Source of the DNA: Minwuia sp. | Lineage (GTDB): Bacteria; Pseudomonadota; Alphaproteobacteria; Minwuiales; Minwuiaceae | Assembly: GCA_029210175.1 (NCBI GenBank) | Contig: JARGPL010000007.1 | Location: 1-64,000, forward strand | Length of the DNA stretch: 64,000 bases | Reading direction: 5' to 3' | Shown here: piece by piece, positions 1 through 64,000 of the stretch | Layout: each line of letters starts with the position of its first letter | Numbering within the stretch: position 1 is the first letter of the stretch | Notes under the pieces: generated by a model | The model's input: only the letters and a program-made list of their open reading frames with translations | Databases searched by the model: none | Told to the model about the DNA's origin: nothing | Program-made: the position numbers and the translations under genes

Positions 1-2
1 GC

Positions 3-317
3 ATAGCGGTCATCAACCCGGGGGACAAGGGTGTCTGGACGGAGTTCGTTCATCTGGATCTCGAGCAGAAGACCCGCACCATCTGGAGTGACGGCAAGAA
101 CACGCACCTTTCGGAACCTGTGTTCGTCCCGGCGAACCCTTCTGCGGACGAAGGCGATGGCTGGATCCTGGGCACTGCCTTCCGGGTCGAAGAGAACCGC
201 AGCGACCTGCTGGTCTTTGCGGCCACTGATCTGGGGGCTGGGCCGGTCGCGACCGTCGAACTGCCCCACCGTGTACCGCATGGATTCCACGGCAATTGGG
301 TCCAGGCCACGACATGA
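3..317 (+). CDS. Carotenoid oxygenase family protein, C-terminal part (5' end outside window)
   Basis: The frame is open from the window edge to a TGA at 315-317, giving about 104 residues. The end of the protein reads VELPHRVPHGFHGNWVQ, which matches the C-terminal signature of the carotenoid cleavage dioxygenase / RPE65 family; the His in HGFHGNW is the last of the four iron-ligand histidines in this family. Such enzymes oxidatively cleave a double bond in carotenoids, apocarotenoids or lignin-type stilbenes using non-haem Fe(II). The substrate cannot be told from this fragment. The preceding stretch (GWILGTAFRVEENRSDLLVF) also fits a propeller blade of the family. It ends 56 bp before a convergent small gene. 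Confidence 0.85.
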   Translation: MAVINPGDKGVWTEFVHLDLEQKTRTIWSDGKNTHLSEPVFVPANPSADEGDGWILGTAFRVEENRSDLLVFAATDLGAGPVATVELPHRVPHGFHGNWVQATT

Positions 318-372
318 GCCACCGCCCCATTGGCGACTGGCTCATGTCGACAGAAAATCATTTCGGACGGTG

Positions 373-573
373 TCAGCCCAGCGTGGACTGAAGACCACCA
401 GACCTGTCCGTGTCCCCCACAAAGGCCAGCAAGGCGCGACGGCCACTGGTGCGTGACCTCCGGTTCCTGATCCGCGCCTTGTTCTGCTTTTCAAGGCGCT
501 GGGTCTCTTCCTCTTCGCGCTGTGCGGCACGATCTGCAGCGGACGTATCGGGACTGCCACCAAGCATTGCCAT
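373..573 (-). CDS. Small phage-like hypothetical protein (66 aa)
   Basis: Start chosen at the ATG at 571-573 because a GGAGAG ribosome-binding site lies just upstream; an in-frame upstream ATG at 630 lacks one. The protein is short, charged and Arg-rich: a Glu/Arg run at residues 15-35 is followed by RNRRSRTSGRRALL and a Gly/Thr/Ser-rich tail ending in SGGLQSTLG. This layout (MLGG start, acidic-basic helix, RR-rich centre, GDT and TLG tail) resembles small virion-associated proteins that sit among head-tail genes of tailed phages. I infer a link with the tail-fibre operon at 2674-6403, although two bacterial genes separate them. No catalytic motif is visible and function is unknown. Confidence 0.55.
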   Translation of the reverse strand: MAMLGGSPDTSAADRAAQREEEETQRLEKQNKARIRNRRSRTSGRRALLAFVGDTDRSGGLQSTLG

Positions 574-666
574 CTGGCTCTCTCCATTCTTATTGCCACG
601 TGCGCAGGATGCGCCCGTCTTTCGCGGCACAGAATATCCACGGAAACGAAATGAGTTCGTGGCCGT

Positions 667-1560
667 TCAGTTGAAGGCCTGAATCGCCTCGACCCCATCA
701 CACGCAAAGTCCGGCGCATCCTTCAGGAACGTGCTGTTTCCCTTCAATCGGCTCAATTTGCGAACCACCATACCCGGCGGATGAATTGCCCGGACAGTGA
801 ACGCGCCATCTTCAAAAAGCCGGTAATCGAGATAGCCGAGCATCGGCGCACCTGTACCGACCCTGAGACCGGATCTGTAAGCCGTTGCCGGCGCCCAGAT
901 GAACCGTGTCTGACCGAACCGGACATCCAGATACTTGTGCAGGTGCCCGCTGGCAACGAAGCGCACACCCGCGCGCAACAAACGCGAAAGCAAACGTGCC
1001 CGTGTGCCTGAGGGCACGAAGATGCTGCCCGGCACGCCCGCCGCGATCTGCCGCGCGAAGAACAACGGCTTGTGCAGGAAAACGCCGACTGGCCGCCCTG
1101 ACGTGCGGTCAAGTTGATCCGCCAGCCAGGCCAATTGCGCCGCCTCATCCGCCAGGCCGGTTCCTAGAATCTGCGAGTTGAGCCCAAGCAACCGCCAGCC
1201 ACCGAAATCTTCCGCCCACCAGTCAGGCCCGATGAGATCCCGGTACACCTTCAACCTCTCGATGGTCACCGGTTGGTCCATCATCGCAAAGCCTGGTTCC
1301 TCCCCGACATCATGATTTCCGGGAAGAACGCACATCCTGGACGCCGACATCCGATGCGCCGAAGCCGCAAATGCAATATCGGCAGGACGCGCCACGCCGT
1401 TGACGGTCAGGTCGCCCGTGTGAACAACCAGATCTGCTGACAACCTGTTGATGCACTTCATCGCCGCCAGATAGTTGTCGACGAAGAATGCCTGGCGGTC
1501 GCTCAGGTGCGTATCGGAGATCTGGACAAGCCGAAGGCCCTTCGATGCAGGATCAACCAA
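667..1560 (-). CDS. Metallophosphoesterase (CpdA-like calcineurin-type phosphatase)
   Basis: The calcineurin-like metal-binding blocks are all present, numbered from the chosen start: DTH at 16-18, GD at 49-50, GNHD at 81-84, His163 (LHKP) and GHLH at 205-208. The family hydrolyses phosphodiesters; the closest well-known type is the 3',5'-cAMP phosphodiesterase CpdA, but substrate is not proven by these motifs. About 297 aa. The ORF is open further upstream, but that would run far into the LLM oxidoreductase gene. A TTG at 1558-1560, which overlaps the upstream gene's stop by a few bases, is the likely start, although its ribosome-binding site is weak. It is probably translated with the upstream gene. 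Confidence 0.85.
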   Translation of the reverse strand: MVDPASKGLRLVQISDTHLSDRQAFFVDNYLAAMKCINRLSADLVVHTGDLTVNGVARPADIAFAASAHRMSASRMCVLPGNHDVGEEPGFAMMDQPVTIERLKVYRDLIGPDWWAEDFGGWRLLGLNSQILGTGLADEAAQLAWLADQLDRTSGRPVGVFLHKPLFFARQIAAGVPGSIFVPSGTRARLLSRLLRAGVRFVASGHLHKYLDVRFGQTRFIWAPATAYRSGLRVGTGAPMLGYLDYRLFEDGAFTVRAIHPPGMVVRKLSRLKGNSTFLKDAPDFACDGVEAIQAFN

Positions 1561-2455
1561 AGAGGTCGAATATCTCCGCCAAAGCCGTTGTCTGGCTGCC
1601 CCTCGTCGAGGATGGCACCAGAATGGGTGTCTTGATCCCGGCATCACGCCAGCGTTCAAGCCCCTCGAGAATGCGGGACGGCGGGCCCGACATGGTCACG
1701 CTGTCGAGCCACGCATCGCTCATCAGGGTTGGTATCCGGTCGAGATCACCTGCCTTCATGGCTGCTTCGATGTCCGTCATCTCCTCTTCAAATCCCGCTG
1801 CTGCCCAGTACTTGCGGTAATTCGGCAATTGCACATAGCGCGACAGGGTCTTGCGGTGGACGGCACGGCCAGCATCCACGTCGTCGTCGATCGCGGTTGG
1901 CACCATGGCAGCCGTGAAGAAGTCATCTTCCGCCGACCTGGCGCGCGCGGCGAGCTGACTGGCAACCGCGTCCCGCGGACCGTTGGCCCAGACCGCGCCA
2001 TCGCCAACCTCGACCGCCAGATCGAGCATGCGGTCACGCAGGGTGGCCAAGACGAGTGGCGGCAGTTCACCGACTTCCTTGGATGCTTCACGCATCTCGG
2101 CAACATAGGCCCGCATGTCCGCCACCGGCTTGCGGGTCTGAGGTACACCATGACGATCCAGCGACGGGGCATGGCTGATCCCCAATCCCATGCGGAACCG
2201 GCCCTTCGAGACCTCATGCAGAAACGCCGCATTGTCCGCCAGCTGGCGCGCCGACTGGAAATAGATCGGCTGGATCGAACTGCCGACGACCAGGCGCGTG
2301 GTTTCCTGCAGGATCGCCTGACAGAACGGCAGGCATGCAGATACGCTGGTAACGAAAACTCCAGCGAACTCCCTGCTTTCCGCCTCCTTCGCGAACTCGA
2401 TCATTCGGTGGCGACGCCCGGGCAGGGCGGCGATGGCAAGTGCGGGCTTCTGCAT
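1553..2455 (-). CDS. LLM class flavin-dependent oxidoreductase
   Basis: The 300-aa protein has the bacterial luciferase-like (LLM) TIM-barrel pattern: an N-terminal segment with KEAESREFAGVFVTSV, a central RFRMGLGISH followed by VPQTRKPVADMRAYVAEM, and a C-terminal GPPSRILEGLERWRDAGI. These enzymes use reduced flavin (FMN or F420) for monooxygenation or hydride transfer; the substrate cannot be predicted. The ATG at 2455 is preceded by GGGAGGA about ten bases upstream. It is the first gene of a two-gene unit with the metallophosphoesterase. The start lies about 220 bp from the divergent tail-fibre operon, with a palindrome in between. Confidence 0.85.
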   Translation of the reverse strand: MQKPALAIAALPGRRHRMIEFAKEAESREFAGVFVTSVSACLPFCQAILQETTRLVVGSSIQPIYFQSARQLADNAAFLHEVSKGRFRMGLGISHAPSLDRHGVPQTRKPVADMRAYVAEMREASKEVGELPPLVLATLRDRMLDLAVEVGDGAVWANGPRDAVASQLAARARSAEDDFFTAAMVPTAIDDDVDAGRAVHRKTLSRYVQLPNYRKYWAAAGFEEEMTDIEAAMKAGDLDRIPTLMSDAWLDSVTMSGPPSRILEGLERWRDAGIKTPILVPSSTRGSQTTALAEIFDLFG

Positions 2456-2562
2456 GACTGTTTGGTCCTCCCCTGGATCCTGATCGCTGCATGGTAGTCC
2501 GTTGCCACCCGAACAGACAATTGCGGCGTCACCAAAGAAATGCAGAACTCATTTCACAATCA

Positions 2563-2578
2563 TCGGTATTCATACCGA
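2563..2578. promoter_or_regulatory. Perfect 7+7 bp palindrome between divergent genes (putative operator)
   Basis: The site reads TCGGTAT-TC-ATACCGA, a perfect inverted repeat with a 2-bp centre. It lies in the 218-bp gap between the LLM oxidoreductase start (2455, minus) and the tail-fibre start (2674, plus), 95 bp before the latter. A short perfect dyad here fits a dimeric repressor site controlling one or both divergent promoters. No regulator gene is adjacent, so the protein that binds it is unknown. The rest of the gap shows nothing recognisable. Confidence 0.45.
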
Positions 2579-2673
2579 ACACAGGACTCAGCCGTTGAGA
2601 ACAGGGGATGCCGCAACGCAATGCGCGAACCGGATCATCGCTGAGACCAACGCATGATTGGAGCAGCACGACC

Positions 2674-5103
2674 ATGACGGAACACATCAAGATCAATGAT
2701 ACGGCCCCCCGTGCCGAATACGTTGGCGACGGAAGCACAACAGCGTTTCCCGCACCATTCCCCTTTCTTGCATCCGCCGATGTTCAGGTCTGGATCGCCA
2801 ATACCCGGCAAGAAGAGATCACTGACTACACAGTCTCGGGTGCCGGAGAAACGTACGGCGGAACCGTGACCTTCGGACTGGCCCCGGCCAGCGGCTCAAG
2901 TGTGGTGATCTACCGCCGGGCGGGCGTGAAACGGCTATCGGACTTTCTTCCCGGCGGCAGCCTGCGGGCAGATACTCTGAACGAGGAATTTGACCGGTTG
3001 ACCCTGTCGATGCAGGAAGTGACCACACGACTGGATCGGACGCTGCGACTGGCGGACCATGATGCAGGTCCGGTGCCCGCGTCGCTGCCGGCAGCTACTG
3101 CCCGTGCGTCACGCGTCCTTTCCTTTGATGCGGACGGGCAGCCGGTCGCCGGCCCGGAAACCAGCTCCCTTTCTGACATCGACGGTGCTGTCGTCGCAGC
3201 CACGGCAAGCGCGAGCGCGGCAGCGACGAGCGCCAGCGCAGCAGCCACCAACGCAGCCCTGGTCGGAGACATCGCGGCGCTGGTCCAGAACATCCCGGCC
3301 ACGACTGCGGCCACAGGTGATGGCGCGGAACTGATCTTTGCCCTCAACCAGACACCGATCGATGCCAGGGCCCTCGTGGTGAGCCTTGACGGGGTTCTGC
3401 AGCATCAATCCGCCTATTCTGTATCCGGATCTGACATCGCTTTCACTGCGGCGCCGCCAGCCGGTGTGGCAATCGAGGTTCGGGACCTTTCTTCCACAGC
3501 CATCGTCAATGCTGTGCATGTATCGGATCTCGCGGCCATTTCTGCCGCGATCTCGACCGTGGCGAATGTCGCCGGTGACGTGTCAGCGGTTGTGGCGAAC
3601 ACAGGCAGCATCACCGACGTGGCAGACGACCTGAACGGGGCGAATACCATCGCAGCGGCGGTCACGTCAGCAACGAGCGCCGCAGCCAGCGCAACCGCGG
3701 CCAGCGCGTCAGAAACCAGTGCAGGTGGATCCGCGGCAACTGCAGTATCCAGTGCCGCTGCTGCGACAGGCAGTGCATCTTCCGCAGCGGAGGCACAGAT
3801 CGACGCGGAGATTGCGAGAGCAGCAGCAGAAACAGCACAGACCGCCGCTGAAGCCGCTGAGACCAATTCCGCCTCAGCCGAGACGAACGCGGCATCAAGC
3901 GCCACTGCAGCGGCGGCAAGTGCGTCCAGTGCGGTTGCGGCGGTCGCCGGTGCATCCGGAGCAGCGGCACGTTCCGGGTTCCGCGCCCGCTTTGGCAAGA
4001 CGCCATCAGCTGTAATGTCGTTCCATCTTGGCGATGTGTCGAACCTCACCCTGACGCGGGCCACGGCTGGCTCCGCGATCAACGAACAGGGCGGGCCGGA
4101 AAACGCCGCGATCGACACCGCCCGGATCGAGCATGACATCGGCACCAGTGAACGGCTGGGCCTGCTGCTGGAACCGGCGGGCACCAATCTGGTGAAGCGC
4201 AGCAGTGATCTGTCCCATTCGGACTGGGTGACGAATGCCGGATATTTCACCCGCACCGGCGGCAAGGCGGACCCGGCGGGTGGCAGCACAGCCACTCGTC
4301 TCCGCTGCGACATCGCTGGCACGGGCGCAGCGAACAGCATTCGGCAGTTCACTGCATCCGGCGGGTTCACCGACGGCGAAATGAGTATCTGGGTTCGCCG
4401 GGTATCGGGAACGGGCCGTGTCCGGTTCCTTCGCATGAATGGCAACCCCGGCGGGACCGACATCACGGCTGACCTGACGTCAGAATGGCAGCCGTTCTCC
4501 TACGCAGATACATCAGGCGGTGGCGGCTTCCTGTACTTCGGCGTCATGCTGGAAGTGCTGAATGACGAGATCGACCTGGCCTTTGCCCAGTGCGAAGGCG
4601 ACAGCATCCACGAACTGGGTTCCTTCATCGAGACCACCACGGCCAGTGCCACGCGGTCTGCCGATCTGGCGACCGTCGACCTGTCTGTCCTGGCCGGATT
4701 CCGGCCCTCCGCATTCACGCTGATTGCCGACCTGACAATCAGGGGCGACGACGGCACGGCCCTGTCCATCGGCTTCGGTGCGTCTCAGGAGTGTGCGTTC
4801 GACGTCCAGTCCGGCGATCTGCACATCACCAGCAGCAACGGCCTGAACCTGACCGCCGCGTCCGGCCTCAGTCCGGGCGACCGGATACTGGTGGCGCTGC
4901 GCATGCAGGACGACAACGTGGCCGTGTCGGTCAACGGCGCGGCTGTCGTTACCGACACCAGCTACAGCATGACTGCCAATGCCAATGAATTGCAGTTGGG
5001 GTCCAACATTTCCGCTGCCGACCTGCTGGCCTGCGTGATCCACGAGGTCGCGTTCTTCGGCCCGCTTCCCGATGCAACGCTGGAGGCCATGAGCAATGTC
5101 TGA
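2674..5103 (+). CDS. Phage tail fibre protein (T7-type N-terminal domain, Ala-rich shaft, C-terminal binding domain)
   Basis: Of 809 aa, residues 1-130 carry the T7-like tail-fibre attachment domain (VGDGSTTAFPAPFPF, then a strand-rich part with VIYRRAG). Residues 215-290 form a second short module of phage-tail type (LVVSLDGVLQHQSAYSVSG). Two Ala/Ser/Thr-rich heptad-like stretches, about 171-192 and 328-434, look like the trimeric coiled-coil shaft of such fibres. The last 350 residues contain a jelly-roll-like region (LVKRSSDLSHSDWVTNAGYF) as in receptor-binding fibre tips. The ATG at 2674 is preferred over an upstream frame start at 2608 because GGAG lies ten bases before it and the homologous domain begins there. 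It heads a four-gene operon. Role: host or surface recognition in a phage or phage-derived particle. Confidence 0.88.
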   Translation: MTEHIKINDTAPRAEYVGDGSTTAFPAPFPFLASADVQVWIANTRQEEITDYTVSGAGETYGGTVTFGLAPASGSSVVIYRRAGVKRLSDFLPGGSLRADTLNEEFDRLTLSMQEVTTRLDRTLRLADHDAGPVPASLPAATARASRVLSFDADGQPVAGPETSSLSDIDGAVVAATASASAAATSASAAATNAALVGDIAALVQNIPATTAATGDGAELIFALNQTPIDARALVVSLDGVLQHQSAYSVSGSDIAFTAAPPAGVAIEVRDLSSTAIVNAVHVSDLAAISAAISTVANVAGDVSAVVANTGSITDVADDLNGANTIAAAVTSATSAAASATAASASETSAGGSAATAVSSAAAATGSASSAAEAQIDAEIARAAAETAQTAAEAAETNSASAETNAASSATAAAASASSAVAAVAGASGAAARSGFRARFGKTPSAVMSFHLGDVSNLTLTRATAGSAINEQGGPENAAIDTARIEHDIGTSERLGLLLEPAGTNLVKRSSDLSHSDWVTNAGYFTRTGGKADPAGGSTATRLRCDIAGTGAANSIRQFTASGGFTDGEMSIWVRRVSGTGRVRFLRMNGNPGGTDITADLTSEWQPFSYADTSGGGGFLYFGVMLEVLNDEIDLAFAQCEGDSIHELGSFIETTTASATRSADLATVDLSVLAGFRPSAFTLIADLTIRGDDGTALSIGFGASQECAFDVQSGDLHITSSNGLNLTAASGLSPGDRILVALRMQDDNVAVSVNGAAVVTDTSYSMTANANELQLGSNISAADLLACVIHEVAFFGPLPDATLEAMSNV

Positions 5104-5371
5104 CCATTTTCTGAAGTTCGATGATGCAGCAACAGGTGACGCTGCCCTGACGGCTGCGGGCATGGCCGGTGCCACAGGTCCGGGCTGGGCCGTGGAACGG
5201 CTCGGCACCCTGATGACCGCCGCCGTCATCGATGCCGATGGCGAAATTGTCGGCACACCGACAGCCCTGGCTGGTTATCACGTCAACATCCGTCTGATCG
5301 ATACAGCGTTGCCGTCAAACCTGACGGCCGTCGAAATCTTTCCCGTGACACCCAATCGGAGGTTTGCCTGA
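5096..5371 (+). CDS. Small tail-module protein (91 aa, unrecognised)
   Basis: The ATG at 5096 overlaps the end of the tail-fibre gene by eight bases, and its TGA overlaps the ATG of the next gene, so it is translated in a coupled operon. The 91-aa sequence is acidic in its first part (FLKFDDAATGDAALTAAG) and strand-rich afterwards, ending in FPVTPNRRF. It has no signal peptide, membrane segment or catalytic motif. I do not recognise a family. Its position immediately after the fibre gene suggests a fibre accessory, tip or assembly protein. Confidence 0.7.
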   Translation: MSDHFLKFDDAATGDAALTAAGMAGATGPGWAVERLGTLMTAAVIDADGEIVGTPTALAGYHVNIRLIDTALPSNLTAVEIFPVTPNRRFA

Positions 5372-6054
5372 TGTCGTTGACCCGACCAGGCCGCATGATG
5401 TTCACCAGCATCGGTGACGCGGCAGAAAAAAGCGTGGGAACAGCTTCTGACCAATTGCCCACCAACAATGATATTCCGCAGCCTGCATTTGCCACACAGG
5501 CAGAGGCCGAGGCCGGGGCGATTTCGGTTAGGCACATGTCTCCACTTCGAACTGCGGACGCAATCTCTGCGCTGGGCCTGGGCCTGCGTCGGGGTGGATC
5601 GCTGGACCTTTCCTCGGGCACCGGCGGGATCATCACCAACCTGGGCGGAGTCGCGGATCCCGACGTGATCGAGATCCTGTTTGCCGGTGTTTCCGTTTCC
5701 GGCAGTGACCATCTGCTCGTCCGGCTTGGTGATTCTGCCGGGGTGGAGACCGAAAGCTACCAATCAGCCAGCGGCGCAAGCAGCGCCAGCGGTACCTTCG
5801 CCAGCAGCAGCACGGGACTGGTGATCTATCAGGGGGGTTCGGGCCACTGGAACGGATGCATGCAGCTCCGCCGCGTGACCGGCAATCTCTGGATATCCAG
5901 CCATGCGATTCAGATATCGGCCACAGGCGGCATTGCTGCCGGGGGAGGTCAGAAAGCGGTCACCGCAACGCTGGACAGGATCGCGATCGCGGTCAGCGGT
6001 GCGAACACGTTTGACGGGGGTTCCGTTCAGGTCCTTGCGGGCAAGGCGGGTTGA
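5371..6054 (+). CDS. Phage tail-associated protein with ATQAEAEAG...MSPLRT motif
   Basis: The 227-aa protein contains ATQAEAEAG followed by RHMSPLRTADAI (about residues 41-65), a motif common in tail-fibre and tail-spike proteins of tailed phages. The remainder is Gly/Ser/Thr-rich with a strand pattern (SGASSASGTFASSS) and ends in SGANTFDGGSVQVLAG, similar to the last strand of phage C-terminal sandwich domains that carry tip or decoration functions. Its start overlaps the preceding stop (TGATG). I infer a second fibre or a fibre-tip subunit. No enzymatic motif is visible. Confidence 0.75.
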   Translation: MSLTRPGRMMFTSIGDAAEKSVGTASDQLPTNNDIPQPAFATQAEAEAGAISVRHMSPLRTADAISALGLGLRRGGSLDLSSGTGGIITNLGGVADPDVIEILFAGVSVSGSDHLLVRLGDSAGVETESYQSASGASSASGTFASSSTGLVIYQGGSGHWNGCMQLRRVTGNLWISSHAIQISATGGIAAGGGQKAVTATLDRIAIAVSGANTFDGGSVQVLAGKAG

Positions 6055-6055
6055 A

Positions 6056-6403
6056 ATGGACACCGCAACCAAGCGAGGCCGGATGAAGGACAGGATCATG
6101 CTTGATTGGACATCATTGCTGCCCATCGGCCTCTTCCTCGCGGCACAGGTCATAGGTGCAGTCATTTGGGCGGCCACGTTCGAGGCCAAGGTGGCAAGCA
6201 TGTCTGCGCAACTGGAGGCACGGATCGTCGCCCTGGAAGCCAATGTTGCCGACAACGCCACGATAAGACGCCGGATGTGGGACCGTATCGAGCGGCTGGA
6301 CCGGACCAGTACAACGGTTGATGAGCGGACCCGCATCATGGCGGAGCAACTGACCCGAATCTATCAACAGCTCATCCGTGTTCAGCAGGATCAGAACGAC
6401 TGA
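6056..6403 (+). CDS. Small membrane protein with coiled coil (phage lysis/spanin-like candidate)
   Basis: The ATG at 6056 follows the previous stop by one base; the 115-aa frame could also begin at later methionines. One hydrophobic segment (about residues 20-42, PIGLFLAAQVIGAVIWAATF) is followed by a long charged helical part (residues 45-113) with heptad spacing and many Gln/Arg/Glu, predicted to be a coiled coil. Small proteins of this shape occur next to fibre or lysis genes in podophages (holin accessory or Rz-like). No lipobox or endolysin is present nearby, so the lysis role is only a suggestion. It is the last gene of the operon, ending before a strong hairpin. Confidence 0.65.
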   Translation: MDTATKRGRMKDRIMLDWTSLLPIGLFLAAQVIGAVIWAATFEAKVASMSAQLEARIVALEANVADNATIRRRMWDRIERLDRTSTTVDERTRIMAEQLTRIYQQLIRVQQDQND

Positions 6404-6433
6404 CTGTTCCGGGAATAGATGACTACTCCCTGC

Positions 6434-6497
6434 CGATCTCACCCGACCCATGCCCGGCGCTTTTCAAGCAGGTGCCGGGTGCGGGTCGGTGAGATCG
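6434..6497. terminator. Long inverted repeat between convergent genes (likely bidirectional terminator)
   Basis: Arms at 6434-6458 and 6474-6497 are complementary over about 24 bp with few mismatches (CGATCTCACC... pairing with ...GGTGAGATCG), around a loop of about 15 bases. It sits exactly between the end of the phage-like operon (6403, plus) and the end of the DUF2461 gene (6512, minus). The position suits a bidirectional terminator, although no clear U-run flanks either side. Confidence 0.6.
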
Positions 6498-6511
6498 CAT
6501 CTTGGATGCTG

Positions 6512-7201
6512 TCAAGGTCGGGGCCGAAAGACATGGCCGACCAGCCAGCGGTGCAGCGGCAACATCGGCCTGAAAACCGCGATCAGATAATCGATACATT
6601 CCGGACTGAAGACCCTGTCGGCCTGCGACAGATCTCCTCGTACGACCAGGCCCCGATACCGGTACCAGTCTGCGCCAGGCGAATCTGTCTGGTCCCTGGG
6701 CACACGCTTCAGCGCCGGATCGCCCAATACCATTCCGGCACCTGCCCGTGCCTCCGAAACAGCAGTCTCGAGTTCGTCCAACGCGGTCTGGTCATGCAAT
6801 GCATCATGATAGCGTTGCAGTTCAGGCTTGCCGAACATCCAGTGGCCAACCCCTGCACCGACCCCATCTGGCCGTATGACAAGGTGAAGACCTGAAGAAG
6901 CCATCGGCTTGTCACCTTCCCAGAAGACCATGTGCAACCGACACTTGTAGGGGGACTTGTCGGCAGAAAACCTTACATCTCGATTGATGCGCCGAATGGA
7001 GCCATTGATTCTCGGTTCGGCACGAATGGCAGGAAGCTCCGCCCGCAGCGCGCTGCCCAGGCGGCTGACCAGCTCCTCGGCCGGTGCGAGGAAATCCGAC
7101 TGATAGGCTGAGCGATTGGCGTCAAACCAGGCCTTGTTGTTTTCAGCTTCCAGTTCCGCCAGAAATCCGCGCGTTTCCCGTGGAACACCCTGATAGGTCA
7201 T
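6512..7201 (-). CDS. DUF2461 family protein
   Basis: The 229-aa protein has the DUF2461 pattern: FLAELEAENNKAWFDANR near the N-terminus, then RINRDVRFSADKSPYK and GLHLVIRPDG-type segments (about residues 75-125), and a C-terminal VFSPECIDYLIAVFRPMLPLH. The family is widespread and of unknown biochemical function. The ATG at 7201 is chosen because GGGAGAG stands a few bases upstream; the frame is open a further 27 codons. It is divergent from the D-aminoacylase-family gene at 7343. Confidence 0.85.
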   Translation of the reverse strand: MTYQGVPRETRGFLAELEAENNKAWFDANRSAYQSDFLAPAEELVSRLGSALRAELPAIRAEPRINGSIRRINRDVRFSADKSPYKCRLHMVFWEGDKPMASSGLHLVIRPDGVGAGVGHWMFGKPELQRYHDALHDQTALDELETAVSEARAGAGMVLGDPALKRVPRDQTDSPGADWYRYRGLVVRGDLSQADRVFSPECIDYLIAVFRPMLPLHRWLVGHVFRPRP

Positions 7202-7342
7202 CGCTCTCTCCCGATCATCTTCCACGGCCCGCGATGGCCCCGACGGACCATTCTGTGCCTCGCTGTCGCCACCAAAGCACACTTGCCTGCGCCGGAACCA
7301 ATGTCACACTGCATTGTTGTCTGGTTCAGGGGAGTCGAAGAC

Positions 7343-9040
7343 ATGACCGAGTACGATCTTATCATCCGCAATGCCCGCATTCACGATGGCCTGGGCGGCG
7401 CCGAGCGCCGTGGTGACATGGCGGTTCACAAGGGCCGGATCGCCGCCGTTGGCGATGTGTCCGGGACCGGCAGGACTGAGATCGATGCAGAGGGTCAGGT
7501 GCTCATGCCTGGTGTCATCGACATTCACACCCACTACGATGCCCAGCTTACCTGGGACCCGACAGCTTCGCCCTCACCCGCGCTGGGCGTGACAACGGTC
7601 GTCATCGGCAATTGCGGTTTCGGCATAGCACCGGCCACGCCGGACGCGCGCGATACCCTGCTGGCCAACCTGTCCGTCGTGGAGGCGATGTCACTGGACA
7701 GCCTGCATGCGGGTGTCGACTGGTCATTCGAAAGTTTCGGCGAGTACCTGGATCTGATCGACAGCAAGCGCCCGTTTCCCAATGTCGCCGCCCTCGCCTC
7801 CCATTCCGTCATGCGGACAGTCGTGATGGGCGCAGACGGATCGGAGCGCGCGGCGACAGCCGATGAACTGCAACGGATGCAGGACCTCCTGGCAGATGCG
7901 ATGCAGTCCGGAGCCATAGGTTTCGGGTCATCGACGTTCGAGAACCATTTCGGTGCGGAAAACAAGCCCGTGCCGTCCCGCCTCGCGGAGTGGGATGAGT
8001 TTCGTGCCTTTGCCCGGACGATGGGGGAGGCCGGTGGCGGCATCATGATGGCCACCTGTGGCGACCGCATGGACGTTCCCTTCCTGGGGGAATTGTCCGA
8101 CATTTCCGGCGGCACCACGATCTACGCCCCGATGCTGCATTTCTCCAACCAGCCAGACCGCGCCATCGGCATCGCCAGGGCCTGTGCGGAACAGCGCGGT
8201 CAGGGGCGCGCGGTCTTCGCGCAGTGTTCCTGTCAGCCGCTTTCGATGGACTTCACACTGGCCTCCGCCTACCCGATGCTGACCATTGATGGCTGGCCGG
8301 AGAGCGCGCCGGTCGAGCAACTGAAGGCAGCCTTCGCAGACCCGAAACGCCGCCAACGCATTCGCGAGGCGCTGAAGGTGCCGTCGGGCACGCGGATTTT
8401 CAATGGTCACTGGTCGCGCGTGGAGGTCACCATCGCCCGTGACTCCGAGAATGCGTCACTGGAAGGCAGGACAATTGCCGACATAGCGACGGAGCGTGAT
8501 GCCGATCCGCTGGATGTCTTCTTCGACCTGGCCCTGTCGGAAGGGCTGGAAACGACCTTCACTGCCAAACTGCTGAATGTGGAAGAGGATGCGGTCGGCG
8601 AACTGCTTTCCATGGACGGCAACCTGGTCAGCCTGTCGGACGCTGGAGCACATCACACGTTCTTCTGCGACGCCGGGTTCGGCATGCATTTCCTGGGGCA
8701 CTGGGTGCGTGAGCTGGGGGTCTTCGACCTGGCCAGCGCTATCGTGAAGCTGACGTCCGAACCGGCTGAGGTCTACGGGCTGACCGGGCGCGGTTCGCTG
8801 ATACCAGGCAATGCGGCGGACTTCATCCTGATCGACCCGGACCTGATCGGCATCAGCAAGACCCAGCGCCTGAAGGACCTGCCTGCCGGTGGGGAGCGCC
8901 TGGTCCGCAGTGCACCCGGGCTGCGCGGCACCTGGGTCAATGGCGTGCAGGTCTTTGATGGCGAGGGCTACTGCGAGGTTACCGGGCCGGGTGACGTGAT
9001 CCGCCGCGACCCCCGGCAACTGACCGCAGCGGCAGAGTAG
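7343..9040 (+). CDS. N-acyl-D-amino-acid deacylase family amidohydrolase
   Basis: The 565-aa protein belongs to the amidohydrolase superfamily, D-aminoacylase branch. It begins with DLIIRNARIHDGLGG, has the metal-binding HxH in DIHTHYD (about residues 64-70), GNCGFGIAP, GAIGFGSSTFENHFG, and the C-terminal NAADFILIDPD-type strand before a short beta-sandwich. Known relatives hydrolyse N-acyl-D-amino acids or related amides with a zinc-type centre; the exact substrate is uncertain. The ATG at 7343 is preceded by GGGGAG and starts the conserved domain; the open frame begins 20 codons earlier. The MscS gene follows after ten bases. A decayed paralogue lies at 40117-40581. Confidence 0.85.
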   Translation: MTEYDLIIRNARIHDGLGGAERRGDMAVHKGRIAAVGDVSGTGRTEIDAEGQVLMPGVIDIHTHYDAQLTWDPTASPSPALGVTTVVIGNCGFGIAPATPDARDTLLANLSVVEAMSLDSLHAGVDWSFESFGEYLDLIDSKRPFPNVAALASHSVMRTVVMGADGSERAATADELQRMQDLLADAMQSGAIGFGSSTFENHFGAENKPVPSRLAEWDEFRAFARTMGEAGGGIMMATCGDRMDVPFLGELSDISGGTTIYAPMLHFSNQPDRAIGIARACAEQRGQGRAVFAQCSCQPLSMDFTLASAYPMLTIDGWPESAPVEQLKAAFADPKRRQRIREALKVPSGTRIFNGHWSRVEVTIARDSENASLEGRTIADIATERDADPLDVFFDLALSEGLETTFTAKLLNVEEDAVGELLSMDGNLVSLSDAGAHHTFFCDAGFGMHFLGHWVRELGVFDLASAIVKLTSEPAEVYGLTGRGSLIPGNAADFILIDPDLIGISKTQRLKDLPAGGERLVRSAPGLRGTWVNGVQVFDGEGYCEVTGPGDVIRRDPRQLTAAAE

Positions 9041-9050
9041 AAACGGCATC

Positions 9051-10370
9051 ATGGATTTCTCGGTGATCATCTCGGAGGTACGTGACTGGATCAGCCGGTT
9101 ACTGAGTGCTGAGGGATCGCTGGGTGATACGCTGCTCAGCCCCTGGAACCTTTATCAGGTTGCCATCCTGGTGGGCCTGATCGCCCTGGCGCATCTGCTG
9201 TCGCGCCTGATCGCACCATTCGTTGAAACCGCGGGGCAGATGGGTCCGCGCCGGGTATCCGCCCTCAGTTCCGCGCTGGTGCACCGCAAACGGTCGATCC
9301 TGCTGGCAATCCTGCTCTGGCTGACGGTCCTCACGATGCAGGAGGTGACCTGGCCCAGCCGATCATTCTATCTGGCGATTGCCGCCAATCTGGTCACCGC
9401 CTGGGTCATCATTTCCCTGCTGACGCGACTGATCAGCAATCGCCTGCTTGGCAGGACAATCGCCCTCATCATCTGGGCCGTTGCCGCGCTGAACATCACC
9501 GGTGTCCTGCCTGCGGTCATTGCCGCGCTGGAGGCATCGACGTTCGGTATCGGAGAGCGGCAGGTCTCCCTGTTGGCCATCGTCAACGGAATGATCATCG
9601 CACTCGCCTTGATCTGGGCAGCGATCATGATCAGCCGCCTGGTGGAACAGCGCATCTTCGCGACGCCGGACCTGGCGCCGGCTACGCAGGTCCTGCTGTC
9701 GAAGCTGTTGCGGATCGTGCTGCTGACCGGTGCGGTGTTCTTTGCTCTCGACCTCACCGGAATAGACCTCACCGCGTTGGCGGTCTTCTCCGGTGCTGTC
9801 GGTCTGGGCGTCGGTTTCGGGTTGCAGAAGGTCGTGTCGAACCTGATCAGCGGCTTCATCCTGCTGACGGACAAGTCGATCAAGCCTGGTGACGTCATCA
9901 CGGTCGACGAGACATATGGCTGGATCAACAAGCTGAACGCCCGCTACGTCTCCGTGGTCACGCGGGACGGACGCGAGTTCCTGATCCCCAATGAAGATCT
10001 GATCACCAATCAGGTCATCAACTGGTCCTATTCGGACAAGCAGATCCGGTTGGAGATCAAGTTCGGCGTGGCCTATGACAGCGATCCCCACCTGGTACGC
10101 GAGATCGCGGTTGAGGCAGCAATGTCTGCCGACCGCGTGTTGCCGGATCCAAAACCGGTCTGCCACCTGGTCGAGTTTGGCGATTCATCCATCGACTTCG
10201 TTCTCCGGTTCTGGATCATCGATCCGGCGGAAGGTGTGGTGAACATCAAGGGCAAGGTCTTCCTGGCACTCTGGGATACGCTGAAGGAACATGACGTCAA
10301 GATTCCCTTCCCGCACAGGGAAGTCATCCTGCGCGAACCTCCGAGGGCTGGCAAACCGCCCGAGACGTGA
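9051..10370 (+). CDS. MscS-family mechanosensitive ion channel
   Basis: The 439-aa inner-membrane protein has about five hydrophobic segments in residues 20-260. The MscS core follows: pore-lining helix TM3 with GAVGLGVGFGLQKVVSNLI (about residues 247-266), then the beta domain (DKSIKPGDVITVDETYGWINKLNARY) and the cytoplasmic alpha/beta part with IPNEDLITNQVINWSY. Such channels open under hypo-osmotic membrane tension and release small solutes. The extra N-terminal helices make it longer than E. coli MscS (286 aa) and more like YnaI/YbdG-class proteins. It follows the deacylase gene closely. Confidence 0.9.
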   Translation: MDFSVIISEVRDWISRLLSAEGSLGDTLLSPWNLYQVAILVGLIALAHLLSRLIAPFVETAGQMGPRRVSALSSALVHRKRSILLAILLWLTVLTMQEVTWPSRSFYLAIAANLVTAWVIISLLTRLISNRLLGRTIALIIWAVAALNITGVLPAVIAALEASTFGIGERQVSLLAIVNGMIIALALIWAAIMISRLVEQRIFATPDLAPATQVLLSKLLRIVLLTGAVFFALDLTGIDLTALAVFSGAVGLGVGFGLQKVVSNLISGFILLTDKSIKPGDVITVDETYGWINKLNARYVSVVTRDGREFLIPNEDLITNQVINWSYSDKQIRLEIKFGVAYDSDPHLVREIAVEAAMSADRVLPDPKPVCHLVEFGDSSIDFVLRFWIIDPAEGVVNIKGKVFLALWDTLKEHDVKIPFPHREVILREPPRAGKPPET

Positions 10371-10438
10371 TAGATCGCTGCAGGACCTGCGCGCGACCAT
10401 CTGGCCAGCGCGCCCGAGCAGATGGGAAAGGCCGACGC

Positions 10439-11494
10439 ATGGCAACGAAGATCAATTCAGGAAACTTCTTTGAGGATTTCCGTGTCGGCCAGGACCTGCC
10501 GCACGCCACACCGCGCACCGTCACCACCGGCGACGTCGCCCTCAATATCGCCCTGTTCGGCGGACGTTTCGCGTTGCAGTCCGCTGATACGGTGGCGCAG
10601 GCCCTTGGCTTGCCTGCAAGTCCGGTGGATGACTGGCTGGTGTTTCACATCGTCTTCGGCAAGACGGTGCCGGATGTGTCGCTGAACGCCGTCGCCAACC
10701 TTGGCTATGCGCAGGGCCGGTTTCTGAAACCGGTCTATCCGGGGGATACCCTGTCGGCCAAGTCCACGGTCATCGGCCTGAAGCAGAATTCCAATGGCAA
10801 GACAGGGACGGTCTATGTCAACTCGATTGGCCGGAACCAGCATGGCGATGTTGTGCTCGACTATTGCCGCTGGGTCATGATCCGCAAGCGCGATGAAGCG
10901 GCCCCTGCGCCGGAACCGGTCGTGCCCGACCTGCCGGACCGGGTTGACCCCGAAAGCCTGGCCGCGCCGCAGATTGATCTGGCAGGTCTGGACGATGCAG
11001 TGACCGGCAGCCCCTGGCGGTTCGAGGACTATGCGGTCGGCGAACGCATTGATCACGTGGATGGTGTCACCATCGAAGAAGCCGAGCACATGATGGCCAC
11101 GCGGCTCTACCAGAACACCGCCAAGGTCCACTTCAATCAGCACACCGAAGGCCAGGGGCGCTTTGGTCGGCGGCTGATCTATGGCGGACATGTCATCAGC
11201 CTTGCACGATCGCTGGGGTTCAACGGGCTCGGCTCGGCCATGTGGGTCGCCGCGATCAACGGCGGCGCCCACACAGCGCCGACATTTGCCGGTGACACCA
11301 TCTATGCCTGGTCCGAAGTGCTGGAAATCGCCGATTTGCCTGGTCGCCGCGACCTTGGCGCATTGCGGTTGCGCACGGTTGCCACCAAGAACCGTCCATC
11401 AGGCGAATTCGCCGACATGGGTTCCGATGGCAAGCGCGATCCCGATGTCGTGCTTGATCTGGACACCTGGGTTCTGGTTCCGCGGCGGGGGTGA
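10439..11494 (+). CDS. mch: Mesaconyl-CoA hydratase (double MaoC domain)
   Basis: The 351-aa protein matches mesaconyl-C1-CoA hydratase of the ethylmalonyl-CoA pathway, which interconverts mesaconyl-CoA and beta-methylmalyl-CoA during acetyl-CoA assimilation. Recognisable parts are GNFFEDFRVGQ at the start, VFHIVFGKTVPDVSLNAVANLGYA (about residues 64-87), YPGDTLSAKSTVIGLKQNSNGKTG, and a second MaoC/hot-dog half with YGGHVISLARSL. The ATG at 10439 begins the conserved N-terminus; an earlier frame start at 10367 would overlap the MscS gene. The next gene starts inside its stop codon. Together with the malyl-CoA thioesterase at 32697 it points to the ethylmalonyl-CoA pathway in this organism. 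Confidence 0.88.
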   Translation: MATKINSGNFFEDFRVGQDLPHATPRTVTTGDVALNIALFGGRFALQSADTVAQALGLPASPVDDWLVFHIVFGKTVPDVSLNAVANLGYAQGRFLKPVYPGDTLSAKSTVIGLKQNSNGKTGTVYVNSIGRNQHGDVVLDYCRWVMIRKRDEAAPAPEPVVPDLPDRVDPESLAAPQIDLAGLDDAVTGSPWRFEDYAVGERIDHVDGVTIEEAEHMMATRLYQNTAKVHFNQHTEGQGRFGRRLIYGGHVISLARSLGFNGLGSAMWVAAINGGAHTAPTFAGDTIYAWSEVLEIADLPGRRDLGALRLRTVATKNRPSGEFADMGSDGKRDPDVVLDLDTWVLVPRRG

Positions 11495-12222
11495 CAGGCG
11501 TGTCGGATGATTCACCCGCCATTGCCCGCGACCTGATCCGACGGTTGCCGACGGCCACCCTGTCGACCAGGACCGCCGATGGCGGATGGCCCTATGGCAG
11601 CCTGGTGCTGGTGGCAACGGATACGGACGGCAGTCCGATCCTGCTGATCTCCACCCTGGCGCAGCATACGCGCAACCTGATGGCAGACGCGCGCGCCTCG
11701 CTGTTGTTCGATGGCACGGTCGGTCTGGATAAAAGGCTGACCGGGGCACGAATCACCGTGCTGGGGGAGGCCCGTGCGTGCGATGAGCCGAGCGTGCGCG
11801 CGCGCTTCCTTGCACGCCACGGCTCTGCAGCAGGCTACGCGGATTTCGGGGATTTCAGCTTCTGGCGGCTGACCAGCCAACGGGCACATCTGGTCGCCGG
11901 GTTCGGGCGGATCACCTGGGTGGAACAGGACGAATTGCTGCCTGATTTTGGCGACATTTCAGAGCTTGGGTCGGCCGAGGCGGATGTGATTGCCCACATG
12001 AACGCGGACCATTCGGATGCCGTGGCGCTCTATGCCAATATCCTGTGCCGCCGCCCCGGTGTCGGCTGGCGGTTGACCGGCATCGACCCGGAAGGCGCCG
12101 ACATGGCACGTCCGGGCGATCACTGCCGCATCACGTTCGACAAGCACGTGGCCACCGCGGAGGCAGCACGGGTCGAACTGGTGCGCAAGGTGAAACAGGC
12201 GCGGGCAATGATCAGCGGCTGA
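11491..12222 (+). CDS. HugZ-like protein: pyridoxamine-phosphate-oxidase-type domain plus DUF2470
   Basis: The 243-aa protein combines an N-terminal split-barrel flavin/haem-binding domain (LSTRTADGGWPYGSLVLVATDTDG at about residues 24-47) with a C-terminal DUF2470 domain carrying MNADHSDAVALYA (about 170-182). This is the layout of the HugZ family, some members of which bind or degrade haem; other members are flavin proteins of unknown role. Start is a GTG at 11491 overlapping the stop of the hydratase gene (GTGA). The gene converges on and overlaps by eleven bases the end of the NHL-protein gene. Confidence 0.8.
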   Translation: MTGVSDDSPAIARDLIRRLPTATLSTRTADGGWPYGSLVLVATDTDGSPILLISTLAQHTRNLMADARASLLFDGTVGLDKRLTGARITVLGEARACDEPSVRARFLARHGSAAGYADFGDFSFWRLTSQRAHLVAGFGRITWVEQDELLPDFGDISELGSAEADVIAHMNADHSDAVALYANILCRRPGVGWRLTGIDPEGADMARPGDHCRITFDKHVATAEAARVELVRKVKQARAMISG

Positions 12223-13072
12223 TGATCCGATAGCGCACCACACGGTCGTTGCCAGAGTCCGATATCCAGACCTTGTTGCCCCTGATCTCGACACCTTCCG
12301 GCGTCCTGAACGCGCCCGGCCCCACGCCCGGCGACCCGGATCCCAGCGTCAGCAGCAGTGTCCCATCAGCAGCAATGACCTTGATCTGATGGCTGTTCTT
12401 GTCTGCCGCAATGACGGTCCCGTCCGGCAGGACATCCTGATAGCGGACGCCATTGAAGCCATAGGTCGGGCCGGACCATTCATTCAGAATCTGCAGGTCC
12501 GGGGAAAGCAGCAACATCCGGTGGTTGCCTGCATCCGCCAGCCAGATGTTCCCGTCCGGCGTGATCTCCAGATCATGCGGTGACCTGAGCCCTTTCAGTT
12601 CGCCAACGACCTCACCGTCCTGATAGGCGACCACATTTCCGGACCACGCCCCGGCGACGTAGATCCGACCGTTCGGATGGGCCAACACCCCTTCCGGCCC
12701 CCGGATTCGATCCGTCAGTTCACTCACCTGCGTGGCCATCAGACCGGCCAGGGCATAGACAATGACGCGGTTGTTGTGGGTGTCGGCGACATAGGCCAGT
12801 CCGGTGGCATCGAAATCGATGTCATGGGTGCCGGACTGGTGGTCCGAGCCAAAGCTCGCCACCAGCTGCAGGGTGACCGGGTCCAGGATGGCGACACGGT
12901 TGTTCCCGACATCAGCCACGAAGAGGTGGCGTCCGTCCGGCGACAGCTTCAGGTCATGCGGATTGTCCATCCGCTCCGCACTTGCGGCTTCGAACTCCAT
13001 TTCGAACGCGTGGGCGTTCAGAGACAGGCATGTCCCCAGCACGAGTATCAGCAGCGAAAGGGGATGCCGCAT
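12212..13072 (-). CDS. Exported NHL-repeat beta-propeller protein
   Basis: The 286-aa protein starts with a Sec-type signal peptide (MRHPLSLLILVLG..., cleavage expected after LNAHA about residue 22). The rest is a run of NHL-type blades: NPHDLKLSPDGRHLFVADVGNNRVAI, IDFDATGLAYVADTHNNRVIVY, SPHDLEITPDGNIWLADAGNHRM and RTPEGVEIRGNKVWISDSGNDRVV. Such propellers usually bind partners or, in some cases, act as lyases; nothing here fixes a role. ATG at 13072 is preferred because GGAGA sits just upstream, whereas the earlier in-frame start is a TTG at 13084. It is the last gene of the aromatic catabolic operon and is probably periplasmic. Confidence 0.8.
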   Translation of the reverse strand: MRHPLSLLILVLGTCLSLNAHAFEMEFEAASAERMDNPHDLKLSPDGRHLFVADVGNNRVAILDPVTLQLVASFGSDHQSGTHDIDFDATGLAYVADTHNNRVIVYALAGLMATQVSELTDRIRGPEGVLAHPNGRIYVAGAWSGNVVAYQDGEVVGELKGLRSPHDLEITPDGNIWLADAGNHRMLLLSPDLQILNEWSGPTYGFNGVRYQDVLPDGTVIAADKNSHQIKVIAADGTLLLTLGSGSPGVGPGAFRTPEGVEIRGNKVWISDSGNDRVVRYRIISR

Positions 13073-13087
13073 GTCGTTCTCCAATCC

Positions 13088-13672
13088 TTATTGCAGGGTG
13101 CCCAGCACCGTGACGTCTCCGTCTGCACCGATGGTCATGAACACCATTTCACCTGTGGAGATGTTGATACCCGTCAGCGCCCGCACGTTGGTGCGATGGC
13201 TGACCATGATCAGGGGCTGATCCCCCTGCCAGTCCACCAGCCACGAACGCAGCGCAGCGGTCTGGGGTTCCCGCCTTTCCGGTCGGCTGTAAACGGAATC
13301 CAGCGGCTGAAGGTTTTCCACCTGACCAACACCCAGCAGTTCCGCCGTTTCCCAGCATCGGCACCAGGCGCTGGATCGGACAACGGCCTGCCCCAGACCA
13401 TTCGCGCGCAGCCGATCCCCGATTGCGCGCGCTTCGTCGCGGCCAAAGTCGGACAGGTTGCGCTGGGTAACACATTCATTGACGTCAAATCCTGCCGGAT
13501 CGCCAGTGCCGGGGGCCAGGGCGTGGCGCATGAGGATCACAGCGCGACCATCACGCACTGCCTGCCAGAGTTCAGCTTCAGTCGCCGTATTGGCTTGTGA
13601 GGAACCAACGAACGAAACACTGGCGAAAATGCCGAGAAGCAGCAGCGCACCGACGCGGCCAAACCATGTCAT
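13088..13672 (-). CDS. Exported histidine phosphatase family protein
   Basis: The 194-aa protein has an N-terminal signal peptide (residues 1-27: GALLLLGIFASVSFVG followed by SSQA). The histidine phosphatase core follows, with catalytic RHA (VILMRHALAPGTG, about residues 47-59) and the second histidine in IMVSHRTNVRALTG (about 155-168). These enzymes form a phosphohistidine intermediate; the substrate is unknown. Its ATG overlaps the stop of the DUF2783 gene (ATGA), so it belongs to the aromatic operon although it has no obvious catabolic part. Confidence 0.85.
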   Translation of the reverse strand: MTWFGRVGALLLLGIFASVSFVGSSQANTATEAELWQAVRDGRAVILMRHALAPGTGDPAGFDVNECVTQRNLSDFGRDEARAIGDRLRANGLGQAVVRSSAWCRCWETAELLGVGQVENLQPLDSVYSRPERREPQTAALRSWLVDWQGDQPLIMVSHRTNVRALTGINISTGEMVFMTIGADGDVTVLGTLQ

Positions 13673-13893
13673 GACTTATTCTCCAGACCCTGTTGATCCA
13701 CCAGACCCTGGCGGGCGGCGGCGATCGCTTCCCTCACTACGGTCCGATCGCCCACATGGTTTGCCAGCAACAGGTTCAGCCGTGCAGAAAAGGCCAGCGC
13801 GTCGTCAGAAGAAAGCCGTTGTACAGCGTCGATCAGCTCCTGATAGAAGCCATCCGGATCCGCGATGTTCGGGTCATGCCTGAGACCGCTCAT
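13669..13893 (-). CDS. DUF2783 domain protein (partner of FAD monooxygenase)
   Basis: The 74-aa protein has DPDGFYQELIDAVQRLSSDDALAFSARLNLLLANHVGD, the DUF2783 signature. Small DUF2783 proteins are typically encoded directly after FAD-dependent aromatic monooxygenases of the kind upstream here, but their biochemical role is unknown. The ATG at 13893 overlaps the monooxygenase stop (ATGA), and its own stop overlaps the next start. No membrane segment or signal peptide is present. Confidence 0.8.
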   Translation of the reverse strand: MSGLRHDPNIADPDGFYQELIDAVQRLSSDDALAFSARLNLLLANHVGDRTVVREAIAAARQGLVDQQGLENKS

Positions 13894-15497
13894 GCTCGTT
13901 CCCCCGAGACAGTTGCCAGTGCGGCAGACAGATCTGCCGCTGTGGGTACTTTCCAGCTGGCCATGACGTGCTGGTCGGGCCTGATCAGTATGGCCCCGCC
14001 GTCGGTCGCGCCAAAAGCCGCCGCAATCTCGCCTGACGGATCGCTGAAGTCCCGACCTTCGCACAGGACCTCGACCGGTATCCGGCCATCGACCCGAAGC
14101 GCTTCAGGCTGGTTGCCGAAGACAAGCAGCACGAACCCCTGGCCGACGAGTCCGATCAAGTGACGGGCCGATGCCGAAGACGCACCGTCCACCGGCAAGG
14201 CAGGCACGGGACTGCCGGGGCCGACCGGACCCTGCAGTTCGTCCACACCATTCAGGGGGCTGCTGGTCAGGTGCGCCGGTACGGACAGGCGGCCCGAGTT
14301 GACCAGGGTCCGGGCGAAGGCATGATCGCGGGCAAGATCGAGCACCGCGTTGCGATAGACTTCTGACACCCGGGTCTTCGGCGTGATGAAATCGGTCGCT
14401 CGGGTCGAATTCAGGATGTTCTCATCTGCCGCGAAACGACGTTCGGCATCATAGGTATCCAGCAAGGCCGGGTCCGCCGAACCGTCGACGACCAGGGCCA
14501 GTTTCCAGGCCAGATTGTCCGCATCCTGCACCCCGCCGTTGCCGCCCCTGGCGCCAAACGGGCTGACCTGATGCGCGGCGTCGCCGACAAACAGCACCCG
14601 GTCATGGCGGTAACGCTCGATGGACCGGCACTGAAAGGTATACAGCGACTTCCATTCCAGTTCGAACGGGGTATCGGGGCCAATCATGCGGCGGATGCGG
14701 GCAAACACATTCTCGTCGCGCAATTCTTCCTCGCGATCCACGTCCCAGCCCAGCTGAAAGTCGAGCCGCCAGACATTGTCCGACTGGCGATGCATCAGGG
14801 CTGACGCTTCCGGCCCCCAGGGGGGATCGAAGTAGAACCGGCGAATGGCCGGACCTTCCCGCTGCATGACGATGTCAGCGATCAGGAAATGATCCTCGAA
14901 CACCTGCCCGGTGAAGCTGAGGCCCATCTGGCCACGAATCGTGGACCGCACGCCATCGGCGGCGATCAGCCAGTCGCAGGGCTGGGTATAGCTGCCGTCC
15001 GGTGTTTCCACATGCAGGCTGGCACCTGTGGCATTGCTGGTCATGCCAGCAACCCGATGGCACCAGCGCAGATCGATCAGCGCTTCCTGCTGCGCCCGCT
15101 CGACCAGAAACTGCTCGACGTAGTACTGCTGGATATTGATGAAGGCAGGGAAAGGCGAATGCGGATTTTCCTGCATGTTGAAGGCATAGAGCTGTTCATC
15201 GCGATAGAACACATGCCCCTCGTTCCAGGTCACGCCCTTCTGCATCATGGGTGCCGCAACACCAAGCCGGTCCCAGATCTCCAGCGATCGCTTTGCCTGA
15301 CAGATGGCGCGACTGCCGTCGGAGACCGTGTTGTCTTCGTCCAGCACCACGCAGGCGGTGCCCCGTTGCGCCAGATCCAGTGCCATGGTCAACCCGACCT
15401 GCCCACCACCGACAATCACGACAGATGCCCGTGGCGCCTCCGCACCGACAACATCCGGCGCGCGATAAGGATAGCTGGGGTAGGCATATGTTCCCAT
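13890..15497 (-). CDS. FAD-dependent aromatic monooxygenase (MhpA/PheA-type)
   Basis: The 535-aa protein is a class A flavin monooxygenase. VVIVGGGQVGLTMALDLAQRG (about residues 25-45) is the FAD dinucleotide fold, DG in LIAADGVRSTIRG binds FAD/NADPH, and GDAAHQVSPFGARGGNGGVQDADNLAWKLA (about residues 305-335) is the second FAD motif. A thioredoxin-like C-terminal domain is present, as in phenol hydroxylase and 3-(3-hydroxyphenyl)propionate hydroxylase. It most likely hydroxylates a phenolic or aromatic acid. ATG at 15497 is preceded by GGAGG. It lies 15 bp after paaK and overlaps the DUF2783 gene, so it is central to the aromatic operon. Confidence 0.87.
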   Translation of the reverse strand: MGTYAYPSYPYRAPDVVGAEAPRASVVIVGGGQVGLTMALDLAQRGTACVVLDEDNTVSDGSRAICQAKRSLEIWDRLGVAAPMMQKGVTWNEGHVFYRDEQLYAFNMQENPHSPFPAFINIQQYYVEQFLVERAQQEALIDLRWCHRVAGMTSNATGASLHVETPDGSYTQPCDWLIAADGVRSTIRGQMGLSFTGQVFEDHFLIADIVMQREGPAIRRFYFDPPWGPEASALMHRQSDNVWRLDFQLGWDVDREEELRDENVFARIRRMIGPDTPFELEWKSLYTFQCRSIERYRHDRVLFVGDAAHQVSPFGARGGNGGVQDADNLAWKLALVVDGSADPALLDTYDAERRFAADENILNSTRATDFITPKTRVSEVYRNAVLDLARDHAFARTLVNSGRLSVPAHLTSSPLNGVDELQGPVGPGSPVPALPVDGASSASARHLIGLVGQGFVLLVFGNQPEALRVDGRIPVEVLCEGRDFSDPSGEIAAAFGATDGGAILIRPDQHVMASWKVPTAADLSAALATVSGERA

Positions 15498-15512
15498 CGG
15501 ATCAGGCCTCCG

Positions 15513-16817
15513 TCATCCCTTGGGGCGCTTGTCGACGATGCGCTGTGCCTTGCCCATGGATCGCGCAACGCCGCCGACGGCCTGCATGTCGATCCGCGCG
15601 GACAGTCCGCACATGGTCTTGATCCGCGCAGACAGGTGGCTGCCGGCAGCATCGCAGGCAGTCTGATCGCCTGCCACTTCCGCCTTGGGCTCGACCCGAA
15701 TGGTCAACTGATCAAGGTTTCCAGGGCGCTCCACCAGCAACTGGTAATGCGGGCTCAAACGTTCATCCTGCAGCAACAGCTCCTCGATCTGCGTCGGGAA
15801 CAGGTTCACGCCGCGGATGATCAGCATGTCATCCGACCGACCTGTGATCTTCTCGATCCGGCGATGGCTGCGCGCCGTCCCCGGCAGCAGGCGCGTCAGG
15901 TCCCGCGTCCGATAGCGGATCATCGGCAGGGCTTCCTTGGTCATCGTGGTGATGACCAGTTCGCCGAATTCTCCGTCGGGCAGGACCTCACCCGTTTCGG
16001 GGTTGATGATCTCCGGATAGAAATGGTCTTCCCAGATGTGCAGCCCGTCCTTGGTTTCCAGGCATTCGATGGCGACACCGGGCCCCATGATCTCCGACAG
16101 GCCGAAGATGTCGACAGCCTGCATGCCAGCGCGCGACTCGATTTCCGTGCGCATGCTTTCGGTCCATGGCTCCGCGCCAAAGATGCCGATCTCGATCGGG
16201 CTGGCTTTCGGATCCAGGCCCATCCGCTCCATCTCGTCAGCGATGGCGAGCATGTAGCTGGGGGTGACCATGATGACCCGGGCGCCAAAGTCGTGAATCA
16301 GCTGTACCTGCTTCTCGGTCTGGCCACCTGACATGGGCACGACGGAACAGCCCAGCCGCTCGGCACCGTAATGGGCGCCGAGACCACCGGTGAACAGCCC
16401 GTAGCCGTATGCCACATGAACAATGTCGCCGGGACGGCCACCGGCAGCGCGTATCGACCGGGCCATCAGATCGGCCCAATTATCGATATCGCGCTGGGTG
16501 TAGCCAACAACCGTGGGCTTGCCCGTCGTGCCGGAAGACGCATGAATGCGCACCACCTGCTCCCGCGGCACGGCAAACATGCCGAAGGGATAGTTGTCGC
16601 GAAGATCCGTCTTCACGGTGAAGGGGAACTTCGCCAGATCGCCGAGCTGTTTCATGTCATCGGGGTGAGCGCCAACAGCGTCGAACGCACCACGAAAATG
16701 CGCCACGTTCTCGTAGGCTTGCCGCAGTGACCATTGCAGCTGCCGCAGCTGGAGCGCGGAAAGCTCATCGCGACTGGCGTGTTCGATGGCTTCAGGGGTG
16801 GCGCGCGGGTCGGTCAT
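15513..16817 (-). CDS. paaK: Phenylacetate-CoA ligase family protein
   Basis: The 434-aa protein is an AMP-forming aryl-CoA ligase of the PaaK type. It has LRQAYENVAHFRGAFDAVGAHPDD at the N-terminus, the P-loop SSGTTGKPTVVGYT (about residues 93-106), YGYGLFTGGLGAHYGAE, DIFGLSEIMGPGVAIEC and the C-terminal YRTRDLTRLLPGTARSHRRIEKITGRSDDMLIIRGVN. It activates phenylacetate or a related aromatic acid to its CoA thioester with ATP. The length matches PaaK (about 437). The substrate need not be phenylacetate, since the ring-epoxidase genes paaABCDE are not in the window. GGAG lies nine bases before the ATG. Confidence 0.87.
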   Translation of the reverse strand: MTDPRATPEAIEHASRDELSALQLRQLQWSLRQAYENVAHFRGAFDAVGAHPDDMKQLGDLAKFPFTVKTDLRDNYPFGMFAVPREQVVRIHASSGTTGKPTVVGYTQRDIDNWADLMARSIRAAGGRPGDIVHVAYGYGLFTGGLGAHYGAERLGCSVVPMSGGQTEKQVQLIHDFGARVIMVTPSYMLAIADEMERMGLDPKASPIEIGIFGAEPWTESMRTEIESRAGMQAVDIFGLSEIMGPGVAIECLETKDGLHIWEDHFYPEIINPETGEVLPDGEFGELVITTMTKEALPMIRYRTRDLTRLLPGTARSHRRIEKITGRSDDMLIIRGVNLFPTQIEELLLQDERLSPHYQLLVERPGNLDQLTIRVEPKAEVAGDQTACDAAGSHLSARIKTMCGLSARIDMQAVGGVARSMGKAQRIVDKRPKG

Positions 16818-16881
16818 GAAACAGTCTCCATCCTGTCGTCTCTGGATCGTCTTCTTGTTGTCGGTGGTTCCGCCCGCCGGC

Positions 16882-17385
16882 CTAGCGGGTCACGGGCATG
16901 TCGGGCACCAGGCTGCCCTTGATCGTCGCGGTCTGCCCGCGGAAGACAGCGACCTTGTCGCCCCGCTGGTTGGTGACAGCCACATCATAGATTCCCGTCC
17001 TTCGGGTCAGCGAGACTTCCTCCGCCGTGGCCGTCAGTACATCGGCTTCCGCCGTGGGCCGCAGGAACGTGATCTGCGTGCTCTGCGCCACTGCGTTCTG
17101 ATTGTAGGAATTGCAGGCATAGGCCAGCGCCGTGTCGGCCAGCGTGAAGGTCATGCCACCATGCCCCATGTCGTGCCCGTTCAGCATTTCGCGCCGGACA
17201 ATCATGCGCAGCACGGACCGCCCCGGGGCGATCTCCACCACATGAATGCCGAGGCGTCGCGCGGCCCGGTCCGACTGCATCATGACGCGGGCGGCGGCCT
17301 CCGCTACCGCCTGTGCCTGTACCTGTACCTGTGCCTGTAACTGTACCTTTGCTTGTGCCTCGGCATGATCCGGCCCGGCGCCCAT
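16882..17385 (-). CDS. paaI: PaaI-type hydroxyphenylacetyl-CoA thioesterase with repeat-encoded N-terminal extension
   Basis: Residues 45-167 form a hot-dog thioesterase of the PaaI group: EMLNGHDMGHGGMTFTLADTALAYACNSYN contains the HGG/D active-site pattern, followed by STQITFLRPT and IYDVAVTNQRGDKVAVFRG. PaaI removes CoA from dead-end (hydroxy)phenylacetyl-CoA thioesters. Residues 9-26 are an unusual alternating Gln-Ala/Gln-Val stretch encoded by a 6-bp tandem repeat at 17311-17358; normal family members start just after it. The ATG at 17385 is preferred to an in-frame TTG at 17391. It begins two bases after the upstream crotonase stop. Confidence 0.85.
   Translation of the reverse strand: MGAGPDHAEAQAKVQLQAQVQVQAQAVAEAAARVMMQSDRAARRLGIHVVEIAPGRSVLRMIVRREMLNGHDMGHGGMTFTLADTALAYACNSYNQNAVAQSTQITFLRPTAEADVLTATAEEVSLTRRTGIYDVAVTNQRGDKVAVFRGQTATIKGSLVPDMPVTR
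17311..17358. repeat. Degenerate hexanucleotide tandem repeat (CTGTRC)n inside paaI
   Basis: Eight consecutive 6-bp units run CTGTGC, CTGTAC, CTGTAC, CTGTGC, CTGTAA, CTGTAC, CTTTGC, TTGTGC. On the coding (minus) strand they encode alternating Gln with Ala, Val, Leu or Lys. A unit of six keeps the reading frame, so copy-number change would lengthen or shorten the N-terminal helix by dipeptides without inactivating the enzyme. Confidence 0.85.
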
Positions 17386-17387
17386 GC

Positions 17388-18182
17388 TCAACGTCCCTTG
17401 AACGCGGCGGGGCGCTTCTCCAGAAACGCCTTGACGCCCTCGGCGAAATCTTCGGTCGAACCGGCGTCACGCTGATACTCGCGTTCCCAGTCCAGTTGCG
17501 TGTCCAGCGTGTGGGTGAAGCTGTTCTGGACTGCATTGCGGATCAGACCCAGACCGCGGGTCGGGCCCGTCGCCAGCTTCTGCAAGATCTTCTCGCCTTC
17601 TGCGGCCAGGGCGTCGTCATCCACGACCTTCCAGACCAGGCCCCAGTCAGCAGCCTGTTCCGCCGATATCTTCTCGCCCAGCAATGCCATGCCCAGCGCG
17701 CGGGCACGTCCGACCATGCGCGGCAGGTACCAGGTCGACCCGGCATCCGGCACCAGCCCGATGTTGCAGAACGCCTGCAGGAAGCTGGCCGAGCGGGCGG
17801 CAATGATGATGTCACAGGCCATCGCCAGGCTCATCCCGGCACCGGCGCAGGGGCCATTGACCAGCGCCACGATGGGTTTCTCAGAAGACCGCATGGCCTG
17901 TACCATCGGGTTGTAGGCGATCTCCAGCGCCTTGCCCGCATCGGACGACGCGTCCGCACCTTTCGACACACCGGTGGACGACAGGTCGGCACCGGCACAG
18001 AACCCGCGGCCCGCGCCCGTGATGGCTATGGCCCGTGCGGACGCATCCGTCTCTGCCTGCTCCACTGCCGCAGCGATCTCCAGCGGCATCAGGTCCTTGA
18101 AGGCGTTCAGCCGCTCCGGCCGGTTCAGGGTAATCCAGGCCACGCCATCGCGCACTTCGTAAAGGATATGGTTGAATTCCAT
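17388..18182 (-). CDS. paaG: Enoyl-CoA hydratase/isomerase family (PaaG-like)
   Basis: The 264-aa crotonase has ITGAGRGFCAGADL (oxyanion-hole part), GPCAGAGMSLAMACDIIIAA, and NIGLVPDAGSTWYLPRMVGRARA, where Asp replaces the hydratase Glu as in 1,2-epoxyphenylacetyl-CoA isomerase PaaG. It ends with RDAGSTEDFAEGVKAFLEKRPAAFKGR, a typical PaaG tail. It probably acts on a ring-modified or side-chain enoyl-CoA in the aromatic pathway. Several in-frame ATGs exist; the one at 18182 lies nine bases after AGGAG, so I choose it over 18191 or 18188. A second crotonase of the same group lies just upstream. Confidence 0.82.
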   Translation of the reverse strand: MEFNHILYEVRDGVAWITLNRPERLNAFKDLMPLEIAAAVEQAETDASARAIAITGAGRGFCAGADLSSTGVSKGADASSDAGKALEIAYNPMVQAMRSSEKPIVALVNGPCAGAGMSLAMACDIIIAARSASFLQAFCNIGLVPDAGSTWYLPRMVGRARALGMALLGEKISAEQAADWGLVWKVVDDDALAAEGEKILQKLATGPTRGLGLIRNAVQNSFTHTLDTQLDWEREYQRDAGSTEDFAEGVKAFLEKRPAAFKGR

Positions 18183-18209
18183 CGTCATCATCTCCTGGTC
18201 GTTTGCTGC

Positions 18210-19013
18210 TCAGCGCCCCTTGAAGGCGGCCGGGCGTTTTTCGATGAAGGCAGCGACGCCTTCGGCAAAGTCAGCAGTCGCACCCGCCGTGCGCTGCATT
18301 TCACGTTCTTCCGCCAGCTGTTCGTCCAAGGTGGCGGTCTGGGAATGGCGCAGGGCCTGCTTGATCAGGTCATAGGCGCGGGTCGGTCCCTTCGCCAGAC
18401 GGTCAGCAATCGCGCCCGCCCGCTCCAGCAGCTTGTCATCGTAGGCACATTCCCAGATCAGGCCCTGATCAGCGGCATCGGGGCCGGAGAGCCGATCCCC
18501 GGTCAGTGCCATGCCCAGCCCCCGTGACCGGCCGCCATGGCGCGGAAACAACCAAGACCCACCCAGGTCCGGGACGATGCCGAGGTTGGGGCCGAACGTG
18601 AGCTGGAAGTAGGATGAGCGCGCCGCGATGACGATATCGCAGGCCAGTGCCAGGGACGCACCGCCACCCGCGGCGGGACCATTCACAGCCGCGATGACGG
18701 GCTTGGACAGGGCGGCCAGTGCCCGCATCATCGGGTTGAATTCAGCCTCGATTGCGGCTGCCACCAGGTCGCCGGGCCGCCCGTCACTTTCCGTCAGCCG
18801 CTTCAACAGGCTCAGATCGGCACCGGAACAGAACGCACGTCCCGCGCCGGTCAGCACGATGGCACGCACGGTCGTATCGCGTTCAACTGCCTCGAAGCCA
18901 TGCCAGAGCGCCATCGTGAGACCGCGGTCCAGTCCATTGAGAACGGCGGGCCGGTTCATGGTCATCCAGGCAACGCCGTCACGAATATCGATAAGAAGTG
19001 GTTCTTCAGCCAT
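18210..19013 (-). CDS. Enoyl-CoA hydratase/isomerase family (second PaaG-like paralogue)
   Basis: The 267-aa crotonase has VLTGAGRAFCSGADLSLL, GPAAGGGASLALACDIVIAA, NLGIVPDLGGSWLFPRHGGRSRG and the C-terminal RTAGATADFAEGVAAFIEKRPAAFKGR. As in the following gene, an Asp (VPD) stands where PaaG-type isomerases have their catalytic acid. The ATG at 19013 has GGGAGGA in front; the frame is open farther but that part overlaps the divergent ArsR gene. This is the first gene of the operon that runs down to 12212. The two crotonases are clear paralogues and may act on successive intermediates. Confidence 0.85.
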   Translation of the reverse strand: MAEEPLLIDIRDGVAWMTMNRPAVLNGLDRGLTMALWHGFEAVERDTTVRAIVLTGAGRAFCSGADLSLLKRLTESDGRPGDLVAAAIEAEFNPMMRALAALSKPVIAAVNGPAAGGGASLALACDIVIAARSSYFQLTFGPNLGIVPDLGGSWLFPRHGGRSRGLGMALTGDRLSGPDAADQGLIWECAYDDKLLERAGAIADRLAKGPTRAYDLIKQALRHSQTATLDEQLAEEREMQRTAGATADFAEGVAAFIEKRPAAFKGR

Positions 19014-19112
19014 CCGAAATCCTCCCAGCCCCGTATATGCCATGGCGGAAGGTCTGACGAACAGACCCGAAGCAGAAACAGTGTCGTTGCGAACATGAAC
19101 CTGTCGGGATAA

Positions 19113-19463
19113 ATGAACCATATGGTTAATTCTGAAGAAGTCCTGGATCGTACATTCGGTGCCCTGTCTGATCGTACGCGCCGCGCCATCCTGCGCCGCT
19201 TGTCTGCGGGGGAGGCGACGGTCGGTGAACTGGCCGCGCCATTCGACATGTCGATGCCTGCAATCACCAAGCATCTGAACGTGCTGGAAACGGCTGGACT
19301 GATCCAGCGGCAACGGGACGGGCGCATGAAACGCTGCTCCGTACGCCAGGACGGGCTGAAACCTGCAGAGGACTGGCTGACCGGTCAGACCATGTTCTGG
19401 AACGGTCAACTGGATCAGCTTGAAACCTTCCTTGCCCGGGAAAAAGCCGCCAGCGATGCCTGA
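19113..19463 (+). CDS. ArsR-family winged-helix transcriptional regulator
   Basis: The 116-aa protein has the ArsR fold: FGALSDRTRRAILRRLSAGEATVGELAAPFDMSMPAITKHLNVLETAGLIQRQRDGR spans the helix-turn-helix and wing (residues 14-70). No metal-binding CxC or CxxD pattern is present, so it is unlikely to sense metals and is closer to the stand-alone regulators often found with metabolic genes. It is transcribed away from the aromatic operon, sharing a 99-bp gap, and towards the ABC importer. Either target, or only itself, is possible. Start at 19113 or 19122; the dyad over this region makes the choice uncertain. Confidence 0.85.
   Translation: MNHMVNSEEVLDRTFGALSDRTRRAILRRLSAGEATVGELAAPFDMSMPAITKHLNVLETAGLIQRQRDGRMKRCSVRQDGLKPAEDWLTGQTMFWNGQLDQLETFLAREKAASDA
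19116..19127. promoter_or_regulatory. Palindrome AACCATATGGTT over the ArsR start (putative autoregulatory operator)
   Basis: A perfect 12-bp palindrome begins three bases after the first base of the arsR start codon and includes an in-frame second ATG (19122). The flanking bases extend the symmetry with one mismatch. ArsR-family repressors bind short A/T-rich dyads at their own promoters. This one lies about 100 bp from the divergent crotonase start, so it could control both directions. Binding is inferred, not shown. Confidence 0.5.
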
Positions 19464-19534
19464 CAGCGCCTGAACGCGCGGCGATGAAGGTCATCGCCAG
19501 ACTTGACGTTCGAGGGCTGACGCCCGCATCAAAC

Positions 19535-19548
19535 TGCAATATAGCGCA
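19535..19548. promoter_or_regulatory. TGCA-N6-CGCA dyad upstream of ABC importer (BoxR/BzdR-like half-perfect site)
   Basis: TGCA at 19535, six bases, then CGCA at 19545. It is one mismatch away from the TGCA-N6-TGCA box known for the benzoyl-CoA-responsive BzdR/BoxR regulators. The adjacent site at 19576-19589 is a perfect match, and the centres are 41 bp apart, roughly four helical turns. Confidence 0.4.
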
Positions 19549-19575
19549 TGTTCCGATAGTCACTGTCCAAAAAAC

Positions 19576-19589
19576 TGCAAAATATTGCA
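19576..19589. promoter_or_regulatory. Perfect TGCA-N6-TGCA dyad upstream of ABC importer (BoxR/BzdR-like operator)
   Basis: The site reads TGCA-AAATAT-TGCA and extends to a TGCAA/TTGCA inverted repeat. It lies 135 bp before the substrate-binding protein gene. BzdR/BoxR-type repressors of aerobic and anaerobic benzoate pathways recognise TGCA-N6-TGCA. The next-door paaK, monooxygenase and crotonase genes make aromatic acyl-CoA control plausible. No boxR-like gene (XRE domain plus shikimate-kinase domain) is in the window. Confidence 0.5.
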
Positions 19590-19645
19590 CTCGACCTCCC
19601 TGACTGCTAAACCGCACTGTCAAAGAAGAAGCGCGGGCAGGAAAG

Positions 19646-19689
19646 CTGTCGTCGTCCACGACGAAAGCCGCTACGCTCCGCGACGACAG
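19646..19689 (+). other. Leader hairpin before the ABC importer operon
   Basis: CTGTCGTCG at 19646-19654 and CGACGACAG at 19681-19689 form a perfect 9-bp stem around a 26-base loop. It ends 35 bp before the start codon of the binding-protein gene and just before its GGGAGG ribosome-binding site, so it would lie in the 5' untranslated leader. It may stabilise the message; no U-run follows. Confidence 0.45.
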
Positions 19690-19723
19690 GTTAGGCGAAA
19701 GCAAAAATGGGAGGCTTCGCAAG

Positions 19724-20893
19724 ATGCTCAAACGCACAATCACGCTTGCCGCAGGCGCAGCAATGCTGGCCACGACGGCCATGGCCGCTGATCCGGTGAA
19801 GATCGGTTTCGTGACCACCTTGTCCAAGGGACCTGCAGTGCTGGGGCGCGACATGCGCGACGCAGCAGAGCTGGCCATGGAACACATCGGCGGCAAGATG
19901 GGCGGTCGCAACGTCCAGATCATCTACAAGGACGACCAGATCAATCCCGGTGTCGGCAAGAAGGAAACCGATGAGCTGGTACAGAAGGAACGGGTGGATT
20001 TCGTCACCGGTTACATCTGGAGCCACGTTCTTCTGGCGTCCTACAAGTCCGTGGTCGGCAATGGCCCGATCATGGTTTCAGCCAACGCAGGCCCGTCACA
20101 GATTGCAGGTGAGCTCTGCCACGAGGATTTCTTCTCCACGTCCTGGCAGAACGACCAGACTCCGGAAGCCATGGGTGAGGTTCTCAACCAGCTCGGCATC
20201 AAGTCGATCTATGTGATGGCCCCGAACTATGCCGCCGGCAAGAACATGGTCGCGGGCGTCGAGCGCACCTACAAGGGCGAGATCCTGGGCAAGGATTTCA
20301 CCAAGTGGCCTGACCAGCTCGACTTCTCTGCCGAGCTTGCCAAGGCCCGTGCAGCCAAGCCGGGTGCCGTGTTCGTGTTCTATCCCGGTGGTGCCGGTGT
20401 CCAGTTCCTGAAGCAGTACGATCAGGCTGGTCTGAAGGAAACCATTCCGCTGTACACGGTGTTCACCGTTGACGCGACCAGCCTGCCGGTCGTGAAGGAC
20501 CTGGCACTGGGCAGCCTGGCGACCCAGATGTGGTCCCCCGACCTGGACAATGCCGCGAACAGGAAGTTCGTGGATGGCTTCAAGGCCAAGTATGGCCGCT
20601 TCCCGTCGTTCTATGCGGCGCAATCCTACGACGCGATCATGCTGATCAAGTCTGGCGTTGATGCCGTGAATGGCGATACCGCGAACAAGGCCGGCATGCG
20701 CGCCGCCATGAAGAAGGCCGACTTCGGCTCCGTCCGCGGCAAGTTCGAGTTCGGCAACAACAACTTCCCCATCCAGAACTTCTACCTGCGGGAAGCCGTG
20801 AAGAATGATGCCGGTGAGCACACCCTGAAGACCGTGCGAACGGTCTATACCGCGCATCAGGACAACTACCACTCGAAGTGCCCGATGAACTAA
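19724..20893 (+). CDS. ABC transporter substrate-binding protein (LivJ/aromatic acid type)
   Basis: The 389-aa protein has a Sec signal peptide (residues 1-21, ending TAMA) and a type-1 periplasmic binding fold: VKIGFVTTLSKGPAVLGRDMRDAAELAMEHIGGKMGG, FVTGYIWSHVLLA, and SYDAIMLIKSGVDAVNG. It delivers solute to the permeases encoded after it. Family 4 binding proteins of this group serve branched-chain amino acids, amides or aromatic acids. The location beside an aromatic acyl-CoA operon makes an aromatic acid likely, but this is inference. GGGAGG precedes the ATG. Confidence 0.87.
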   Translation: MLKRTITLAAGAAMLATTAMAADPVKIGFVTTLSKGPAVLGRDMRDAAELAMEHIGGKMGGRNVQIIYKDDQINPGVGKKETDELVQKERVDFVTGYIWSHVLLASYKSVVGNGPIMVSANAGPSQIAGELCHEDFFSTSWQNDQTPEAMGEVLNQLGIKSIYVMAPNYAAGKNMVAGVERTYKGEILGKDFTKWPDQLDFSAELAKARAAKPGAVFVFYPGGAGVQFLKQYDQAGLKETIPLYTVFTVDATSLPVVKDLALGSLATQMWSPDLDNAANRKFVDGFKAKYGRFPSFYAAQSYDAIMLIKSGVDAVNGDTANKAGMRAAMKKADFGSVRGKFEFGNNNFPIQNFYLREAVKNDAGEHTLKTVRTVYTAHQDNYHSKCPMN

Positions 20894-20912
20894 GGGCCGT
20901 TTGCCAGATGCT

Positions 20913-20946
20913 GATGTCCCCGGGGCGCGTGCGCTTCGGGGACGTC
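20913..20946 (+). other. Strong hairpin between binding-protein and permease genes
   Basis: GATGTCCCCG (20913-20922) pairs with CGGGGACGTC (20937-20946) with one G-U pair, and inner GCGC/GCGC can extend it. Hairpins at this position in liv-type operons usually protect the upstream mRNA end or partly terminate, so that much more binding protein than permease is made. No U-run follows. Confidence 0.6.
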
Positions 20947-20973
20947 GCGTTTGGCGGCTTGTGCTGAGACACC

Positions 20974-21897
20974 ATGAACTGGATCCTCCTCATAGAGCAG
21001 TGCCTGAACGGCATTCAGCTGGGACTCCTGCTGTTCCTGCTGGCGGCCGGTCTGACGCTGGTATTCGGCATCATGGATCTGGTGAACCTGGCGCATGGTT
21101 CGCTCTACATGGTGGGCGCCTATTTCGCAGCGACCTTCACGGCATGGACCGGGTCATTCGTCCTCGCGATCGTGCTGACCCTGCCCGCCACACTGATCGT
21201 CGGCGCGGTGGTGGAAATCGTCTGCCTCCGATCGCTCTACAACCGTGACCACCTTGATCAGGTGCTGGCGACCTTCGGGCTGATCCTGTTCTTCAACGAG
21301 CTGGTGCGGCTGGTCTGGGGTCCTGCGGGCCTGAGTGTTCCGCTGCCCGAGTTCCTGTCCAGTTCGCTGGAACTGCTGCCCGGCCTGATCTATCCCAGCT
21401 ACCGCCTGGCGATCATCCTGGCATCTCTCGCCGCAGCCTTCTTCCTTTACTGGCTGGTGGCGCGGACGCGGATCGGCATGCTGATCCGCGCCGGTGCGTC
21501 GAACCGGGAAATGGTCGGGGCGCTTGGCATCAATATCCGGTTCCTGTTCACCATCGTCTTTGGTCTGGGTGCCGCCCTCGCCGGCTTTGCCGGGCTGATG
21601 GCCGCGCCGATTTCCACGGTGGAGATCGGCATGGGCGAGAACGTGCTCATCCTCGCCTTCGTCGTCATCGTCATCGGCGGCATTGGCTCGATCCGTGGCG
21701 CCTTCGTCGCGGCAATCCTGATCGGGCTGATCGACACGGTTGGCCGGGCATTCCTGCCTGACGTGATCGGCACCTTCTTCGACGATGAATTCGCCGATGC
21801 CGCCGCCCCCGCCCTTGCGTCCATGAGCATCTATCTGCTGATGGTTGTCATCCTCGCCTTCCGCCCCGAAGGCCTGTTCTCGGCGAAGAGCGGATGA
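20974..21897 (+). CDS. livH: Branched-chain amino acid-type ABC permease (LivH)
   Basis: The 307-aa inner-membrane protein has about eight hydrophobic helices and the LivH signatures GLTLVFGIMDLVNLAHGSLYMVGAYFA (about residues 27-53) and the cytoplasmic-loop motif AGASNREMVGALGINIRFLF (about 173-192), which contacts the ATPases. It pairs with the LivM-type protein to form the channel. The next gene starts four bases after its stop. Confidence 0.92.
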   Translation: MNWILLIEQCLNGIQLGLLLFLLAAGLTLVFGIMDLVNLAHGSLYMVGAYFAATFTAWTGSFVLAIVLTLPATLIVGAVVEIVCLRSLYNRDHLDQVLATFGLILFFNELVRLVWGPAGLSVPLPEFLSSSLELLPGLIYPSYRLAIILASLAAAFFLYWLVARTRIGMLIRAGASNREMVGALGINIRFLFTIVFGLGAALAGFAGLMAAPISTVEIGMGENVLILAFVVIVIGGIGSIRGAFVAAILIGLIDTVGRAFLPDVIGTFFDDEFADAAAPALASMSIYLLMVVILAFRPEGLFSAKSG

Positions 21898-21901
21898 GCG
21901 C

Positions 21902-22915
21902 ATGATCAGCATCCGCTACGGCTTCATCGCCTTCGTGATGATCGCACTCGCTGCCGTACCAACAGTGGCAGTGGCCATCGACGAACCGTTCTATGTCTCG
22001 ATGTTCACCCGCATGCTGGTCATGGCCATCGCGGCCTGCTCCCTGAACCTCGTGCTGGGCTATGGGGGGATGGTCAGCTTCGGCCACGCCGCCTACCTGG
22101 GGCTGGGCGCCTATGTCGTGGGCATCGGGTTCTACCATGCCTCCAACGACGGCATGGAATGGGCACTGAACGGCTGGATGCACCTCGCACTGGCCATCAT
22201 CATTCCCGGTCTTGTGGCATTGCTGGTCGGCGCGATCTCGCTGCGCACGCGCGGCGTCTACTTCATCATGATCACCCTCGCCTTCTCGCAGATGCTCTAC
22301 TACTTCTTCATCGGGCTGGAACGCTATGGTGGCGATGACGGGCTGAGCCTGTGGTTCCTGAGCGATTTCGGCGGCGTCATGGACATGAATGACGACGTGC
22401 ACCTCTATTACCTGTCCTACGGTCTGCTGCTGCTGATCCTCTTCATGCTCTACCGGCTGGTGAATTCACGCTTCGGCATGGTGATCAAGGGCGCGAAATC
22501 AAATGAGCGGCGGCTGATGGCCGTTGGCTTTCCCACCTATCGCTACCGCCTGGTCGCGTTTGGCATCTCCGGCGCCATCTGCGGCGTCGCGGGCTTCCTG
22601 ATGGCCAACCAGTCGGAGTTCGTCAGCACGGCGGAAATGCACTGGGTCCATTCGGGCGACCTGATCGTCATGGTCGTGCTCGGCGGCATGGGCACCTTGT
22701 TCGGACCCGTGCTGGGTGCCGTCGGATTCCTGATGCTGGAACAGTACCTGCCGGAGATGATCCGGGGCGGCTGCGAGGTCATCGGCGGCAACGATTGCGG
22801 CGTCGCCGGAGAATACTGGAAGATCGTATTCGGTCCGCTGCTGATCATGATCGTGCTGTTCGCCCGGGGTGGCATCGACGGCCTGTTGCAGGGGAAGGTG
22901 GGGCGCAATGGCTGA
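21902..22915 (+). CDS. livM: Branched-chain amino acid-type ABC permease (LivM)
   Basis: The 337-aa protein has LivM signatures: NLVLGYGGMVSFGHAAYLGLGAYVVG (about residues 45-70), RTRGVYFIMITLAFSQMLYYFF and the coupling loop KGAKSNERRLMAVGFPTYRYRLVAF (about 196-220). The C-terminal GTLFGPVLGAVGFLMLE is also typical. The start is taken at 21902, four bases after livH ends; an earlier in-frame start would overlap livH extensively. The ATPase gene begins inside its last codons. Confidence 0.9.
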   Translation: MISIRYGFIAFVMIALAAVPTVAVAIDEPFYVSMFTRMLVMAIAACSLNLVLGYGGMVSFGHAAYLGLGAYVVGIGFYHASNDGMEWALNGWMHLALAIIIPGLVALLVGAISLRTRGVYFIMITLAFSQMLYYFFIGLERYGGDDGLSLWFLSDFGGVMDMNDDVHLYYLSYGLLLLILFMLYRLVNSRFGMVIKGAKSNERRLMAVGFPTYRYRLVAFGISGAICGVAGFLMANQSEFVSTAEMHWVHSGDLIVMVVLGGMGTLFGPVLGAVGFLMLEQYLPEMIRGGCEVIGGNDCGVAGEYWKIVFGPLLIMIVLFARGGIDGLLQGKVGRNG

Positions 22916-23663
22916 CGCGCTGACCATCACCGACCTCGTGAAGCAGTTCGGGGGCCTGACCGCAACGGATCACCTTTCCCTGTCCGTGGATGAAGGCGAA
23001 GTGCATGCCGTGATCGGCCCGAACGGGGCAGGCAAGACCACGCTGATCGGGCAGTTGACCGGCGAGATCACGCCCAATTCAGGGTCGATCCGATTTGCGG
23101 GCCGCGAGATCACGGGATTGCCTGTGCATCGCCGTTCCATGCTTGGTCTGGCCCGATCCTTTCAGATCACCAACGTGCTGGCGGATTTCTCGGCCAAGGC
23201 AAATGTCGCGCTGGCCGTGCAGGCGCACCAGGGCCATTCATTCCGGTTCTTGCGCAAGGCGGCGAACGACCCGCGCCTGGTCGACCCGGCGCTGGAATAT
23301 CTTGCCATTGTCGGTCTGGATAACCGTGCCGAAGTTGCCGCCGCCAACCTCAGTCATGGTGAACAGCGGCAACTGGAACTGGCCATGGCTCTGGCGACAC
23401 AGCCGAGCATGCTGCTGCTGGATGAGCCCATGGCCGGCATGGGACCGGAAGACAGCGCCAGGATGGTCGATATCCTGAAACGATTGAAGGGCGATCTGAC
23501 GATCCTGCTGGTCGAGCACGACATGGACGCCGTCTTTGCCCTGGCAGACCGGATCACCGTTCTGGTCTATGGCCGCGCCATTGCGACCGGGACCCCTGAT
23601 GCCATTCGCAGCGACCCGGAAGTCCGTGCAGCCTATCTGGGAGAGGAAACGGCCGATGCTTGA
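22908..23663 (+). CDS. livG: ABC transporter ATPase (LivG)
   Basis: The 251-aa cytosolic ATPase has Walker A GPNGAGKTT (about residues 38-46), a LivG-type insertion after GLPVHRRSMLGLARSFQITNV, signature LSHGEQRQLELAMAL, Walker B LLLDEPMAGM and the switch His in LVEHDMDAV. The ATG at 22908 overlaps the permease stop by eight bases and has GGGGAAGG upstream. It energises the importer together with the next gene product. Confidence 0.92.
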   Translation: MADALTITDLVKQFGGLTATDHLSLSVDEGEVHAVIGPNGAGKTTLIGQLTGEITPNSGSIRFAGREITGLPVHRRSMLGLARSFQITNVLADFSAKANVALAVQAHQGHSFRFLRKAANDPRLVDPALEYLAIVGLDNRAEVAAANLSHGEQRQLELAMALATQPSMLLLDEPMAGMGPEDSARMVDILKRLKGDLTILLVEHDMDAVFALADRITVLVYGRAIATGTPDAIRSDPEVRAAYLGEETADA

Positions 23664-24357
23664 GGTTACGGGCATCGAAACCTCCTATGGCCAGAGCCAG
23701 GTCCTGTTCGCCATGAGCCTGCGCGTCGACGCGGGCGAGGTTGTGACCCTGATGGGCCGCAACGGCATGGGCAAGACCACCACGGTCAGATCCATCATGG
23801 GAATGACCCAGGCGCACGCGGGTTCGATTCGGTTCGATGGCATGGAGATACGGGGTTACCCGTCCTACAAGGTCGCGCAGCTGGGCCTGGGGCTGGTCCC
23901 TGAAGGTCGACAGATATTCCCCAATCTCTCGGTGCGGGAGAATCTGGTGGCCACAGCGGCCAATCGCTCCCCAGGTGAGGCCCGCTGGAATCAGGAGACC
24001 GTGCTGGCTGCATTTCCGCGCCTGGCGGAGCGTGCCACCAACATGGGCAACCAGCTTTCCGGTGGCGAACAACAGATGCTGGCGGTGGCCCGTGCGCTGA
24101 TGACCAATCCCCGCCTGCTTGTCCTGGACGAGGCTACCGAGGGGCTGGCGCCGCTGATCCGCCAGGAAATCTGGTCCATTCTTGCCAGCCTGAAGGCCGA
24201 AGGTCAGGCCATTCTGGTGATCGACAAGAATGTCGCGGCGCTGAAGAAGCTGGCTGACCGGCATTACTTCATCGAAAAGGGCAGTGTGGCCTGGTCAGGC
24301 AGCACGGCAGAGTTGAAGGCCGAACCGGACATCGAGCAACGCTATCTGGGCGTTTGA
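23656..24357 (+). CDS. livF: ABC transporter ATPase (LivF)
   Basis: The 233-aa ATPase has Walker A GRNGMGKTT (about residues 36-44), the LivF-specific GLGLVPEGRQIFPNLSVRENL (about 77-97), signature LSGGEQQMLAVARAL and Walker B LLVLDEATEGLAP. The ATG at 23656 overlaps the livG stop by eight bases, so the chain of couplings runs unbroken from livM to livF. It is the last gene of the importer operon. Confidence 0.92.
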   Translation: MLEVTGIETSYGQSQVLFAMSLRVDAGEVVTLMGRNGMGKTTTVRSIMGMTQAHAGSIRFDGMEIRGYPSYKVAQLGLGLVPEGRQIFPNLSVRENLVATAANRSPGEARWNQETVLAAFPRLAERATNMGNQLSGGEQQMLAVARALMTNPRLLVLDEATEGLAPLIRQEIWSILASLKAEGQAILVIDKNVAALKKLADRHYFIEKGSVAWSGSTAELKAEPDIEQRYLGV

Positions 24358-24450
24358 TGGAGCGACCGCGAAACATTCACGATTTCTACACTGAATCTCC
24401 CTGACACTTGCCCTGCACAGCGCATTCTTGGGCACCGGGGAATTCAACCA

Positions 24451-25542
24451 ATGTACGATCTGGACAGCAGCGCAGAAGCGCGACGCATTTCCGACGCGGC
24501 GTTCCAGTTGCTCGAAGCCTACGAGATCCCTCCGAATCCAGACTATTTCCGGCTGATGTATGATTATGTTTCCGGGCGCGATCCTGTCGTTACGCGTCAG
24601 CTGGGTGATGCAGCCAGCGAGAGCAACGTCCGCTTTCGCAGAGTCGCGACTGACCTTCTGATACACCACTACGGCGAAGGCCGGACATTGAACCTGTTGT
24701 CGGAGACTGGCGGGGCGCTCGACGAGATCGTCAACCGCTCTGTCGGACAGCTCGCCGAAGCCGGGGCAGAGGCCAAGGGTTTCAGTTCAGAACTCGGCGG
24801 CTTTGCAGAGGACCTTGATGGTGTCGCAAATACGGTTCGTGTCGACGATCTGGTCGGGCACATGGTGACCGCAACCAGGCGCATGCAGGCCAAGTGTGCC
24901 AAGCTGGAGACCGACCTGAACCAGTCGGGAAACGAAATTCACAACCTGCGCAACAAGCTGGACGAAACCCGTGCCGAAGCGCTGACCGACAAGCTGACCG
25001 GCATCTCCAACCGGGCCGGGTTCGACAAGGCGCTGACCATGGCGATCATGGAAGCCCGCGACGAGCATGAGTCCATGACCCTGGTCATGTGCGACATCGA
25101 CCACTTCAAGAAATTCAATGACAACTACGGTCACCAGGTCGGTGATCAGGTCTTGCGGCTGGTCGGCGGGATCCTGCGCAGCAGCCTGAAGGGTCAGGAC
25201 ATTCCCTGCCGCTATGGCGGTGAAGAGTTCGCCATGATCCTGCCCCGCACCAGATTGCAGGATGCTGCCAAGGTGGCGGAAGCCATTCGCCAGGCGGTGG
25301 AACGGAAACGCATCGTGCGCAAGAGTACCGGTGAAGCGATATCGCGTGTGACGATGTCGTTCGGTGTCGCCGAATTCACACCCGGCGAACCGGGCAGCGA
25401 TCTCATCGAACGGGCGGACAAGGCGCTCTATGATGCAAAGGGGTCAGGGCGGAACCGTGTATGCCTCGGTATCGTCGAGCAGAGGCTGGAATCTGACTCT
25501 CACCTGCCCGATACACGGTCGGCCATTGCCGCAGCAGGCTGA
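24451..25542 (+). CDS. GGDEF-domain diguanylate cyclase with a degenerate I-site
   Basis: The 363-aa cytoplasmic protein has an N-terminal helical region without recognised sensor domain (residues 1-165, with a coiled-coil part at about 145-175) and a C-terminal GGDEF domain: DKLTGISNRAGFDKAL, CDIDHFKKFNDNYGHQVGDQVL and the catalytic GGEEF at 256-260. It should convert two GTP to cyclic di-GMP. The inhibitory I-site five residues before GGEEF reads KGQD instead of RxxD, so feedback inhibition is probably weakened. It is monocistronic. No membrane segment is visible. Confidence 0.88.
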   Translation: MYDLDSSAEARRISDAAFQLLEAYEIPPNPDYFRLMYDYVSGRDPVVTRQLGDAASESNVRFRRVATDLLIHHYGEGRTLNLLSETGGALDEIVNRSVGQLAEAGAEAKGFSSELGGFAEDLDGVANTVRVDDLVGHMVTATRRMQAKCAKLETDLNQSGNEIHNLRNKLDETRAEALTDKLTGISNRAGFDKALTMAIMEARDEHESMTLVMCDIDHFKKFNDNYGHQVGDQVLRLVGGILRSSLKGQDIPCRYGGEEFAMILPRTRLQDAAKVAEAIRQAVERKRIVRKSTGEAISRVTMSFGVAEFTPGEPGSDLIERADKALYDAKGSGRNRVCLGIVEQRLESDSHLPDTRSAIAAAG

Positions 25543-25634
25543 TCGATTCGGACAGAAAGCTTTACAGGTCGGCGCAGATACGTCTATTCAGCGCGTCTGA
25601 TATTCAGGCACCAGCTCATCGGAGACCGCCGCCC

Positions 25635-26090
25635 ATGCCCAACCCCGAATGGGGTGCAAAACACAGCTGTTCCAGCTGTGGCACCAAGTTCTACGATTTC
25701 AACAAGACCCCGCTGATCTGCCCCAAGTGCGGAACAGAGAACCAGCCGCTGGTCGTCTTCAAGCAGCGCAGGCCCGCACCGGCAGACGCGCCGAAGAAAC
25801 CCGTCCCCGTCGCCAAGCCCAAGAAGAAGCCGGACGACGATGAGGATCTGGATGACGATGACGACGACGACACGCTTCTGGACGATGACGACGATGACGC
25901 CGTCGTTTCGCTGGATGATGACGAAGACGAGGACGCGGATGCGCCGGTCCCCGGCACGCCGGATGTCGATGAGGACGACAATGATGAACCCGTCGATCTC
26001 GGTGACCCCGATATCGATACGGATGACGACGATGATGAGGACGATACGAAGCCCGACGACGATGAAGAAGAAGACAAGGACACGAAGTAG
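25635..26090 (+). CDS. FYDLN acid domain protein (TIGR02300 type)
   Basis: The 151-aa protein begins with GAKHSCSSCGTKFYDFNKTPLICPKCGTEN: two CxxC knuckles (about residues 12-15 and 30-33) that should bind zinc, around the FYD(L/F)N motif that names this alphaproteobacterial family. From about residue 67 on it is almost entirely Asp/Glu (for example DDDDDDTLLDDDDDD), making it extremely acidic. Family function is unknown. A rho-independent terminator follows about 50 bases downstream. Confidence 0.88.
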   Translation: MPNPEWGAKHSCSSCGTKFYDFNKTPLICPKCGTENQPLVVFKQRRPAPADAPKKPVPVAKPKKKPDDDEDLDDDDDDDTLLDDDDDDAVVSLDDDEDEDADAPVPGTPDVDEDDNDEPVDLGDPDIDTDDDDDEDDTKPDDDEEEDKDTK

Positions 26091-26142
26091 TCGCGTCTGC
26101 AATTGAACGTCTGACATCCAAAGCAGTCAGATCCGGAACCGG

Positions 26143-26181
26143 AAAGCCGCCGCAGCAAACCCGATCGCGCGGCGGCTTTTT
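26143..26181 (+). terminator. Rho-independent terminator after the FYDLN gene
   Basis: AAAGCCGCCGC (26143-26153) pairs with GCGGCGGC followed by five T (26169-26181), with a 15-base loop. The stem is G+C-rich and followed by a U-run, the classical intrinsic terminator shape. It separates the FYDLN gene from the P450 gene. Confidence 0.85.
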
Positions 26182-26276
26182 GCATTTCCGATCATTGCCC
26201 GCGGCAGGTTAGCTGACTACAGTTCAGTTAACGCATCGTCGCCTCCAGGATGCACGTCCAGAATGGAGCCGTCGCA

Positions 26277-27629
26277 ATGACAGCCATTGACCAGACATTT
26301 CCCCCCCGCGCGGGTGAGGACGACCTTGCGCATCTGCCGGGCAGCAAGGGCATGCCTGTGCTGGGCGATACATTGAAGTTCCTCAAGGATCCGATGGGGC
26401 TTCAGCGTCAGAACTTTGCCAACTATGGTGCGGTCTACAAGGGCAAGACGTTCATGCAGTGGAACGTCACCATGCTCGGCCCCGACGCGCTGGAAATGGT
26501 GCTGATGGATCGGGAGAAAAACTTCTCCTCGAAGCTCGGCTGGTCACACATGTTGCGGCGGCTTTTCTCCGACGGGCTGATGCTGCGGGATTTCGATGAC
26601 CACCGCGCGCACCGCAAGATCATGCAGGTCGCGTTCAAGCCCGCACCGATGCAGGACTACCTGCTGCGCATGAACCGCAGCATCGACGCCCGCATGGACG
26701 ATTGGGAGAAGACGCCGGAGTTCAAGTTCTACCCGGCGATCAAGGACCTTACCCTCGACCTGGGAGCCAGCGTCTTCCTGGGGCTGGACATGGGGCCGGA
26801 ATCGCGGCGCATCAACCAGGCGTTCATTGATGAGGTTGCGGCATCGGTTTCCGTCGTCCGTCGCTCCGTACCCGGGCTGGCCATGGCCAGGGGCGTGAAG
26901 GCGCGGAAATTCCTGAACGAATTCTTCCGCGACCTGATCCCGGTGCGGCGCGCCGGAAATGGCGACGACATGTTCACACAGCTTTGCCAGGCCGAATCCG
27001 AAGACGGACAGAAGCTTTCGGATCAGGAGATCATCGATCACCTGAACTTCCTGCTGATGGCCGCGCATGACACGACGACGAGTTCCCTGACGACCATGTT
27101 CTGGGCCCTGGCCGCTTTCCCCGAATGGCAGGACCGGGTGCGTGCGGAGATCATGGAGATCGGGGGTGCACAGCTGCCCTATGACCGGCTGGGCGACATG
27201 GATTACACTGAGCGGACATTCAACGAGGCGCTGCGCTGCATGCCGCCGGTGCCGTTCATTCCGCGCCGCGTGATGCGCGATTTCGAGTTCCAGGGCAAGA
27301 TGATCCCTGCGGGCTCGAACGTCACTGTCAGCCCTGGATTCGTGCAGATGATGCCGGAGCTCTGGACCGAGCCGGAGAAGTTCGACCCTGATCGTTTCTC
27401 CGCCAACCGCGCCGAACACCGCAATCACAAGTTTGCCTGGTCACCGTTCGGTGGCGGCGCGCACAAGTGCCTCGGCATGCATTTCGCCTACATGCAGGTG
27501 AAGGCATTTTCGTTCCAGTTCCTGCAGCGGTTCCGCGTCAGCGTGGCAGAAGGGTATGAGCCTGAATGGGCCCGCATCCCCATTCCGAAGCCGCAGGACG
27601 GACTGCCCGTTACGCTGGAACGGCTGTAA
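26277..27629 (+). CDS. Cytochrome P450
   Basis: The 450-aa protein has every P450 landmark: I-helix AAHDTTTSSL (about residues 260-269), K-helix ExxR in NEALRCMPP, and haem-binding FGGGAHKCLG with the Cys ligand at about residue 398. The N-terminus has no membrane anchor, so it is a soluble bacterial type that relies on separate redox partners, none of which is encoded nearby. Its sequence style (CLGMHFAYMQVKAFSFQFLQRF) recalls CYP51/CYP26-like sterol or isoprenoid hydroxylases, but the substrate is unknown. The ATG at 26277 has GGAG ten bases upstream; an in-frame ATG at 26250 is less well placed. Confidence 0.92.
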   Translation: MTAIDQTFPPRAGEDDLAHLPGSKGMPVLGDTLKFLKDPMGLQRQNFANYGAVYKGKTFMQWNVTMLGPDALEMVLMDREKNFSSKLGWSHMLRRLFSDGLMLRDFDDHRAHRKIMQVAFKPAPMQDYLLRMNRSIDARMDDWEKTPEFKFYPAIKDLTLDLGASVFLGLDMGPESRRINQAFIDEVAASVSVVRRSVPGLAMARGVKARKFLNEFFRDLIPVRRAGNGDDMFTQLCQAESEDGQKLSDQEIIDHLNFLLMAAHDTTTSSLTTMFWALAAFPEWQDRVRAEIMEIGGAQLPYDRLGDMDYTERTFNEALRCMPPVPFIPRRVMRDFEFQGKMIPAGSNVTVSPGFVQMMPELWTEPEKFDPDRFSANRAEHRNHKFAWSPFGGGAHKCLGMHFAYMQVKAFSFQFLQRFRVSVAEGYEPEWARIPIPKPQDGLPVTLERL

Positions 27630-27687
27630 GGCAGCAGCCAACGCCGACGGTTGCCGCAGGGACGGTGAAACGGCTAACGTCCATGGC

Positions 27688-28470
27688 ATGAATGATTACG
27701 TCATTGATCAGGGCTTCGATGCCTATACCGAAGAGGACCATGCCGTCTGGCGGACGTTGTTCGAGCGGCAGTCGAAGCTGCTGCCCGGGCGTGCCGCGCC
27801 GGAGTTCGTGGACGGGCTGAAGGCGCTCGGCGTCGCCGCCGAAGGCATTCCGAATTTCGAGGACCTGTCCGACATCCTGGAGGCTGCGACCGGCTGGCGC
27901 ATCGTCGCCGTCGATGGCCTGGTACCGGATGACGTCTTCTTCAGGCATCTGGCCAGCCGCCGCTTTCCCGTCACCAACTGGATCCGCAAGCGCGAACAGC
28001 TCGACTACCTGCAGGAACCGGACGTTTTCCACGACTGCTTCGGCCATGTGCCCATGCTGTTCAATCCGATCTTCGCCGACTACATGGCCGCCTATGGCCG
28101 GGGCGGCATTAAGGCCCTCGACCTCGGGGCCCTGAAGCTGCTCGCAAGGCTCTATTGGTACACGGTGGAATTCGGGCTGATCCGGACCGATGACGGGCTG
28201 CGGATCTATGGCGCGGGCATTGTTTCATCGAAAGGTGAGACGACCTTCAGCCTGGACAGCCCGGAACCCAACCGGCTGGCCTTTGATCTGATGCGGATCA
28301 TGCAGACCGACTACATCATCGATCATTATCAGCAGACCTATTTCGTCATCGATTCCTACGACCAGCTGTTTGCCGCAACCCGCCCGGACTTCACACCCTG
28401 TTACGAGACACTGAAACCCCTGCCGACCCTGACGCCTGATCAGGTGCTGGAGTCGGATCTGCGGGTCTGA
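27688..28470 (+). CDS. phhA: Phenylalanine 4-monooxygenase
   Basis: The 260-aa protein is a prokaryotic aromatic amino acid hydroxylase. The iron site is in FHDCFGHVPML (the two His ligands) and the Glu of YWYTVEFGL; RRFPVTNWIRKREQLDYLQEPDVFHD is highly characteristic. It converts phenylalanine to tyrosine using tetrahydropterin and oxygen. The short length with no regulatory ACT domain is normal for bacteria. The recO gene starts four bases after its stop. Confidence 0.93.
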   Translation: MNDYVIDQGFDAYTEEDHAVWRTLFERQSKLLPGRAAPEFVDGLKALGVAAEGIPNFEDLSDILEAATGWRIVAVDGLVPDDVFFRHLASRRFPVTNWIRKREQLDYLQEPDVFHDCFGHVPMLFNPIFADYMAAYGRGGIKALDLGALKLLARLYWYTVEFGLIRTDDGLRIYGAGIVSSKGETTFSLDSPEPNRLAFDLMRIMQTDYIIDHYQQTYFVIDSYDQLFAATRPDFTPCYETLKPLPTLTPDQVLESDLRV

Positions 28471-28474
28471 CCCC

Positions 28475-29239
28475 TTGGAATGGACTGATCAGGGCATCGT
28501 CCTGTCGGCCCGGCGCCTGGGTGAAGGCAGCGCGATCGTCAGCCTGCTGACGGAGGAACAGGGCCGCCATGCCGGCCTTGTCCGCGGTGCCGCAGGCAAG
28601 CGTCAGCGGGGCATGATCATGCTCGGCAATACGGTGCATGCCACCTGGCGCGCACGTCTGGCCGACCACCTGGGTACCATGCGGCTGGAACCGGCCATCA
28701 GTCGCACCAGCAGCGTGCTGGATGATCCGGTGCGCCTGTCGGCCCTCGCCAGTGCCGCGACCCTGCTGGAAGGGGGCCTGCCGGAGCGACAGGCCCATCC
28801 GGTGCTGTTCCGCGCCACGACCATCCTGTTCGATGCAATCGCCGCCGGGACCGATGACTGGGTGGAGGCCTATTTTGGTTGGGAACTGGGATTGCTGTCG
28901 GAAATGGGGTTTGGTCTGGACCTCAGCCGCTGTGCAGGCAGCGGTGTCATGGAAGACCTTGGATATGTGTCGCCGCGCTCCGCCCGCGCCGTATCCCTGA
29001 CCGCCGGGCAGCCTTATGCCGACAGGCTGCTGCCCCTGCCACGCTTTCTGGTGGGGCGGCGCGGACGCCCGATATCGAATCACCCGGCCACCGACTGGGC
29101 CGACGCCGCGCACCTGACAGGACATTTCCTGGAACGGCACGTGTTCCCGCACGAAGACGGCGGTCTGCCCACGGCCCGGGGGCGATTTGTTGAGTTGCTC
29201 TTGCGAAAGGACACAACATCTGGTGTGTTGCAGGGGTAG
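28475..29239 (+). CDS. recO: DNA repair protein RecO
   Basis: The 254-aa protein begins with an OB-fold (WTDQGIVLSARRLGEGSAIVSLLTEEQGRHAGLVRGAAGKRQRG), then has the helical C-terminal part with FGWELGLLSEMGFGLDLSRC. RecO loads RecA together with RecF/RecR on SSB-coated DNA. The apparent start is a TTG at 28475, directly after phhA; no ATG fits the conserved N-terminus. parC follows, an association common in alphaproteobacteria. Confidence 0.9.
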   Translation: MEWTDQGIVLSARRLGEGSAIVSLLTEEQGRHAGLVRGAAGKRQRGMIMLGNTVHATWRARLADHLGTMRLEPAISRTSSVLDDPVRLSALASAATLLEGGLPERQAHPVLFRATTILFDAIAAGTDDWVEAYFGWELGLLSEMGFGLDLSRCAGSGVMEDLGYVSPRSARAVSLTAGQPYADRLLPLPRFLVGRRGRPISNHPATDWADAAHLTGHFLERHVFPHEDGGLPTARGRFVELLLRKDTTSGVLQG

Positions 29240-29297
29240 CCAAGGGCCGTCCCTGCGCTGCATCTGATCATCACGTCCTGCAGGAACGAACCCAGCC

Positions 29298-31583
29298 ATG
29301 AGCGAGCTTTCTCCGCCAGACAAAGAGAACGTCATACCGGTGCCGCTCAGCGAGGCATTGAGCGAGCGCTATCTGGCCTATGCCCTGTCGACCATCATGT
29401 CCCGGTCGCTGCCCGATGTGCGCGACGGCCTGAAACCGGTGCACCGGCGGCTGCTCTATGCCATGCGCCTGCTGCGGCTGGACCCGGATGCCGGGTTCAA
29501 GAAATGCGCCCGCATCGTCGGCGACGTGATGGGCAAGTTCCATCCCCATGGTGACCAGGCGATCTATGACGCGCTGGTCCGGCTGGCGCAGGATTTCGCC
29601 GTCCGCTATCCGCTGGTGGAAGGCCAGGGCAACTTCGGCAATGTCGATGGTGATAACGCCGCCGCCATGCGCTACACCGAAGCTCGCCTGACCCGCATCG
29701 CGGAACGTCTGCTGGAAGGCATTGACGAGGATGCGGTCGATTTTCAGGGCACCTATGATGGGGAGGAAAGCGAGCCGCTGGTGCTGCCCGCCGCATTCCC
29801 CAACCTGCTGGCAAATGGTGCTGCGGGCATTGCCGTCGGCATGGCCACCAACATCCCGCCCCACAATGCCGTCGAGATTTGTGAAGCCCTGTTGTGGATG
29901 CTGGAACGTCGTGCCGGCATTCCCGATGACGAGACCGAGGAAGACCGGGAGAGGCGCGTCGGACGCTGGCACAAGAGCCTGATGAACCGGATGCCCGGAC
30001 CGGATTTCCCGACCGGCGGCATGATCGTGTCCGACCCGGCCGCCATTTCCGATGCCTATCTGACCGGGCGGGGCAGCGTCCGCCTGCGCGCCCGGTGGGA
30101 AAAGGAGCCGACCGGCCACGGCATGTATCAGATCCGCGTGTTCGAGCTGCCCTATCAGGTGCAGAAGGGCAAGCTGGTGGAAAAGATCGCGCAGCTGATC
30201 AATGACAAGAAGCTGATGGCCCTGGCCGATGTGCGCGATGAATCAGCCGATGACATCCGCCTGATCCTGGAACCCCGGTCCCGCACCATCGACGCCGACG
30301 CCCTGATGGAACAGATGTTCCGCCAGACCGATCTGGAAGTCCGCTTCAACCTGAACATGAACGCGCTGGATGCCACCCGGACGCCGCGCGTCATGCCGCT
30401 GCACGACATGCTGCAGGGCTGGCTGGACCACCGCCACGTGGTACTGCAGCGGCGCACCCGGTTCCGGCTGGACAAGATCGCCGACCGGCTGGAAGTGCTG
30501 GGCGGCTATCTGGTGGCCTTCCTGAACCTGGATGAAGTCATCCGCATCATTCGGGAGAATGACCGCCCGAAGGAAATCCTGATGGACCGCTTCACCCTGA
30601 CGGAACGTCAGGCGCAGGCGATCCTGGACATGCGGCTGCGCCAGCTGCGCAAGCTTGAGGAAATGGAGATCCGCAAGGAGCATGACGCGCTGACGGCGGA
30701 GAAGGGCGAACTGGAAGACCTGCTGGGGGATGAGGTGAAACGCTGGGGCAGGATCAGCGACCATGTCTCCGCACTGCGCGCCGAACTGAAGAAGGATCCG
30801 GCACTGTCTGCCCGGCGCACAGGGTTTGGTGACGAGCCGTCGGAAGAACTCGCCGCCGCCGCAGCGGAAGTGCTGATCGAGCGGGAGCCGATCACCGTGA
30901 TCTGTTCGGAGAAGGGCTGGATCCGCGCCGCCAAGGGCCATGTCGACCTGACGGCAGAACTGAAATACAAGGATGGCGACCAGGGCCGGTTCGCGTTCCA
31001 TGCCCAGACGACCGACAAGGTGCTGGTCTTCGCCACGGATGGCCGCATCTTCACCCTGGGCTGTGACAAGCTGCCGGGCGGACGCGGTCATGGGGAGCCG
31101 GTGCGCCTGATCATCGACCTGCCGAACGATCAGGACATTGTCGATCTGCTGGTGCATCAGCCGGGCCGGAAGCGCCTGATCGCTTCCTCTGCAGGGCGCG
31201 GTTTCATTGTTGGCGAGGACGATGTGCTGGCATCCACCCGCAATGGCCGACAGGTGCTGAACCTCGGCAAGGGGGAGACGGCGCAGGCATTCGTGACCGT
31301 CACCGGCGACCATGTGGCCGTCATCGGCCGGAACCGCAAGCTGCTGGTCTTCCAGCTGTCCGAAATGCCCGAAATGGGCCGCGGCAAGGGCGTCATGCTG
31401 CAACGCTACAAGGACGGCACGATGGCCGACGTGAAGACCTTCACCGGCGAAGAGGGCCTGACCTGGACCGGCCCGTCCGGTCGCACCATGCGTGAGGATG
31501 ACTTCTCCGACTGGCTCGGCAAGCGGGGCAGTACGGGGCGCATGGCCCCGCGCGGGTTCAACAGGCATGGCCGCTTCGCATGA
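29298..31583 (+). CDS. parC: DNA topoisomerase IV subunit A
   Basis: The 761-aa protein has the type IIA A-subunit start ([33 protein letters not shown]), the quinolone-region motif [19 protein letters not shown], the catalytic Tyr at about 126 in MRYTEARLT, and C-terminal propeller repeats without the GyrA box, which favours ParC over GyrA. With ParE it decatenates sister chromosomes. The Gln after HPHGD corresponds to the Ser mutated in quinolone-resistant E. coli; I believe Gln is the natural residue in related alphaproteobacteria. Confidence 0.93.
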
Positions 31584-31714
31584 GACGCAACGCGCGATCC
31601 CGCCTGTCGGGTCTCGGAGCACCTGTCGCGATCGTGACTGTCGGTGACCTGCGCGCGAACGTAAGACTGTGTGTCTGAACACATCGCAGAGACGATCATC
31701 CGGGGGCAGATTTC

Positions 31715-32233
31715 ATGAAGCGACAGAAGCGCAAGCCGCAGAAGGCCAGGCCAGACGCCAGCTCGGCACCATCACAGCCGGCACCGGCGCGCCCCATCAG
31801 CCGGCGCAACATGATGCGGGAGGTCGCGATGTTCGGCGTCGCGGCAGCAGTGATCGGCAGCGGTGGCTACTATCTCGTCTCCGAAGTCGTGGCCGATGTA
31901 CACGAACATGATCTCTCGCGCATCGGCAAGGGCATACCCACGGTCGTTCAGGTCCATGATCCGGACTGTCCCACCTGCCGGTCCCTGATGCGCGCGGCCC
32001 GTACCGCAATGGAATCCTTCGAACCTGATGAGCTGCAGTACGTCGTCGCCAACCTGCAGACGCCCGAGGGCCAGGAACTGGCCAGCCGCCACGGCGTCGG
32101 CAAGGTCACCCTGCTGCTGATGGACGGTGACGGCCGCCGCCGCGCAACCCTGCCCGGAGAGGCCAGCAGCGCCATGCTGCTGCCCGACTTCCAGCGCCAC
32201 GCGAAACGGTATGCCAAGGGTGCGGTGGACTGA
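31715..32233 (+). CDS. Membrane-anchored thioredoxin-like protein with CPTC motif
   Basis: The 172-aa protein has a basic N-terminus (residues 1-35), one membrane segment (about 36-55: EVAMFGVAAAVIGSGGYYLV) and then a thioredoxin-like domain with TVVQVHDPDCPTCRSLMRAAR, where CPTC takes the place of CGPC. The domain is expected on the periplasmic side, acting on thiols. The later part (GVGKVTLLLMDGDGRRRATLPGE) has the strand pattern of the fold, although the cis-Pro is not obvious. It converges on the arsH remnant four bases away. Confidence 0.75.
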   Translation: MKRQKRKPQKARPDASSAPSQPAPARPISRRNMMREVAMFGVAAAVIGSGGYYLVSEVVADVHEHDLSRIGKGIPTVVQVHDPDCPTCRSLMRAARTAMESFEPDELQYVVANLQTPEGQELASRHGVGKVTLLLMDGDGRRRATLPGEASSAMLLPDFQRHAKRYAKGAVD

Positions 32234-32237
32234 TCGT

Positions 32238-32663
32238 TCAGTCCTGAACCTGATTGACCCGACGCGAAAGCTCTCCCGCGCTTTCCACCCGCTCCGAGTA
32301 CCGGTCCACCAGATAGGCCGCCCGACCCCGTGTCAGAAGGGTGAACTTCATCAGTCCCTCCATAACGTCAACCATGCGGTTGTAGAGCGGTGACGGCTTC
32401 ATGCGGCCATCGTCGTGGAACTCACCAAAGGCCTTGGGCACGGAAGACTGGTTGGGGATGGTGATCATCCGCACCTCCACCCCGAACCGCCGCAACACCC
32501 GCGCCACTTCTTCCGTCAGCAGCCGCGAATAGGACCGCGCCCGCAGCAAGCCATGGAGCATCAGCACGCGCGGCGGATGCGACAGCCCCCCGGCAAGGGT
32601 CAGCAGGTCCTGTTCGACGGGGCGCAAGTGTTCGGTTTCGATGTTGGGCAGGTCGTTGGTCAT
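32238..32663 (-). pseudogene. arsH: ArsH NADPH-dependent FMN reductase with large in-frame internal deletion
   Basis: The 141-residue frame matches both ends of ArsH but lacks the middle. Residues 28-65 ([21 protein letters not shown]...) correspond to the ArsH N-terminal FMN-binding loop, normally GSLRERSYSR. Residues 66-141 ([52 protein letters not shown]) match its C-terminus. Intact ArsH is about 230-240 aa; about 95 residues of the flavodoxin core are missing at the junction near 32469, yet the frame is kept. The loop Ser to Leu change also suggests relaxed selection. It is unlikely to fold as a flavoprotein. No other arsenic gene is nearby. Confidence 0.82.
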
Positions 32664-32696
32664 GGGATTGTGCCCACGTCAACAGGATCCCCGCCC

Positions 32697-33569
32697 CTAC
32701 CCCATCTCCGCCACAGCCGCCGCCAGGGCCAGCTGCTTCTTGGCCTGTTCCACATGCAGGTTCTCGATCATCCGGCCATCGACGGTGACGACGCCCTTGC
32801 CTTCGCGCTGGGCTTCCTCGAAGCCGGCGACGATGCGGGATGCCATTTCGAGCTGGGCTTCGGTGGGGGAAAAGACGTCGTTGCAGGGGGCGACCTGGGA
32901 CGGGTGGATCAGGGTCTTGCCGTCGAAGCCGAGTTCCAGACCCTGCTGGCAGATGTCGCGAAACCCGTCCTCGTCCTTGATGTCGTTGTAGACCCCGTCG
33001 AGGATCTGGATGCCATAGGCCCGGGCGGCGAGCATGCAGATGCCCATGGCCGTGATCATCGGCAGGCGCATGGGCGTGTGCAGCGCGCCGGTGTCCTTGG
33101 CGATGTCGTTGGTGCCCATCACCCAGACCGCCACGCGGCTTGATGCGGCGGCGATTTCCTTCGCATTCAGGATGCCGATCGGGGTTTCCATCATGCACCA
33201 GAGCGCCATGCTGGCCGGGGCACCTGCCTTGTCCATCGCGGCCACCAGGCTTTGCACGGTTTCCGCGTCATTGATCTTCGGCACCAGAATGGCGTCGGCT
33301 CCGGATGTGGCGATGGCTGCCATGTCGTCGGCACCCCAGGGGGTGTCCTGGCCGTTGATGCGGACAATCATCTCCCGCCGGCCATAGCCGCCGCCGGCAA
33401 GCGCGTCACCTATCTGCTGCCGTGCCGTGGCCTTGGCATCCGGGGATACCGCGTCTTCCAGATCCAGGATGATGGCGTCGGCGGCGATGGTCTTCGCCTT
33501 TTCCATCGCACGGGTGTTGGACCCCGGCATGTAGAGTACGCTGCGGCGCGGACGAACGGATGCTGACAT
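32697..33569 (-). CDS. mcl2: (3S)-malyl-CoA thioesterase / HpcH-HpaI family (Mcl2-like)
   Basis: The 290-aa TIM-barrel protein belongs to the CitE/HpcH family. RSVLYMPGSNTRAMEKA, AIILDLEDAVSPDAK (metal and CoA site), ALWCMMETPIGILNA (Glu ligand), VMGTNDIAKD and GFDGKTLIHPSQV are all present. The C-terminal VDGRMIENLHVEQAKKQLA is typical of Mcl2, the malyl-CoA thioesterase of the ethylmalonyl-CoA pathway, rather than the lyase Mcl1. It would hydrolyse L-malyl-CoA to malate. The ATG at 33569 has GGGGGAG before it. This gene and the mesaconyl-CoA hydratase at 10439 serve the same pathway but are 21 kb apart. Confidence 0.82.
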   Translation of the reverse strand: MSASVRPRRSVLYMPGSNTRAMEKAKTIAADAIILDLEDAVSPDAKATARQQIGDALAGGGYGRREMIVRINGQDTPWGADDMAAIATSGADAILVPKINDAETVQSLVAAMDKAGAPASMALWCMMETPIGILNAKEIAAASSRVAVWVMGTNDIAKDTGALHTPMRLPMITAMGICMLAARAYGIQILDGVYNDIKDEDGFRDICQQGLELGFDGKTLIHPSQVAPCNDVFSPTEAQLEMASRIVAGFEEAQREGKGVVTVDGRMIENLHVEQAKKQLALAAAVAEMG

Positions 33570-33665
33570 GTGGTATCTCCCCCTCTTGCCCGGCAAACAG
33601 GCAATTCAGTAACTGTCTCAGGACACTATAATTTCCTGGTGCAGGGGCGCAACGAAAGGAACGGC

Positions 33666-34511
33666 ATGGCGATACTTTCCCTCTCCAGCCAGGTGGCCAT
33701 GGGGCACGTGGGCAATTCGGCGACCGCGTTCGCGCTGCGCCGTCTCGGCCATGTTGTGTGGGATGTGCCGACGACCGTGCTCAGCTTTCACCCCGGCCAT
33801 GGACGCCCCGAAGGCAAGGCACTGGAATGCGGGGCGGTGTCCGCCATCATGCGGGCCATCGTCGCCCGCGCCCGACCGGACATGATATTCTCCGGCTACC
33901 TCGCCGACGCGACGAACGGGGAGATGCTGGCCCGACAGCTGGACCGGATGCGGGTGGACGCACCGTGCCGGTATGTTCTCGACCCCGTCATCGGGGATGC
34001 CCATACCGGGCGTTATGTCGCGCCGGATGTGGCGACGGTGATCCGCGATACCCTGATGCCGCGCGCCGACATCGTGCTGCCCAACCGGTTCGAACTCGGG
34101 GTGCTGGCCGGCATGCCCACGGCGACGGAGCGGGAAGTGACGGAGGCCGCGCGTCATCTGCTGACGCTCGGCCCCAAAACCGTCATCTGCACCTCCGCCC
34201 CCGGGCCGGAGGACCAGGCCCACGTCATGGTGTTTCAGCAGACATCAGCACACCGCATTTCCATGACAGCCATCCCCGATGCCCCCCACGGTACCGGCGA
34301 CCTGTTTGCCGGGGTGTTCATGGCGCGCATGCTGGACGGCATGCCGCTGCACCACGCCGCCGCGCTTGCCGCCGCATCGGTGCATGCCGTGATCGGCTGG
34401 TCGCGGGCGCTGGGGGATGGTGATCTGGCGCTGGTGGCCGCCCAGTCTGCCCTGCTGGATCCCCCGCTGGAGGCCGAGATCACGGACCTGCAGCCCCGCG
34501 CCGAGACTTGA
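33666..34511 (+). CDS. pdxY: Pyridoxal kinase
   Basis: The 281-aa protein is a ribokinase-fold PfkB-type enzyme: SLSSQVAMGHVGNSATAFALRRLGH at the start, FSGYLADA, VLDPVIGDAHTGRYV (about residues 107-121), LPNRFELGVLAG and the anion-hole motif PHGTGDLFAGVFMARML (about 209-225) with catalytic Asp. It phosphorylates pyridoxal to PLP in B6 salvage. The ATG at 33666 has AAGGA upstream and starts the conserved N-terminus; the frame is open 32 codons more. It is divergent from the mcl2 gene. Confidence 0.9.
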   Translation: MAILSLSSQVAMGHVGNSATAFALRRLGHVVWDVPTTVLSFHPGHGRPEGKALECGAVSAIMRAIVARARPDMIFSGYLADATNGEMLARQLDRMRVDAPCRYVLDPVIGDAHTGRYVAPDVATVIRDTLMPRADIVLPNRFELGVLAGMPTATEREVTEAARHLLTLGPKTVICTSAPGPEDQAHVMVFQQTSAHRISMTAIPDAPHGTGDLFAGVFMARMLDGMPLHHAAALAAASVHAVIGWSRALGDGDLALVAAQSALLDPPLEAEITDLQPRAET

Positions 34512-34575
34512 CGCACCGCGTTCGACATTCCAGTTTCAGGAAGGTTGTTCAGCAAACCGGGACGGAGCGTGGAAC

Positions 34576-34983
34576 ATGAACATCGGAGACGCCGCACGGG
34601 CCGCAGGCCTGCCCACCAAGACCGTGCGCTATTATGCCGACATCGGACTGGTCACCCCCAGCGCGCGACGCGCCAACGGCTATCGCGACTATGGCGTGCA
34701 GGAGGTGCAGCAGCTCAGGTTCGTGCAGCGCACCCGCAGCTTCGGGTTCAGCATCGATACATGTCGAGAGCTTCTGGCGCTGTATGCCGACCACAACCGC
34801 GCCAGCGCCGACGTGAAAGCCATTGCGCTGGACCACCTGACGCAGATCGAGGCCAAGATGGCAGAGCTGCAGTCGCTGCACGATGAACTGACCCACCTCG
34901 CCACCGCCTGCCAGGGCGACACGCGCCCGGATTGCCCGATCCTGGACGGGCTGGCGGTGGGGGATGATACCTATGAGAACTAG
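34576..34983 (+). CDS. cueR: Copper-responsive MerR-family activator CueR/HmrR
   Basis: The 135-aa protein has the MerR N-terminal DNA-binding domain (NIGDAARAAGLPTKTVRYYADIGLV), a dimerisation helix and a C-terminal metal loop with Cys112 and Cys120 (CQGDTRPDC), plus Ser77, exactly the positions that distinguish monovalent-metal sensors (Cu+, Ag+, Au+) from divalent ones. It should activate copper-export genes, but no copA, cueO or metallochaperone lies in the window. Its TAG interlocks with the TAG of the convergent low-G+C gene. Confidence 0.9.
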   Translation: MNIGDAARAAGLPTKTVRYYADIGLVTPSARRANGYRDYGVQEVQQLRFVQRTRSFGFSIDTCRELLALYADHNRASADVKAIALDHLTQIEAKMAELQSLHDELTHLATACQGDTRPDCPILDGLAVGDDTYEN

Positions 34984-35324
34984 GCCAAGCAAACTGGTCG
35001 ATAAATGTTCTGAGGCGCAATCAAACTTGGCGCCCGAATACCACGGTCGCTGTTGGACATCCGCAGCCGATACCCTTTTTCCAGCCACGCGATCAGATGG
35101 TCCTCATGTGAAACCAATTTGTAATCCTTCTTGAACCGGGTCATTGAAACTACGAAGTTTCCATCTTTGTGCCTGTGCGGAAACAGCAAGACACCCTGAT
35201 TTGAACCATATTTTACAAAGGCATGTAGCTTCATCATTGATTCGACCCAATTCCGATCTCGATTTTGTGATTCTATTTCTATAGCACACTCGAACCTATT
35301 CCTTTTGGGAGCAGAATTCCACAT
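34980..35324 (-). CDS. Low-G+C orphan hypothetical protein
   Basis: The frame encodes up to 114 aa (start uncertain: ATG at 35324 or at 35237/35234, none with a good ribosome-binding site). The sequence reads like a real protein: KLHAFVKYGSNQGVLLFPHRHKDGNFVVSMTRF, HEDHLIAWLEKGYRLRMSNSD and APSLIAPQNIYRP. It is basic, with mixed alpha/beta pattern and no known motif; I do not recognise a family. G+C over 35101-35280 is about 40% by hand count, far below its neighbours, suggesting recent acquisition. The ATG at 35324 would overlap the start of the divergent sulfurtransferase gene. Confidence 0.6.
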   Translation of the reverse strand: MWNSAPKRNRFECAIEIESQNRDRNWVESMMKLHAFVKYGSNQGVLLFPHRHKDGNFVVSMTRFKKDYKLVSHEDHLIAWLEKGYRLRMSNSDRGIRAPSLIAPQNIYRPVCLA

Positions 35325-36189
35325 GACCACACGGCCGGAACTGATCGTGACACCTGCGTTCGTCGAGGACGGGGTGAAACGGGGCACCATCCGGGTGATC
35401 GACTGCACCGTCATCTTCGAGATCAAGAAGGTCGGGGCATCCACCATCCACAGCGGGCGTGACGCGTGGCTGAAGGGGCATGTGCCCGGTGCCGCCTATC
35501 TGCACATGGTCGATGACCTGTCGGACCCGAACGGGGCCTATGCCTTCACGCTTGCACCGCAGCCGCAGATCGACCGGGTGCTGTCCGCCATCGGCATACG
35601 CCCCGATGACACCGTCGTGCTCTACGGCTCCGGCACCGCTGTCGCGGTGATGCGGGCGTGGTGGGTGCTGAAGGTGTCCGGCGTGGCGGACGTGCGCATC
35701 ATGGACGGCGGCTGGCAGCGCTGGCTGGATGAAGGCCGGGCTGTGGCAACGGGTGAGGAACAGTTCACGCCATCCAATTTCAGGGGCACGCGGGATCCCT
35801 CAGCGGTGGCTGACAAGGACGACATTCGCCGCGCCATCGCCGACGGTGATGCCCTGCTGGTCAACGCCCTGTCCGCGGCGCAGTTCACGGGCACAGGCGG
35901 CACCCATTACGGGCGCCCCGGGCGCATCCCGTCCAGCATCTCCATCCCCGCCGCCGATCTGGTGAACCCCATGACAGGCCAGTTCGCGTCCCCGGCCGAA
36001 ATCACGCAACGCCTCGCCCATGTCGATCGCGACAAGCAGGTGATCACCTATTGCGGTGGTGGCATCGCGGCAGCGGCGACCCTTTTCGCCCTGCACGTTG
36101 CCGGGCACGACAGGCTCAGCCTCTATGACAATTCCCTGCTGGAATGGTCGACCGAAGCCGACCTGCCGATGGAAACCGGGGAGGGCTGA
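35323..36189 (+). CDS. Sulfurtransferase with two rhodanese domains
   Basis: The 288-aa protein has an inactive N-terminal rhodanese half (VIDCTVIFEIKKVGAST..., GHVPGAAYLHMVDDLSDPNG) and a C-terminal half with the catalytic loop TYCGGGIAAAATLFALHVAGH (Cys about residue 243). This is the tandem layout of thiosulfate or 3-mercaptopyruvate sulfurtransferases. The CGGGIA loop is different from the CRxGx[RT] loop of classical rhodanese, so the donor is uncertain. ATG at 35323 with GGGAG upstream; an in-frame TTG at 35305 is also possible. It precedes the EEP-family gene by 12 bases. Confidence 0.87.
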   Translation: MTTRPELIVTPAFVEDGVKRGTIRVIDCTVIFEIKKVGASTIHSGRDAWLKGHVPGAAYLHMVDDLSDPNGAYAFTLAPQPQIDRVLSAIGIRPDDTVVLYGSGTAVAVMRAWWVLKVSGVADVRIMDGGWQRWLDEGRAVATGEEQFTPSNFRGTRDPSAVADKDDIRRAIADGDALLVNALSAAQFTGTGGTHYGRPGRIPSSISIPAADLVNPMTGQFASPAEITQRLAHVDRDKQVITYCGGGIAAAATLFALHVAGHDRLSLYDNSLLEWSTEADLPMETGEG

Positions 36190-36201
36190 CAGGGCAGACA
36201 G

Positions 36202-36882
36202 ATGCGCATCGTCAGCCTGAACATCCGCCATGGCGGCGGTGCAAGGACCCCGGCGCTTGCGGACTATCTGATCGGCGCGGATGCCGATGTCCTGGCGGTG
36301 ACCGAATTCAGGCTGGGGAAGACGGGATCACTGCTGACCGAGCGGTTGGCGGATGCAGGCTATGCGTATCAGCACTGGACCGTGGGGCAGCCCCGCAAGA
36401 ACGCCGTCCTGCTGGCAACGCGACACCCCATGGAACCGCTGACCATCAGCCCGCCCGCAGAACATGCGCACCGGTTCGCGGGCATTCGGCTGGGGCAGAT
36501 GGAGATATGGGCGGTCTACATGGCCCTGGGCAAGGACAAGCTGCCGGTTTACCGGTTCCTGCACGACAACACGCCGAATGCGGCGGTGCTGGTCGGCGAT
36601 TTCAATACCGGCCTGCACCATCTGGATGAAACGGGGAAGATCTTTACCGCCGTTGATGCGTTCACCCGGCTGCAGACCCTTGGATGGGTAGACGCCTGGC
36701 GGCAACGTCATGGCGACGCAGCACGGGAATTCAGCCGGTTCTCGCACGCCGGCAACGGCTTTCGCCTGGATCATGCGTTCGTGACAGGCACTCTCGCCGG
36801 AAAGGTCAGCGCATGCTCTTGCGACCATGGCACCCGACCTCTGCTGACGGACCACTCCGCAATCACGATCGATCTTGATTGA
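36202..36882 (+). CDS. Endonuclease/exonuclease/phosphatase (EEP) family protein
   Basis: The 226-aa protein has the exonuclease III-type fold: VSLNIRHGGG with the metal-binding Asn, VLAVTEFR (Glu ligand, about residues 32-39), VLVGDFNTG (about 131-139), FRLDHAFV and the terminal LLTDHSAITID (catalytic Asp-His). This arrangement hydrolyses phosphodiesters in DNA, or phospholipid and phosphoinositide-like substrates. No signal peptide is present. It follows the sulfurtransferase gene closely and is probably co-transcribed. Confidence 0.85.
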   Translation: MRIVSLNIRHGGGARTPALADYLIGADADVLAVTEFRLGKTGSLLTERLADAGYAYQHWTVGQPRKNAVLLATRHPMEPLTISPPAEHAHRFAGIRLGQMEIWAVYMALGKDKLPVYRFLHDNTPNAAVLVGDFNTGLHHLDETGKIFTAVDAFTRLQTLGWVDAWRQRHGDAAREFSRFSHAGNGFRLDHAFVTGTLAGKVSACSCDHGTRPLLTDHSAITIDLD

Positions 36883-36950
36883 GCCCCTCTGTCAGAGAGA
36901 TCAGGTGCCACCGATCCAACAATGAACCGGCAGCACCGACCAACCTGTCA

Positions 36951-39125
36951 TCAGGCGAATTCGACACCATTGCTGGCCATGGGCATCACGGATACCTGGT
37001 GACCTGCTGCCGAAATGGCGTTCGCCAGCGCGGGCGCTGATGGCGGCGTGCTGGGTTCACCAACACCGCTCGGTGCCGCCGCCGAAGGCACGATATGCAC
37101 GTCGATGGCCCCGATATCGCCAATGCGCAGGGGTTCGTAGTCGGGGAAGTTCGACTGATCGACAACACCCCGGGTCAGGGTGATCTCGTCGCGCATCGCA
37201 TGACCGATGCCATAGCCGATGCCGCCTTCCATCTGCGCCTTGATCACGTCCGGGTTGACGGCGATGCCGCAATCCACGGCGCAGGTGACCCGCTCGATCC
37301 GGACGCCACTGCTGGCATCGCCCGAGATCTCCACCACTTCGGCCACGTAGGAACCGAAGGACTTGTGCACGGCGATCCCCTGCGACCGACCCGCAGCAGC
37401 CTTGCCCCAGCCCGCTTTCTCTGCGGCCAGCTTCAGGACAGCGGCCTTGCGGTCCCTGTCGCTGTTGCCGTCCTGGTCCCCCGCAAGATATTCCAGACGG
37501 AATTCCAGCGGGTCCCGGCTAGCGGCACGCGCCGCCATCTCCATCATGGTTTCCATGGCATAGGCTGTGTGCGTATGACCCACGGATCGCCACCACAGCG
37601 TGCTGGTCGCCTTCTTCGTGTCCGTCAGGCCGACATGCATGCCGGGAATGCGGTATGGCGTGTCCGCGACCCCTTCAACAGACGAATGGTCGACCCCGTC
37701 GTGGACGATGGTCGCCTCGAACGGTGTGCCCTTCATGATCGACTGACCCGCGATCCGGTGATCCCAGGCAACGATCCTGCCGTCCGCGTCCAGACCCACA
37801 CGCACCTTGTGACCAAAGGCCGGGCGATAGTAACCGCCGCGCATGTCATCCTCCCGCGACCAGACCAGTTTCACCGGACGTGTCCTGTCGGTGATCGCAA
37901 AGGCCAGCGCCGCCTCCACCTGATAATCCGCCGTCGGTGTGGCACGCCGACCGAAGGAGCCACCGGCCAGCATCGTGTTGATGCGCACCTTCTCCATCGG
38001 CAACTGAAGGATCTGCGCCATGGCCATGTGCGGAATGGTCGTGAACTGACATCCGTCATGCAGGGTCACACCACCATCGGCGTCTGCTTCGATGGTGCAG
38101 TTCAGCGGCTCCATCGCGGCATGGGCAAGCAGCGGGAAATAGAACGTCTGCTCGACGATCTTCTCGGCCTTGTCCATCGGTGCGGGCGCGTTCTTCAGTA
38201 CGTTGTAAGCCGGTTCGGCATTCAGCGCCGCCTCGATCTCCGCGCGAATGGTGGCGGAAGAACGGCTCTCCGCCTGCGACATGTCCCACTGGACCTCAAC
38301 CGCGTCCCGCGCCTGCATCGCCGCCCAGGTGTTTTCCGCATAGACCGCGACACCGGCCTTGTTGGGCAGGGTCGCAGCCCGGATGAAGCCCTTGACCGAC
38401 CGGGCAGCCGCATCGTCGAACCCCGCAACCAGACCGCCGAACTGTGGCGGGCGGGCAATGACCGCAACCATCTGGTTCGGCAGATGCAGATCCATCGCGA
38501 ACTTTGCCTGGCCGTTGCCCTTGATGGCACTGTCCAGACGCCGCACATCGGCATTGCCGATCAGACGCCATGTGGCCGGGTCTTTCAGCCGGGGCGAGGC
38601 GGGCACATCCATGCCAGCCGCCGCCGCAACGAAATCACCCAGCGGTGCGGACTTGCCGCCGCCAACGACAGCACCGTCAACGATATCCAGCGTGGCAGCA
38701 TCAACCCCCCAGGTCCTTGCCGCTGCCTTGATCAGCATCTCCCGCGCGGCAGCGCCTGCCGTGCGGTACTGGCTGAAGGAATTGGCCATGGCGGTCGACC
38801 CGCCCGTGCCCTGGAACTGACCGAACGCCAGATTGGCATAGAGCTTCGGGTTGGACGGCGCGAAGTCATAGCCGATCTGGTCCATGCGCAGACCAAGCTC
38901 TTCCGCGATCAGAGTGGAAAGCCCGGTGGCCGGTCCCTGCCCCATCTCGAAATGCTTGATGATCGCTGTGACGCGCCCATCGGCACCGATCCGGATGAAG
39001 GGCGTCAGTTGTGCGCCCGCGTCACCGGCGGCCAGTGCGCCGTCGGCACCGACACCGACAACCAGAACGGCAGCCAGGGCAGATGCGCCCTGCAGGAACC
39101 CGCGGCGGGATGTTTCAATGGTCAT
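36951..39125 (-). CDS. iorB: Molybdenum hydroxylase large subunit (isoquinoline 1-oxidoreductase beta type)
   Basis: The 724-aa protein has a twin-arginine signal (SRRGFLQGASALAAVLVVGVG, residues 6-26), pointing to folded export, and the molybdopterin-binding domains of the xanthine oxidase family: GQGPATGLSTLIAEELG, GTGGSTAMANSFSQYRTAG, AHAAMEPLNCTIEAD (about residues 340-354), GGSFGRRATPTADYQVEAA and the C-terminal PSGVGEPSTPPSAPALANAI with the catalytic-Glu motif GxGE. Subunits of this kind hydroxylate N-heterocycles or oxidise aldehydes. It follows the small Fe-S subunit gene by three bases. A chaperone (XdhC type) is absent. Confidence 0.88.
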   Translation of the reverse strand: MTIETSRRGFLQGASALAAVLVVGVGADGALAAGDAGAQLTPFIRIGADGRVTAIIKHFEMGQGPATGLSTLIAEELGLRMDQIGYDFAPSNPKLYANLAFGQFQGTGGSTAMANSFSQYRTAGAAAREMLIKAAARTWGVDAATLDIVDGAVVGGGKSAPLGDFVAAAAGMDVPASPRLKDPATWRLIGNADVRRLDSAIKGNGQAKFAMDLHLPNQMVAVIARPPQFGGLVAGFDDAAARSVKGFIRAATLPNKAGVAVYAENTWAAMQARDAVEVQWDMSQAESRSSATIRAEIEAALNAEPAYNVLKNAPAPMDKAEKIVEQTFYFPLLAHAAMEPLNCTIEADADGGVTLHDGCQFTTIPHMAMAQILQLPMEKVRINTMLAGGSFGRRATPTADYQVEAALAFAITDRTRPVKLVWSREDDMRGGYYRPAFGHKVRVGLDADGRIVAWDHRIAGQSIMKGTPFEATIVHDGVDHSSVEGVADTPYRIPGMHVGLTDTKKATSTLWWRSVGHTHTAYAMETMMEMAARAASRDPLEFRLEYLAGDQDGNSDRDRKAAVLKLAAEKAGWGKAAAGRSQGIAVHKSFGSYVAEVVEISGDASSGVRIERVTCAVDCGIAVNPDVIKAQMEGGIGYGIGHAMRDEITLTRGVVDQSNFPDYEPLRIGDIGAIDVHIVPSAAAPSGVGEPSTPPSAPALANAISAAGHQVSVMPMASNGVEFA

Positions 39126-39128
39126 CGC

Positions 39129-39590
39129 TCAGGCCTCCAGGATTTCTGATGCGCGCTGAATGCCGGCGCGAATACGCTGATAGGTGGCGCAGCGGCAGGC
39201 ATTGCCCGCCATGTAGTCATTGATGTCTTCGACGGACGGCCTGGCATTGCCGGTCAGCAACCCGACCGCCGACATGACCTGCCCGGACTGGCAATAGCCA
39301 CACTGCACGACATCCAGCTCGACCCAGGCCTGCTGCACCGCATCGGCTATCCTGCCGTCCAGCCCCTCGATCGTGGTGATCTCGGCATCCACCACATCCT
39401 CGACAAAGGTCAGACAGGACCGCGTCGGCTCCCCATCCACATGCACCGTGCAGGCGCCGCAGGACGCCACGCCGCACCCGAACTTGGTACCGGTCAGCTT
39501 CAGTTCATCCCGAATGACCCACAGCAGCGGGGTGCCAGGTTCGGCATCGACCGTACGTTCGGTGCCGTTCAGTTTCAGTTTCAGGGCCAT
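39129..39590 (-). CDS. iorA: 2Fe-2S subunit of molybdenum hydroxylase (isoquinoline 1-oxidoreductase alpha type)
   Basis: The 153-aa protein carries two 2Fe-2S sites: the plant-ferredoxin-like CGVASCGACTVHVDG with a further Cys in RSCLTF (about residues 39-60), and the helical site CGYCQSGQVM plus NACRCATYQRI (about 98-140). It passes electrons from the molybdenum centre to an acceptor; the third subunit (FAD) of xanthine oxidase is missing, as is usual for the two-subunit isoquinoline/aldehyde type that donates to cytochromes. It is the first gene of the pair, behind a palindrome at 39634-39646. Confidence 0.9.
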   Translation of the reverse strand: MALKLKLNGTERTVDAEPGTPLLWVIRDELKLTGTKFGCGVASCGACTVHVDGEPTRSCLTFVEDVVDAEITTIEGLDGRIADAVQQAWVELDVVQCGYCQSGQVMSAVGLLTGNARPSVEDINDYMAGNACRCATYQRIRAGIQRASEILEA

Positions 39591-39633
39591 GCGGGGTCTC
39601 CCGGAGGGTTGTGCAATTGATCAATCTGACTTG

Positions 39634-39646
39634 TGACTGTCAGTCA
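39634..39646. promoter_or_regulatory. Perfect palindrome TGACTG-T-CAGTCA upstream of iorAB
   Basis: A 13-bp perfect dyad lies 44 bp before the iorA start. A short palindrome ATTGATCAAT (39616-39625) stands between it and the gene. TGACTG/CAGTCA dyads are typical of TetR-family operators. No regulator gene is adjacent. The rest of the 39591-39851 gap shows only a 58-codon open frame (39670-39846) without supporting features. Confidence 0.45.
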
Positions 39647-39851
39647 TTAGGTCAAGTCTAACCCAATCCATGAACAGGACACGTCACGATTTGCAACAGC
39701 GTGTGCGGCAGGCAGAAGAAGCTGGCGGACCAATCCGGAACCACCGAAAGGCAATCGTTTCCACATGGGGTGGTTCAGGAACGCGGGGTGCTCTGGTCCA
39801 GACTGCGCGGGACCATCGAACCCATATCTCCGGGCCGTACATTTGAGAGAC

Positions 39852-39927
39852 TGGTGCCGCTGAGAGGACTCGAACCTCCGACCTACTAATTACGAATCAG
39901 TTGCTCTACCAGCTGAGCTACAGCGGC
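39852..39927 (-). tRNA. tRNA-Thr (anticodon CGU)
   Basis: Read on the minus strand it starts GCCGCTG (39927-39921) and ends CAGCGGC + A + CCA (down to 39852), forming a complete 7-bp acceptor stem. The D-arm has AGCTCAGCTGGTAGAGCA, the anticodon stem ACTGA/TTAGT encloses the loop TTCGTAA (anticodon CGT), and the T-loop is GTTCGAGTC. CCA is encoded. CGU reads ACG threonine codons. Confidence 0.95.
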
Positions 39928-40116
39928 GCACCGGGCCGTTGCCGAGGCGCGGTCTATAGCGGGAAAATTTGGGTGGTGCAACTCCCTGTCGCTGGCTGCG
40001 GACGCTGTCATTGCGCCGCGGTGCGGGACCCGCGCAGATGCCCTTCCACCATGTCAGCTTCACATCCTGCTGCCAGAAGCTGGCGTGGCGGTCGGGGTCA
40101 AGGACACACCTGCCGT

Positions 40117-40581
40117 CTGGGTGAGGCGCTGGATGATGGCGCGATCGGCATGTCATCGGGTCTCTATTACCCGCCTGCGACCAGGGCGACGACGGCAGAA
40201 GTCTGTCGGGTGGCGGAACCGCTGGGCGACGCAGGCGGTGTCTATACCGCCCACATGCGCGACGAGGGCGACGACATCCTGGCAGCGATGGATGAGGCAT
40301 TTCTGATCGGGCGGCATGCGAACGCCCCGGTCGTGATTTCGCACCACAAGTGCAATGGCCGGGCGAACTTCGGGCTGACCGACCGGGGCCATCTGAGGGC
40401 CGGAGCCTTTGCCGATATCGTGATCTTCGACCCGGACACGGTGGGTGATCGCGCCACGTTCGACGCCCCGATCAACCGGTCGGCGGGGATCGAGCGTGTG
40501 TTCGTCAATGGTCAGGAGAGCTTTTCCGGCGGCACGGTCAGCAGCACGCGCAAGGGCCGGGTGCTGCGCCGCGGCAAATGA
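40117..40581 (+). pseudogene. D-aminoacylase remnant, N-terminally truncated and internally deleted
   Basis: The frame starts inside the family without a proper beginning: DDGAIGMSSGLYYPPATRATTAEV, VYTAHMRDEGDDILAAMDEAFLIG and VVISHHKCNGRANFG match the middle of N-acyl-D-amino-acid deacylases (about residue 180 to 270 of about 480-500). Directly after NFG (junction near 40372) the sequence jumps to LTDRGHLRAGAFADIVIFDPDTVGDRATF, the C-terminal end of the family. The first 180 residues with HxH metal ligands and about 150-200 central residues are gone. The frame is kept at the internal junction. The 190 bp between the tRNA and this frame hold no recognisable N-terminal part. An intact paralogue is at 7343. 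Confidence 0.82.
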
Positions 40582-40598
40582 CAACGCCGGTCTGCACC

Positions 40599-41279
40599 TC
40601 AGTCATCGTCGCGGGGTGCGGGACCTTTCAGCCAGACCTTGATATCGCGGGCAAACAGACGGCGCGCGTCCGGTGACAGGCGGCTGAGCCAGCGCATCAG
40701 ACCACGGCGCAGGTCGTCTTCGGCGACGTCAGCATGATGCGCCTGCAGCAGGATATCGCGATAGTCTTCCACCGTATCCAGACCCCATTCATTGTCCTTG
40801 GGGTCAAAGGTGTCGATGCGGGTCTTGATCGCCGGGATGGAAAGAACGGCTTCGCGCAGGATCTCTGATTCCAGATCGAATCCCCCCCATTCCTGCCACC
40901 AACCAGTGCTGCCCTTTCGGCTGAGCAGGTAGTTGTAGACGATCTGCCCCTGGATGCTGCGGGCGCGGTCGCGGGCTTCCTGTTCAAGACGCGCATTGTC
41001 GCCCGTCTCCATCAGTGCGACCTCCGCCACCTTGAACTGGGTCAGTCCGCGTTCTTCCCAGACCTTCAGCGCCTCGGCAGGCACCGTGATCTCCCCCGGG
41101 CGGCGATTGCTGCCGGAGACACCGGCGCGGCGGCGACTGCTGTCGCCCCCGCCCGGCCCCCGGCCACCCGACCGGAATCCACCAGTTCCAGCCTTGGCTG
41201 GCCTGCTGTTCCCCGGTCCGCTGTTGCCTGAACCGCGGTTACCCGATCCACGATTGCCCTTCGGGGGTTGTGAACTCAC
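40599..41279 (-). CDS. Hypothetical protein with Gly/Arg-rich N-terminal tail
   Basis: The 226-aa protein has a disordered first 60 residues with repeats of GSGNRGSGNSGPGN and RSGGRGPGGGDSSRRR, resembling RGG-type RNA-binding tails. Residues 63-90 (EITVPAEALKVWEERGLTQFKVAEVALMETG) and the C-terminal half (GWWQEWGGFDLESEILREAVLSIPAI, DLRRGLMRWLSRLSPDARRLFARDI) are ordered and helical. I do not recognise a domain family. Its ATG overlaps the ilvE stop (ATGA-type), so the two are co-transcribed. Confidence 0.75.
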   Translation of the reverse strand: MSSQPPKGNRGSGNRGSGNSGPGNSRPAKAGTGGFRSGGRGPGGGDSSRRRAGVSGSNRRPGEITVPAEALKVWEERGLTQFKVAEVALMETGDNARLEQEARDRARSIQGQIVYNYLLSRKGSTGWWQEWGGFDLESEILREAVLSIPAIKTRIDTFDPKDNEWGLDTVEDYRDILLQAHHADVAEDDLRRGLMRWLSRLSPDARRLFARDIKVWLKGPAPRDDD

Positions 41280-42163
41280 GCTGCGTCCTTGCTGTTCTTG
41301 CGCCGCACGATGGCGTCATAATCGCCGATCAGCGCCTCGCAGATGCTGCCCGGCTGGAAGGTATAGGGGCCGATTTCCCGCACTGGTGTCACTTCTGCGG
41401 CGGTTCCGGTCAGGAAGCATTCCTCGAAATCCGCCATCTCTTCCGGCATGATCCGCCGTTCGATGATCTCCAGCCCCCGCGCCTTCGCCAGGCCGATGAC
41501 CGTGCGGCGGGTGATGCCGTCCAGGAAGCAGTCCGGCGTCGGCGTATAGAGCTTGCCATTGCGTGTGAAGAAGATGTTGGCACCGGTCGCTTCCGCCACC
41601 TGACCGCGCCAGTCCAGCATCAGCGCGTCGGCATAGCCTTCCTTTTCAGCGGCATGCTTTGACAGGGTGCAGATCATGTAAAGGCCCGCCGCCTTGGATT
41701 CCACCGGCGCGGTCGCCGGATCAGGCCGCCGCCATTTGGAAATCTGCAGACGAATGCCCTGCAACCGTTCCTCCGGCGAGAAATAACTCGGCCATTCCCA
41801 GACAGCCACGGCCAGGTTGATGCGGTTGGCCTGAGCGGACACACCCATCATCTCGCTGCCACGCCAGGCGATCGGGCGGATGTAGCCGTCGACGATCTTG
41901 TTGTCAGTCACGACCTTGCGGCAGGCGGCGTCGATTTCGGCAACCGAATAGGGGATTTCGAAGTCCAGCAGTGTGGCCGAATTCACCAACCGCTGCGAAT
42001 GTTCGGTCAGTTTGAAGATCTCGCCGCCATAGACGCGCTCGCCTTCAAACACGGAACTGCCATAATGCAGGCCATGCGTCAGCACATGTACACCTGCATC
42101 CCGCCACTGGACCATGTCACCATTGTACCAGATCAGACCATCCTGGTCAGCGAAGTTGCTCAT
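41276..42163 (-). CDS. ilvE: Branched-chain amino acid aminotransferase
   Basis: The 295-aa protein is a fold-type IV PLP aminotransferase: WRDAGVHVLTHGLHYGSSVFEGERVYGG at the N-terminus, PLP Lys at about residue 157 (ESKAAGLYMICTLSKHAAEKEGYADALMLD), and EATGANIFFTRNGKLYTPTPDCFLDGITR. It transfers the amino group between glutamate and the 2-oxoacids of Leu, Ile and Val. Length is typical. It is transcribed divergently from the MarR gene with a dyad near the start of the latter. Confidence 0.93.
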   Translation of the reverse strand: MSNFADQDGLIWYNGDMVQWRDAGVHVLTHGLHYGSSVFEGERVYGGEIFKLTEHSQRLVNSATLLDFEIPYSVAEIDAACRKVVTDNKIVDGYIRPIAWRGSEMMGVSAQANRINLAVAVWEWPSYFSPEERLQGIRLQISKWRRPDPATAPVESKAAGLYMICTLSKHAAEKEGYADALMLDWRGQVAEATGANIFFTRNGKLYTPTPDCFLDGITRRTVIGLAKARGLEIIERRIMPEEMADFEECFLTGTAAEVTPVREIGPYTFQPGSICEALIGDYDAIVRRKNSKDAA

Positions 42164-42229
42164 TTTCTGCCTCGTTTATACATATCTGTCGCCCAACGCG
42201 TATTGTGAGTAACATTGTGAGGAAACTAA

Positions 42230-42244
42230 GTCAACATGGTTGAC
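42230..42244. promoter_or_regulatory. Palindrome GTCAAC-ATG-GTTGAC spanning the marR start codon (putative operator)
   Basis: A perfect 6+6 bp dyad has the marR start codon ATG as its 3-bp centre. Just upstream are two direct copies of ATTGTGAG twelve bases apart (42202 and 42214). MarR dimers bind palindromes of this size, so autorepression by blocking transcription or initiation is likely; the divergent ilvE start at 42163 is about 70 bp away and could be co-regulated. Confidence 0.55.
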
Positions 42245-42784
42245 GTATCTAATTCGAGCGCCCGAACGAAAACCGATGATGATCCGGCCACCGCCGACTG
42301 GGATACCTGGTTCGATGGTCAGGTCATGCCGGACGGGCAGGCGCTGCGGCAGGCGATCGAGACATTGTTCTTTGCGTACAGGGACTCCACTTCCGATCCC
42401 GATCAGGTGCTTTCGACGGTGGGTTATGGTCGGGCTCACCACCGTGTGCTGCACTTCGTCGGGCGCAATCCAGGCATCACCGTACAGGATTTGCTGAAAA
42501 TCCTGAATATCACGAAACAGTCCCTTGCACGGGTTCTCGGTGCCATGGTGCGCGACGGCTACATCGCCCAGACACCGGGGGAACGGGACCGGCGGTTGCG
42601 CCATCTGTCCCTGACGGATTCCGGCAAGCAGCTGGAGGCGGCCTGTTCACGCCCGCAGCAGGAACGTGTCACACGTGCATTCCAGCGCGCCGGACCTGAA
42701 GCCGTCGATGGCTATCGCCGGGTATTGTCGGAGCTGATCAATGCCGACAGCCGCGATGCCGTGCTCGCCATGATCCGCAAGTGA
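42236..42784 (+). CDS. MarR-family transcriptional regulator
   Basis: The 182-aa protein has a winged helix in VLHFVGRNPGITVQDLLKILNITKQSLARVLGAMVRDGYIAQTPGERDRRLRHLSLTDSG (residues 72-130), with the DRR wing motif typical of MarR. The first 40 residues are an acidic extension. It lies directly before the OmpR/EnvZ pair, 12 bases from the response regulator start, so the three form an operon. The ligand is unknown. The order ilvE (divergent) - MarR - OmpR - EnvZ is familiar from alphaproteobacteria. Confidence 0.87.
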   Translation: MVDVSNSSARTKTDDDPATADWDTWFDGQVMPDGQALRQAIETLFFAYRDSTSDPDQVLSTVGYGRAHHRVLHFVGRNPGITVQDLLKILNITKQSLARVLGAMVRDGYIAQTPGERDRRLRHLSLTDSGKQLEAACSRPQQERVTRAFQRAGPEAVDGYRRVLSELINADSRDAVLAMIRK

Positions 42785-42796
42785 CGGAGCGCCGCC

Positions 42797-43486
42797 TTGT
42801 CTGAGAATCAGCATATCCTGATCGTCGACGACGACAGCCGCCTGCGCGGCCTGTTGCGGCGCTTTCTGGGCGACAATGGGTTCCGTGTCAGCGAAGCAGC
42901 GGACACGACGGAGGCCGAACGGCGGCTGAGCGGCATCGAGTTCGATCTGATCATCCTCGACGTCATGCTGCCAGGCGAGGACGGGCGCCAGTTCGCGATC
43001 CGGCTGCTGGGAACGGGCCGCCAGGTCCCGATCCTGATGCTGACCGCCCTGGGCGATGCGGAGGACCGGATTTCCGGGCTGGAAACCGGTGTCGACGATT
43101 ATCTGACGAAACCGTTCGAGCCGAAGGAACTGCTGTTGCGCATCCGGTCCGTGCTGCGACGCGGGATCCGGCCACGCGCGGCCAGCGTGCTCAGCTTCGG
43201 TGCATTCCGGTTCGACCGCAGCACCAATCGCCTGACCTGTGACAGTCGACCGGTGCGGCTGACGAGCGGTGAAGCCCAGTTGCTGCAGACCCTGACAGCA
43301 CGGCCAGGCGAAACCGTCAGCCGCGAGGCCCTGGTTGGTGATGAGGGCGACCCGTCGGGCCGCGCGATCGATGTTCAGGTCACGCGCCTGCGCCGGAAAC
43401 TGGAAGATGACCCCCGGCAACCGGAGCATCTGCAGACCGTGCGCGGCGAAGGCTATGTCCTCTGGGCCACGGCAACTGACGCATGA
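42797..43486 (+). CDS. ompR: OmpR-type response regulator
   Basis: The 229-aa protein has a receiver domain with acidic pocket DDD (about residues 11-13), phosphoacceptor Asp55 (LIILDVMLPGEDG) and Lys105 (YLTKPFEPKE). A winged-helix effector follows from about residue 130, with LTSGEAQLLQTLTARPGETVSREAL and VQVTRLRRKLEDDPRQPEHLQTVRGEGYVL. The start is a TTG at 42797 with GGAG upstream; no ATG fits the conserved N-terminus. Its partner kinase follows 31 bases later. It probably controls envelope or osmotic genes as other OmpR proteins do. Confidence 0.9.
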   Translation: MSENQHILIVDDDSRLRGLLRRFLGDNGFRVSEAADTTEAERRLSGIEFDLIILDVMLPGEDGRQFAIRLLGTGRQVPILMLTALGDAEDRISGLETGVDDYLTKPFEPKELLLRIRSVLRRGIRPRAASVLSFGAFRFDRSTNRLTCDSRPVRLTSGEAQLLQTLTARPGETVSREALVGDEGDPSGRAIDVQVTRLRRKLEDDPRQPEHLQTVRGEGYVLWATATDA

Positions 43487-43517
43487 CAGAGGCTGAACCC
43501 GGAAGGATCACCACAGC

Positions 43518-44867
43518 ATGAGGGTCAGTCTGCCACTCCTGTCCGGCATGCGGCGGTGGATGCCGAAGCGGCTGTTCCCGCGCGCCCTGCTGATCATCAT
43601 CCTGCCGCTGGTCCTGGTGCAGGCCATGGTCGCCTGGTTCTTCTATGAACGGCACTGGAAATCGGTTTCGGCGCACATGGCTTCGGGTGTGGTGGGAGAG
43701 ATCTCGCTGATCCTCGACAGCATGGGTACAGCAGAGGACCGGGCCGAACGCGCCTGGCTGATCCACGCGGCGCAGGACAGGCTTCAGCTGCGCGTGCGGT
43801 TTGTCGAGGGCGCGCGGCTGAGCGAACCGGTTGTGTCCAACGATGTGAACCCCGACGACTATTCCCTGAAGGACCGGATGTTTGCCCAGTTCATCGCGCG
43901 TGGCATCAATCGCCCCTTCATGATCGACACGAGTACGGAGGAACGCAGGCTGGGCGTCATGATCCAGTTGCCGGACGGCGTGCTGCAGGTTTCCACCCGG
44001 GATGAGCGCCTCTATTCCCTGACGATCAATATCCTGATCCTGGCGATGGTCACCACATCGCTGGTTGTGCTGTTCATTGCCGTACTGTTCCTGCGCAATC
44101 AGGTGCGCCCGATCCGCTGGCTGGCATCCGCAGCAGAGCGTTACGGCAAGGGCCAGGAAGCACCGGATTTCCGCCCCAGCGGCGCCTTGGAGGTCCGTCA
44201 GGCCGCCCGCAACCTGCTGGAAATGAAGAACCGCATGACCCGCCAGATCGAACAGCGCAGCGAGATGCTGGCCGGTGTCAGTCACGACCTGCGGGCCCCC
44301 CTGACCCGAATGAAACTGCAACTGGCAATGCTGGGCGAAGACCCGGAGATCGAGGACCTGCGCAGCGATGTCAACGACATGCAGCGCATGGTCGACGGCT
44401 ATCTGGCCTATGCCCGGGGTCAGGACCAGGAACCGGCTGAACCGCTGGAACTGGTCAGGCTGATCACATCGGTTGCTGACGACGCGCGGCGCCAGGGGGC
44501 GATGGTCGAGGTGAATATCCAGGGCGATCTGCACATGATCGGTCGCCCGAATGGCCTCAAGCGTTGCCTTACCAACCTGATGGAGAACAGCCGCCGTCAT
44601 GCGGACAACATCTCCCTGCTGGCGGAACGCCGTGCGAATCAGATCTACATCCAGATCGACGATGACGGTCCTGGCATTCCCGCCAACCGAAGGGTCGAGA
44701 TGTTCCGCCCCTTCAGGCGCATGGATGACGCCCGCGGACCCGACACCGGCGGGGCCGGCCTGGGCCTGACCATCGCGCGCGACGTTGTCCGGCGCCACGG
44801 TGGCGAGATACGGCTCGGCACCTCGGACGCCGGTGGCCTGCGGGTCGAATTGCGCCTGCCGGTCTGA
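43518..44867 (+). CDS. envZ: EnvZ-type sensor histidine kinase
   Basis: The 449-aa inner-membrane kinase has two membrane helices (about residues 20-42 and 172-195) around a periplasmic domain, then HAMP (RNQVRPIRWLASAAERYGKGQ), the phosphoacceptor His256 in AGVSHDLRAPLTRMKLQL, N box ENSRRHADN, and G boxes DDGPGIP and GAGLGLTIARDVVRRHGG. It phosphorylates the preceding OmpR-type protein. The HDLRAPLTRMKL segment is that of the EnvZ group. Confidence 0.92.
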   Translation: MRVSLPLLSGMRRWMPKRLFPRALLIIILPLVLVQAMVAWFFYERHWKSVSAHMASGVVGEISLILDSMGTAEDRAERAWLIHAAQDRLQLRVRFVEGARLSEPVVSNDVNPDDYSLKDRMFAQFIARGINRPFMIDTSTEERRLGVMIQLPDGVLQVSTRDERLYSLTINILILAMVTTSLVVLFIAVLFLRNQVRPIRWLASAAERYGKGQEAPDFRPSGALEVRQAARNLLEMKNRMTRQIEQRSEMLAGVSHDLRAPLTRMKLQLAMLGEDPEIEDLRSDVNDMQRMVDGYLAYARGQDQEPAEPLELVRLITSVADDARRQGAMVEVNIQGDLHMIGRPNGLKRCLTNLMENSRRHADNISLLAERRANQIYIQIDDDGPGIPANRRVEMFRPFRRMDDARGPDTGGAGLGLTIARDVVRRHGGEIRLGTSDAGGLRVELRLPV

Positions 44868-44899
44868 CCACAGGCTGCCGGCCCCCAGACCACAGGTCT

Positions 44900-46264
44900 T
44901 CAGGCCGCTTCCGGCATATCCCCAAGCCAGGCCGAGAAGGCATTCAGTGCCCGGTCACTCAACGCCTTGCGTTTCAGGCGATGCTTGTCGCGGCCCCGAA
45001 AGCGTTCTTCCAGCGGTGGAAAGAGGCCGAAATTCACGTTCATCGGCTGGAATGTCTTTGCATCCGCCCCGCCGGTGATGTGGGCATGCAGCGCGCCGAG
45101 CGCCGTCTCGACCGGTGGTGCGATGCGTGTTTCACCCAGCCGTTCCGCCGCCGCCAACCGTCCGGCAAGCAGCCCGATAGCCGCACTCTCGACGTAACCC
45201 TCCACACCCGTGATCTGCCCGGCGAAACGCAGGCGTGGCTCTGCCTTCAGGCGCAATTGTTCGTCCAGCAGACGCGGGCTGTTCAGGAAGGTATTGCGGT
45301 GGAGGCCACCCAGGCGGGCGAACGTCGCATTCTCCAGCCCCGGAATCATCCGCAGGACTTCGGTCTGTGCGCCATATTTCAGCTTGGTCTGGAATCCGAC
45401 CATGTTGTAGAGGGTCGCCAGCTTGTTGTCCTGGCGCAGCTGGACCACGGCATGTGGGCTCCGGCCGGTGCGCGGATCGGTCAGACCGACCGGTTTCATC
45501 GGGCCGAAACGCAATGTCTCCGGGCCACGGGCCGCCATGATCTCGATCGGCAGGCAGCCTTCGAAATACGGGGTGTTCTTCTCCCAGTCGCGGAACTCCG
45601 TCTTCTCGCCGGTGATCAGGGCATCCAGGAATGCGTGGTACTGCGCCTCGTCCATCGGACAATTGATGTAGTCGGCCCCATCCCCCCCGGGTCCGACCTT
45701 GTCATAGCGGGACTGGAACCAGGCAACATCGAAGTTGATCGATTCCCGATCGATGATCGGCGCGATGGCATCGAAGAATGCCAGCTGATCCTCTCCCGTC
45801 AGGGCCAGCACGGCGTCGGTCAGCGCGGGCGAGGTCAATGGCCCGGTCGCGACAATCACGTTGTCCCAGTCAGCGGGCGGCAGGCCAGCGACCTCTTCGC
45901 GTGCAACGGCAATCAGCGGTTCAGCCGCAATCAGCGCTTCCACAGCAGCGGAAAAGGCATGGCGGTCCACGGCCAGCGCCCCACCGGCAGGCACCTGATT
46001 GCGGTCTGCGGCAGCCATGATGACCGATCCGGCGCGCCGCATCTCGGCATGCAGCAGGCCAACAGCATTCTGTTCCGCGTCGTCGGAACGAAAGGAATTG
46101 GAACAGACAAGTTCGGCCAGACCATCAGTCTGGTGCGCGTCCGTCGTGCGGACGGGCCGCATCTCATGCAGGATCACCGGCACACCGGCACGGGCTGCCT
46201 GCCAAGCGGCCTCCGACCCGGCGAGACCACCACCAATCACGTGCAGGGGCTTCATCTCAGTCAT
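44900..46264 (-). CDS. trmFO: Methylenetetrahydrofolate-tRNA-(uracil-54-C5)-methyltransferase
   Basis: The 454-aa flavoprotein has the FAD motif [17 protein letters not shown] (residues 9-25), [46 protein letters not shown] and [14 protein letters not shown]-like [13 protein letters not shown] near the end. TrmFO methylates U54 of tRNA to ribothymidine with methylene-THF, the route used in place of TrmA in alphaproteobacteria and Gram-positives. The short gene at 46257 overlaps its start, so the two are translated together. It converges on envZ. Confidence 0.93.
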
Positions 46265-46649
46265 CGGTGCAGATCTCCTGCAGGTTCTGGGTCAAGGGGC
46301 GGGCAGCGTCCGGCACAGCCGATGCATGCGTATGGAGGGCTTCCGCCAGATTGGCGTACCATTCCCGACGCAGTTCCTCCAATGCCCCGGCAACCGTCAG
46401 CCGGACGCGGATGGCTGCGGCGTCCATGATCAGGAATTCGTCGGATGGCGCGGCGGGAAATTCCTCCGGATCCTCCGCCCTGACGATGGTCCCCAACTGG
46501 CGGGCGATGCGTTCGATTTCCGCTGCCTGGCGCGTCAGATCATCGTCATTGCCAATGTCCGCAGCCAGCCGCAGCCGCGCGGTCAGGGTGCGGGCCGCCA
46601 CAATGATCTCGTTCAGTGCCACCACGGCGTCATTGCGTATCAGATCCAT
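46257..46649 (-). CDS. Small helical hypothetical protein upstream of trmFO
   Basis: The 130-aa protein is almost entirely helical ([50 protein letters not shown]) with no Cys cluster, signal or membrane segment. I do not recognise a family. The ATG at 46649 has GGGGAAA upstream. Its start overlaps the end of the lipid-kinase gene by ten bases and its end overlaps the trmFO start by eight bases, so it is embedded in a three-gene unit. Confidence 0.72.
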
Positions 46650-47557
46650 CCGGTTTCCCCTGTTAACTCCCCCGTCCATGTGGGGTCCGGGACATGAAAC
46701 TCCAACGCCTGCGGCAGGATGGAAAACTCTGCCGGTGTCTGTTCCACAAGTTCCCCGTCGACATTGATCTGCTGCTGCGGCTTGGTTTCCACCCGCAACC
46801 AGCGGACACGGTGGGCACGGATGTCACGCTTGCGCCGTATCGCACCGAAACGCAGCAGCGGCAAGACCCGCAACATGCCAAGCGGTCCCAGCGGACGCAC
46901 GTAGAAAACATCCAGATTGCCATCATCGATCGCTGCATCGTCAACGATCCGCATGCCTCCGCCGTAATAGACGCCATTGCCGATCGCCAGCAGTGTGGTT
47001 CGCGTCGACCTGGTCTTGCCATCCCGATCCGTCAGCTTCAGGCGAAACGGCTTCGTGTCGCGCTGGGCGTCCATCCAGCTCAAGGGATAGCTGAGCAGTT
47101 TGAGCCGCCGTTTCCGCTCCCCTGAATGATGCCGCGCGACATGCGCGCTGAAACCGAGGCTGGCCACGTTGAAATACGGGCGACCGTTGACGGTGCCGAG
47201 ATCGATCCGCCGGGTCTGGCCCTGCACGATGACCCGCGCCGCCTGCACGGGATCGGACGGAATATCCAGGGTCCGGGCCAGATCGTTCGCAGTGCCCAGC
47301 GGCAGCAATCCGACGGGACGTCCAGCGTCCAGAAGGGCCGGGGCGGAATGCAGCATGGTGCCGTCACCGCCACCAATGATGATCCGGCCTGCAGCGGGGC
47401 CACGGTCCCGGATCACATCGGAGATCTGTTCGGGGTGGTCGGGGCGGACCAGATCGATCGACAGGCCGCCTTCACGCATGACCTGCAGCGCATTGGCGAT
47501 GGCGCGCGTAGCCCCACCGCCCAGCCTGTTGATGATGATCAGTGTTTCGCGATTCAT
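46640..47557 (-). CDS. Diacylglycerol kinase-like lipid kinase (YegS/BmrU family)
   Basis: The 305-aa protein has the lipid-kinase catalytic domain: LIIINRLGGGA at the N-terminus, the nucleotide motif IIIGGGDGTMLHSAPALL (about residues 58-75), LPLGTANDLARTLDIP (about 85-100), FNVASLGFSA, and YGGGMRIVDDAAIDDGNLDVFYVRP. It probably phosphorylates diacylglycerol or another neutral lipid at the membrane face. The ATG at 47557 begins the domain; the frame is open 34 codons more. Confidence 0.88.
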   Translation of the reverse strand: MNRETLIIINRLGGGATRAIANALQVMREGGLSIDLVRPDHPEQISDVIRDRGPAAGRIIIGGGDGTMLHSAPALLDAGRPVGLLPLGTANDLARTLDIPSDPVQAARVIVQGQTRRIDLGTVNGRPYFNVASLGFSAHVARHHSGERKRRLKLLSYPLSWMDAQRDTKPFRLKLTDRDGKTRSTRTTLLAIGNGVYYGGGMRIVDDAAIDDGNLDVFYVRPLGPLGMLRVLPLLRFGAIRRKRDIRAHRVRWLRVETKPQQQINVDGELVEQTPAEFSILPQALEFHVPDPTWTGELTGETGWI

Positions 47558-47609
47558 GGCGGTCCCTGATGCCGGGCATCTGCCCCTGACCGCCGTGATA
47601 CCACAAGTT

Positions 47610-48161
47610 TCAGGGTTCCAGTTCGGAATCCCAGTACAGATAGTCGCGCCAGCCATCATGCAGGTAATTCGGCGGAAATCCGCGTCCGATGCGGTTCAGG
47701 TCATGCATGGTGGGCCGTATCGGCGCCCGGTGCGGGTGCATGTGCGCCCGATCCGGCATCCGCCCGCCCTTGGCAATGTTGCAGGGGGCGCAGGCGGCAA
47801 CCACGTTCTCCCATGTCGTGCGGCCGCCAGCGCGGCGCGGAATGACATGATCGAACGTCAGATCGTTGGTCGCGCTGCAGTACTGGCAGCGGAAACGGTC
47901 GCGCAGGAAGACATTGAACCGGGTGAAGGCCGGATAGGCCGCCGGGCGAACATATTCCTTCAGCGCAATGATGCTCGGCAGCTGCATGATCCGCGACGGG
48001 CTGGACACGGTGCGGTCATAGAACTGGATGATGTTGACACGATCCAGGTACGTCGCCTTTACCGCTTCCTGCCATGGCAGGACCGACAGGGGAAAATAAG
48101 ACAAGGGCCTGAAGTCGGCATTGAGCACCAGCGCCGGATACTTTTCAGGTCTCAGGTACAT
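47610..48161 (-). CDS. HNH endonuclease
   Basis: The 183-aa protein has an HNH core in the middle: FRCQYCSATNDLTFDHVIPRRAGGRTTWENVVAACAPCNIAKGGR (about residues 91-135). The two CxxC pairs bind structural zinc, and His of FDH and Asn of ENV are the catalytic residues. The N-terminus (LVLNADFRPLSYFPLSVLPWQEAVKATYLDRV) is conserved among a housekeeping-like HNH group common in alphaproteobacteria; its biological substrate is not established. No methylase or toxin gene is adjacent, so a restriction role is unlikely. Confidence 0.9.
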   Translation of the reverse strand: MYLRPEKYPALVLNADFRPLSYFPLSVLPWQEAVKATYLDRVNIIQFYDRTVSSPSRIMQLPSIIALKEYVRPAAYPAFTRFNVFLRDRFRCQYCSATNDLTFDHVIPRRAGGRTTWENVVAACAPCNIAKGGRMPDRAHMHPHRAPIRPTMHDLNRIGRGFPPNYLHDGWRDYLYWDSELEP

Positions 48162-48326
48162 GGCACGTCCATCCCCCGCGATCTTGCCGTCCGTCTGAAT
48201 CAGGATGACCAGACACTGAAAGTGTTACCGGCCCACCCCAAAAGAGCAACCGCTCAAAGGTCCATATCCGGTGGTCGTGTCGATTCAATGACACAAGATC
48301 ATCGATGGTCTTGCAGACGGTTCGGA

Positions 48327-48803
48327 TCAGGCCGTCCGGTGCGGGGCGGATTCTTCGCGCGACAGCAGTTCGTTGGCCCACTTGCGTGACTTGCCTGCCA
48401 TCCGCTCCGGCTCCACGCCCAGTTGCGCCATCGCCGCCGCCCCGTGCGCCGTCTCACGGTAGCTTTCGGCCAGGCCATCGGCGTTGAAGTGGAAGATCGA
48501 GGTGCCTTCCAGCACAACCCGCCGGTCCGGGTATGCCGGCATGACGGACGTGAAGCTGAAGAGATACCGCGCATAGCCCACACGCCCATCGCAGACCGGT
48601 TCGATCATCTGCCAGCGAAACGCCTTCGCATCTCCCCAGAAGTGATTGTTCAGCATCTTCGCAATGGCTTCATGCCCCTGGAACGGGCCGTAGAGGTAGT
48701 CGTTGTAGATTCCATCTTCGGTGAACAGGGCCGCAAGCCCGGGCCCGTCATTCGCCTCCACCGCCGCGCAGAACCGCGCCAGCACCGCATCGAAATCCAC
48801 CAT
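48327..48803 (-). CDS. NTF2-like (SnoaL-type) family protein
   Basis: The 158-aa protein fits the cone-shaped NTF2-like fold: LARFCAAVEANDGPGLAALFTEDGIYNDYLYGPFQGHEAIAKML at the start (residues 8-52) and SFTSVMPAYPDRRVVLEGTSIFHFNADGLAESYRE in the later strands. Such proteins are small isomerases, dehydratases or binding proteins; the Asp in EDGIYNDY could be catalytic. The C-terminal 30 residues are an added helix. No substrate is evident. Confidence 0.8.
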   Translation of the reverse strand: MVDFDAVLARFCAAVEANDGPGLAALFTEDGIYNDYLYGPFQGHEAIAKMLNNHFWGDAKAFRWQMIEPVCDGRVGYARYLFSFTSVMPAYPDRRVVLEGTSIFHFNADGLAESYRETAHGAAAMAQLGVEPERMAGKSRKWANELLSREESAPHRTA

Positions 48804-48843
48804 CGCAACTCTCCCCTTCTCGTATCGCGCAGATTTGCGGCGA

Positions 48844-50004
48844 TCAGGCCGTGATATGTGCGCGCAGACGGTCCATCAGGTCCATGCACTGGCTGATCTG
48901 GTCCACATCAACGAATTCGTTGGGCTGATGCGCCACGCCAATATCACCCGGCCCGCAGACAACTGTCGAAATGCCGATCTGCTGGAACACACCGCCCTCA
49001 GTGCCGTAGGACACAGCCTCGGCGTCATTGCGTTGCGCCAGCAGCTTGATCAGGGTTTCGGCGGCGCCGTCCTCTTCCGGGAACAGGCCGACGACCTCCG
49101 CCACCGGTTCCGTGACAATGCTCGATTCGGGCGCCACGGCGCGCATCCGGGGCAGCAGGTCATCATCGATGAAGGCTTGCACCCGCTGCTTTATGTCGGC
49201 CCCGTCATCTCCGGCCACGGCGCGGAACTCCCAGGCGATCTCGCATTCCTGGGGGACGATGTTGTGGGCCGTACCGCCATGCATCATGCCCACGTGCACG
49301 GTGGTGTAAGGCGGCGTGAACGTCGGATCGTTCTGGGTCTGCCTGCGCTCCTCCGCCAGGCCAGCGATGAAGCTGACCAGCTCCGCGCCGTACATGACCG
49401 TGTTGACGCCCAGATGGGTCAGGGATGAATGCACTTCCTTGCCCTTCAGCCGGGTGACGAAGGTTGCAGCGCCCTTGTGGGCGTTGACCACGTGCATCAT
49501 CGTCGGCTCCCCCACCAGGCAGATGCCCGGCTGGAAGCCGACTTCGGCGAAATGCTCGACAATGCCGTGCACCCCGAAGCAGCCGACCTCCTCATCATAG
49601 GAGAATGCCAGATGCACGGGGCGGCTCAGTTTCACCTTCACCAGCCCCGGAACCGCCGCCAGCGCGCAGGCGATGAAACCCTTCATGTCGGACGATCCGC
49701 GCCCGAACAGCTGGCCATCCTTGCGTGTCAGGCTGAACGGATCGGTTCGCCAGTCCTGGCCATCCACCGGCACCACATCCGTGTGTCCGGAAAGCACGAT
49801 GCCGCCATCGCCGTCCGGCCCGATGGTGGCGATCAGATTGGCCTTGCCGCCATCGTCGTCGGTGACCTTGGTGGAGGCGATACCATGGCCATCCAGATAG
49901 TCCGCAACCCAGTCGATCAGGGGCATGTTCGAATCGCGGCTCGTCGTGTCAAAACCGACCAGCCGCTCAAGAATGCCGATGGCATTTTCTGTCTGCTTGT
50001 TCAT
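48844..50004 (-). CDS. argE: Acetylornithine deacetylase
   Basis: The 386-aa M20-family metallohydrolase has VLSGHTDVVPVDGQDW (first zinc His and the catalytic Asp, about residues 69-84), GRGSSDMKGF (bridging Asp), SYDEEVGCFG (catalytic Glu) and a C-terminal FVDVDQI region. EPTMMHVVNAHKGAATFVTRLKGKEVHSS is typical of ArgE rather than DapE. It hydrolyses N-acetylornithine to ornithine and acetate. The ATG at 50004 is the last that keeps the conserved start; the frame is open 12 codons more. Confidence 0.87.
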   Translation of the reverse strand: MNKQTENAIGILERLVGFDTTSRDSNMPLIDWVADYLDGHGIASTKVTDDDGGKANLIATIGPDGDGGIVLSGHTDVVPVDGQDWRTDPFSLTRKDGQLFGRGSSDMKGFIACALAAVPGLVKVKLSRPVHLAFSYDEEVGCFGVHGIVEHFAEVGFQPGICLVGEPTMMHVVNAHKGAATFVTRLKGKEVHSSLTHLGVNTVMYGAELVSFIAGLAEERRQTQNDPTFTPPYTTVHVGMMHGGTAHNIVPQECEIAWEFRAVAGDDGADIKQRVQAFIDDDLLPRMRAVAPESSIVTEPVAEVVGLFPEEDGAAETLIKLLAQRNDAEAVSYGTEGGVFQQIGISTVVCGPGDIGVAHQPNEFVDVDQISQCMDLMDRLRAHITA

Positions 50005-50067
50005 GCGAAGGGACGATAACGCCTCCCCGTCCGAAGGCAATGATGATGGTCAGCCAGAACGAAGCGA

Positions 50068-50673
50068 TCAGGTATTGTCGTTCAGCAGGTCAGACAGCCG
50101 CGACACGGCCAGTGCGGCCCGTTCCTGACAAGACTGCGGCGATGGCGCCGGAACCCGCCCGATGACACGGCGTATCTGCAGGTCCCCGACCAGCAGGTCC
50201 ATGTAGAGGGCGGCGGCGGCGGGTGTCTGTTCGAAGGCCAGTTGGCCCTTGCGCCGGGCGTTCTCGAGCACCCTGACGATCAGCGGCAGAACGGTTTCCC
50301 GTCCGGCCAGTGAAATGGCGGCGCCGAGTTCGCCGGAAGGGTCCGCCGCGGCGGCGCGGTTCAGGGCGATTGCACGGTCACCGAGCAACAGTGTCAGCAG
50401 TTTCGGCCCCAGTAACTGCAGGGTCGCGATCGGGTCCTCGTCCGAGGCAAGTTCAGCCTCCAGCAAGGCCTTGACTTCAGCCGCGTTGCGCGTGACCAGC
50501 GCCTTGAACAGGCCCTGCTTGTCACCGTACCAGTTGTACAATGTCTCGTTGGAGGCGCGCGCCTTTCGGGCGATGGCCAGCATCGAAGTTCCCGCATAGC
50601 CCTTCTGTTCCAGCAAGGCATAGGCAGCCGTCTCGATCTGCTGCTGGCGCAGTGACTTGTTTTCGTCGCGCAT
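50068..50673 (-). CDS. TetR-family transcriptional regulator
   Basis: The 201-aa protein has the TetR helix-turn-helix at residues 11-57 (QQQIETAAYALLEQKGYAGTSMLAIARKARASNETLYNWYGDKQGLFKALV) and a helical ligand domain, with an Arg-Arg-rich end. The ATG at 50673 begins the standard TetR start. A dyad ATCCGTAA-N6-TTACGATT lies 25 bases upstream, and a near-perfect copy lies at 51242, between chorismate mutase and a LysE exporter. It therefore most likely represses itself and that divergent pair. Confidence 0.88.
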   Translation of the reverse strand: MRDENKSLRQQQIETAAYALLEQKGYAGTSMLAIARKARASNETLYNWYGDKQGLFKALVTRNAAEVKALLEAELASDEDPIATLQLLGPKLLTLLLGDRAIALNRAAAADPSGELGAAISLAGRETVLPLIVRVLENARRKGQLAFEQTPAAAALYMDLLVGDLQIRRVIGRVPAPSPQSCQERAALAVSRLSDLLNDNT

Positions 50674-50697
50674 CCCTGGATCCTCGTTACAGGTCGC

Positions 50698-50719
50698 ATC
50701 CGTAACGAAAGTTACGATT
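50698..50719. promoter_or_regulatory. TetR operator site A (ATCCGTAA-N6-TTACGATT)
   Basis: The inverted arms are at 50698-50705 and 50712-50719, separated by CGAAAG; only the last two bases of the right arm deviate from perfect symmetry. It lies 25 bp before the TetR start codon. The same arms recur at 51242-51263, which makes a shared regulator likely. Confidence 0.65.
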
Positions 50720-50831
50720 TCTCGCAATGCGGGCCTGATGGCCACTGTCGGCAAGGCGCGAAGCCGCCGGCCAGATGCCGCCGTACCTGGCCCAGAGCCC
50801 GGCGCCGGCCATGCCAAACGGAATGGCAAGC

Positions 50832-51131
50832 CTATCCCAGATGTTTGATCTCGCGCTGGATCGACCATTCGATCAGTTCCGACCAGATGGTCACGGCCAG
50901 ATCCTCATCCAGGCCGACGGTCGTCGCTTTCGATTTCACATTGTCCAGCACTGCCGCCACACGGTCGACCGTTCTGGCCGGAAGACCTTCGATCCGCTTG
51001 AGATCGACTGCACGGTCGATGTAGCGGCTTCGCGTCGCAAGCAGGTCAAGCAGCATCGTGTCGATGGCATCGATCTGCTGGCGAAGCTCGGCCATGGATT
51101 CGCAGGCCGATGGTTCGGTGAGCTTGGTCAT
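50832..51131 (-). CDS. Chorismate mutase (AroQ type, short)
   Basis: The 99-aa all-helical protein has the AroQ pattern: MAELRQQIDAIDTMLLDLLATRSRYIDRAVDLKR (residues 13-46), with Arg and Glu/Asp positions of the first helix, and later VAAVLDNVKSKATTVGLDEDLAVTIWSELIEWSIQREI. It rearranges chorismate to prephenate for Phe and Tyr synthesis, or serves in PchB-like lyase reactions (isochorismate), which the sequence alone does not separate. The ATG at 51131 starts the domain. Its upstream region carries operator site B. Confidence 0.85.
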   Translation of the reverse strand: MTKLTEPSACESMAELRQQIDAIDTMLLDLLATRSRYIDRAVDLKRIEGLPARTVDRVAAVLDNVKSKATTVGLDEDLAVTIWSELIEWSIQREIKHLG

Positions 51132-51241
51132 GTTGCAATCCTCGGGTCTGAATTTCCGGGTCGGCTGACAGTCGGTGCTGGCGCGGCTTGTCCCGTTCTC
51201 TTCACCAACCACGGTCCCGGTGTCATTTCGCGATTGATCAT

Positions 51242-51263
51242 ATCCGTAACTTGCATTACGGAT
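51242..51263. promoter_or_regulatory. TetR operator site B (ATCCGTAA-N6-TTACGGAT), between chorismate mutase and LysE exporter
   Basis: The arms 51242-51249 and 51256-51263 are perfectly complementary over eight bases around CTTGCA. It is 111 bp before the chorismate mutase start (minus) and 94 bp before the LysE start (plus). A half site (CCGTAA, 51272-51277) follows. The match with site A at 50698 suggests control by the TetR gene at 50068. Confidence 0.7.
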
Positions 51264-51356
51264 ACATGCAACCGTAATCTCGAATACGCCTGAAGGAATT
51301 GCCATGAATCACGCCCACTGCCTGACATACGCTGCCCCGATGGGGGTGCTGAACTG

Positions 51357-51992
51357 ATGGATCTGTCCCTGCTGGCATTCTGCGTGGTGGTTCTTGTCAC
51401 TGTCGCGACACCGGGTCCGACTGTCCTGCTGGCGCTGACCAACGGGTCACGCTTCGGCCTTGCCCGTGCCTGGGCCGGGATCGCCGGTGCGGGCCTGTCC
51501 GACCTTGTCCTGATCACGGCGGCTGCGGCGGGGCTGGGCGCCATCCTTGCTACCTCGGCCTTCTGGTTTTCCGTGGTGAAATGGCTGGGCGTGGCCTACC
51601 TGGCCTGGATCGGTGTGCAGATGATCAGATCGGCGTCAGGCCCCGGCGACGCACCGGGGGGCGCGGCTGGCAAGCAAGGCGCGGGCGCACCGTCGCGCAT
51701 CTTCCGGAAGAGCTTCCTCGTGGCGATCACCAACCCCAAGGGCTACATCTTCTTCGCTGCCTTCCTGCCACAGTTCGTCGATCTGGCGCAGCCGCTTGCC
51801 GGGCAATACGTCACGCTGGCACTCATCTTCGTGCTGATCGACGTGGCCGTCATGACGGCCTATGCGATCGCCGGCGTGAACGCGATGCGGTTCCTGCGCG
51901 CCAGGGGCGCAATGTGGCTGGAGCGTTGTTGCGGTGCCGTCATGCTCACCCTGGCGGGTGGGCTGGCGCTCTACAAGGGCGCGCAGGTGTGA
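51357..51992 (+). CDS. LysE/RhtB-family amino acid exporter
   Basis: The 211-aa membrane protein has about six hydrophobic helices and the LysE-family N-terminal VVLVTVATPGPTVLLALTNGSRFGLARAWAGIAGAG (about residues 10-45), with the TPGP motif, and FRKSFLVAITNPKGYIFFAAFLPQF (about 118-142). These proteins export lysine, homoserine, threonine or similar compounds. Here it is divergent from chorismate mutase across TetR site B, so an aromatic compound or amino acid substrate is conceivable but unproved. Confidence 0.87.
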   Translation: MDLSLLAFCVVVLVTVATPGPTVLLALTNGSRFGLARAWAGIAGAGLSDLVLITAAAAGLGAILATSAFWFSVVKWLGVAYLAWIGVQMIRSASGPGDAPGGAAGKQGAGAPSRIFRKSFLVAITNPKGYIFFAAFLPQFVDLAQPLAGQYVTLALIFVLIDVAVMTAYAIAGVNAMRFLRARGAMWLERCCGAVMLTLAGGLALYKGAQV

Positions 51993-52023
51993 GCTTTCGC
52001 CGGAAGGTGAAAGCGCACGCGCA

Positions 52024-53097
52024 TCACCCGGCTTTCATGACCTTTTCCGCCTGCGCCCAGGCAAATTCGGCCAGCGGGCGGATGCGGGCAACCTGTTCCC
52101 TGGCATGGTCGGAGGCCGCGGTGCCATCCCGCACCCGACCGGCAATGCCCTGCAGGATCGCGGCAATGCGGAACATGTTGTAGGCGAGGTAATAATCCCA
52201 GTTGTCGATGCCGGTGCGGCCCGTGCGCTTGCAGTAGGCGGAGACATAGGCGTCTTCGTCAGGAATACCGAGGGCGGCAAGATCCAGCCCGCCAATGCCC
52301 CGGAACAGGGCCGGAGGCAGACGCCAGCTCATCACGTGATAGGCAAAGTCGGCCAGCGGATCGCCAAGGGTCGAAATCTCCCAGTCCAGCACCGCAACGA
52401 TGCGCGGTTCGGTCGGGTGAAACATCAGGTTGTCGAGGCGATAATCCCCATGCACGACCGTCGTGGCGTCCGATTCCGGCACGTTGGCCGGCAGCCATTC
52501 CATCAGGCGATCCATCTCGGGGATCTTGTCGGTTTCCGACAGCTTGTACTGTTTCGACCAGCGCGACACCTGGCGCAGCACGTAGTTGCCGGGACGCCCG
52601 AAATCCTCCAGCCCCACAGCCTTGTAATCGACTGAATGCAGCCGGGCGATGACGTCGTTCATGGCATCGTAGTAGGGCGCGCGCTCATCGCGATCCAGGT
52701 GGGCCAGGCTCTGGTCCCAGATCACCCGTCCTTCCACGAGGTCCATGACGTAGAAGATCGTGCCGATGACGTCCTCGTCCTCGCACAGGCACCAGGTCTT
52801 GGCGACCGGCACGTCGGTGTGGGCACCCAGCGCCGTCAGCACCTTGTATTCGCGGTCCACGGCATGGGCGGACGGCAGCAGCTTCCCCGGCGGCTTGCGG
52901 CGCAGCACGAATTCACGGCCACCGGCACGCAGCGCATAGGTCGGGTTGGACTGTCCGCCCTTGAATTGCCTGACCACCAGGTCGCCGGAATAGCCTTCGA
53001 CGTTTTCCTTCATGTAGGCGGCAAGTGCGCCCTCATCGAACTGGAAGCGTTCGTCGACTTCCTTCGTGCCCGAAAACATGTTGCTGGGATCGCTCAT
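52024..53097 (-). CDS. Phosphotransferase family protein (ACAD10-like, APH fold)
   Basis: The 357-aa protein has the aminoglycoside-phosphotransferase/choline-kinase fold: VRQFKGGQSNPTYALRAGGREFVLRRKPPGKLLPSAHAVDREYKVLTAL (ATP-binding lobe, residues 42-90), the catalytic loop VVHGDYRLDNLMFHPTEPRIVAVLDWEISTLGDPLADFAYH (about residues 216-256). This group is usually encoded with acyl-CoA dehydrogenases and may phosphorylate hydroxyacyl compounds; it is not a resistance gene. No acyl-CoA dehydrogenase is adjacent. Confidence 0.87.
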   Translation of the reverse strand: MSDPSNMFSGTKEVDERFQFDEGALAAYMKENVEGYSGDLVVRQFKGGQSNPTYALRAGGREFVLRRKPPGKLLPSAHAVDREYKVLTALGAHTDVPVAKTWCLCEDEDVIGTIFYVMDLVEGRVIWDQSLAHLDRDERAPYYDAMNDVIARLHSVDYKAVGLEDFGRPGNYVLRQVSRWSKQYKLSETDKIPEMDRLMEWLPANVPESDATTVVHGDYRLDNLMFHPTEPRIVAVLDWEISTLGDPLADFAYHVMSWRLPPALFRGIGGLDLAALGIPDEDAYVSAYCKRTGRTGIDNWDYYLAYNMFRIAAILQGIAGRVRDGTAASDHAREQVARIRPLAEFAWAQAEKVMKAG

Positions 53098-53240
53098 GAT
53101 CTTCCTCCCCCGAGAAATCTTGGCCGAGAACCGTTGCCTGCCTTACAGCATATCCAAGCTGGCGCCACAATGTCAGGGTCGGTGATGACCGGACCGTTCA
53201 CGCCGCGAACGGCCAACAGGCGCATCCAACCCCTGACGGA

Positions 53241-53699
53241 TCAGGTCAGCAGGTTCTTCATGGTCTGGCTGGCGCGACCCATGTCGACACGCCCGGCATA
53301 GCGATCCTTCAGAACCCCCATGCAGCGCCCCATGTCCTTCAGGCCGGTTGCCCCGAGTTCCTGCTTCACCTTGGCCGCAGCCGCCGCCACCTCATCCGAT
53401 GACAGCTGTTTCGGCAGGTAATCCTCGATCACCCTGATCTCGGCAAGTTCCTGCTCCGCCAGATCCATGCGCGCGCCTTCTTCATACATGCGCACCGATT
53501 CGCGGCGTTGTTTCACCATCTTGGCCATGATCAGCAGGATCTGGTCGTCGGTGACATCAGCGTCGCCGCTGCCGCCCCGCGCCGCGATCTCCTGCTCCTT
53601 AACCGCAGCAAGGATAAGGCGCAGTGTTCCCACCCGCCGCGCATCCTTGTCACGCATCGCCATCTTCAGATCTTCGTTCAGTCGCTGTCGCAACATCAT
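53241..53699 (-). CDS. GatB/YqeY domain-containing protein
   Basis: The 152-aa protein has the YqeY pattern: LRQRLNEDLKMAMRDKDARRVGTLRLILAAVKEQEI at the N-terminus, VKQRRESVRMYEEGARMDLAEQELAEIRVIEDYLPKQLS in the centre, and ATGLKDMGRCMGVLKDRYAGRVDMGRAS at the end. It resembles the tRNA-binding tail of the amidotransferase subunit GatB, but free YqeY proteins have no settled function. Start is one of two adjacent ATGs at 53699/53696. It is divergent from carA. Confidence 0.9.
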   Translation of the reverse strand: MMLRQRLNEDLKMAMRDKDARRVGTLRLILAAVKEQEIAARGGSGDADVTDDQILLIMAKMVKQRRESVRMYEEGARMDLAEQELAEIRVIEDYLPKQLSSDEVAAAAAKVKQELGATGLKDMGRCMGVLKDRYAGRVDMGRASQTMKNLLT

Positions 53700-53916
53700 G
53701 GGACCCCCAATCAACAAGCGGCGGACTCTAGACCAATATGCCGCAATCGGCAAATTCTCTATTTTCTCCAACACATTGATTTTGCTTGATCTTTTACTTC
53801 GGGCGATGGGTTGACCCGACCCGGTGGAATCACTATCTTCCGGCAACTTTGCGCTGGCGACACGTGCCATGTGCCCCGCCTTCATACCGCCCCCTTGCCC
53901 ATCAGGTCCGCGACCA

Positions 53917-55104
53917 ATGACCGAACTGAACACGACAGCCTCGCCGACGCCCACACCGGGCGACGGTCCATTGGCCACGGCTGCGCTCGCGCTGGCTGAT
54001 GGCACCATCCTGTATGGTCACGGAATTGGCGCGGTCGGCACCACGGTGGGGGAGGTCTGTTTCAACACCTCCATGACCGGGTATCAGGAAATCCTGACCG
54101 ATCCGTCCTATGCCGGACAGATCATCACCTTCACCTTCCCCCATGTCGGCAATGTCGGCACGAATGACGAGGACATGGAGACCGCGACCACGTCGGCACG
54201 CGGCCTGATCATCCGGATGGACATCACGGAGCCATCGAACTGGCGCGCCACCCGGCATCTGGATGCCTGGCTGAAGTCACGCAACCTGATCGGCATCGCA
54301 GGCATCGATACCCGCGCCCTGACCCGCCGCATCCGCGATGGCGGCCCACCGACCGGCATGATCACCCACGCAAAGGACGGCAATTTCGACACCGCAGCCA
54401 TGATCGCCGAGGCACAGGCATGGCCGGGGCTGGAGGGGATGGACCTGGCGAAGGACGTCACCGGCACCCAGACCCGCACATGGACCCAGGGTGACTGGAC
54501 ACTTGGCCAGGGCTATGCGGAGGCTGGCAAGCCGAAACGCCGGGTCGTGGCCATCGACTATGGCTGCAAGCTGAACATCCTGCGCTGCCTGGTGGATGCG
54601 GGCTGCGAGGTGACTGTCGTTCCGGCGAACACGACCGCCGAAGACGTCCTTTCCCACAAACCCGACGGCATCTTCCTGTCCAACGGCCCGGGCGATCCGG
54701 CGGCGACCGGCGCATACGCGGTGCCGGTCATCAAGGATCTGATCGCCAGCGGCAAGCCGATCTTCGGCATCTGCCTCGGCCACCAGATGCTGTCGCTGGC
54801 GCTGGGCTGCACCACGCAGAAGATGGACCGCGGCCACCGCGGCGCCAACCAGCCGGTGCAGGACCTGACCACCGGCAAGGTGGAGATCACAAGCCAGAAC
54901 CACGGCTTCGTCACCATGCGCGATAGCCTGCCTGCCGGCGTGACGGAAACCCACACATCCCTGTTCGACGGGGTTCTGGAAGGACTGCGCCTGGACGGCA
55001 AGCCGGTCTTCTCCGTCCAGTACCACCCGGAAGCCAGCCCGGGACCGCGCGACTCGCACTACCTGTTCAAACGCTTCACGGACATGATCGACGCCAATGC
55101 CTAA
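53917..55104 (+). CDS. carA: Carbamoyl phosphate synthase small subunit
   Basis: The 395-aa protein has the CPSase small domain ([35 protein letters not shown]) and the class I glutamine amidotransferase domain from about residue 205, with [10 protein letters not shown], the nucleophile Cys about 286 in [15 protein letters not shown] and the His-Glu pair in [11 protein letters not shown]. It supplies ammonia from glutamine to CarB for arginine and pyrimidine synthesis. ATG at 53917 opens the conserved protein; the frame is open 31 codons more. The 217 bp between yqeY and carA hold no recognised site. Confidence 0.93.
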
Positions 55105-58100
55105 ACGCACCGACATACGATCCATCATGATCATCGGGGCGGGGCCGATCGTTATCGGCCAGGCCTGCGAGTTCGATTATTCCGGCACCCAGGCCTGCAA
55201 GGCGCTCAGGGAGGAGGGATACCGGATCATTCTGGTCAACTCCAACCCCGCCACCATCATGACGGATCCGGAATTCGCCGACGCCACCTATGTGGAGCCG
55301 GTGACACCGGAAGTGGTCGCCAAGATCATCGAGAAGGAACGCCCGGACGCCCTGCTGCCCACCATGGGCGGACAGACGGCGCTGAACACCGCGCTGGCAC
55401 TGGCCGATGACGGTACCCTGGAACGGCTGGGTGTCGAACTGATCGGTGCCAGGCAGGAAGCCATCGCCATGGCGGAGGACCGGGACCTGTTCCGCGCCGC
55501 CATGACCCGCATTGGCCTGGCCATGCCGAAGAGCGCCATTGTCGAGACCCTGGCCGAGGGCCGTGACGTGATGGCGGAAATCGGCCTGCCAGCCGTCATC
55601 CGCCCGTCCTTCACCATGGGCGGCACCGGCGGCGGCATCGCCTACAACCGCGACGAATTCGAACAGATCGTCGCCAGCGGGCTGGACGCATCCCCCACCA
55701 CGCAGGTTCTGGTCGAGGAATCGGTGCTGGGCTGGAAGGAATACGAGATGGAGGTGGTCCGCGACCATGCGGACAACTGCATCATCATCTGTTCCATCGA
55801 GAACGTGGACCCCATGGGCATCCACACCGGTGATTCGATCACGGTCGCGCCTGCGCTGACCCTGACCGACAAGGAATACCAGATCATGCGCGACGCCTCG
55901 ATTGCGGTGCTGCGGGAGATCGGGGTGGATACCGGTGGCTCGAACGTGCAGTTCGCGGTCAATCCCGATAACGGGAACCTGGTGGTGATCGAGATGAATC
56001 CGCGCGTGTCGCGGTCGTCGGCGCTGGCATCCAAGGCAACCGGTTTTCCCATCGCCAAGGTCGCGGCCAAGCTGGCCGTCGGCTACACGCTGGATGAACT
56101 GAGCAACGACATCACCAAGGTGACGCCGGCCAGTTTCGAGCCGACCATCGATTATGTCGTCACCAAGATCCCGCGGTTCACGTTCGAGAAATTTGCCGGG
56201 GCAGAGCCGTACCTGACCACATCCATGAAGTCGGTGGGTGAGGCCATGGCCATTGGCCGCAACTTCCAGGAAAGCCTGCAGAAAGCGCTGCGGTCCATGG
56301 AAACAGGGCTGGACGGGCTGGATGACCAGTTGATCGAAGGCGATGATGAGGACGCGCTGATCGCCGCCCTTGGCCGCCCGACGCCGGATCGCCTGCTGAT
56401 GACGGCGGAGGCGCTGCGCTTCGGTATCGAAAAGGACCGCATTGTCCGCATCACCCGCTACGACCCATGGTTCGTCGACCAGCTGGATGAGATCGTGACA
56501 GCGGAAGGCCGGGTCCGCGAAGAGGGCCTGCCGACCACGCCCTGGGGCTGGTTGCAGTTGAAGAAGATGGGCTTTGGCGACGCCCGGATCGCCAAGCTGG
56601 CCCGGACATCCGAAGCCAGGGTCGCCGGGGCACGCCGCATGGCCGGCGTCACCGCGATCTACAAGCGCATCGACACCTGCGCGGGCGAGTTCGAGTCCGC
56701 CACGCCGTACATGTATTCGACCTATGAGGGCTTCCCCTCCCCCACTGGTGAGATCACCGGCGGTGAGTGCGAATCACGCCCCACCGACCGGCGCAAGATC
56801 ATCATCCTTGGTGGCGGCCCGAACCGGATCGGTCAGGGTATCGAGTTCGATTATTGTTGTGTCCATGCCTGCTTCGCGCTGAAGGAAGCGGGCTACGAGA
56901 CCATCATGATCAACTGTAATCCGGAAACCGTTTCGACGGACTATGACACCTCTGACCGGCTGTATTTCGAGCCACTGACCATCGAGACGGTGCTGGAGAT
57001 CGTGCGGACGGAAGAACAGTCCGGCGAAGTGGTCGGCGTGATCGTGCAGTTCGGTGGCCAGACCCCGCTGCGCCTGGCGCAGGGGCTGCTCGACGCGGGT
57101 GTGCCGATCCTCGGCACGTCCGTGGACGCCATCGATCTGGCAGAAGACCGTGACCGGTTCCAGGATCTGCTGCAGCGCCTCGACCTGCGCCAGCCGCCCA
57201 ATGGCATTGCCCGCAGCAATGAAGAGGCGAAGGCCGTGGCCGAACGGCTCGGCTTCCCGGTGCTGCTGCGTCCGTCCTATGTGCTGGGCGGACGGGCGAT
57301 GGAAATCGTCCACGACATGCCGGGCCTTGAACGCTATGTGCGGGAAGCTGTCCGGGTATCCGGCACCAGCCCGGTGCTGGTTGATTCCTACCTTGGCAAT
57401 GCCACGGAAGTGGATGTGGATGTGTTGTGTGACGGCACGGATACCTTCGTTGCCGGGATCATGGAACATATCGAGGAAGCGGGCGTGCATTCGGGCGATT
57501 CGGCCTGTGCCCTGCCGCCCTATTCCCTCAGTGACGAGACGATTGCGGAGATCCGCCGCCAGTCCGACGTCCTGGCCCGCGCCCTGGGCGTTGTCGGCCT
57601 GATGAACGTGCAGTTCGCGGTGCAGGATCAGGTGGTCTACATCCTGGAGGTCAATCCCCGCGCCTCACGCACGGTGCCCTTTGTTGCCAAGACCATCGGC
57701 AAGCCGATCGCCAAGATCGCGGCGCGGCTGATGGCGGGCGAGAAGCTGGCGGATTTCGATCTGCCTGCCGATGCGCTGGACCTGGATTACGTGGCGATCA
57801 AGGAAGCTGTCTTCCCGTTCGCCCGCTTCCCCGGTGTCGATGTGATCCTGGGGCCTGAAATGCGTTCCACGGGTGAGGTCATGGGTCTGGCCCGGGACTT
57901 CGAGATGGCATTCCTGAAATCCCAGCTGGGCAGCGGCACGCGCCTGCCGGACTCGGGCACCGTGTTCATTTCCGTTCAGGACTCGGACAAGACGATGTTT
58001 GCCGAACTGGGCCGCGACCTGGTGGCCATGGGCTTTTCCCTGGTCGGGACCCATGGCACGGCGCGCTATCTGACGGACCACGGTGCGGCCTGCAAGCCGA

Positions 58101-58345
58101 TCAACAAGGTGCTTGAGGGTCGGCCCCACATCGTCGATGCGATCAAGAACGGTCAGGTTCAGCTGGTGATCAACACCACCGACGGGGAACAGGCGATCCG
58201 CGATTCCTTCTCGCTGCGCCGGACCGCATTGCAGGAACGGGTGCCATACTACACGACCGCCGCCGGGGCGCGTGCCGCCATTCAGGCGATGAAGGCGTTG
58301 AAGACCGGTCGCCTTGAAGTCGCGCCCTTGCAGTCCTACTATTAA
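55097..58345 (+). CDS. carB: Carbamoyl phosphate synthase large subunit
   Basis: The 1082-aa protein is full length. It has two homologous halves, each with an ATP-grasp module: [33 protein letters not shown] for the first and [33 protein letters not shown] for the second, with [11 protein letters not shown] and [12 protein letters not shown] as partner motifs. The last 150 residues are the MGS-type regulatory domain ([33 protein letters not shown]). The ATG at 55097 overlaps the carA end by eight bases. It makes carbamoyl phosphate with CarA. Confidence 0.95.
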
Positions 58346-58420
58346 GCCTTCGATTGCGCCGGTAGCTGCCGATCAGCCGCCGGCGCTTGTGTCTCTCACG
58401 AGCCTGGAGAAGGTATCGGC

Positions 58421-58894
58421 GTGGAACGAGTACCGATGACACTGACGGGGCAGCAGCGCCTCGAAGTGGAACTCAAGAATCTGAAGTCCGTCGAGCGGCC
58501 CGCCGTCATTCAGGCGATTGCCGAGGCACGGGCGCACGGCGACCTGTCCGAAAACGCGGAATATCACGCGGCGAAGGAAAAGCAGGGCTTCATCGAGTCC
58601 CGGGTCCTGGTGCTCGAAAGCGCCTTGAGCCGGGCCGAAGTGATCGACACCACCAAGATGTCCGGCGACACGATCCGCTTTGGCGCGACGGTCGGTCTGG
58701 CGGATGCGGATACGGATGAGGAAAGCGAGTATCAGATCGTCGGCGTCGACGAAGCCGATATCGACAGCGGCCTGATCTCCATCACCAGCCCCCTCGCCCG
58801 CGCCCTGATCGGCAAGTCGGAGGGCGACACGGTCGACGTGCAGACCCCGCGGGGCGAGAAATCCTACGAGATCATCGGAGTGAAGTGGCGCTGA
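58421..58894 (+). CDS. greA: Transcription elongation factor GreA
   Basis: The 157-aa protein has the N-terminal coiled coil that reaches the RNA polymerase active site, with the acidic tip in [24 protein letters not shown] (about residues 39-62), and the C-terminal FKBP-like domain with [31 protein letters not shown]. GreA stimulates cleavage of backtracked transcripts. The start is a GTG at 58421 (MERVPMT, the usual alphaproteobacterial N-terminus), with GGAGAAGG upstream. Confidence 0.93.
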
Positions 58895-58901
58895 GCCTCT
58901 G

Positions 58902-58929
58902 GATTGATCCCATGCTGGATGGATCGATC
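58902..58929. terminator. Hairpin between convergent greA and DUF2336 genes
   Basis: GATTGATCC (58902-58910) and GGATCGATC (58921-58929) pair over nine bases with one G-U pair and a 10-base loop. It lies in the 41-bp gap between the two convergent genes and may terminate both, although no U-run is present. Confidence 0.5.
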
Positions 58930-58935
58930 TGTCTC

Positions 58936-60093
58936 TCAGGCGCGCACCCTTGAGCCGCCGCCGGTGCCATCTGCCCGGCGACGCAAGCGGGCCAGGACCT
59001 CTTCGAGACCTGTCGGGCTGATGTTGCTGTATTCGTCGCTGATGCGGCTCACCAGCCGCCGGATGAAGGTTGCTTCATCCACGCCGCCCCGTCGGCTGCG
59101 GGCGGTATTGACCTCATCGCGTGCCACGCGGAAGGCGTGAAACATCATCGGTTCGAGCTTCGTTGCCTCATAGAGCCTGCGGAAACCGTCCAGCCCAGCG
59201 CCATCGACAGCGCCCCTCACCCGCTGTTCCGGCCACCCGCTCAGGGCGACCATGCCAGCCATGAAGAACTGATGGTCGCCACCTGCGAGTACCCGCAACA
59301 TCAGACTGGTGGTCAGCCGACCATCCGCCTTCATGCGTGTCGCCAGTGTTGCCACCTCAGCGACGTCATCGCTGTCCTTGATGATCGATGCAACGGACCG
59401 CTCCAGACCATGCACGAAGATGTCTTCGGCGAGGATCGGCGGCAGGTCGTTGCGGCGGACCAGCGTCTCCATCATCAGATCGGAAACGGTGCGGACGCAC
59501 TGTTCACTGACGGTCAGGGATACGATCTGTTCCGCAGTGGCGAGCGGCAATCCTGGGCGGGCCGCGACCGCGCCCATCACCTGTGTCGAGTCCGGGAACC
59601 GGTTCATGGCATGATTCAGGGCACCGGCCTGCACATCGGCACCCGTGTTGCGGACCAGCGTGCCGACCGCCGTTTCCGTGCCGACGGAGACTATCCGCTC
59701 CGACACGACAGCGCTGACGCTGTCCCGCCCGGCGACGGCAACCTGAAAGTCCTCACCCCGTTCCAGCTGTTCCAGCAACAGGGCGTCATCCAGCACCGAA
59801 GACAGGCGCACGATTGGCAGGGCGACCGAGTCAACATCCGCGATCAACCGCTCGATCATGGAACGGGGCAGCATGGGGGATTCGGCAATGTGCTCGGCCA
59901 GGGACTGACGCACGGTGGCCACTGAATCAGCGATCAGCTGATCAACCAGTTCCAGCGCCACCTTCAACTCGCCCGGCGACATGCCGGTCCGGTTCATCAG
60001 TTGCCCGACTTCTGCGGCAACCGTGGTCTTGTCGTCCGCTGAAAGGGCTCCCACGAGCCGCTGAACTTCGGAGGCGTCTATCTGAGCCGTCAT
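58936..60093 (-). CDS. DUF2336 domain-containing protein
   Basis: The 385-aa cytoplasmic protein is built from HEAT-like helical repeats: LIADSVATVRQSLAEHIAESPMLPRSMIERLIADVDSVALPIVRLSSVLDDALLLEQLERG (residues 50-110) is the DUF2336 core, followed by further helical repeats with VSERIV, NRFPDSTQVMGAVAARPGLP and LVRRNDLPPILAEDIF. The family is restricted largely to alphaproteobacteria and of unknown function. The ATG at 60093 is preceded by AGGAGA; an in-frame start six codons earlier is less likely. Confidence 0.85.
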   Translation of the reverse strand: MTAQIDASEVQRLVGALSADDKTTVAAEVGQLMNRTGMSPGELKVALELVDQLIADSVATVRQSLAEHIAESPMLPRSMIERLIADVDSVALPIVRLSSVLDDALLLEQLERGEDFQVAVAGRDSVSAVVSERIVSVGTETAVGTLVRNTGADVQAGALNHAMNRFPDSTQVMGAVAARPGLPLATAEQIVSLTVSEQCVRTVSDLMMETLVRRNDLPPILAEDIFVHGLERSVASIIKDSDDVAEVATLATRMKADGRLTTSLMLRVLAGGDHQFFMAGMVALSGWPEQRVRGAVDGAGLDGFRRLYEATKLEPMMFHAFRVARDEVNTARSRRGGVDEATFIRRLVSRISDEYSNISPTGLEEVLARLRRRADGTGGGSRVRA

Positions 60094-60179
60094 GCTGTGT
60101 CTCCTGATCAAGCATGACGATAGGACAGGCTGCTTAATGCACGATTAATGTGCAGGATCAGGGAAGCTTCTGCTATAAG

Positions 60180-60194
60180 GTCAGTATTGCTGAC
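60180..60194. promoter_or_regulatory. Dyad GTCAG-TATTG-CTGAC upstream of dksA-like / EamA operon
   Basis: Perfect 5+5 bp inverted repeat, 20 bp before the DksA-like start. It overlaps the region just after a possible -10 (TATAAG). Its reverse complement differs by one base from the dyad at 62120-62134 upstream of the LysE-type transporter gene. Confidence 0.55.
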
Positions 60195-60213
60195 ATTTTC
60201 CGGGGAGGCGGCA

Positions 60214-60564
60214 ATGGCGCTCAACATTGAAGACATGCGGCAGGAACTGGAGGCACGGCGTGAAGCCCTGACAGGCCTGAGTGCGCTTTCTGCTGAATCG
60301 CGCGGTGCCGTGGAACTGGACCAGTCGCGCGTCGGACGCCTTTCGCGGATGGACGCCATGCAACAGCAGGAAATGGCCAAGGCATCGGAAAGCCAGCGTG
60401 CGCAGCAGATCGTTCGGATCGACGCCGCCCTTGCACGGATCAGAAGCGATGATTTCGGCTTCTGCCTGGACTGTGGCGAGGAGATTGCGGAAAAGCGCCT
60501 GAGCGTCGATCCCGCGACACCACTGTGCATCGATTGTGCGAGCGGGCGCCCGGCGCATGGATGA
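60214..60564 (+). CDS. DksA/TraR-type C4 zinc-finger protein
   Basis: The 116-aa protein is a small DksA/TraR relative: a helical hairpin (residues 1-80) followed by a four-Cys zinc finger with Cys84, Cys87, Cys105 and Cys108 (CLDC...CIDC). It lacks the DxxDxA tip motif of full-length DksA and is shorter (116 versus about 150 aa), so it is closer to TraR or DksA2-like proteins. It probably binds the secondary channel of RNA polymerase. GGGGAGG precedes the ATG. The EamA gene overlaps its end by eight bases. Confidence 0.85.
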   Translation: MALNIEDMRQELEARREALTGLSALSAESRGAVELDQSRVGRLSRMDAMQQQEMAKASESQRAQQIVRIDAALARIRSDDFGFCLDCGEEIAEKRLSVDPATPLCIDCASGRPAHG

Positions 60565-61411
60565 TCACGTCAAGGGACTGCTGATCACGGCGGGCGGCGT
60601 CCTGGCCATCACACCCGATGCCTTGCTGATCAAGATGTCGGGCATGTCGGCACCGTCACTGTTCTTCTGGCGTGGCATGCTGGTTGCGTTGATGATGAGC
60701 GTCCCCTTCATCTTCATCTGGCGTGGCGAGTTCATTGCCCGCTGCATGGCAATTGGTCGACCAGGTATCGCGGTCGCGTTCTGCTATGCGATCAGCACGG
60801 CCTGCTTCGTGGCTGCCAACACCATGACCGTTGCCGCGAACGTGCTGGTCATCGTGGCCACGGCACCGCTTTTTTCATCCATCTTCAGTTCCTGGATGCT
60901 GAAGGAACGGACGCGACCACGCACCTGGCTGGCGTCTCTCATCGCGCTGGGCGGTGTGGCGCTGGTGGGCGCGGATGAGATCAGCCGCGAAGCGGGTCTG
61001 GGCGAGTTGCTGGCACTTGGCTGCTCGATCTTCGTTTCCCTGTCCTTCGTGATCATCCGCAAGGCCAAGACCGTCAGCATGATCCCGGGCACCGCGCTCG
61101 GGGCCTTCATCATGGGCCTGGCCGGCTGTTTCTGGTTCGATGTCCCGGCAGGTGAAACGGAATGGTTTGCGGTGCTGATCAGCGGTCTGTTCTTCATCCC
61201 GCTGGCGTATCTGGGGCTCACCGTCGGGCCGCGCTACATCTCCGCGCCGGAGGTCGGTCTGTTCCTGCTGCTGGAAACCGTCATTGGTCCGATCTGGGTC
61301 TGGCTGGTGATCGATGAAACACCGAGCCAGATCGGCCTGATCGGCGGCGCGATCATCCTTCTCGCCCTGCTCAGCAATACAGTCCTTGGCCTGCGGGAGA
61401 GACCTGCCTGA
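60557..61411 (+). CDS. EamA/DMT-family transporter
   Basis: The 284-aa inner-membrane protein has ten predicted helices in two EamA halves: VLAITPDALLIKMSGMSAPSLFFWRGMLVALMM, TACFVAANTMTVAANVLVIVATAPLFSSIFSSWMLKERTRPRTW and GLTVGPRYISAPEVGLFLLLETVIGPIWVWLVIDETPS. The family exports metabolites such as amino acids or drugs. The start overlaps the DksA-like gene, so the two are coupled. It converges on the LysE-type gene, 15 bp away. Confidence 0.88.
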   Translation: MDDHVKGLLITAGGVLAITPDALLIKMSGMSAPSLFFWRGMLVALMMSVPFIFIWRGEFIARCMAIGRPGIAVAFCYAISTACFVAANTMTVAANVLVIVATAPLFSSIFSSWMLKERTRPRTWLASLIALGGVALVGADEISREAGLGELLALGCSIFVSLSFVIIRKAKTVSMIPGTALGAFIMGLAGCFWFDVPAGETEWFAVLISGLFFIPLAYLGLTVGPRYISAPEVGLFLLLETVIGPIWVWLVIDETPSQIGLIGGAIILLALLSNTVLGLRERPA

Positions 61412-61426
61412 GGACGCTGCCTGCCG

Positions 61427-62023
61427 TCAGATCCAGAACGTCGCGATGGAAATGATCAGCATCAGGGCCAGAACCCCGTTGACCACTTGCCACTGACGCT
61501 GTGTCTTGAGCACGCGCGCCAGCAGGGCACCGAACAGCGTCCAGCCGGACAGGGCAATGAAGCCGCAGCCTCCGAAGACTGTCGCCAGGATGATGACCAG
61601 CGCCACGGGATCGGATGCCACCCCTGCGAACGAGCCCGCGACACCCAGAGCCATGGCCCAGGCTTTCGGATTGACCAGGGTCAGCATCATGCCGCTGGCC
61701 GCACCGAACGGCTGTTCCACCTGGCCGCCTTTCGGACCCGGCGCACCGGCACGCCCGATCAGGAATGCCAGCCACATCAGATAGGCTGATCCAGCGATCT
61801 TCATCACCAGCGCCAGCGATGGCACCGCGAGAATCACCGCGGCGAGACCCAGAGCAGAGACGGAGATCAGGACAGCCAGGGATGATGCCATGCCAAGGAC
61901 CAGCGGCAGGCTGCGTACATAACCAAATCGAATGCCGGATGCCGTAGCGAGCGACGTTGCACCGCCGGGCGAAACCGTTGCGGCAACAGCGAATCCGATC
62001 AGTGCGATGATGCTCTCCGACAT
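61427..62023 (-). CDS. LysE-family transporter
   Basis: The 198-aa membrane protein has the LysE layout: FAVAATVSPGGATSLATASGIRFGYVRSLPLVLGMASSLAVL (residues 9-50), with SPGG instead of TPGP, and MMLTLVNPKAWAMALGVAGSF (about 112-132), the usual NPK segment. About six helices. Substrate unknown. ATG at 62023; the frame is open 16 codons more. The dyad at 62120 lies about 100 bp upstream. Confidence 0.85.
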   Translation of the reverse strand: MSESIIALIGFAVAATVSPGGATSLATASGIRFGYVRSLPLVLGMASSLAVLISVSALGLAAVILAVPSLALVMKIAGSAYLMWLAFLIGRAGAPGPKGGQVEQPFGAASGMMLTLVNPKAWAMALGVAGSFAGVASDPVALVIILATVFGGCGFIALSGWTLFGALLARVLKTQRQWQVVNGVLALMLIISIATFWI

Positions 62024-62119
62024 GTCGATTGGTCCTTCCCCGACAGGGAGAAGGCTCGCACCGTGCCACACGGCGCCACAAACGATCTTATCTGTCGTCC
62101 GGGTTAGTTTCCTTCATGC

Positions 62120-62134
62120 GTCAGCATTACTGAC
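62120..62134. promoter_or_regulatory. Dyad GTCAG-CATTA-CTGAC upstream of the LysE-type gene
   Basis: Perfect 5+5 bp inverted repeat, 97 bp before the LysE-type start (minus strand) and 25 bp beyond the end of the cystathionine synthase gene. Read on the minus strand it is GTCAGTAATGCTGAC, one base different from the dyad at 60180-60194. Two copies flanking convergent transporter genes suggest one regulator for both. Confidence 0.55.
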
Positions 62135-62158
62135 ACAATTTGCAGTGGACCTTGCGCC

Positions 62159-63538
62159 CTATACGGCCTCGGCCATGTGGCGTCGCATGTCATTGATCAG
62201 ATCGACCTTGGTGATCAGACCAAAGAAGGTTTCATCGTCCGCCACGATGGCCACCTTGTCGGCCCGCAGGATGGGCATCAGCTGATCCATCGTTGCATCG
62301 GGCGAAATGGTTTCCAGCCGGGTGACCATGAAGTCGGAAACCGGACTCTGGAAGTGTTCCTCATGCCCGTGCACGGCCAGCAGCAGATCGCTTTCGTCGA
62401 TGATCCCGACAATCTGTCCGTCGGCCAGCACCGGCAGCTGCGAGATATCGAACATCCGCAGGCGGGAATAGGTTGTCAGCAGGGTGTCGTCGGGGGACAC
62501 GCTGACCACATCGCCTTCGTCGGCGCGGCGGATGATCAGGTCGCGCAGGTCACCGTGGCGGCTGCGCCTGATCAGCCCCTGGTCCACCAGCCAGGCGCGG
62601 TTGTAGGCCTTGCTGAGGTACTTGTTGCCGGTATCGCAGACCAGCGTGACGACGCGCTTCGGTTCGGTCTGTGCCTGGCAATAGCGCAATGCCGCGGCCA
62701 GCAGGGTGCCGGTTGAGGAACCGCCCAGGATGCCTTCCTTCGACAACAGGGCCTGAACCGCCGCAAACGCATCGGTATCGGAAACCGTGATCCCCTCGTC
62801 AATCATCTCCAGATCGCAGTTGGGCGGAATGAAATCCTCCCCGATGCCTTCCACCAGCCACGAACCGACGTCGTTGGGGATGATGCCGGTGTTCGCGGCT
62901 TCGGCCACCACGGAGCCTTCCGGGTCGGCAACGATCATCCGGGTCTTGGGCGAATTGGCACGCATGAAACGGCCAATGCCGGTGATCGTACCGCCGGAGC
63001 CAACGCCACAGAACACGGCATCGACGTCGCCATCCATCTGGGACAGGATTTCCGGGCCAGTGCCGGTTTCATGCGCCATCGGGTTTGCCGGGTTGGAGAA
63101 CTGATCGACCCAGAACGCGCCCGGGATTTCCTTCTGCAACCGCTCCGCAATGTCCTGATAGTACTCTGGATGCCCCTTGCCCACGTCGGACCGGGTCAGC
63201 CGCACTTCCACCCCCAGCGCCTTCAGATGCTGGATCTTGTCCAGGCTCATCTTGTCGGGGATCACCAGGATCAGGCGGTAGCCCTTCAGGGCGGCAACCA
63301 GCGCCAGCCCGAGTCCCGTGTTACCCGCCGTCGCCTCGATCAGGGTGCCCCCGGGCTTCAGCCGCCCGTCACGTTCCGCCGCCTCGATCATCGACAGGCC
63401 GATGCGGTCCTTGATCGACCCGCCGGGATTCTGGCTCTCCAGCTTCGCGAACAGACGGCAGGGGCCGGTGTCGAGGTTGGTCAGTTCGACCATCGGCGTG
63501 TTGCCGATCAGGTCCAGGACGGATGCAGGTACAGGCAT
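62159..63538 (-). CDS. cbs: Cystathionine beta-synthase / cysteine synthase family with C-terminal CBS pair
   Basis: The 459-aa protein has an N-terminal PLP fold-type II domain: IGNTPMVELTNLD, PLP Lys43 in NPGGSIKDRIGLSM, the phosphate loop GVGSGGTITGIGRF, and the substrate loop TAGNTGLGLA. From about residue 335, two CBS motifs follow (DEGDVVSVSPDDTLLTTYSRLRMFDISQLPVLADGQIVGIIDESDLLLAV and MVTRLETISPDATMDQLMPILRADKVAIVADDETFFGLITKVDLI). It makes cystathionine from serine and homocysteine, or cysteine, and the CBS pair probably binds adenosyl ligands. It follows the threonine dehydratase gene. Confidence 0.9.
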   Translation of the reverse strand: MPVPASVLDLIGNTPMVELTNLDTGPCRLFAKLESQNPGGSIKDRIGLSMIEAAERDGRLKPGGTLIEATAGNTGLGLALVAALKGYRLILVIPDKMSLDKIQHLKALGVEVRLTRSDVGKGHPEYYQDIAERLQKEIPGAFWVDQFSNPANPMAHETGTGPEILSQMDGDVDAVFCGVGSGGTITGIGRFMRANSPKTRMIVADPEGSVVAEAANTGIIPNDVGSWLVEGIGEDFIPPNCDLEMIDEGITVSDTDAFAAVQALLSKEGILGGSSTGTLLAAALRYCQAQTEPKRVVTLVCDTGNKYLSKAYNRAWLVDQGLIRRSRHGDLRDLIIRRADEGDVVSVSPDDTLLTTYSRLRMFDISQLPVLADGQIVGIIDESDLLLAVHGHEEHFQSPVSDFMVTRLETISPDATMDQLMPILRADKVAIVADDETFFGLITKVDLINDMRRHMAEAV

Positions 63539-63577
63539 TGGCTTCTCCCCCGGGGCTCTTGTCGAACCATACGTGGC

Positions 63578-64000
63578 TCAACGCCCGAGGACGAGGGCGT
63601 CCGCAAAAATCGCGGCATCCACATTGCCACCGGATGCAACGACGACAACCGTCTTGCCCTGAACATCGACGCGGCCCGACAGCACGGCGGCCAGAGCCAC
63701 GGCACCACCCGGCTCTATGACAAGTTTCAGTTCCTCGAACGCGGTCGCCATGGCTTGGCGTGCCTCGTCATCGCTGACAGCGACGCCGCCTGACAGGGTC
63801 CTGCGGTTCACCCGAAAGGTCAGCACACCCGGTACCGGTGTCATGATCGCATCACAGATGGAGGGCGGCGTCCCCGCATTCGCCTGACGAACACCGGTCG
63901 CCAGGGACCGTGCGGTGTCGTCATAGCCTTCCGGTTCGGCAGACATGACCTGCAGGGCGGGGAACGACGCCTTCATTGCTGTCGAGAAACCCGCCATCAG
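63578..64000 (-). CDS. Threonine dehydratase family protein, C-terminal part (5' end outside window)
   Basis: The 141 residues inside the window run to the stop at 63578. DDEARQAMATAFEELKLVIEPGGAVALAAVLSG and GKTVVVVASGGNVDAAIFADAL match the C-terminal PLP domain of threonine/serine dehydratases; EPGGAVALAA is the PLP-phosphate-adjacent segment. No ACT regulatory domain follows, so it is the catabolic or serine-racemase-like type. ADAGTPPSICDA-like QANAGTPPSICDAIMTP supports the assignment. The start lies outside the window. The cystathionine synthase gene follows 39 bases later. Confidence 0.87.
   Translation of the reverse strand: MMAGFSTAMKASFPALQVMSAEPEGYDDTARSLATGVRQANAGTPPSICDAIMTPVPGVLTFRVNRRTLSGGVAVSDDEARQAMATAFEELKLVIEPGGAVALAAVLSGRVDVQGKTVVVVASGGNVDAAIFADALVLGR

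What the first reader, a model, noticed from the sequence alone, without database searches (positions are those of the whole stretch)
2674..6403. Orphan four-gene T7-type tail-fibre operon without any other phage structural genes
The four genes overlap or touch (fibre; 91-aa; 227-aa with MSPLRT motif; membrane/coiled-coil protein), so they form an intact, translationally coupled operon with codon use and G+C like the neighbours and no frameshifts. No terminase, portal, capsid, integrase or lysozyme gene is present on either side. This could be a domesticated receptor-binding module (for a gene-transfer agent, tailocin or adhesin) or the right end of a decayed podoprophage. The intact reading frames argue for selection.
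Basis: partly seen in the sequence, partly recalled or inferred. Interest (0 to 1): 0.62.

Follow-up and report, generated by a model that had tools for sequence, protein, structure and literature searches.

The report
Scattered podovirus-derived gene-transfer-agent genes in Minwuia
The lone tail-fibre genes are one of about six scattered pieces of a tamed short-tailed virus whose shell, DNA-packing, tail and lysis genes are kept by every sequenced relative in the genus and carry shared control sequences, which points to an unrecognised kind of DNA-delivery particle (gene transfer agent).

Summary
The four-gene fibre operon is real, intact and under purifying selection, but it is not an orphan. 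It is one block of a dispersed, podovirus-derived particle gene set found in all 7 genus genomes held (Minwuia, Alphaproteobacteria) and not detected in 2 other genera of the family for the five markers searched genome-wide. The remaining blocks sit alone among housekeeping genes: terL; portal; p66-scaffold; capsid-p87-tubeA-tubeB-p132 (about 4 kb left of the fibre, just beyond the contig end where the window starts); p80 (inside the window); endolysin-holin. Gene order within blocks matches T7-like phages MEP301 and Hodr. Host and phage-derived trees agree, and dN/dS is 0.035-0.21. Two DNA motifs mark the promoters: exact ACTCATTTC (14 hits in 888 kb, 12 upstream of element genes) and exact CGGTAnnnnTACCG (8 hits, all 8 at element promoters). 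The fibre promoter carries both. Best reading: a domesticated short-tailed gene transfer agent with a dispersed genome, unlike RcGTA and BaGTA, whose capsids are HK97-type. A clustered relative occurs in 16 of 20 other alphaproteobacterial genomes examined, with the same host-gene neighbours across four families. DNA packaging and transfer are inferred, not shown.

The parts
373..573 (-). p80: small basic phage-like protein (starts MAMLGG), found in 7 of 7 genus genomes
   Evidence: orthologues in 7 of 7; a homologue lies next to the portal gene of provirus contig L208 (E 1e-6)
648..656 (-). motif 1 (ACTCATTTC) 83 bases upstream of p80
2547..2555 (+). motif 1 (ACTCATTTC) in the fibre promoter; also upstream of terL and portal in this genome
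2564..2577 (+). motif 2, palindrome CGGTATTCATACCG; the only exact match in 219.6 kb of this genome scanned
2674..5103 (+). T7-type tail fibre, 809 aa: conserved N-terminal tail-attachment domain (about 2713-2985), Ala/Ser-rich shaft, variable C-terminal receptor-binding part
   Evidence: Phage_T7_tail; N-terminal 307 aa of the six orthologues 50-68% identical to the window's, C-terminus variable
5096..5371 (+). 91-aa fibre-associated protein (PHROG 18574, function unknown)
   Evidence: E 4.7e-12
5371..6054 (+). 227-aa probable distal fibre tip (SVRHMSPLRTADAI motif); at this locus in 4 of 7 genomes, so a swappable part
   Evidence: the role is inference
6056..6403 (+). 115-aa membrane-anchored coiled-coil protein, probable lysis accessory; in G004 and G006 the equivalent gene is followed by a GTA_holin_3TM holin
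1553..2455 (-). flanking host gene (LLM-class oxidoreductase), not part of the element; fixes the locus
   Evidence: adjacent to the fibre in 7 of 7 genomes
7283..9040 (+). flanking host gene (amidohydrolase), not part of the element; fixes the locus
   Evidence: downstream of the module in 7 of 7 genomes

Best explanation
The operon is the receptor-binding and lysis-accessory block of a domesticated, dispersed podoviral element that most likely makes a gene transfer agent (GTA): a short-tailed particle that packages host DNA. Steps shown here by sequence: the host kept a T7-like virion gene set (terminase large subunit with intact motifs, portal, scaffold, capsid, both tube proteins, fibre, and in most genomes an endolysin and a 3TM holin); the set is split into blocks at fixed chromosomal places; it is vertically inherited with the host; it is under purifying selection; and its blocks share two promoter motifs. 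Steps inferred: one or two regulators switch the blocks on together in some cells; scaffold and capsid assemble on the portal; TerL fills heads with chromosomal DNA, because the element's own genes are too scattered to be co-packaged; tubeA and tubeB form a stubby tail, and the fibre's T7-type N-terminus docks on it while the variable C-terminus and tip bind sibling cells; holin and endolysin lyse the producer.
For: Presence: portal, TerL, tubeB and scaffold each in 7 of 9 genomes searched, i.e. 7 of 7 of the genus and 0 of 2 of other genera of the family, at one locus each apart from a second partial portal hit in G005; fibre in all 6 other genus genomes and 0 of those 2. Capsid, p87, tubeA, p132, p66 and p80 in 7 of 7 genus genomes in the stretches fetched. 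Fixed sites: the fibre module lies between the same host genes in 7 of 7. Block-internal order follows MEP301 and Hodr. Selection: dN/dS capsid 0.035-0.079, portal 0.039-0.109, TerL 0.055-0.149, fibre 0.163-0.206, against 0-0.171 for five host genes, with overlapping dS. Co-diversification: concatenated host (2037 aa) and phage-derived (2365 aa) trees share all three fully supported splits, with similar lengths. TerL Walker A GHGVGKS, Walker B FDEA and GVDVA in all 6 full-length copies. Shared promoter motifs: 12 of 14 exact ACTCATTTC and 8 of 8 exact CGGTAnnnnTACCG hits in 888 kb lie upstream of element genes. GTA_holin_3TM and GH108 endolysin. No HK97 capsid in 6 of 7 genus genomes, so no RcGTA-type element competes as the owner of the fibre.
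Against: No particle, packaged DNA or transfer has been observed. No small terminase or large internal virion proteins were recognised; these were not searched genome-wide. In the window's own genome the only 3TM holin found, with its GH108 endolysin, lies in an unrelated siphoprophage region (C15), so its lysis step is unexplained. Portal and TerL of Minwuia are not of the same lineage as those of the clustered relatives, so the set is mosaic. The exact motifs are absent from G004 and G006 (only a one-mismatch motif 2 at the fibre), and motif 1 is degenerate at the portal and fibre of G001-G003. The motifs were first seen by eye in the same data.
Confidence: 0.75

Rival explanations
1. Remnant of an old podoprophage that was broken up by rearrangement and is decaying; the conserved pieces are chance survivors.
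For: Blocks are scattered, and no integrase or replication genes were recognised with them. In G003 terL lies directly beside a tRNA-Gly gene, a typical attachment site.
Against: At least 11 genes are kept in 7 of 7 genomes (G005 terL is cut by a contig end), dN/dS is 0.035-0.21 for the main genes, dS is host-like, and promoter motifs are shared.
Confidence: 0.07
2. Virion parts co-opted separately for other tasks, for example an adhesin from the fibre, or interference with other phages' packaging, not one particle.
For: Single-gene loci far apart: 1.6 Mb between fibre and portal in G003. Fibre and tips vary between genomes.
Against: A near-complete head-tail complement is kept together in every genome, and terL, portal, fibre, endolysin and p80 share motif 1 while scaffold, capsid and fibre share motif 2. 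No signal peptide or anchor was noted on the fibre (by eye, not computed).
Confidence: 0.08
3. A particle for something other than host-DNA transfer: a DNA-filled killing particle, or a helper kit for a satellite or plasmid.
For: The cargo is not shown; the variable fibre ends would suit killing of relatives as well as DNA delivery.
Against: The closest formal analogue with dispersed, vertically inherited head genes and terminase is a GTA; no satellite was looked for.
Confidence: 0.1

Closest known systems
RcGTA (Rhodogtaviriformidae), Rhodobacter capsulatus
   Same: Dispersed over several loci (five in R. capsulatus per PMC9662315, passage read), vertically inherited with the host, under selection; a holin of the GTA_holin_3TM family and a GH108 endolysin (that RcGTA's endolysin is of this type is recalled).
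   Different: RcGTA is a long-tailed particle (recalled) with an HK97-type capsid; this set has a PF19821/PHROG 3437 capsid, PF12236 portal and T7-type tube genes.
BaGTA (Bartogtaviriformidae), Bartonella
   Same: Alphaproteobacterial, host-fixed phage-like genes.
   Different: HK97-MCP (PMC9662315 passages) and genes in one region of about 79 kb; no T7-type set was mentioned in the passages read.
FpGTA, Faecalibacterium prausnitzii
   Different: From a distant gut commensal; no sequence comparison was made here; two loci instead of about six.
Methylophilales phage MEP301, Pelagibacter phages EXVC031P Hodr and HTVC034P
   Same: Homologous portal, scaffold, capsid, p87, tubeA, tubeB and fibre in the same order in MEP301, most of them in Hodr; HTVC034P annotated in the same order.
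   Different: Free 34-35 kb phages with further genes and large genes between tubeB and fibre in MEP301 and HTVC034P; capsid identity 29% (MEP301) and 46% (Hodr).
IMG/VR provirus L208 (UViG_2894471438_000002, 34 kb)
   Same: Best match to the Minwuia portal among the 80 contigs (E 1e-134), with p66, scaffold, capsid, tubeA, tubeB and p80.
   Different: Clustered, with long ORFs after p132 where internal virion proteins would be.

Membership tests
Gene transfer agent (criteria of PMC9662315, passage read) | caudoviricete-derived proteins that form a tailed particle | tested here: inconclusive
   The gene set is present and intact; particle formation was not observable.
Gene transfer agent (criteria of PMC9662315, passage read) | genome fully endogenised in the host, often across multiple loci | tested here: met
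   About six blocks at separate sites among host genes; fixed in 7 of 7 genomes for the fibre locus.
Gene transfer agent (criteria of PMC9662315, passage read) | vertical inheritance and co-diversification with the host | tested here: met
   Congruent concatenated trees, 7 genomes; overlapping dS.
Gene transfer agent (criteria of PMC9662315, passage read) | own genome cannot be fully packaged | tested here: met
   Blocks lie up to 1.6 Mb apart in the complete genome G003, far beyond any head of this capsid type (inference).
Gene transfer agent (criteria of PMC9662315, passage read) | mostly random host DNA packaged | not testable with these tools
   Needs particles.
Gene transfer agent (criteria of PMC9662315, passage read) | packaged DNA delivered to other cells | not testable with these tools
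   Needs transfer assays.
RcGTA-like (Rhodogtaviriformidae) | HK97-type capsid and RcGTA-type head-tail cluster | tested here: not met
   PF05065 capsid in 0 of 6 other genus genomes and only in a siphoprophage of G000; PF03237 terminase in 0 of 7.
T7-like temperate or lytic phage | contiguous genome with replication or integration genes | tested here: not met
   Blocks are separated by host genes in the stretches read. An integrase search was not run genome-wide.
Tailocin | tail only, no capsid or terminase | tested here: not met
   Capsid, scaffold, portal and terminase conserved in 7 of 7.

The most novel reading that the evidence does not exclude
Alphaproteobacteria hold a second, ancient, class-wide GTA family of T7-like podoviral descent, older than several families: usually a 12-14 kb cluster beside a divergent S24-peptidase regulator, catalogued today as hundreds of small proviruses, and in Minwuia broken into a co-regulated, genome-wide set of single genes.
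Probability: 0.5. Interest if true: 0.93.

Novelty: new variant of a known kind. Interest (0 to 1): 0.86.

Why it matters
The alphaproteobacterial GTAs described in the papers read rest on HK97-type ancestors. A podoviral GTA would be an independent domestication, with a different ejection machine and a different terminase, and would add horizontal-transfer capacity to lineages where RcGTA is missing. The Minwuia version shows how far a viral genome can dissolve into its host while staying one regulon. The two promoter motifs make the regulon testable, and catalogued 12-14 kb 'proviruses' in viral databases may need reclassification.

Tried and rejected
RcGTA-type owner of the fibre: rejected, because no HK97 capsid was found in 6 of 7 genus genomes and the one in G000 belongs to a siphoprophage with its own tail genes.

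Free virus as owner: the search for related loci with the fibre N-terminus gave 16 candidate stretches in viral contigs and none confirmed; in the phage collection no record covers 80% of the fibre and the 30 rows listed cover at most 20%.

Shared k-mer screen of upstream regions: 8- to 10-mers in at least three loci per genome did not exceed shuffles clearly. The motifs were then seen by eye and tested by whole-stretch counts and a 9-mer ranking in G000, where ACTCATTTC ranks first among the 1675 distinct 9-mers of seven upstream windows (uncorrected p 1.1e-9). In that call's control, 1 of 1000 random sets of seven windows reached a count of 4 and 119 reached 3; its list of best p-values contains zeros, probably from overlapping random windows, and was not used.

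Class-wide tubeB hits are not all of this type: 4 of the 20 examined (G363, G172, G269, G281) have a weak or no capsid match. The 20 were my choice out of 101 positives, for long contigs and for families with several positives.

The portal tree does not place Minwuia with the clustered relatives, and both trees carry long-branch warnings. Rfam: nothing in window 1-8000.

Literature: eight searches, listings only except for passages read in PMC9662315, PMC3610622, PMC7947584, PMC10783043, PMC10386132 (also abstract and outline), PMC10127595 and PMC12946183. No T7-like or podoviral alphaproteobacterial GTA was seen in these; most subscription papers are outside that library.
Full report
WHAT IS THERE. 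The four ORFs are present at the stated place, touching and on one strand. The first is an 809-aa fibre with a Phage_T7_tail N-terminus; the second matches PHROG 18574; the third has no family match at the limits used; the fourth is a membrane-anchored coiled-coil protein (the anchor read by eye). Composition is like the neighbours. The window starts at a contig end.

SAME PLACE IN EVERY RELATIVE. A search of 60 related genomes, the window's own included, found fibre homologues in 18. All six other genomes of the genus have one, with the N-terminus conserved; the two genomes of other genera of the family have none. In all seven genus genomes the module sits between the same LLM-class oxidoreductase and the same amidohydrolase. 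Inside the module the middle genes are swapped: G005 lacks the 91- and 227-aa genes, and G004 and G006 carry a GTA_holin_3TM holin after the membrane protein.

THE REST OF THE PARTICLE. Genome-wide searches of nine genomes (seven genus, two outside) gave: T7-type portal PF12236 in 7 of 7 and 0 of 2; large terminase 7 of 7 and 0 of 2; tail tubular protein B, PHROG 376, 7 of 7 and 0 of 2; scaffold 7 of 7 and 0 of 2. HK97 capsid PF05065 was found in only one genus genome, inside a siphoprophage, and in one of the two outside. In the stretches fetched, capsid (PHROG 3437, Pfam PF19821), p87, tubeA, p132, p66 and p80 are also in all seven. Comparison with MEP301 and Hodr shows homologues in the same block-internal order.

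DISPERSAL. In the complete genome G003 the endolysin-holin pair is at 1.289 Mb, terL at 1.326, tubeB-tubeA-p87-capsid at 1.342-1.346, fibre at 1.350, scaffold at 2.822 and portal at 2.951 Mb. In G006 the tube-capsid, fibre, scaffold, portal and terL blocks lie within about 70 kb, still separated by host genes. In the window's genome the blocks lie on contigs C5 (fibre, p80), C18 (capsid-tubes), C9 (portal), C29 (terL) and C25 (scaffold). C18 joins the window's left end: residues 37-398 of a carotenoid oxygenase are on C18 and 410-505 on the window. The capsid is therefore about 4 kb from the fibre, and its apparent absence is a contig-edge effect.

SELECTION AND INHERITANCE. NG86 dN/dS over up to five genome pairs: capsid 0.035-0.079, tubeB 0.071-0.115, portal 0.039-0.109, TerL 0.055-0.149, scaffold 0.065-0.123, fibre 0.163-0.206; five host genes 0-0.171; the holin pair G000-G005, which compares a prophage copy with a chromosomal one, reaches 0.44; dS ranges overlap (G001 capsid and G005 TerL were compared over partial length). 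Concatenated host and phage-derived trees share the splits G004+G006, G000+G005 and G001+G002+G003, all at 100% bootstrap, with similar branch lengths. TerL keeps Walker A, Walker B and the GVDVA motif (named from memory as a nuclease motif) in six of six full-length copies.

ONE REGULON. Reading upstream regions side by side showed two motifs. Exact ACTCATTTC occurs 14 times in 888 kb of stretches from seven genomes. Twelve hits lie upstream of element genes: fibre, terL, portal and p80 in G000; terL and endolysin in G001, G002 and G003; portal and endolysin in G005. The two others are inside the G000 fibre gene in antisense and at G001 C13:16864. Exact CGGTAnnnnTACCG occurs eight times, all at element promoters: the fibre in five genomes and p66 in three; the capsid promoter keeps a version with two mismatches in six of six readable genomes, and the fibre promoters of G004 and G006 one with one mismatch. 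In G000 ACTCATTTC ranks first of 1675 9-mers. Orthologous hits are not independent, and the motif was picked from these data; even so, in G000 alone four of five hits sit at four separate genes. The fibre promoter in the window carries both motifs.

MECHANISM. A head-tail-fibre kit with lysis genes in most genomes, vertically inherited, selected, co-marked and too dispersed to package itself, fits the published GTA criteria that can be tested by sequence (PMC9662315, passage). Packaging of random DNA and its delivery remain untested. The missing small terminase and internal virion proteins, and the missing chromosomal holin in G000, are open points.

WIDER FAMILY. PHROG 376 hits 101 of 385 genomes and 82 of 276 genera of the class sample, so T7-type nozzles are common there. 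I examined 20 of the 101: 16 have a capsid matching the Minwuia profile at E 3.1e-79 or better. Their genes form a compact cluster, where readable: small ORFs - portal - p66 - scaffold - capsid - p87 - tubeA - tubeB - one small ORF - fibre - terminase of PHROG 38. In nine of the 20 a divergent S24-peptidase regulator lies beside the cluster, and dihydroorotate dehydrogenase plus an EAL-domain gene recur next to it in four families, f29, f41, f52 and f105. Other flanks are NAD kinase, Lnt and MurJ. Many of the 80 kept are 12-14 kb with this same order; that several come from isolate genomes is read from their identifiers, from memory. In the capsid tree Minwuia nests with these relatives, sister to Hodr (85/95); in the portal tree it does not. 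I therefore claim the class-wide family only as the bold reading.

COMPARISON. RcGTA and BaGTA have HK97-type capsids (and from memory for RcGTA). FpGTA was called the first podovirus-like GTA-like element in January 2026. Hardies et al. describe podoviral prophages of about 40 kb in Rhizobiales with tubeA and tubeB, and the terms 'gene transfer' and 'domesticat' do not occur in that text. Bradyrhizobium S06B-Bj makes podophage-shaped particles whose DNA covers the host genome evenly: a lead only.

Noticed in passing
G000:C15, about 14-43 kb (L004, L005): A siphoprophage with HK97 capsid, portal, TerL, tape measure, J-like protein and its own GH108-like endolysin and 3TM holin; its capsid family was not found in the other six genus genomes.
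   Followed up: partly
L037:15238-18408 (G000:C9:41238-44408) and G001:C30: A second lone spike-like gene of about 1050 aa whose C-terminus resembles the fibre's (PHROG 5939), with matching host neighbours in two genomes; no exact promoter motif found there.
   Followed up: partly
G000:C5:75790-76263: Lone homologue of a small protein that lies upstream of the portal in clustered relatives (E 2e-13), next to what look like a transposase and an integrase near the contig end.
   Followed up: partly
L098:9899-11598 (G003): terL lies about 80 bases from a tRNA-Gly(CCC) gene, a typical prophage attachment site; in G000 the same tRNA is about 3.3 kb away.
   Followed up: no
IMG/VR loci L185-L264: Many 12-14 kb 'proviruses' with one uniform gene order and no integrase noticed; possibly misclassified domesticated elements.
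   Followed up: partly
MT838907.1 (L265): A 5-kb unverified 'Bacteriophage sp.' scaffold from human faeces groups inside the alphaproteobacterial capsid clade (with f90 genomes).
   Followed up: partly
L208 (IMGVR 2894471438): A 34-kb provirus that looks like a full-length relative of the Minwuia ancestor, with large ORFs after p132.
   Followed up: partly

Follow-up and report, generated by a model that had tools for sequence, protein, structure and literature searches.

The region analysed is a 64-kb window (the whole stretch of DNA under study, on contig JARGPL010000007.1 of the 4.09-Mb Minwuia sp. genome, GCA_029210175.1), in which genes for a TetR-type regulator, a chorismate mutase and a LysE-family exporter are grouped around three palindromic candidate operators. 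The features are as follows:

50046..52019, no strand assigned: cassette of ~1.97 kb, delimited by blastn/tblastn against four congener loci (L112-L115) and by junction alignments; ends approximate
50068..50673, minus strand: TetR/AcrR-family repressor, 201 aa; Pfam TetR_N and TetR_C_7 (AefR-like); recognition helix SNETLYNWYGDK
50698-50719, no strand assigned: candidate operator A, ATCCGTAACGAAAGTTACGATT, by pattern match; core CGTAACGAAAGTTACG at 50701-50716
50832..51131, minus strand: accessory AroQ-type chorismate mutase, 99 aa, TIGR01803-like; Pfam CM_2, E 2.4e-19
51234..51239, plus strand: -35-like TTGATC, aligned with a conserved TTGACA preceding O2 in relatives; TTGA invariant
51242-51263, no strand assigned: candidate operator B (O2 of relatives), ATCCGTAACTTGCATTACGGAT; core CGTAACTTGCATTACG at 51245-51260
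51273-51288, no strand assigned: third candidate operator B2 (O1 of relatives), core CGTAATCTCGAATACG, 28 bp from B
51304..51357, plus strand: 17-codon ORF, MNHAHCLTYAAPMGVLN; its stop overlaps the LysE ATG
51357..51992, plus strand: LysE/RhtB-family exporter, 211 aa; Pfam LysE, E 8e-31

Both TetR domains exceed their Pfam cut-offs (TetR_N 41.9 against 24 bits, TetR_C_7 39.8 against 22 bits), as does the exporter (PF01810, 107.5 against 25.6 bits). In keeping with the TetR family, a conserved palindromic candidate operator precedes both tetR itself and the divergent genes. The preliminary description of this DNA had placed one site before the TetR start and a second, as a perfect dyad, between the divergent mutase and exporter genes, and both were recovered. 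Site A, 22 bp long, is 24 nt distant from the tetR start codon (ATG at 50673), and its core lies 27 nt away, the same distance as that of the TetR-proximal operator (O2) in three related loci (L056, L057 and L070). Site B is an exact 8+8 dyad between the ATG codons of the mutase (51131) and LysE (51357). B2 is an additional site absent from that description.

A genome scan with the 22-bp pattern, proposed there as a check, returned A and B as the only exact matches (0 mismatches) across 4.09 Mb; within the window, five hits with up to three mismatches compare with 0.32 expected. The core CGTAM-N6-KTACG has four genomic occurrences, A and B plus the twin sites of a TetR paralogue encoded on contig C24, compared with 37 hits for the reversed-pattern control, and the three CGTA-N8-TACG sequences of the window are A, B and B2. 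Chance palindromes are ruled out as the origin of the sites by the counts in the window, genome-wide and among homologues (see below). A larger regulon is likewise ruled out at the level of the core motif, as two of the four genomic places belong to the paralogue, and 2- and 3-mismatch hits elsewhere in the genome are background (reversed-pattern control 20/14 versus 13/15). A consensus promoter scan of the control region found no consensus sigma-70 promoter. TTGATC aligns with the TTGACA before O2 in relatives, so that O2 would sit in or beside the promoter spacer.

TetR orthologues are found in Rhodobacterales (65-73% identical, with chorismate mutases at 66-72% and LysE at about 55-60%), and a tree groups the cassette TetR with this Rhodobacterales clade with moderate support; Minwuia otherwise carries just the ~50% identical TetR paralogue. 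In Tropicibacter (L057) and on the Ruegeria plasmid pTHAF33_b (L070), tetR and a mutase gene are divergent from genes for a 135-aa membrane protein, an anthrone oxygenase (PF08592) and LysE. Aestuarium (L071) has the same gene set without the mutase, which was not seen in several orthologous modules (L071 and L085-L087) and is therefore not essential to the system; more distant TetR homologues are paired with anthrone oxygenase alone. The control regions of five Rhodobacterales loci can be aligned with that of the cassette and share TTGA, O2 and O1 with it, and the 28-bp twin spacing is kept in 5/5 loci of the TetR-mutase/exporter type. Upstream of 23 TetR homologues, 42 perfect CGTA-N8-TACG sites were counted against 0.03 expected from shuffles. 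Two perfect sites are present in 19 of these 23 loci, 28 or 29 bp apart in 18 and 33 bp apart in L086; in L071 and L075 the second site deviates by one mismatch, and L088 has a single site. Loss of the sites from orthologous loci, which the preliminary description had considered damaging to its proposal, is thus not what is seen, as they are present there with the same 28-bp twin spacing and recur in the wider TetR family.

The layout of the Minwuia sp. locus differs from that of its relatives, where O1 and O2 separate tetR from the exporter operon. Here, the mutase gene occupies the place of tetR beside the twin sites, and tetR follows behind it with its own operator A, so that A alone lies upstream of tetR and the pair B/B2 precedes lysE and the mutase gene instead. 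The 135-aa protein and the anthrone oxygenase are missing from the cassette. The 17-codon ORF starts 15 nt past B2, compared with 16 nt for the membrane protein gene of L057 and L070, and it overlaps lysE in a TGATGG sequence resembling the oxygenase-LysE junction of relatives. This ORF is probably a remnant left by the deletion of a membrane-protein/anthrone-oxygenase pair.

The boundaries of the cassette are given by the congeners. In four of them (L112-L115), argE and aph directly adjoin and the cassette is absent; the Minwuia sp. sequence departs from theirs at ~50045 and returns at ~52020, and the inserted segment comprises precisely the three genes (tetR, lysE and that of the mutase) and the three sites. 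Neither a transposon nor repeats or a target-site duplication were seen at the cassette ends, and its GC content (~60-66%) matches the surroundings. The cassette was probably gained as a unit by horizontal acquisition. Its loss from the four congeners would be the less simple alternative, since it calls for repeated events, and we prefer the simpler gain in Minwuia sp.

From the uniqueness of the sites, their conservation and the cassette boundaries, we therefore conclude that the locus is most likely a self-contained autoregulated TetR regulon. The small regulon of TetR, mutase and exporter proposed in the preliminary description is supported, its sites being conserved in relatives and its genes forming one insertion cassette. 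We assign a probability of roughly 0.72 to the reading of this regulon as a ligand-released TetR module that is self-contained and was probably acquired horizontally. We infer from the sequence that TetR binds A, B and B2 and represses by binding. Without inducer, TetR dimers would occupy the twin operators B and B2 between the divergent lysE and mutase genes as well as the single operator A before tetR, keeping all three genes repressed. Binding of an inducer to the TetR_C_7 domain would release TetR, and the exporter and accessory mutase would be made together. A small aromatic or phenolic molecule might serve as the inducer; LysE would export it or help to remove it, joined in relatives by the anthrone-oxygenase-like membrane protein, and the mutase would adjust chorismate flux towards Phe/Tyr.

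As to the inducer, the nearest solved TetR structures include MexL, FrrA (with genistein or naringenin) and NalC, whose DNA binding is relieved by pentachlorophenol (PMC3290565). An aromatic inducer is plausible by analogy with these proteins. Its certainty is low because identities are 22-31% and the TetR structure model is just moderate (pLDDT 73.6, helix-turn-helix <50), which makes fold neighbours weak evidence for a ligand class. NalC, FrrA and MexL are the nearest to the cassette TetR by sequence and fold and are all tied to efflux genes, and NalC and FrrA respond to phenolics or flavonoids; their efflux genes are other ones (RND pumps, and armR for NalC).

The locus also invites comparison with the Tn10 system, in which an autoregulated TetR controls a divergent exporter gene, tetA, with two neighbouring operators between the divergent promoters. 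The cassette likewise has a predicted autoregulated TetR, a divergent exporter and two neighbouring candidate operators, but differs in operator sequence, TetR subfamily and spacing (28 bp), in the metabolic enzyme that shares the control, and in the position of tetR behind the mutase gene with the extra operator A. The system is thus of a conventional kind, TetR-controlled divergent expression.

The mutase is a CM_2 protein (69.7 against a cut-off of 27 bits) that keeps the catalytic Arg, Arg and Lys, and it scores 64.9 bits in TIGR01803, a CM-like subfamily with a cut-off of 73.35 bits that two orthologues pass (75.2 and 74.9). The position of EcCM Glu52 is Val in the Minwuia sp. protein and its orthologues. 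Glu is the AroQ consensus of efficient mutases here, and Val is found in PchB (Val55) and MtCM (PMC12329711). This makes high mutase activity less certain and leaves the fold family unaffected. The enzyme most likely forms prephenate, perhaps with weak activity. The enzyme is accessory, since the genome has another chorismate mutase, and a housekeeping role is excluded: all nine genomes of the family have another CM_2 protein, and the congeners live without the cassette one. The housekeeping enzyme lies at C24:375 kb within a CM-aminotransferase-TyrA cluster (C24:373-378 kb, L098) and has an extra C-terminal, PRK06034-like domain. In three Rhodobacterales-like genomes (L027, L028 and L059), genes for mutase relatives of 46-51% identity are neighbours of those for formate-tetrahydrofolate ligase and FolD, a setting in which a CM-like gene is part of a one-carbon folate cluster.

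What the mutase and the exporter do together allows several readings. The mutase could feed a pathway to prephenate or beyond, with LysE secreting an aromatic product and TetR sensing this product or a precursor. The two genes share the same candidate operators, in L057 and L070 tetR and the mutase gene stand next to each other and diverge from the exporter operon, and housekeeping falls to the other mutase. The cassette, however, holds no further biosynthetic gene, and orthologous modules without the mutase retain TetR and exporter or oxygenase, so that we regard secretion of a pathway product as rather doubtful. Making and secreting a metabolite is no more likely than the inducible export or detoxification of an aromatic compound, because relatives add the anthrone-oxygenase-like protein and the nearest characterised TetRs have phenolic or flavonoid ligands.

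A role in resistance to an antimetabolite such as an aromatic amino-acid analogue, which LysE would pump out while the extra mutase boosted Phe/Tyr so as to outcompete it, is an improbable alternative. LysE/RhtB transporters export amino acids and their analogues, and the predicted joint control of an exporter and a flux enzyme would suit this role; the cassette exporter, however, scores below every NCBIfam equivalog cut-off for a specific substrate (homoserine/threonine, leucine, lysine and arginine exporters).

The preliminary description had also allowed for isochorismate as substrate, in which case the enzyme would be an isochorismate pyruvate lyase making salicylate for export by LysE. 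PchB is indeed the closest solved structure, and in addition to the Val at the EcCM Glu52 position, Trp and Ile are found as in PchB at two neighbouring positions. Yet TrpE is the sole chorismate-binding enzyme in the genome, and the lack of an isochorismate synthase argues against this option. An isochorismate synthase above its family cut-off was found in 0/5 searched genomes carrying the mutase family, compared with 7/14 control genomes. The protein also scores 65.0 against a cut-off of 126 bits in the lyase family NF005475, it has Glu in place of PchB Gln90, as throughout the alphaproteobacterial clade sampled, and a nearby PchB Tyr is Ser, as in mutases. Salicylate formation is accordingly very improbable. 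With PchB and the AroQ chorismate mutases, the cassette enzyme shares the all-alpha CM_2 fold and the catalytic Arg, Arg and Lys; from PchB it differs in the Glu at the Gln90 position, in a longer loop with an EcCM-like Arg47 and in having no isochorismate supply.

Across the TetR homologues, recognition-helix residue 47 tracks letter 5 of the half-site: Asn47 goes with A in 27/34 half-sites and other residues go with C in 40/54, a correlation within few clades, with the Asn47/A pairing resting on one clade, that suggests a putative operator code. The paralogue on C24 (C24:18368-18961, 50% identical) is paired with a divergent anthrone-oxygenase (DUF1772) gene (C24:18368-19049, L094); its twin sites are CGTAC-N6-GTACG, 29 bp apart, and the gene pair with its sites is kept in four congeners. 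That the cassette sites serve another regulator such as this paralogue, with the cassette TetR acting elsewhere, is hardly credible: the paralogue is related and so are its sites, but these are of the CGTAC-N6-GTACG type, whereas Asn47 tracks the CGTAA type, and the cassette, being one insertion, carries sites that agree with those of its own orthologous loci. Pairs of TetR and anthrone oxygenase occur in Alphaproteobacteria, including the one on C24, and share with the cassette a homologous TetR, the divergent layout and twin CGTA-N8-TACG sites at 28-29 bp. They differ in their cargo, which is anthrone oxygenase instead of mutase and LysE, and the C24 paralogue in its CGTAC-type operators.

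Literature searches on TetR with DUF1772, AefR operators and Roseobacter chorismate mutase found nothing describing the module, and the gene combination and operator code appear undescribed in the literature searched. A further-reaching proposal is that the cassette is mobile and that its TetR, from a clade with its own operator code (Asn47, CGTAA half-sites), couples a non-housekeeping, CM-like PchB/mutase-hybrid enzyme to an exporter (in relatives also to an anthrone-oxygenase-like membrane protein), which would give an inducible route, so far undescribed, for handling an aromatic signal or toxin; this is speculative, and we put it forward tentatively. The cassette offers a bounded three-gene regulon testable with few experiments and a putative operator code (residue 47 versus half-site base 5, 28-bp twins) for an unstudied alphaproteobacterial TetR subfamily, and it draws attention to a CM-like enzyme outside housekeeping metabolism.

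Other genes are found beside this TetR family as well. On a Rhodovulum plasmid (L073, 2486-4587), TetR and the same twin sites are divergent from genes for a [2Fe-2S]/molybdopterin oxidoreductase. In L088 (756-4267), the genes after a TetR homologue encode an anthrone oxygenase, an FAD oxidoreductase weakly similar to tryptophan halogenases and a protein resembling acetoacetate decarboxylase, possibly an oxidative pathway under the same TetR family.
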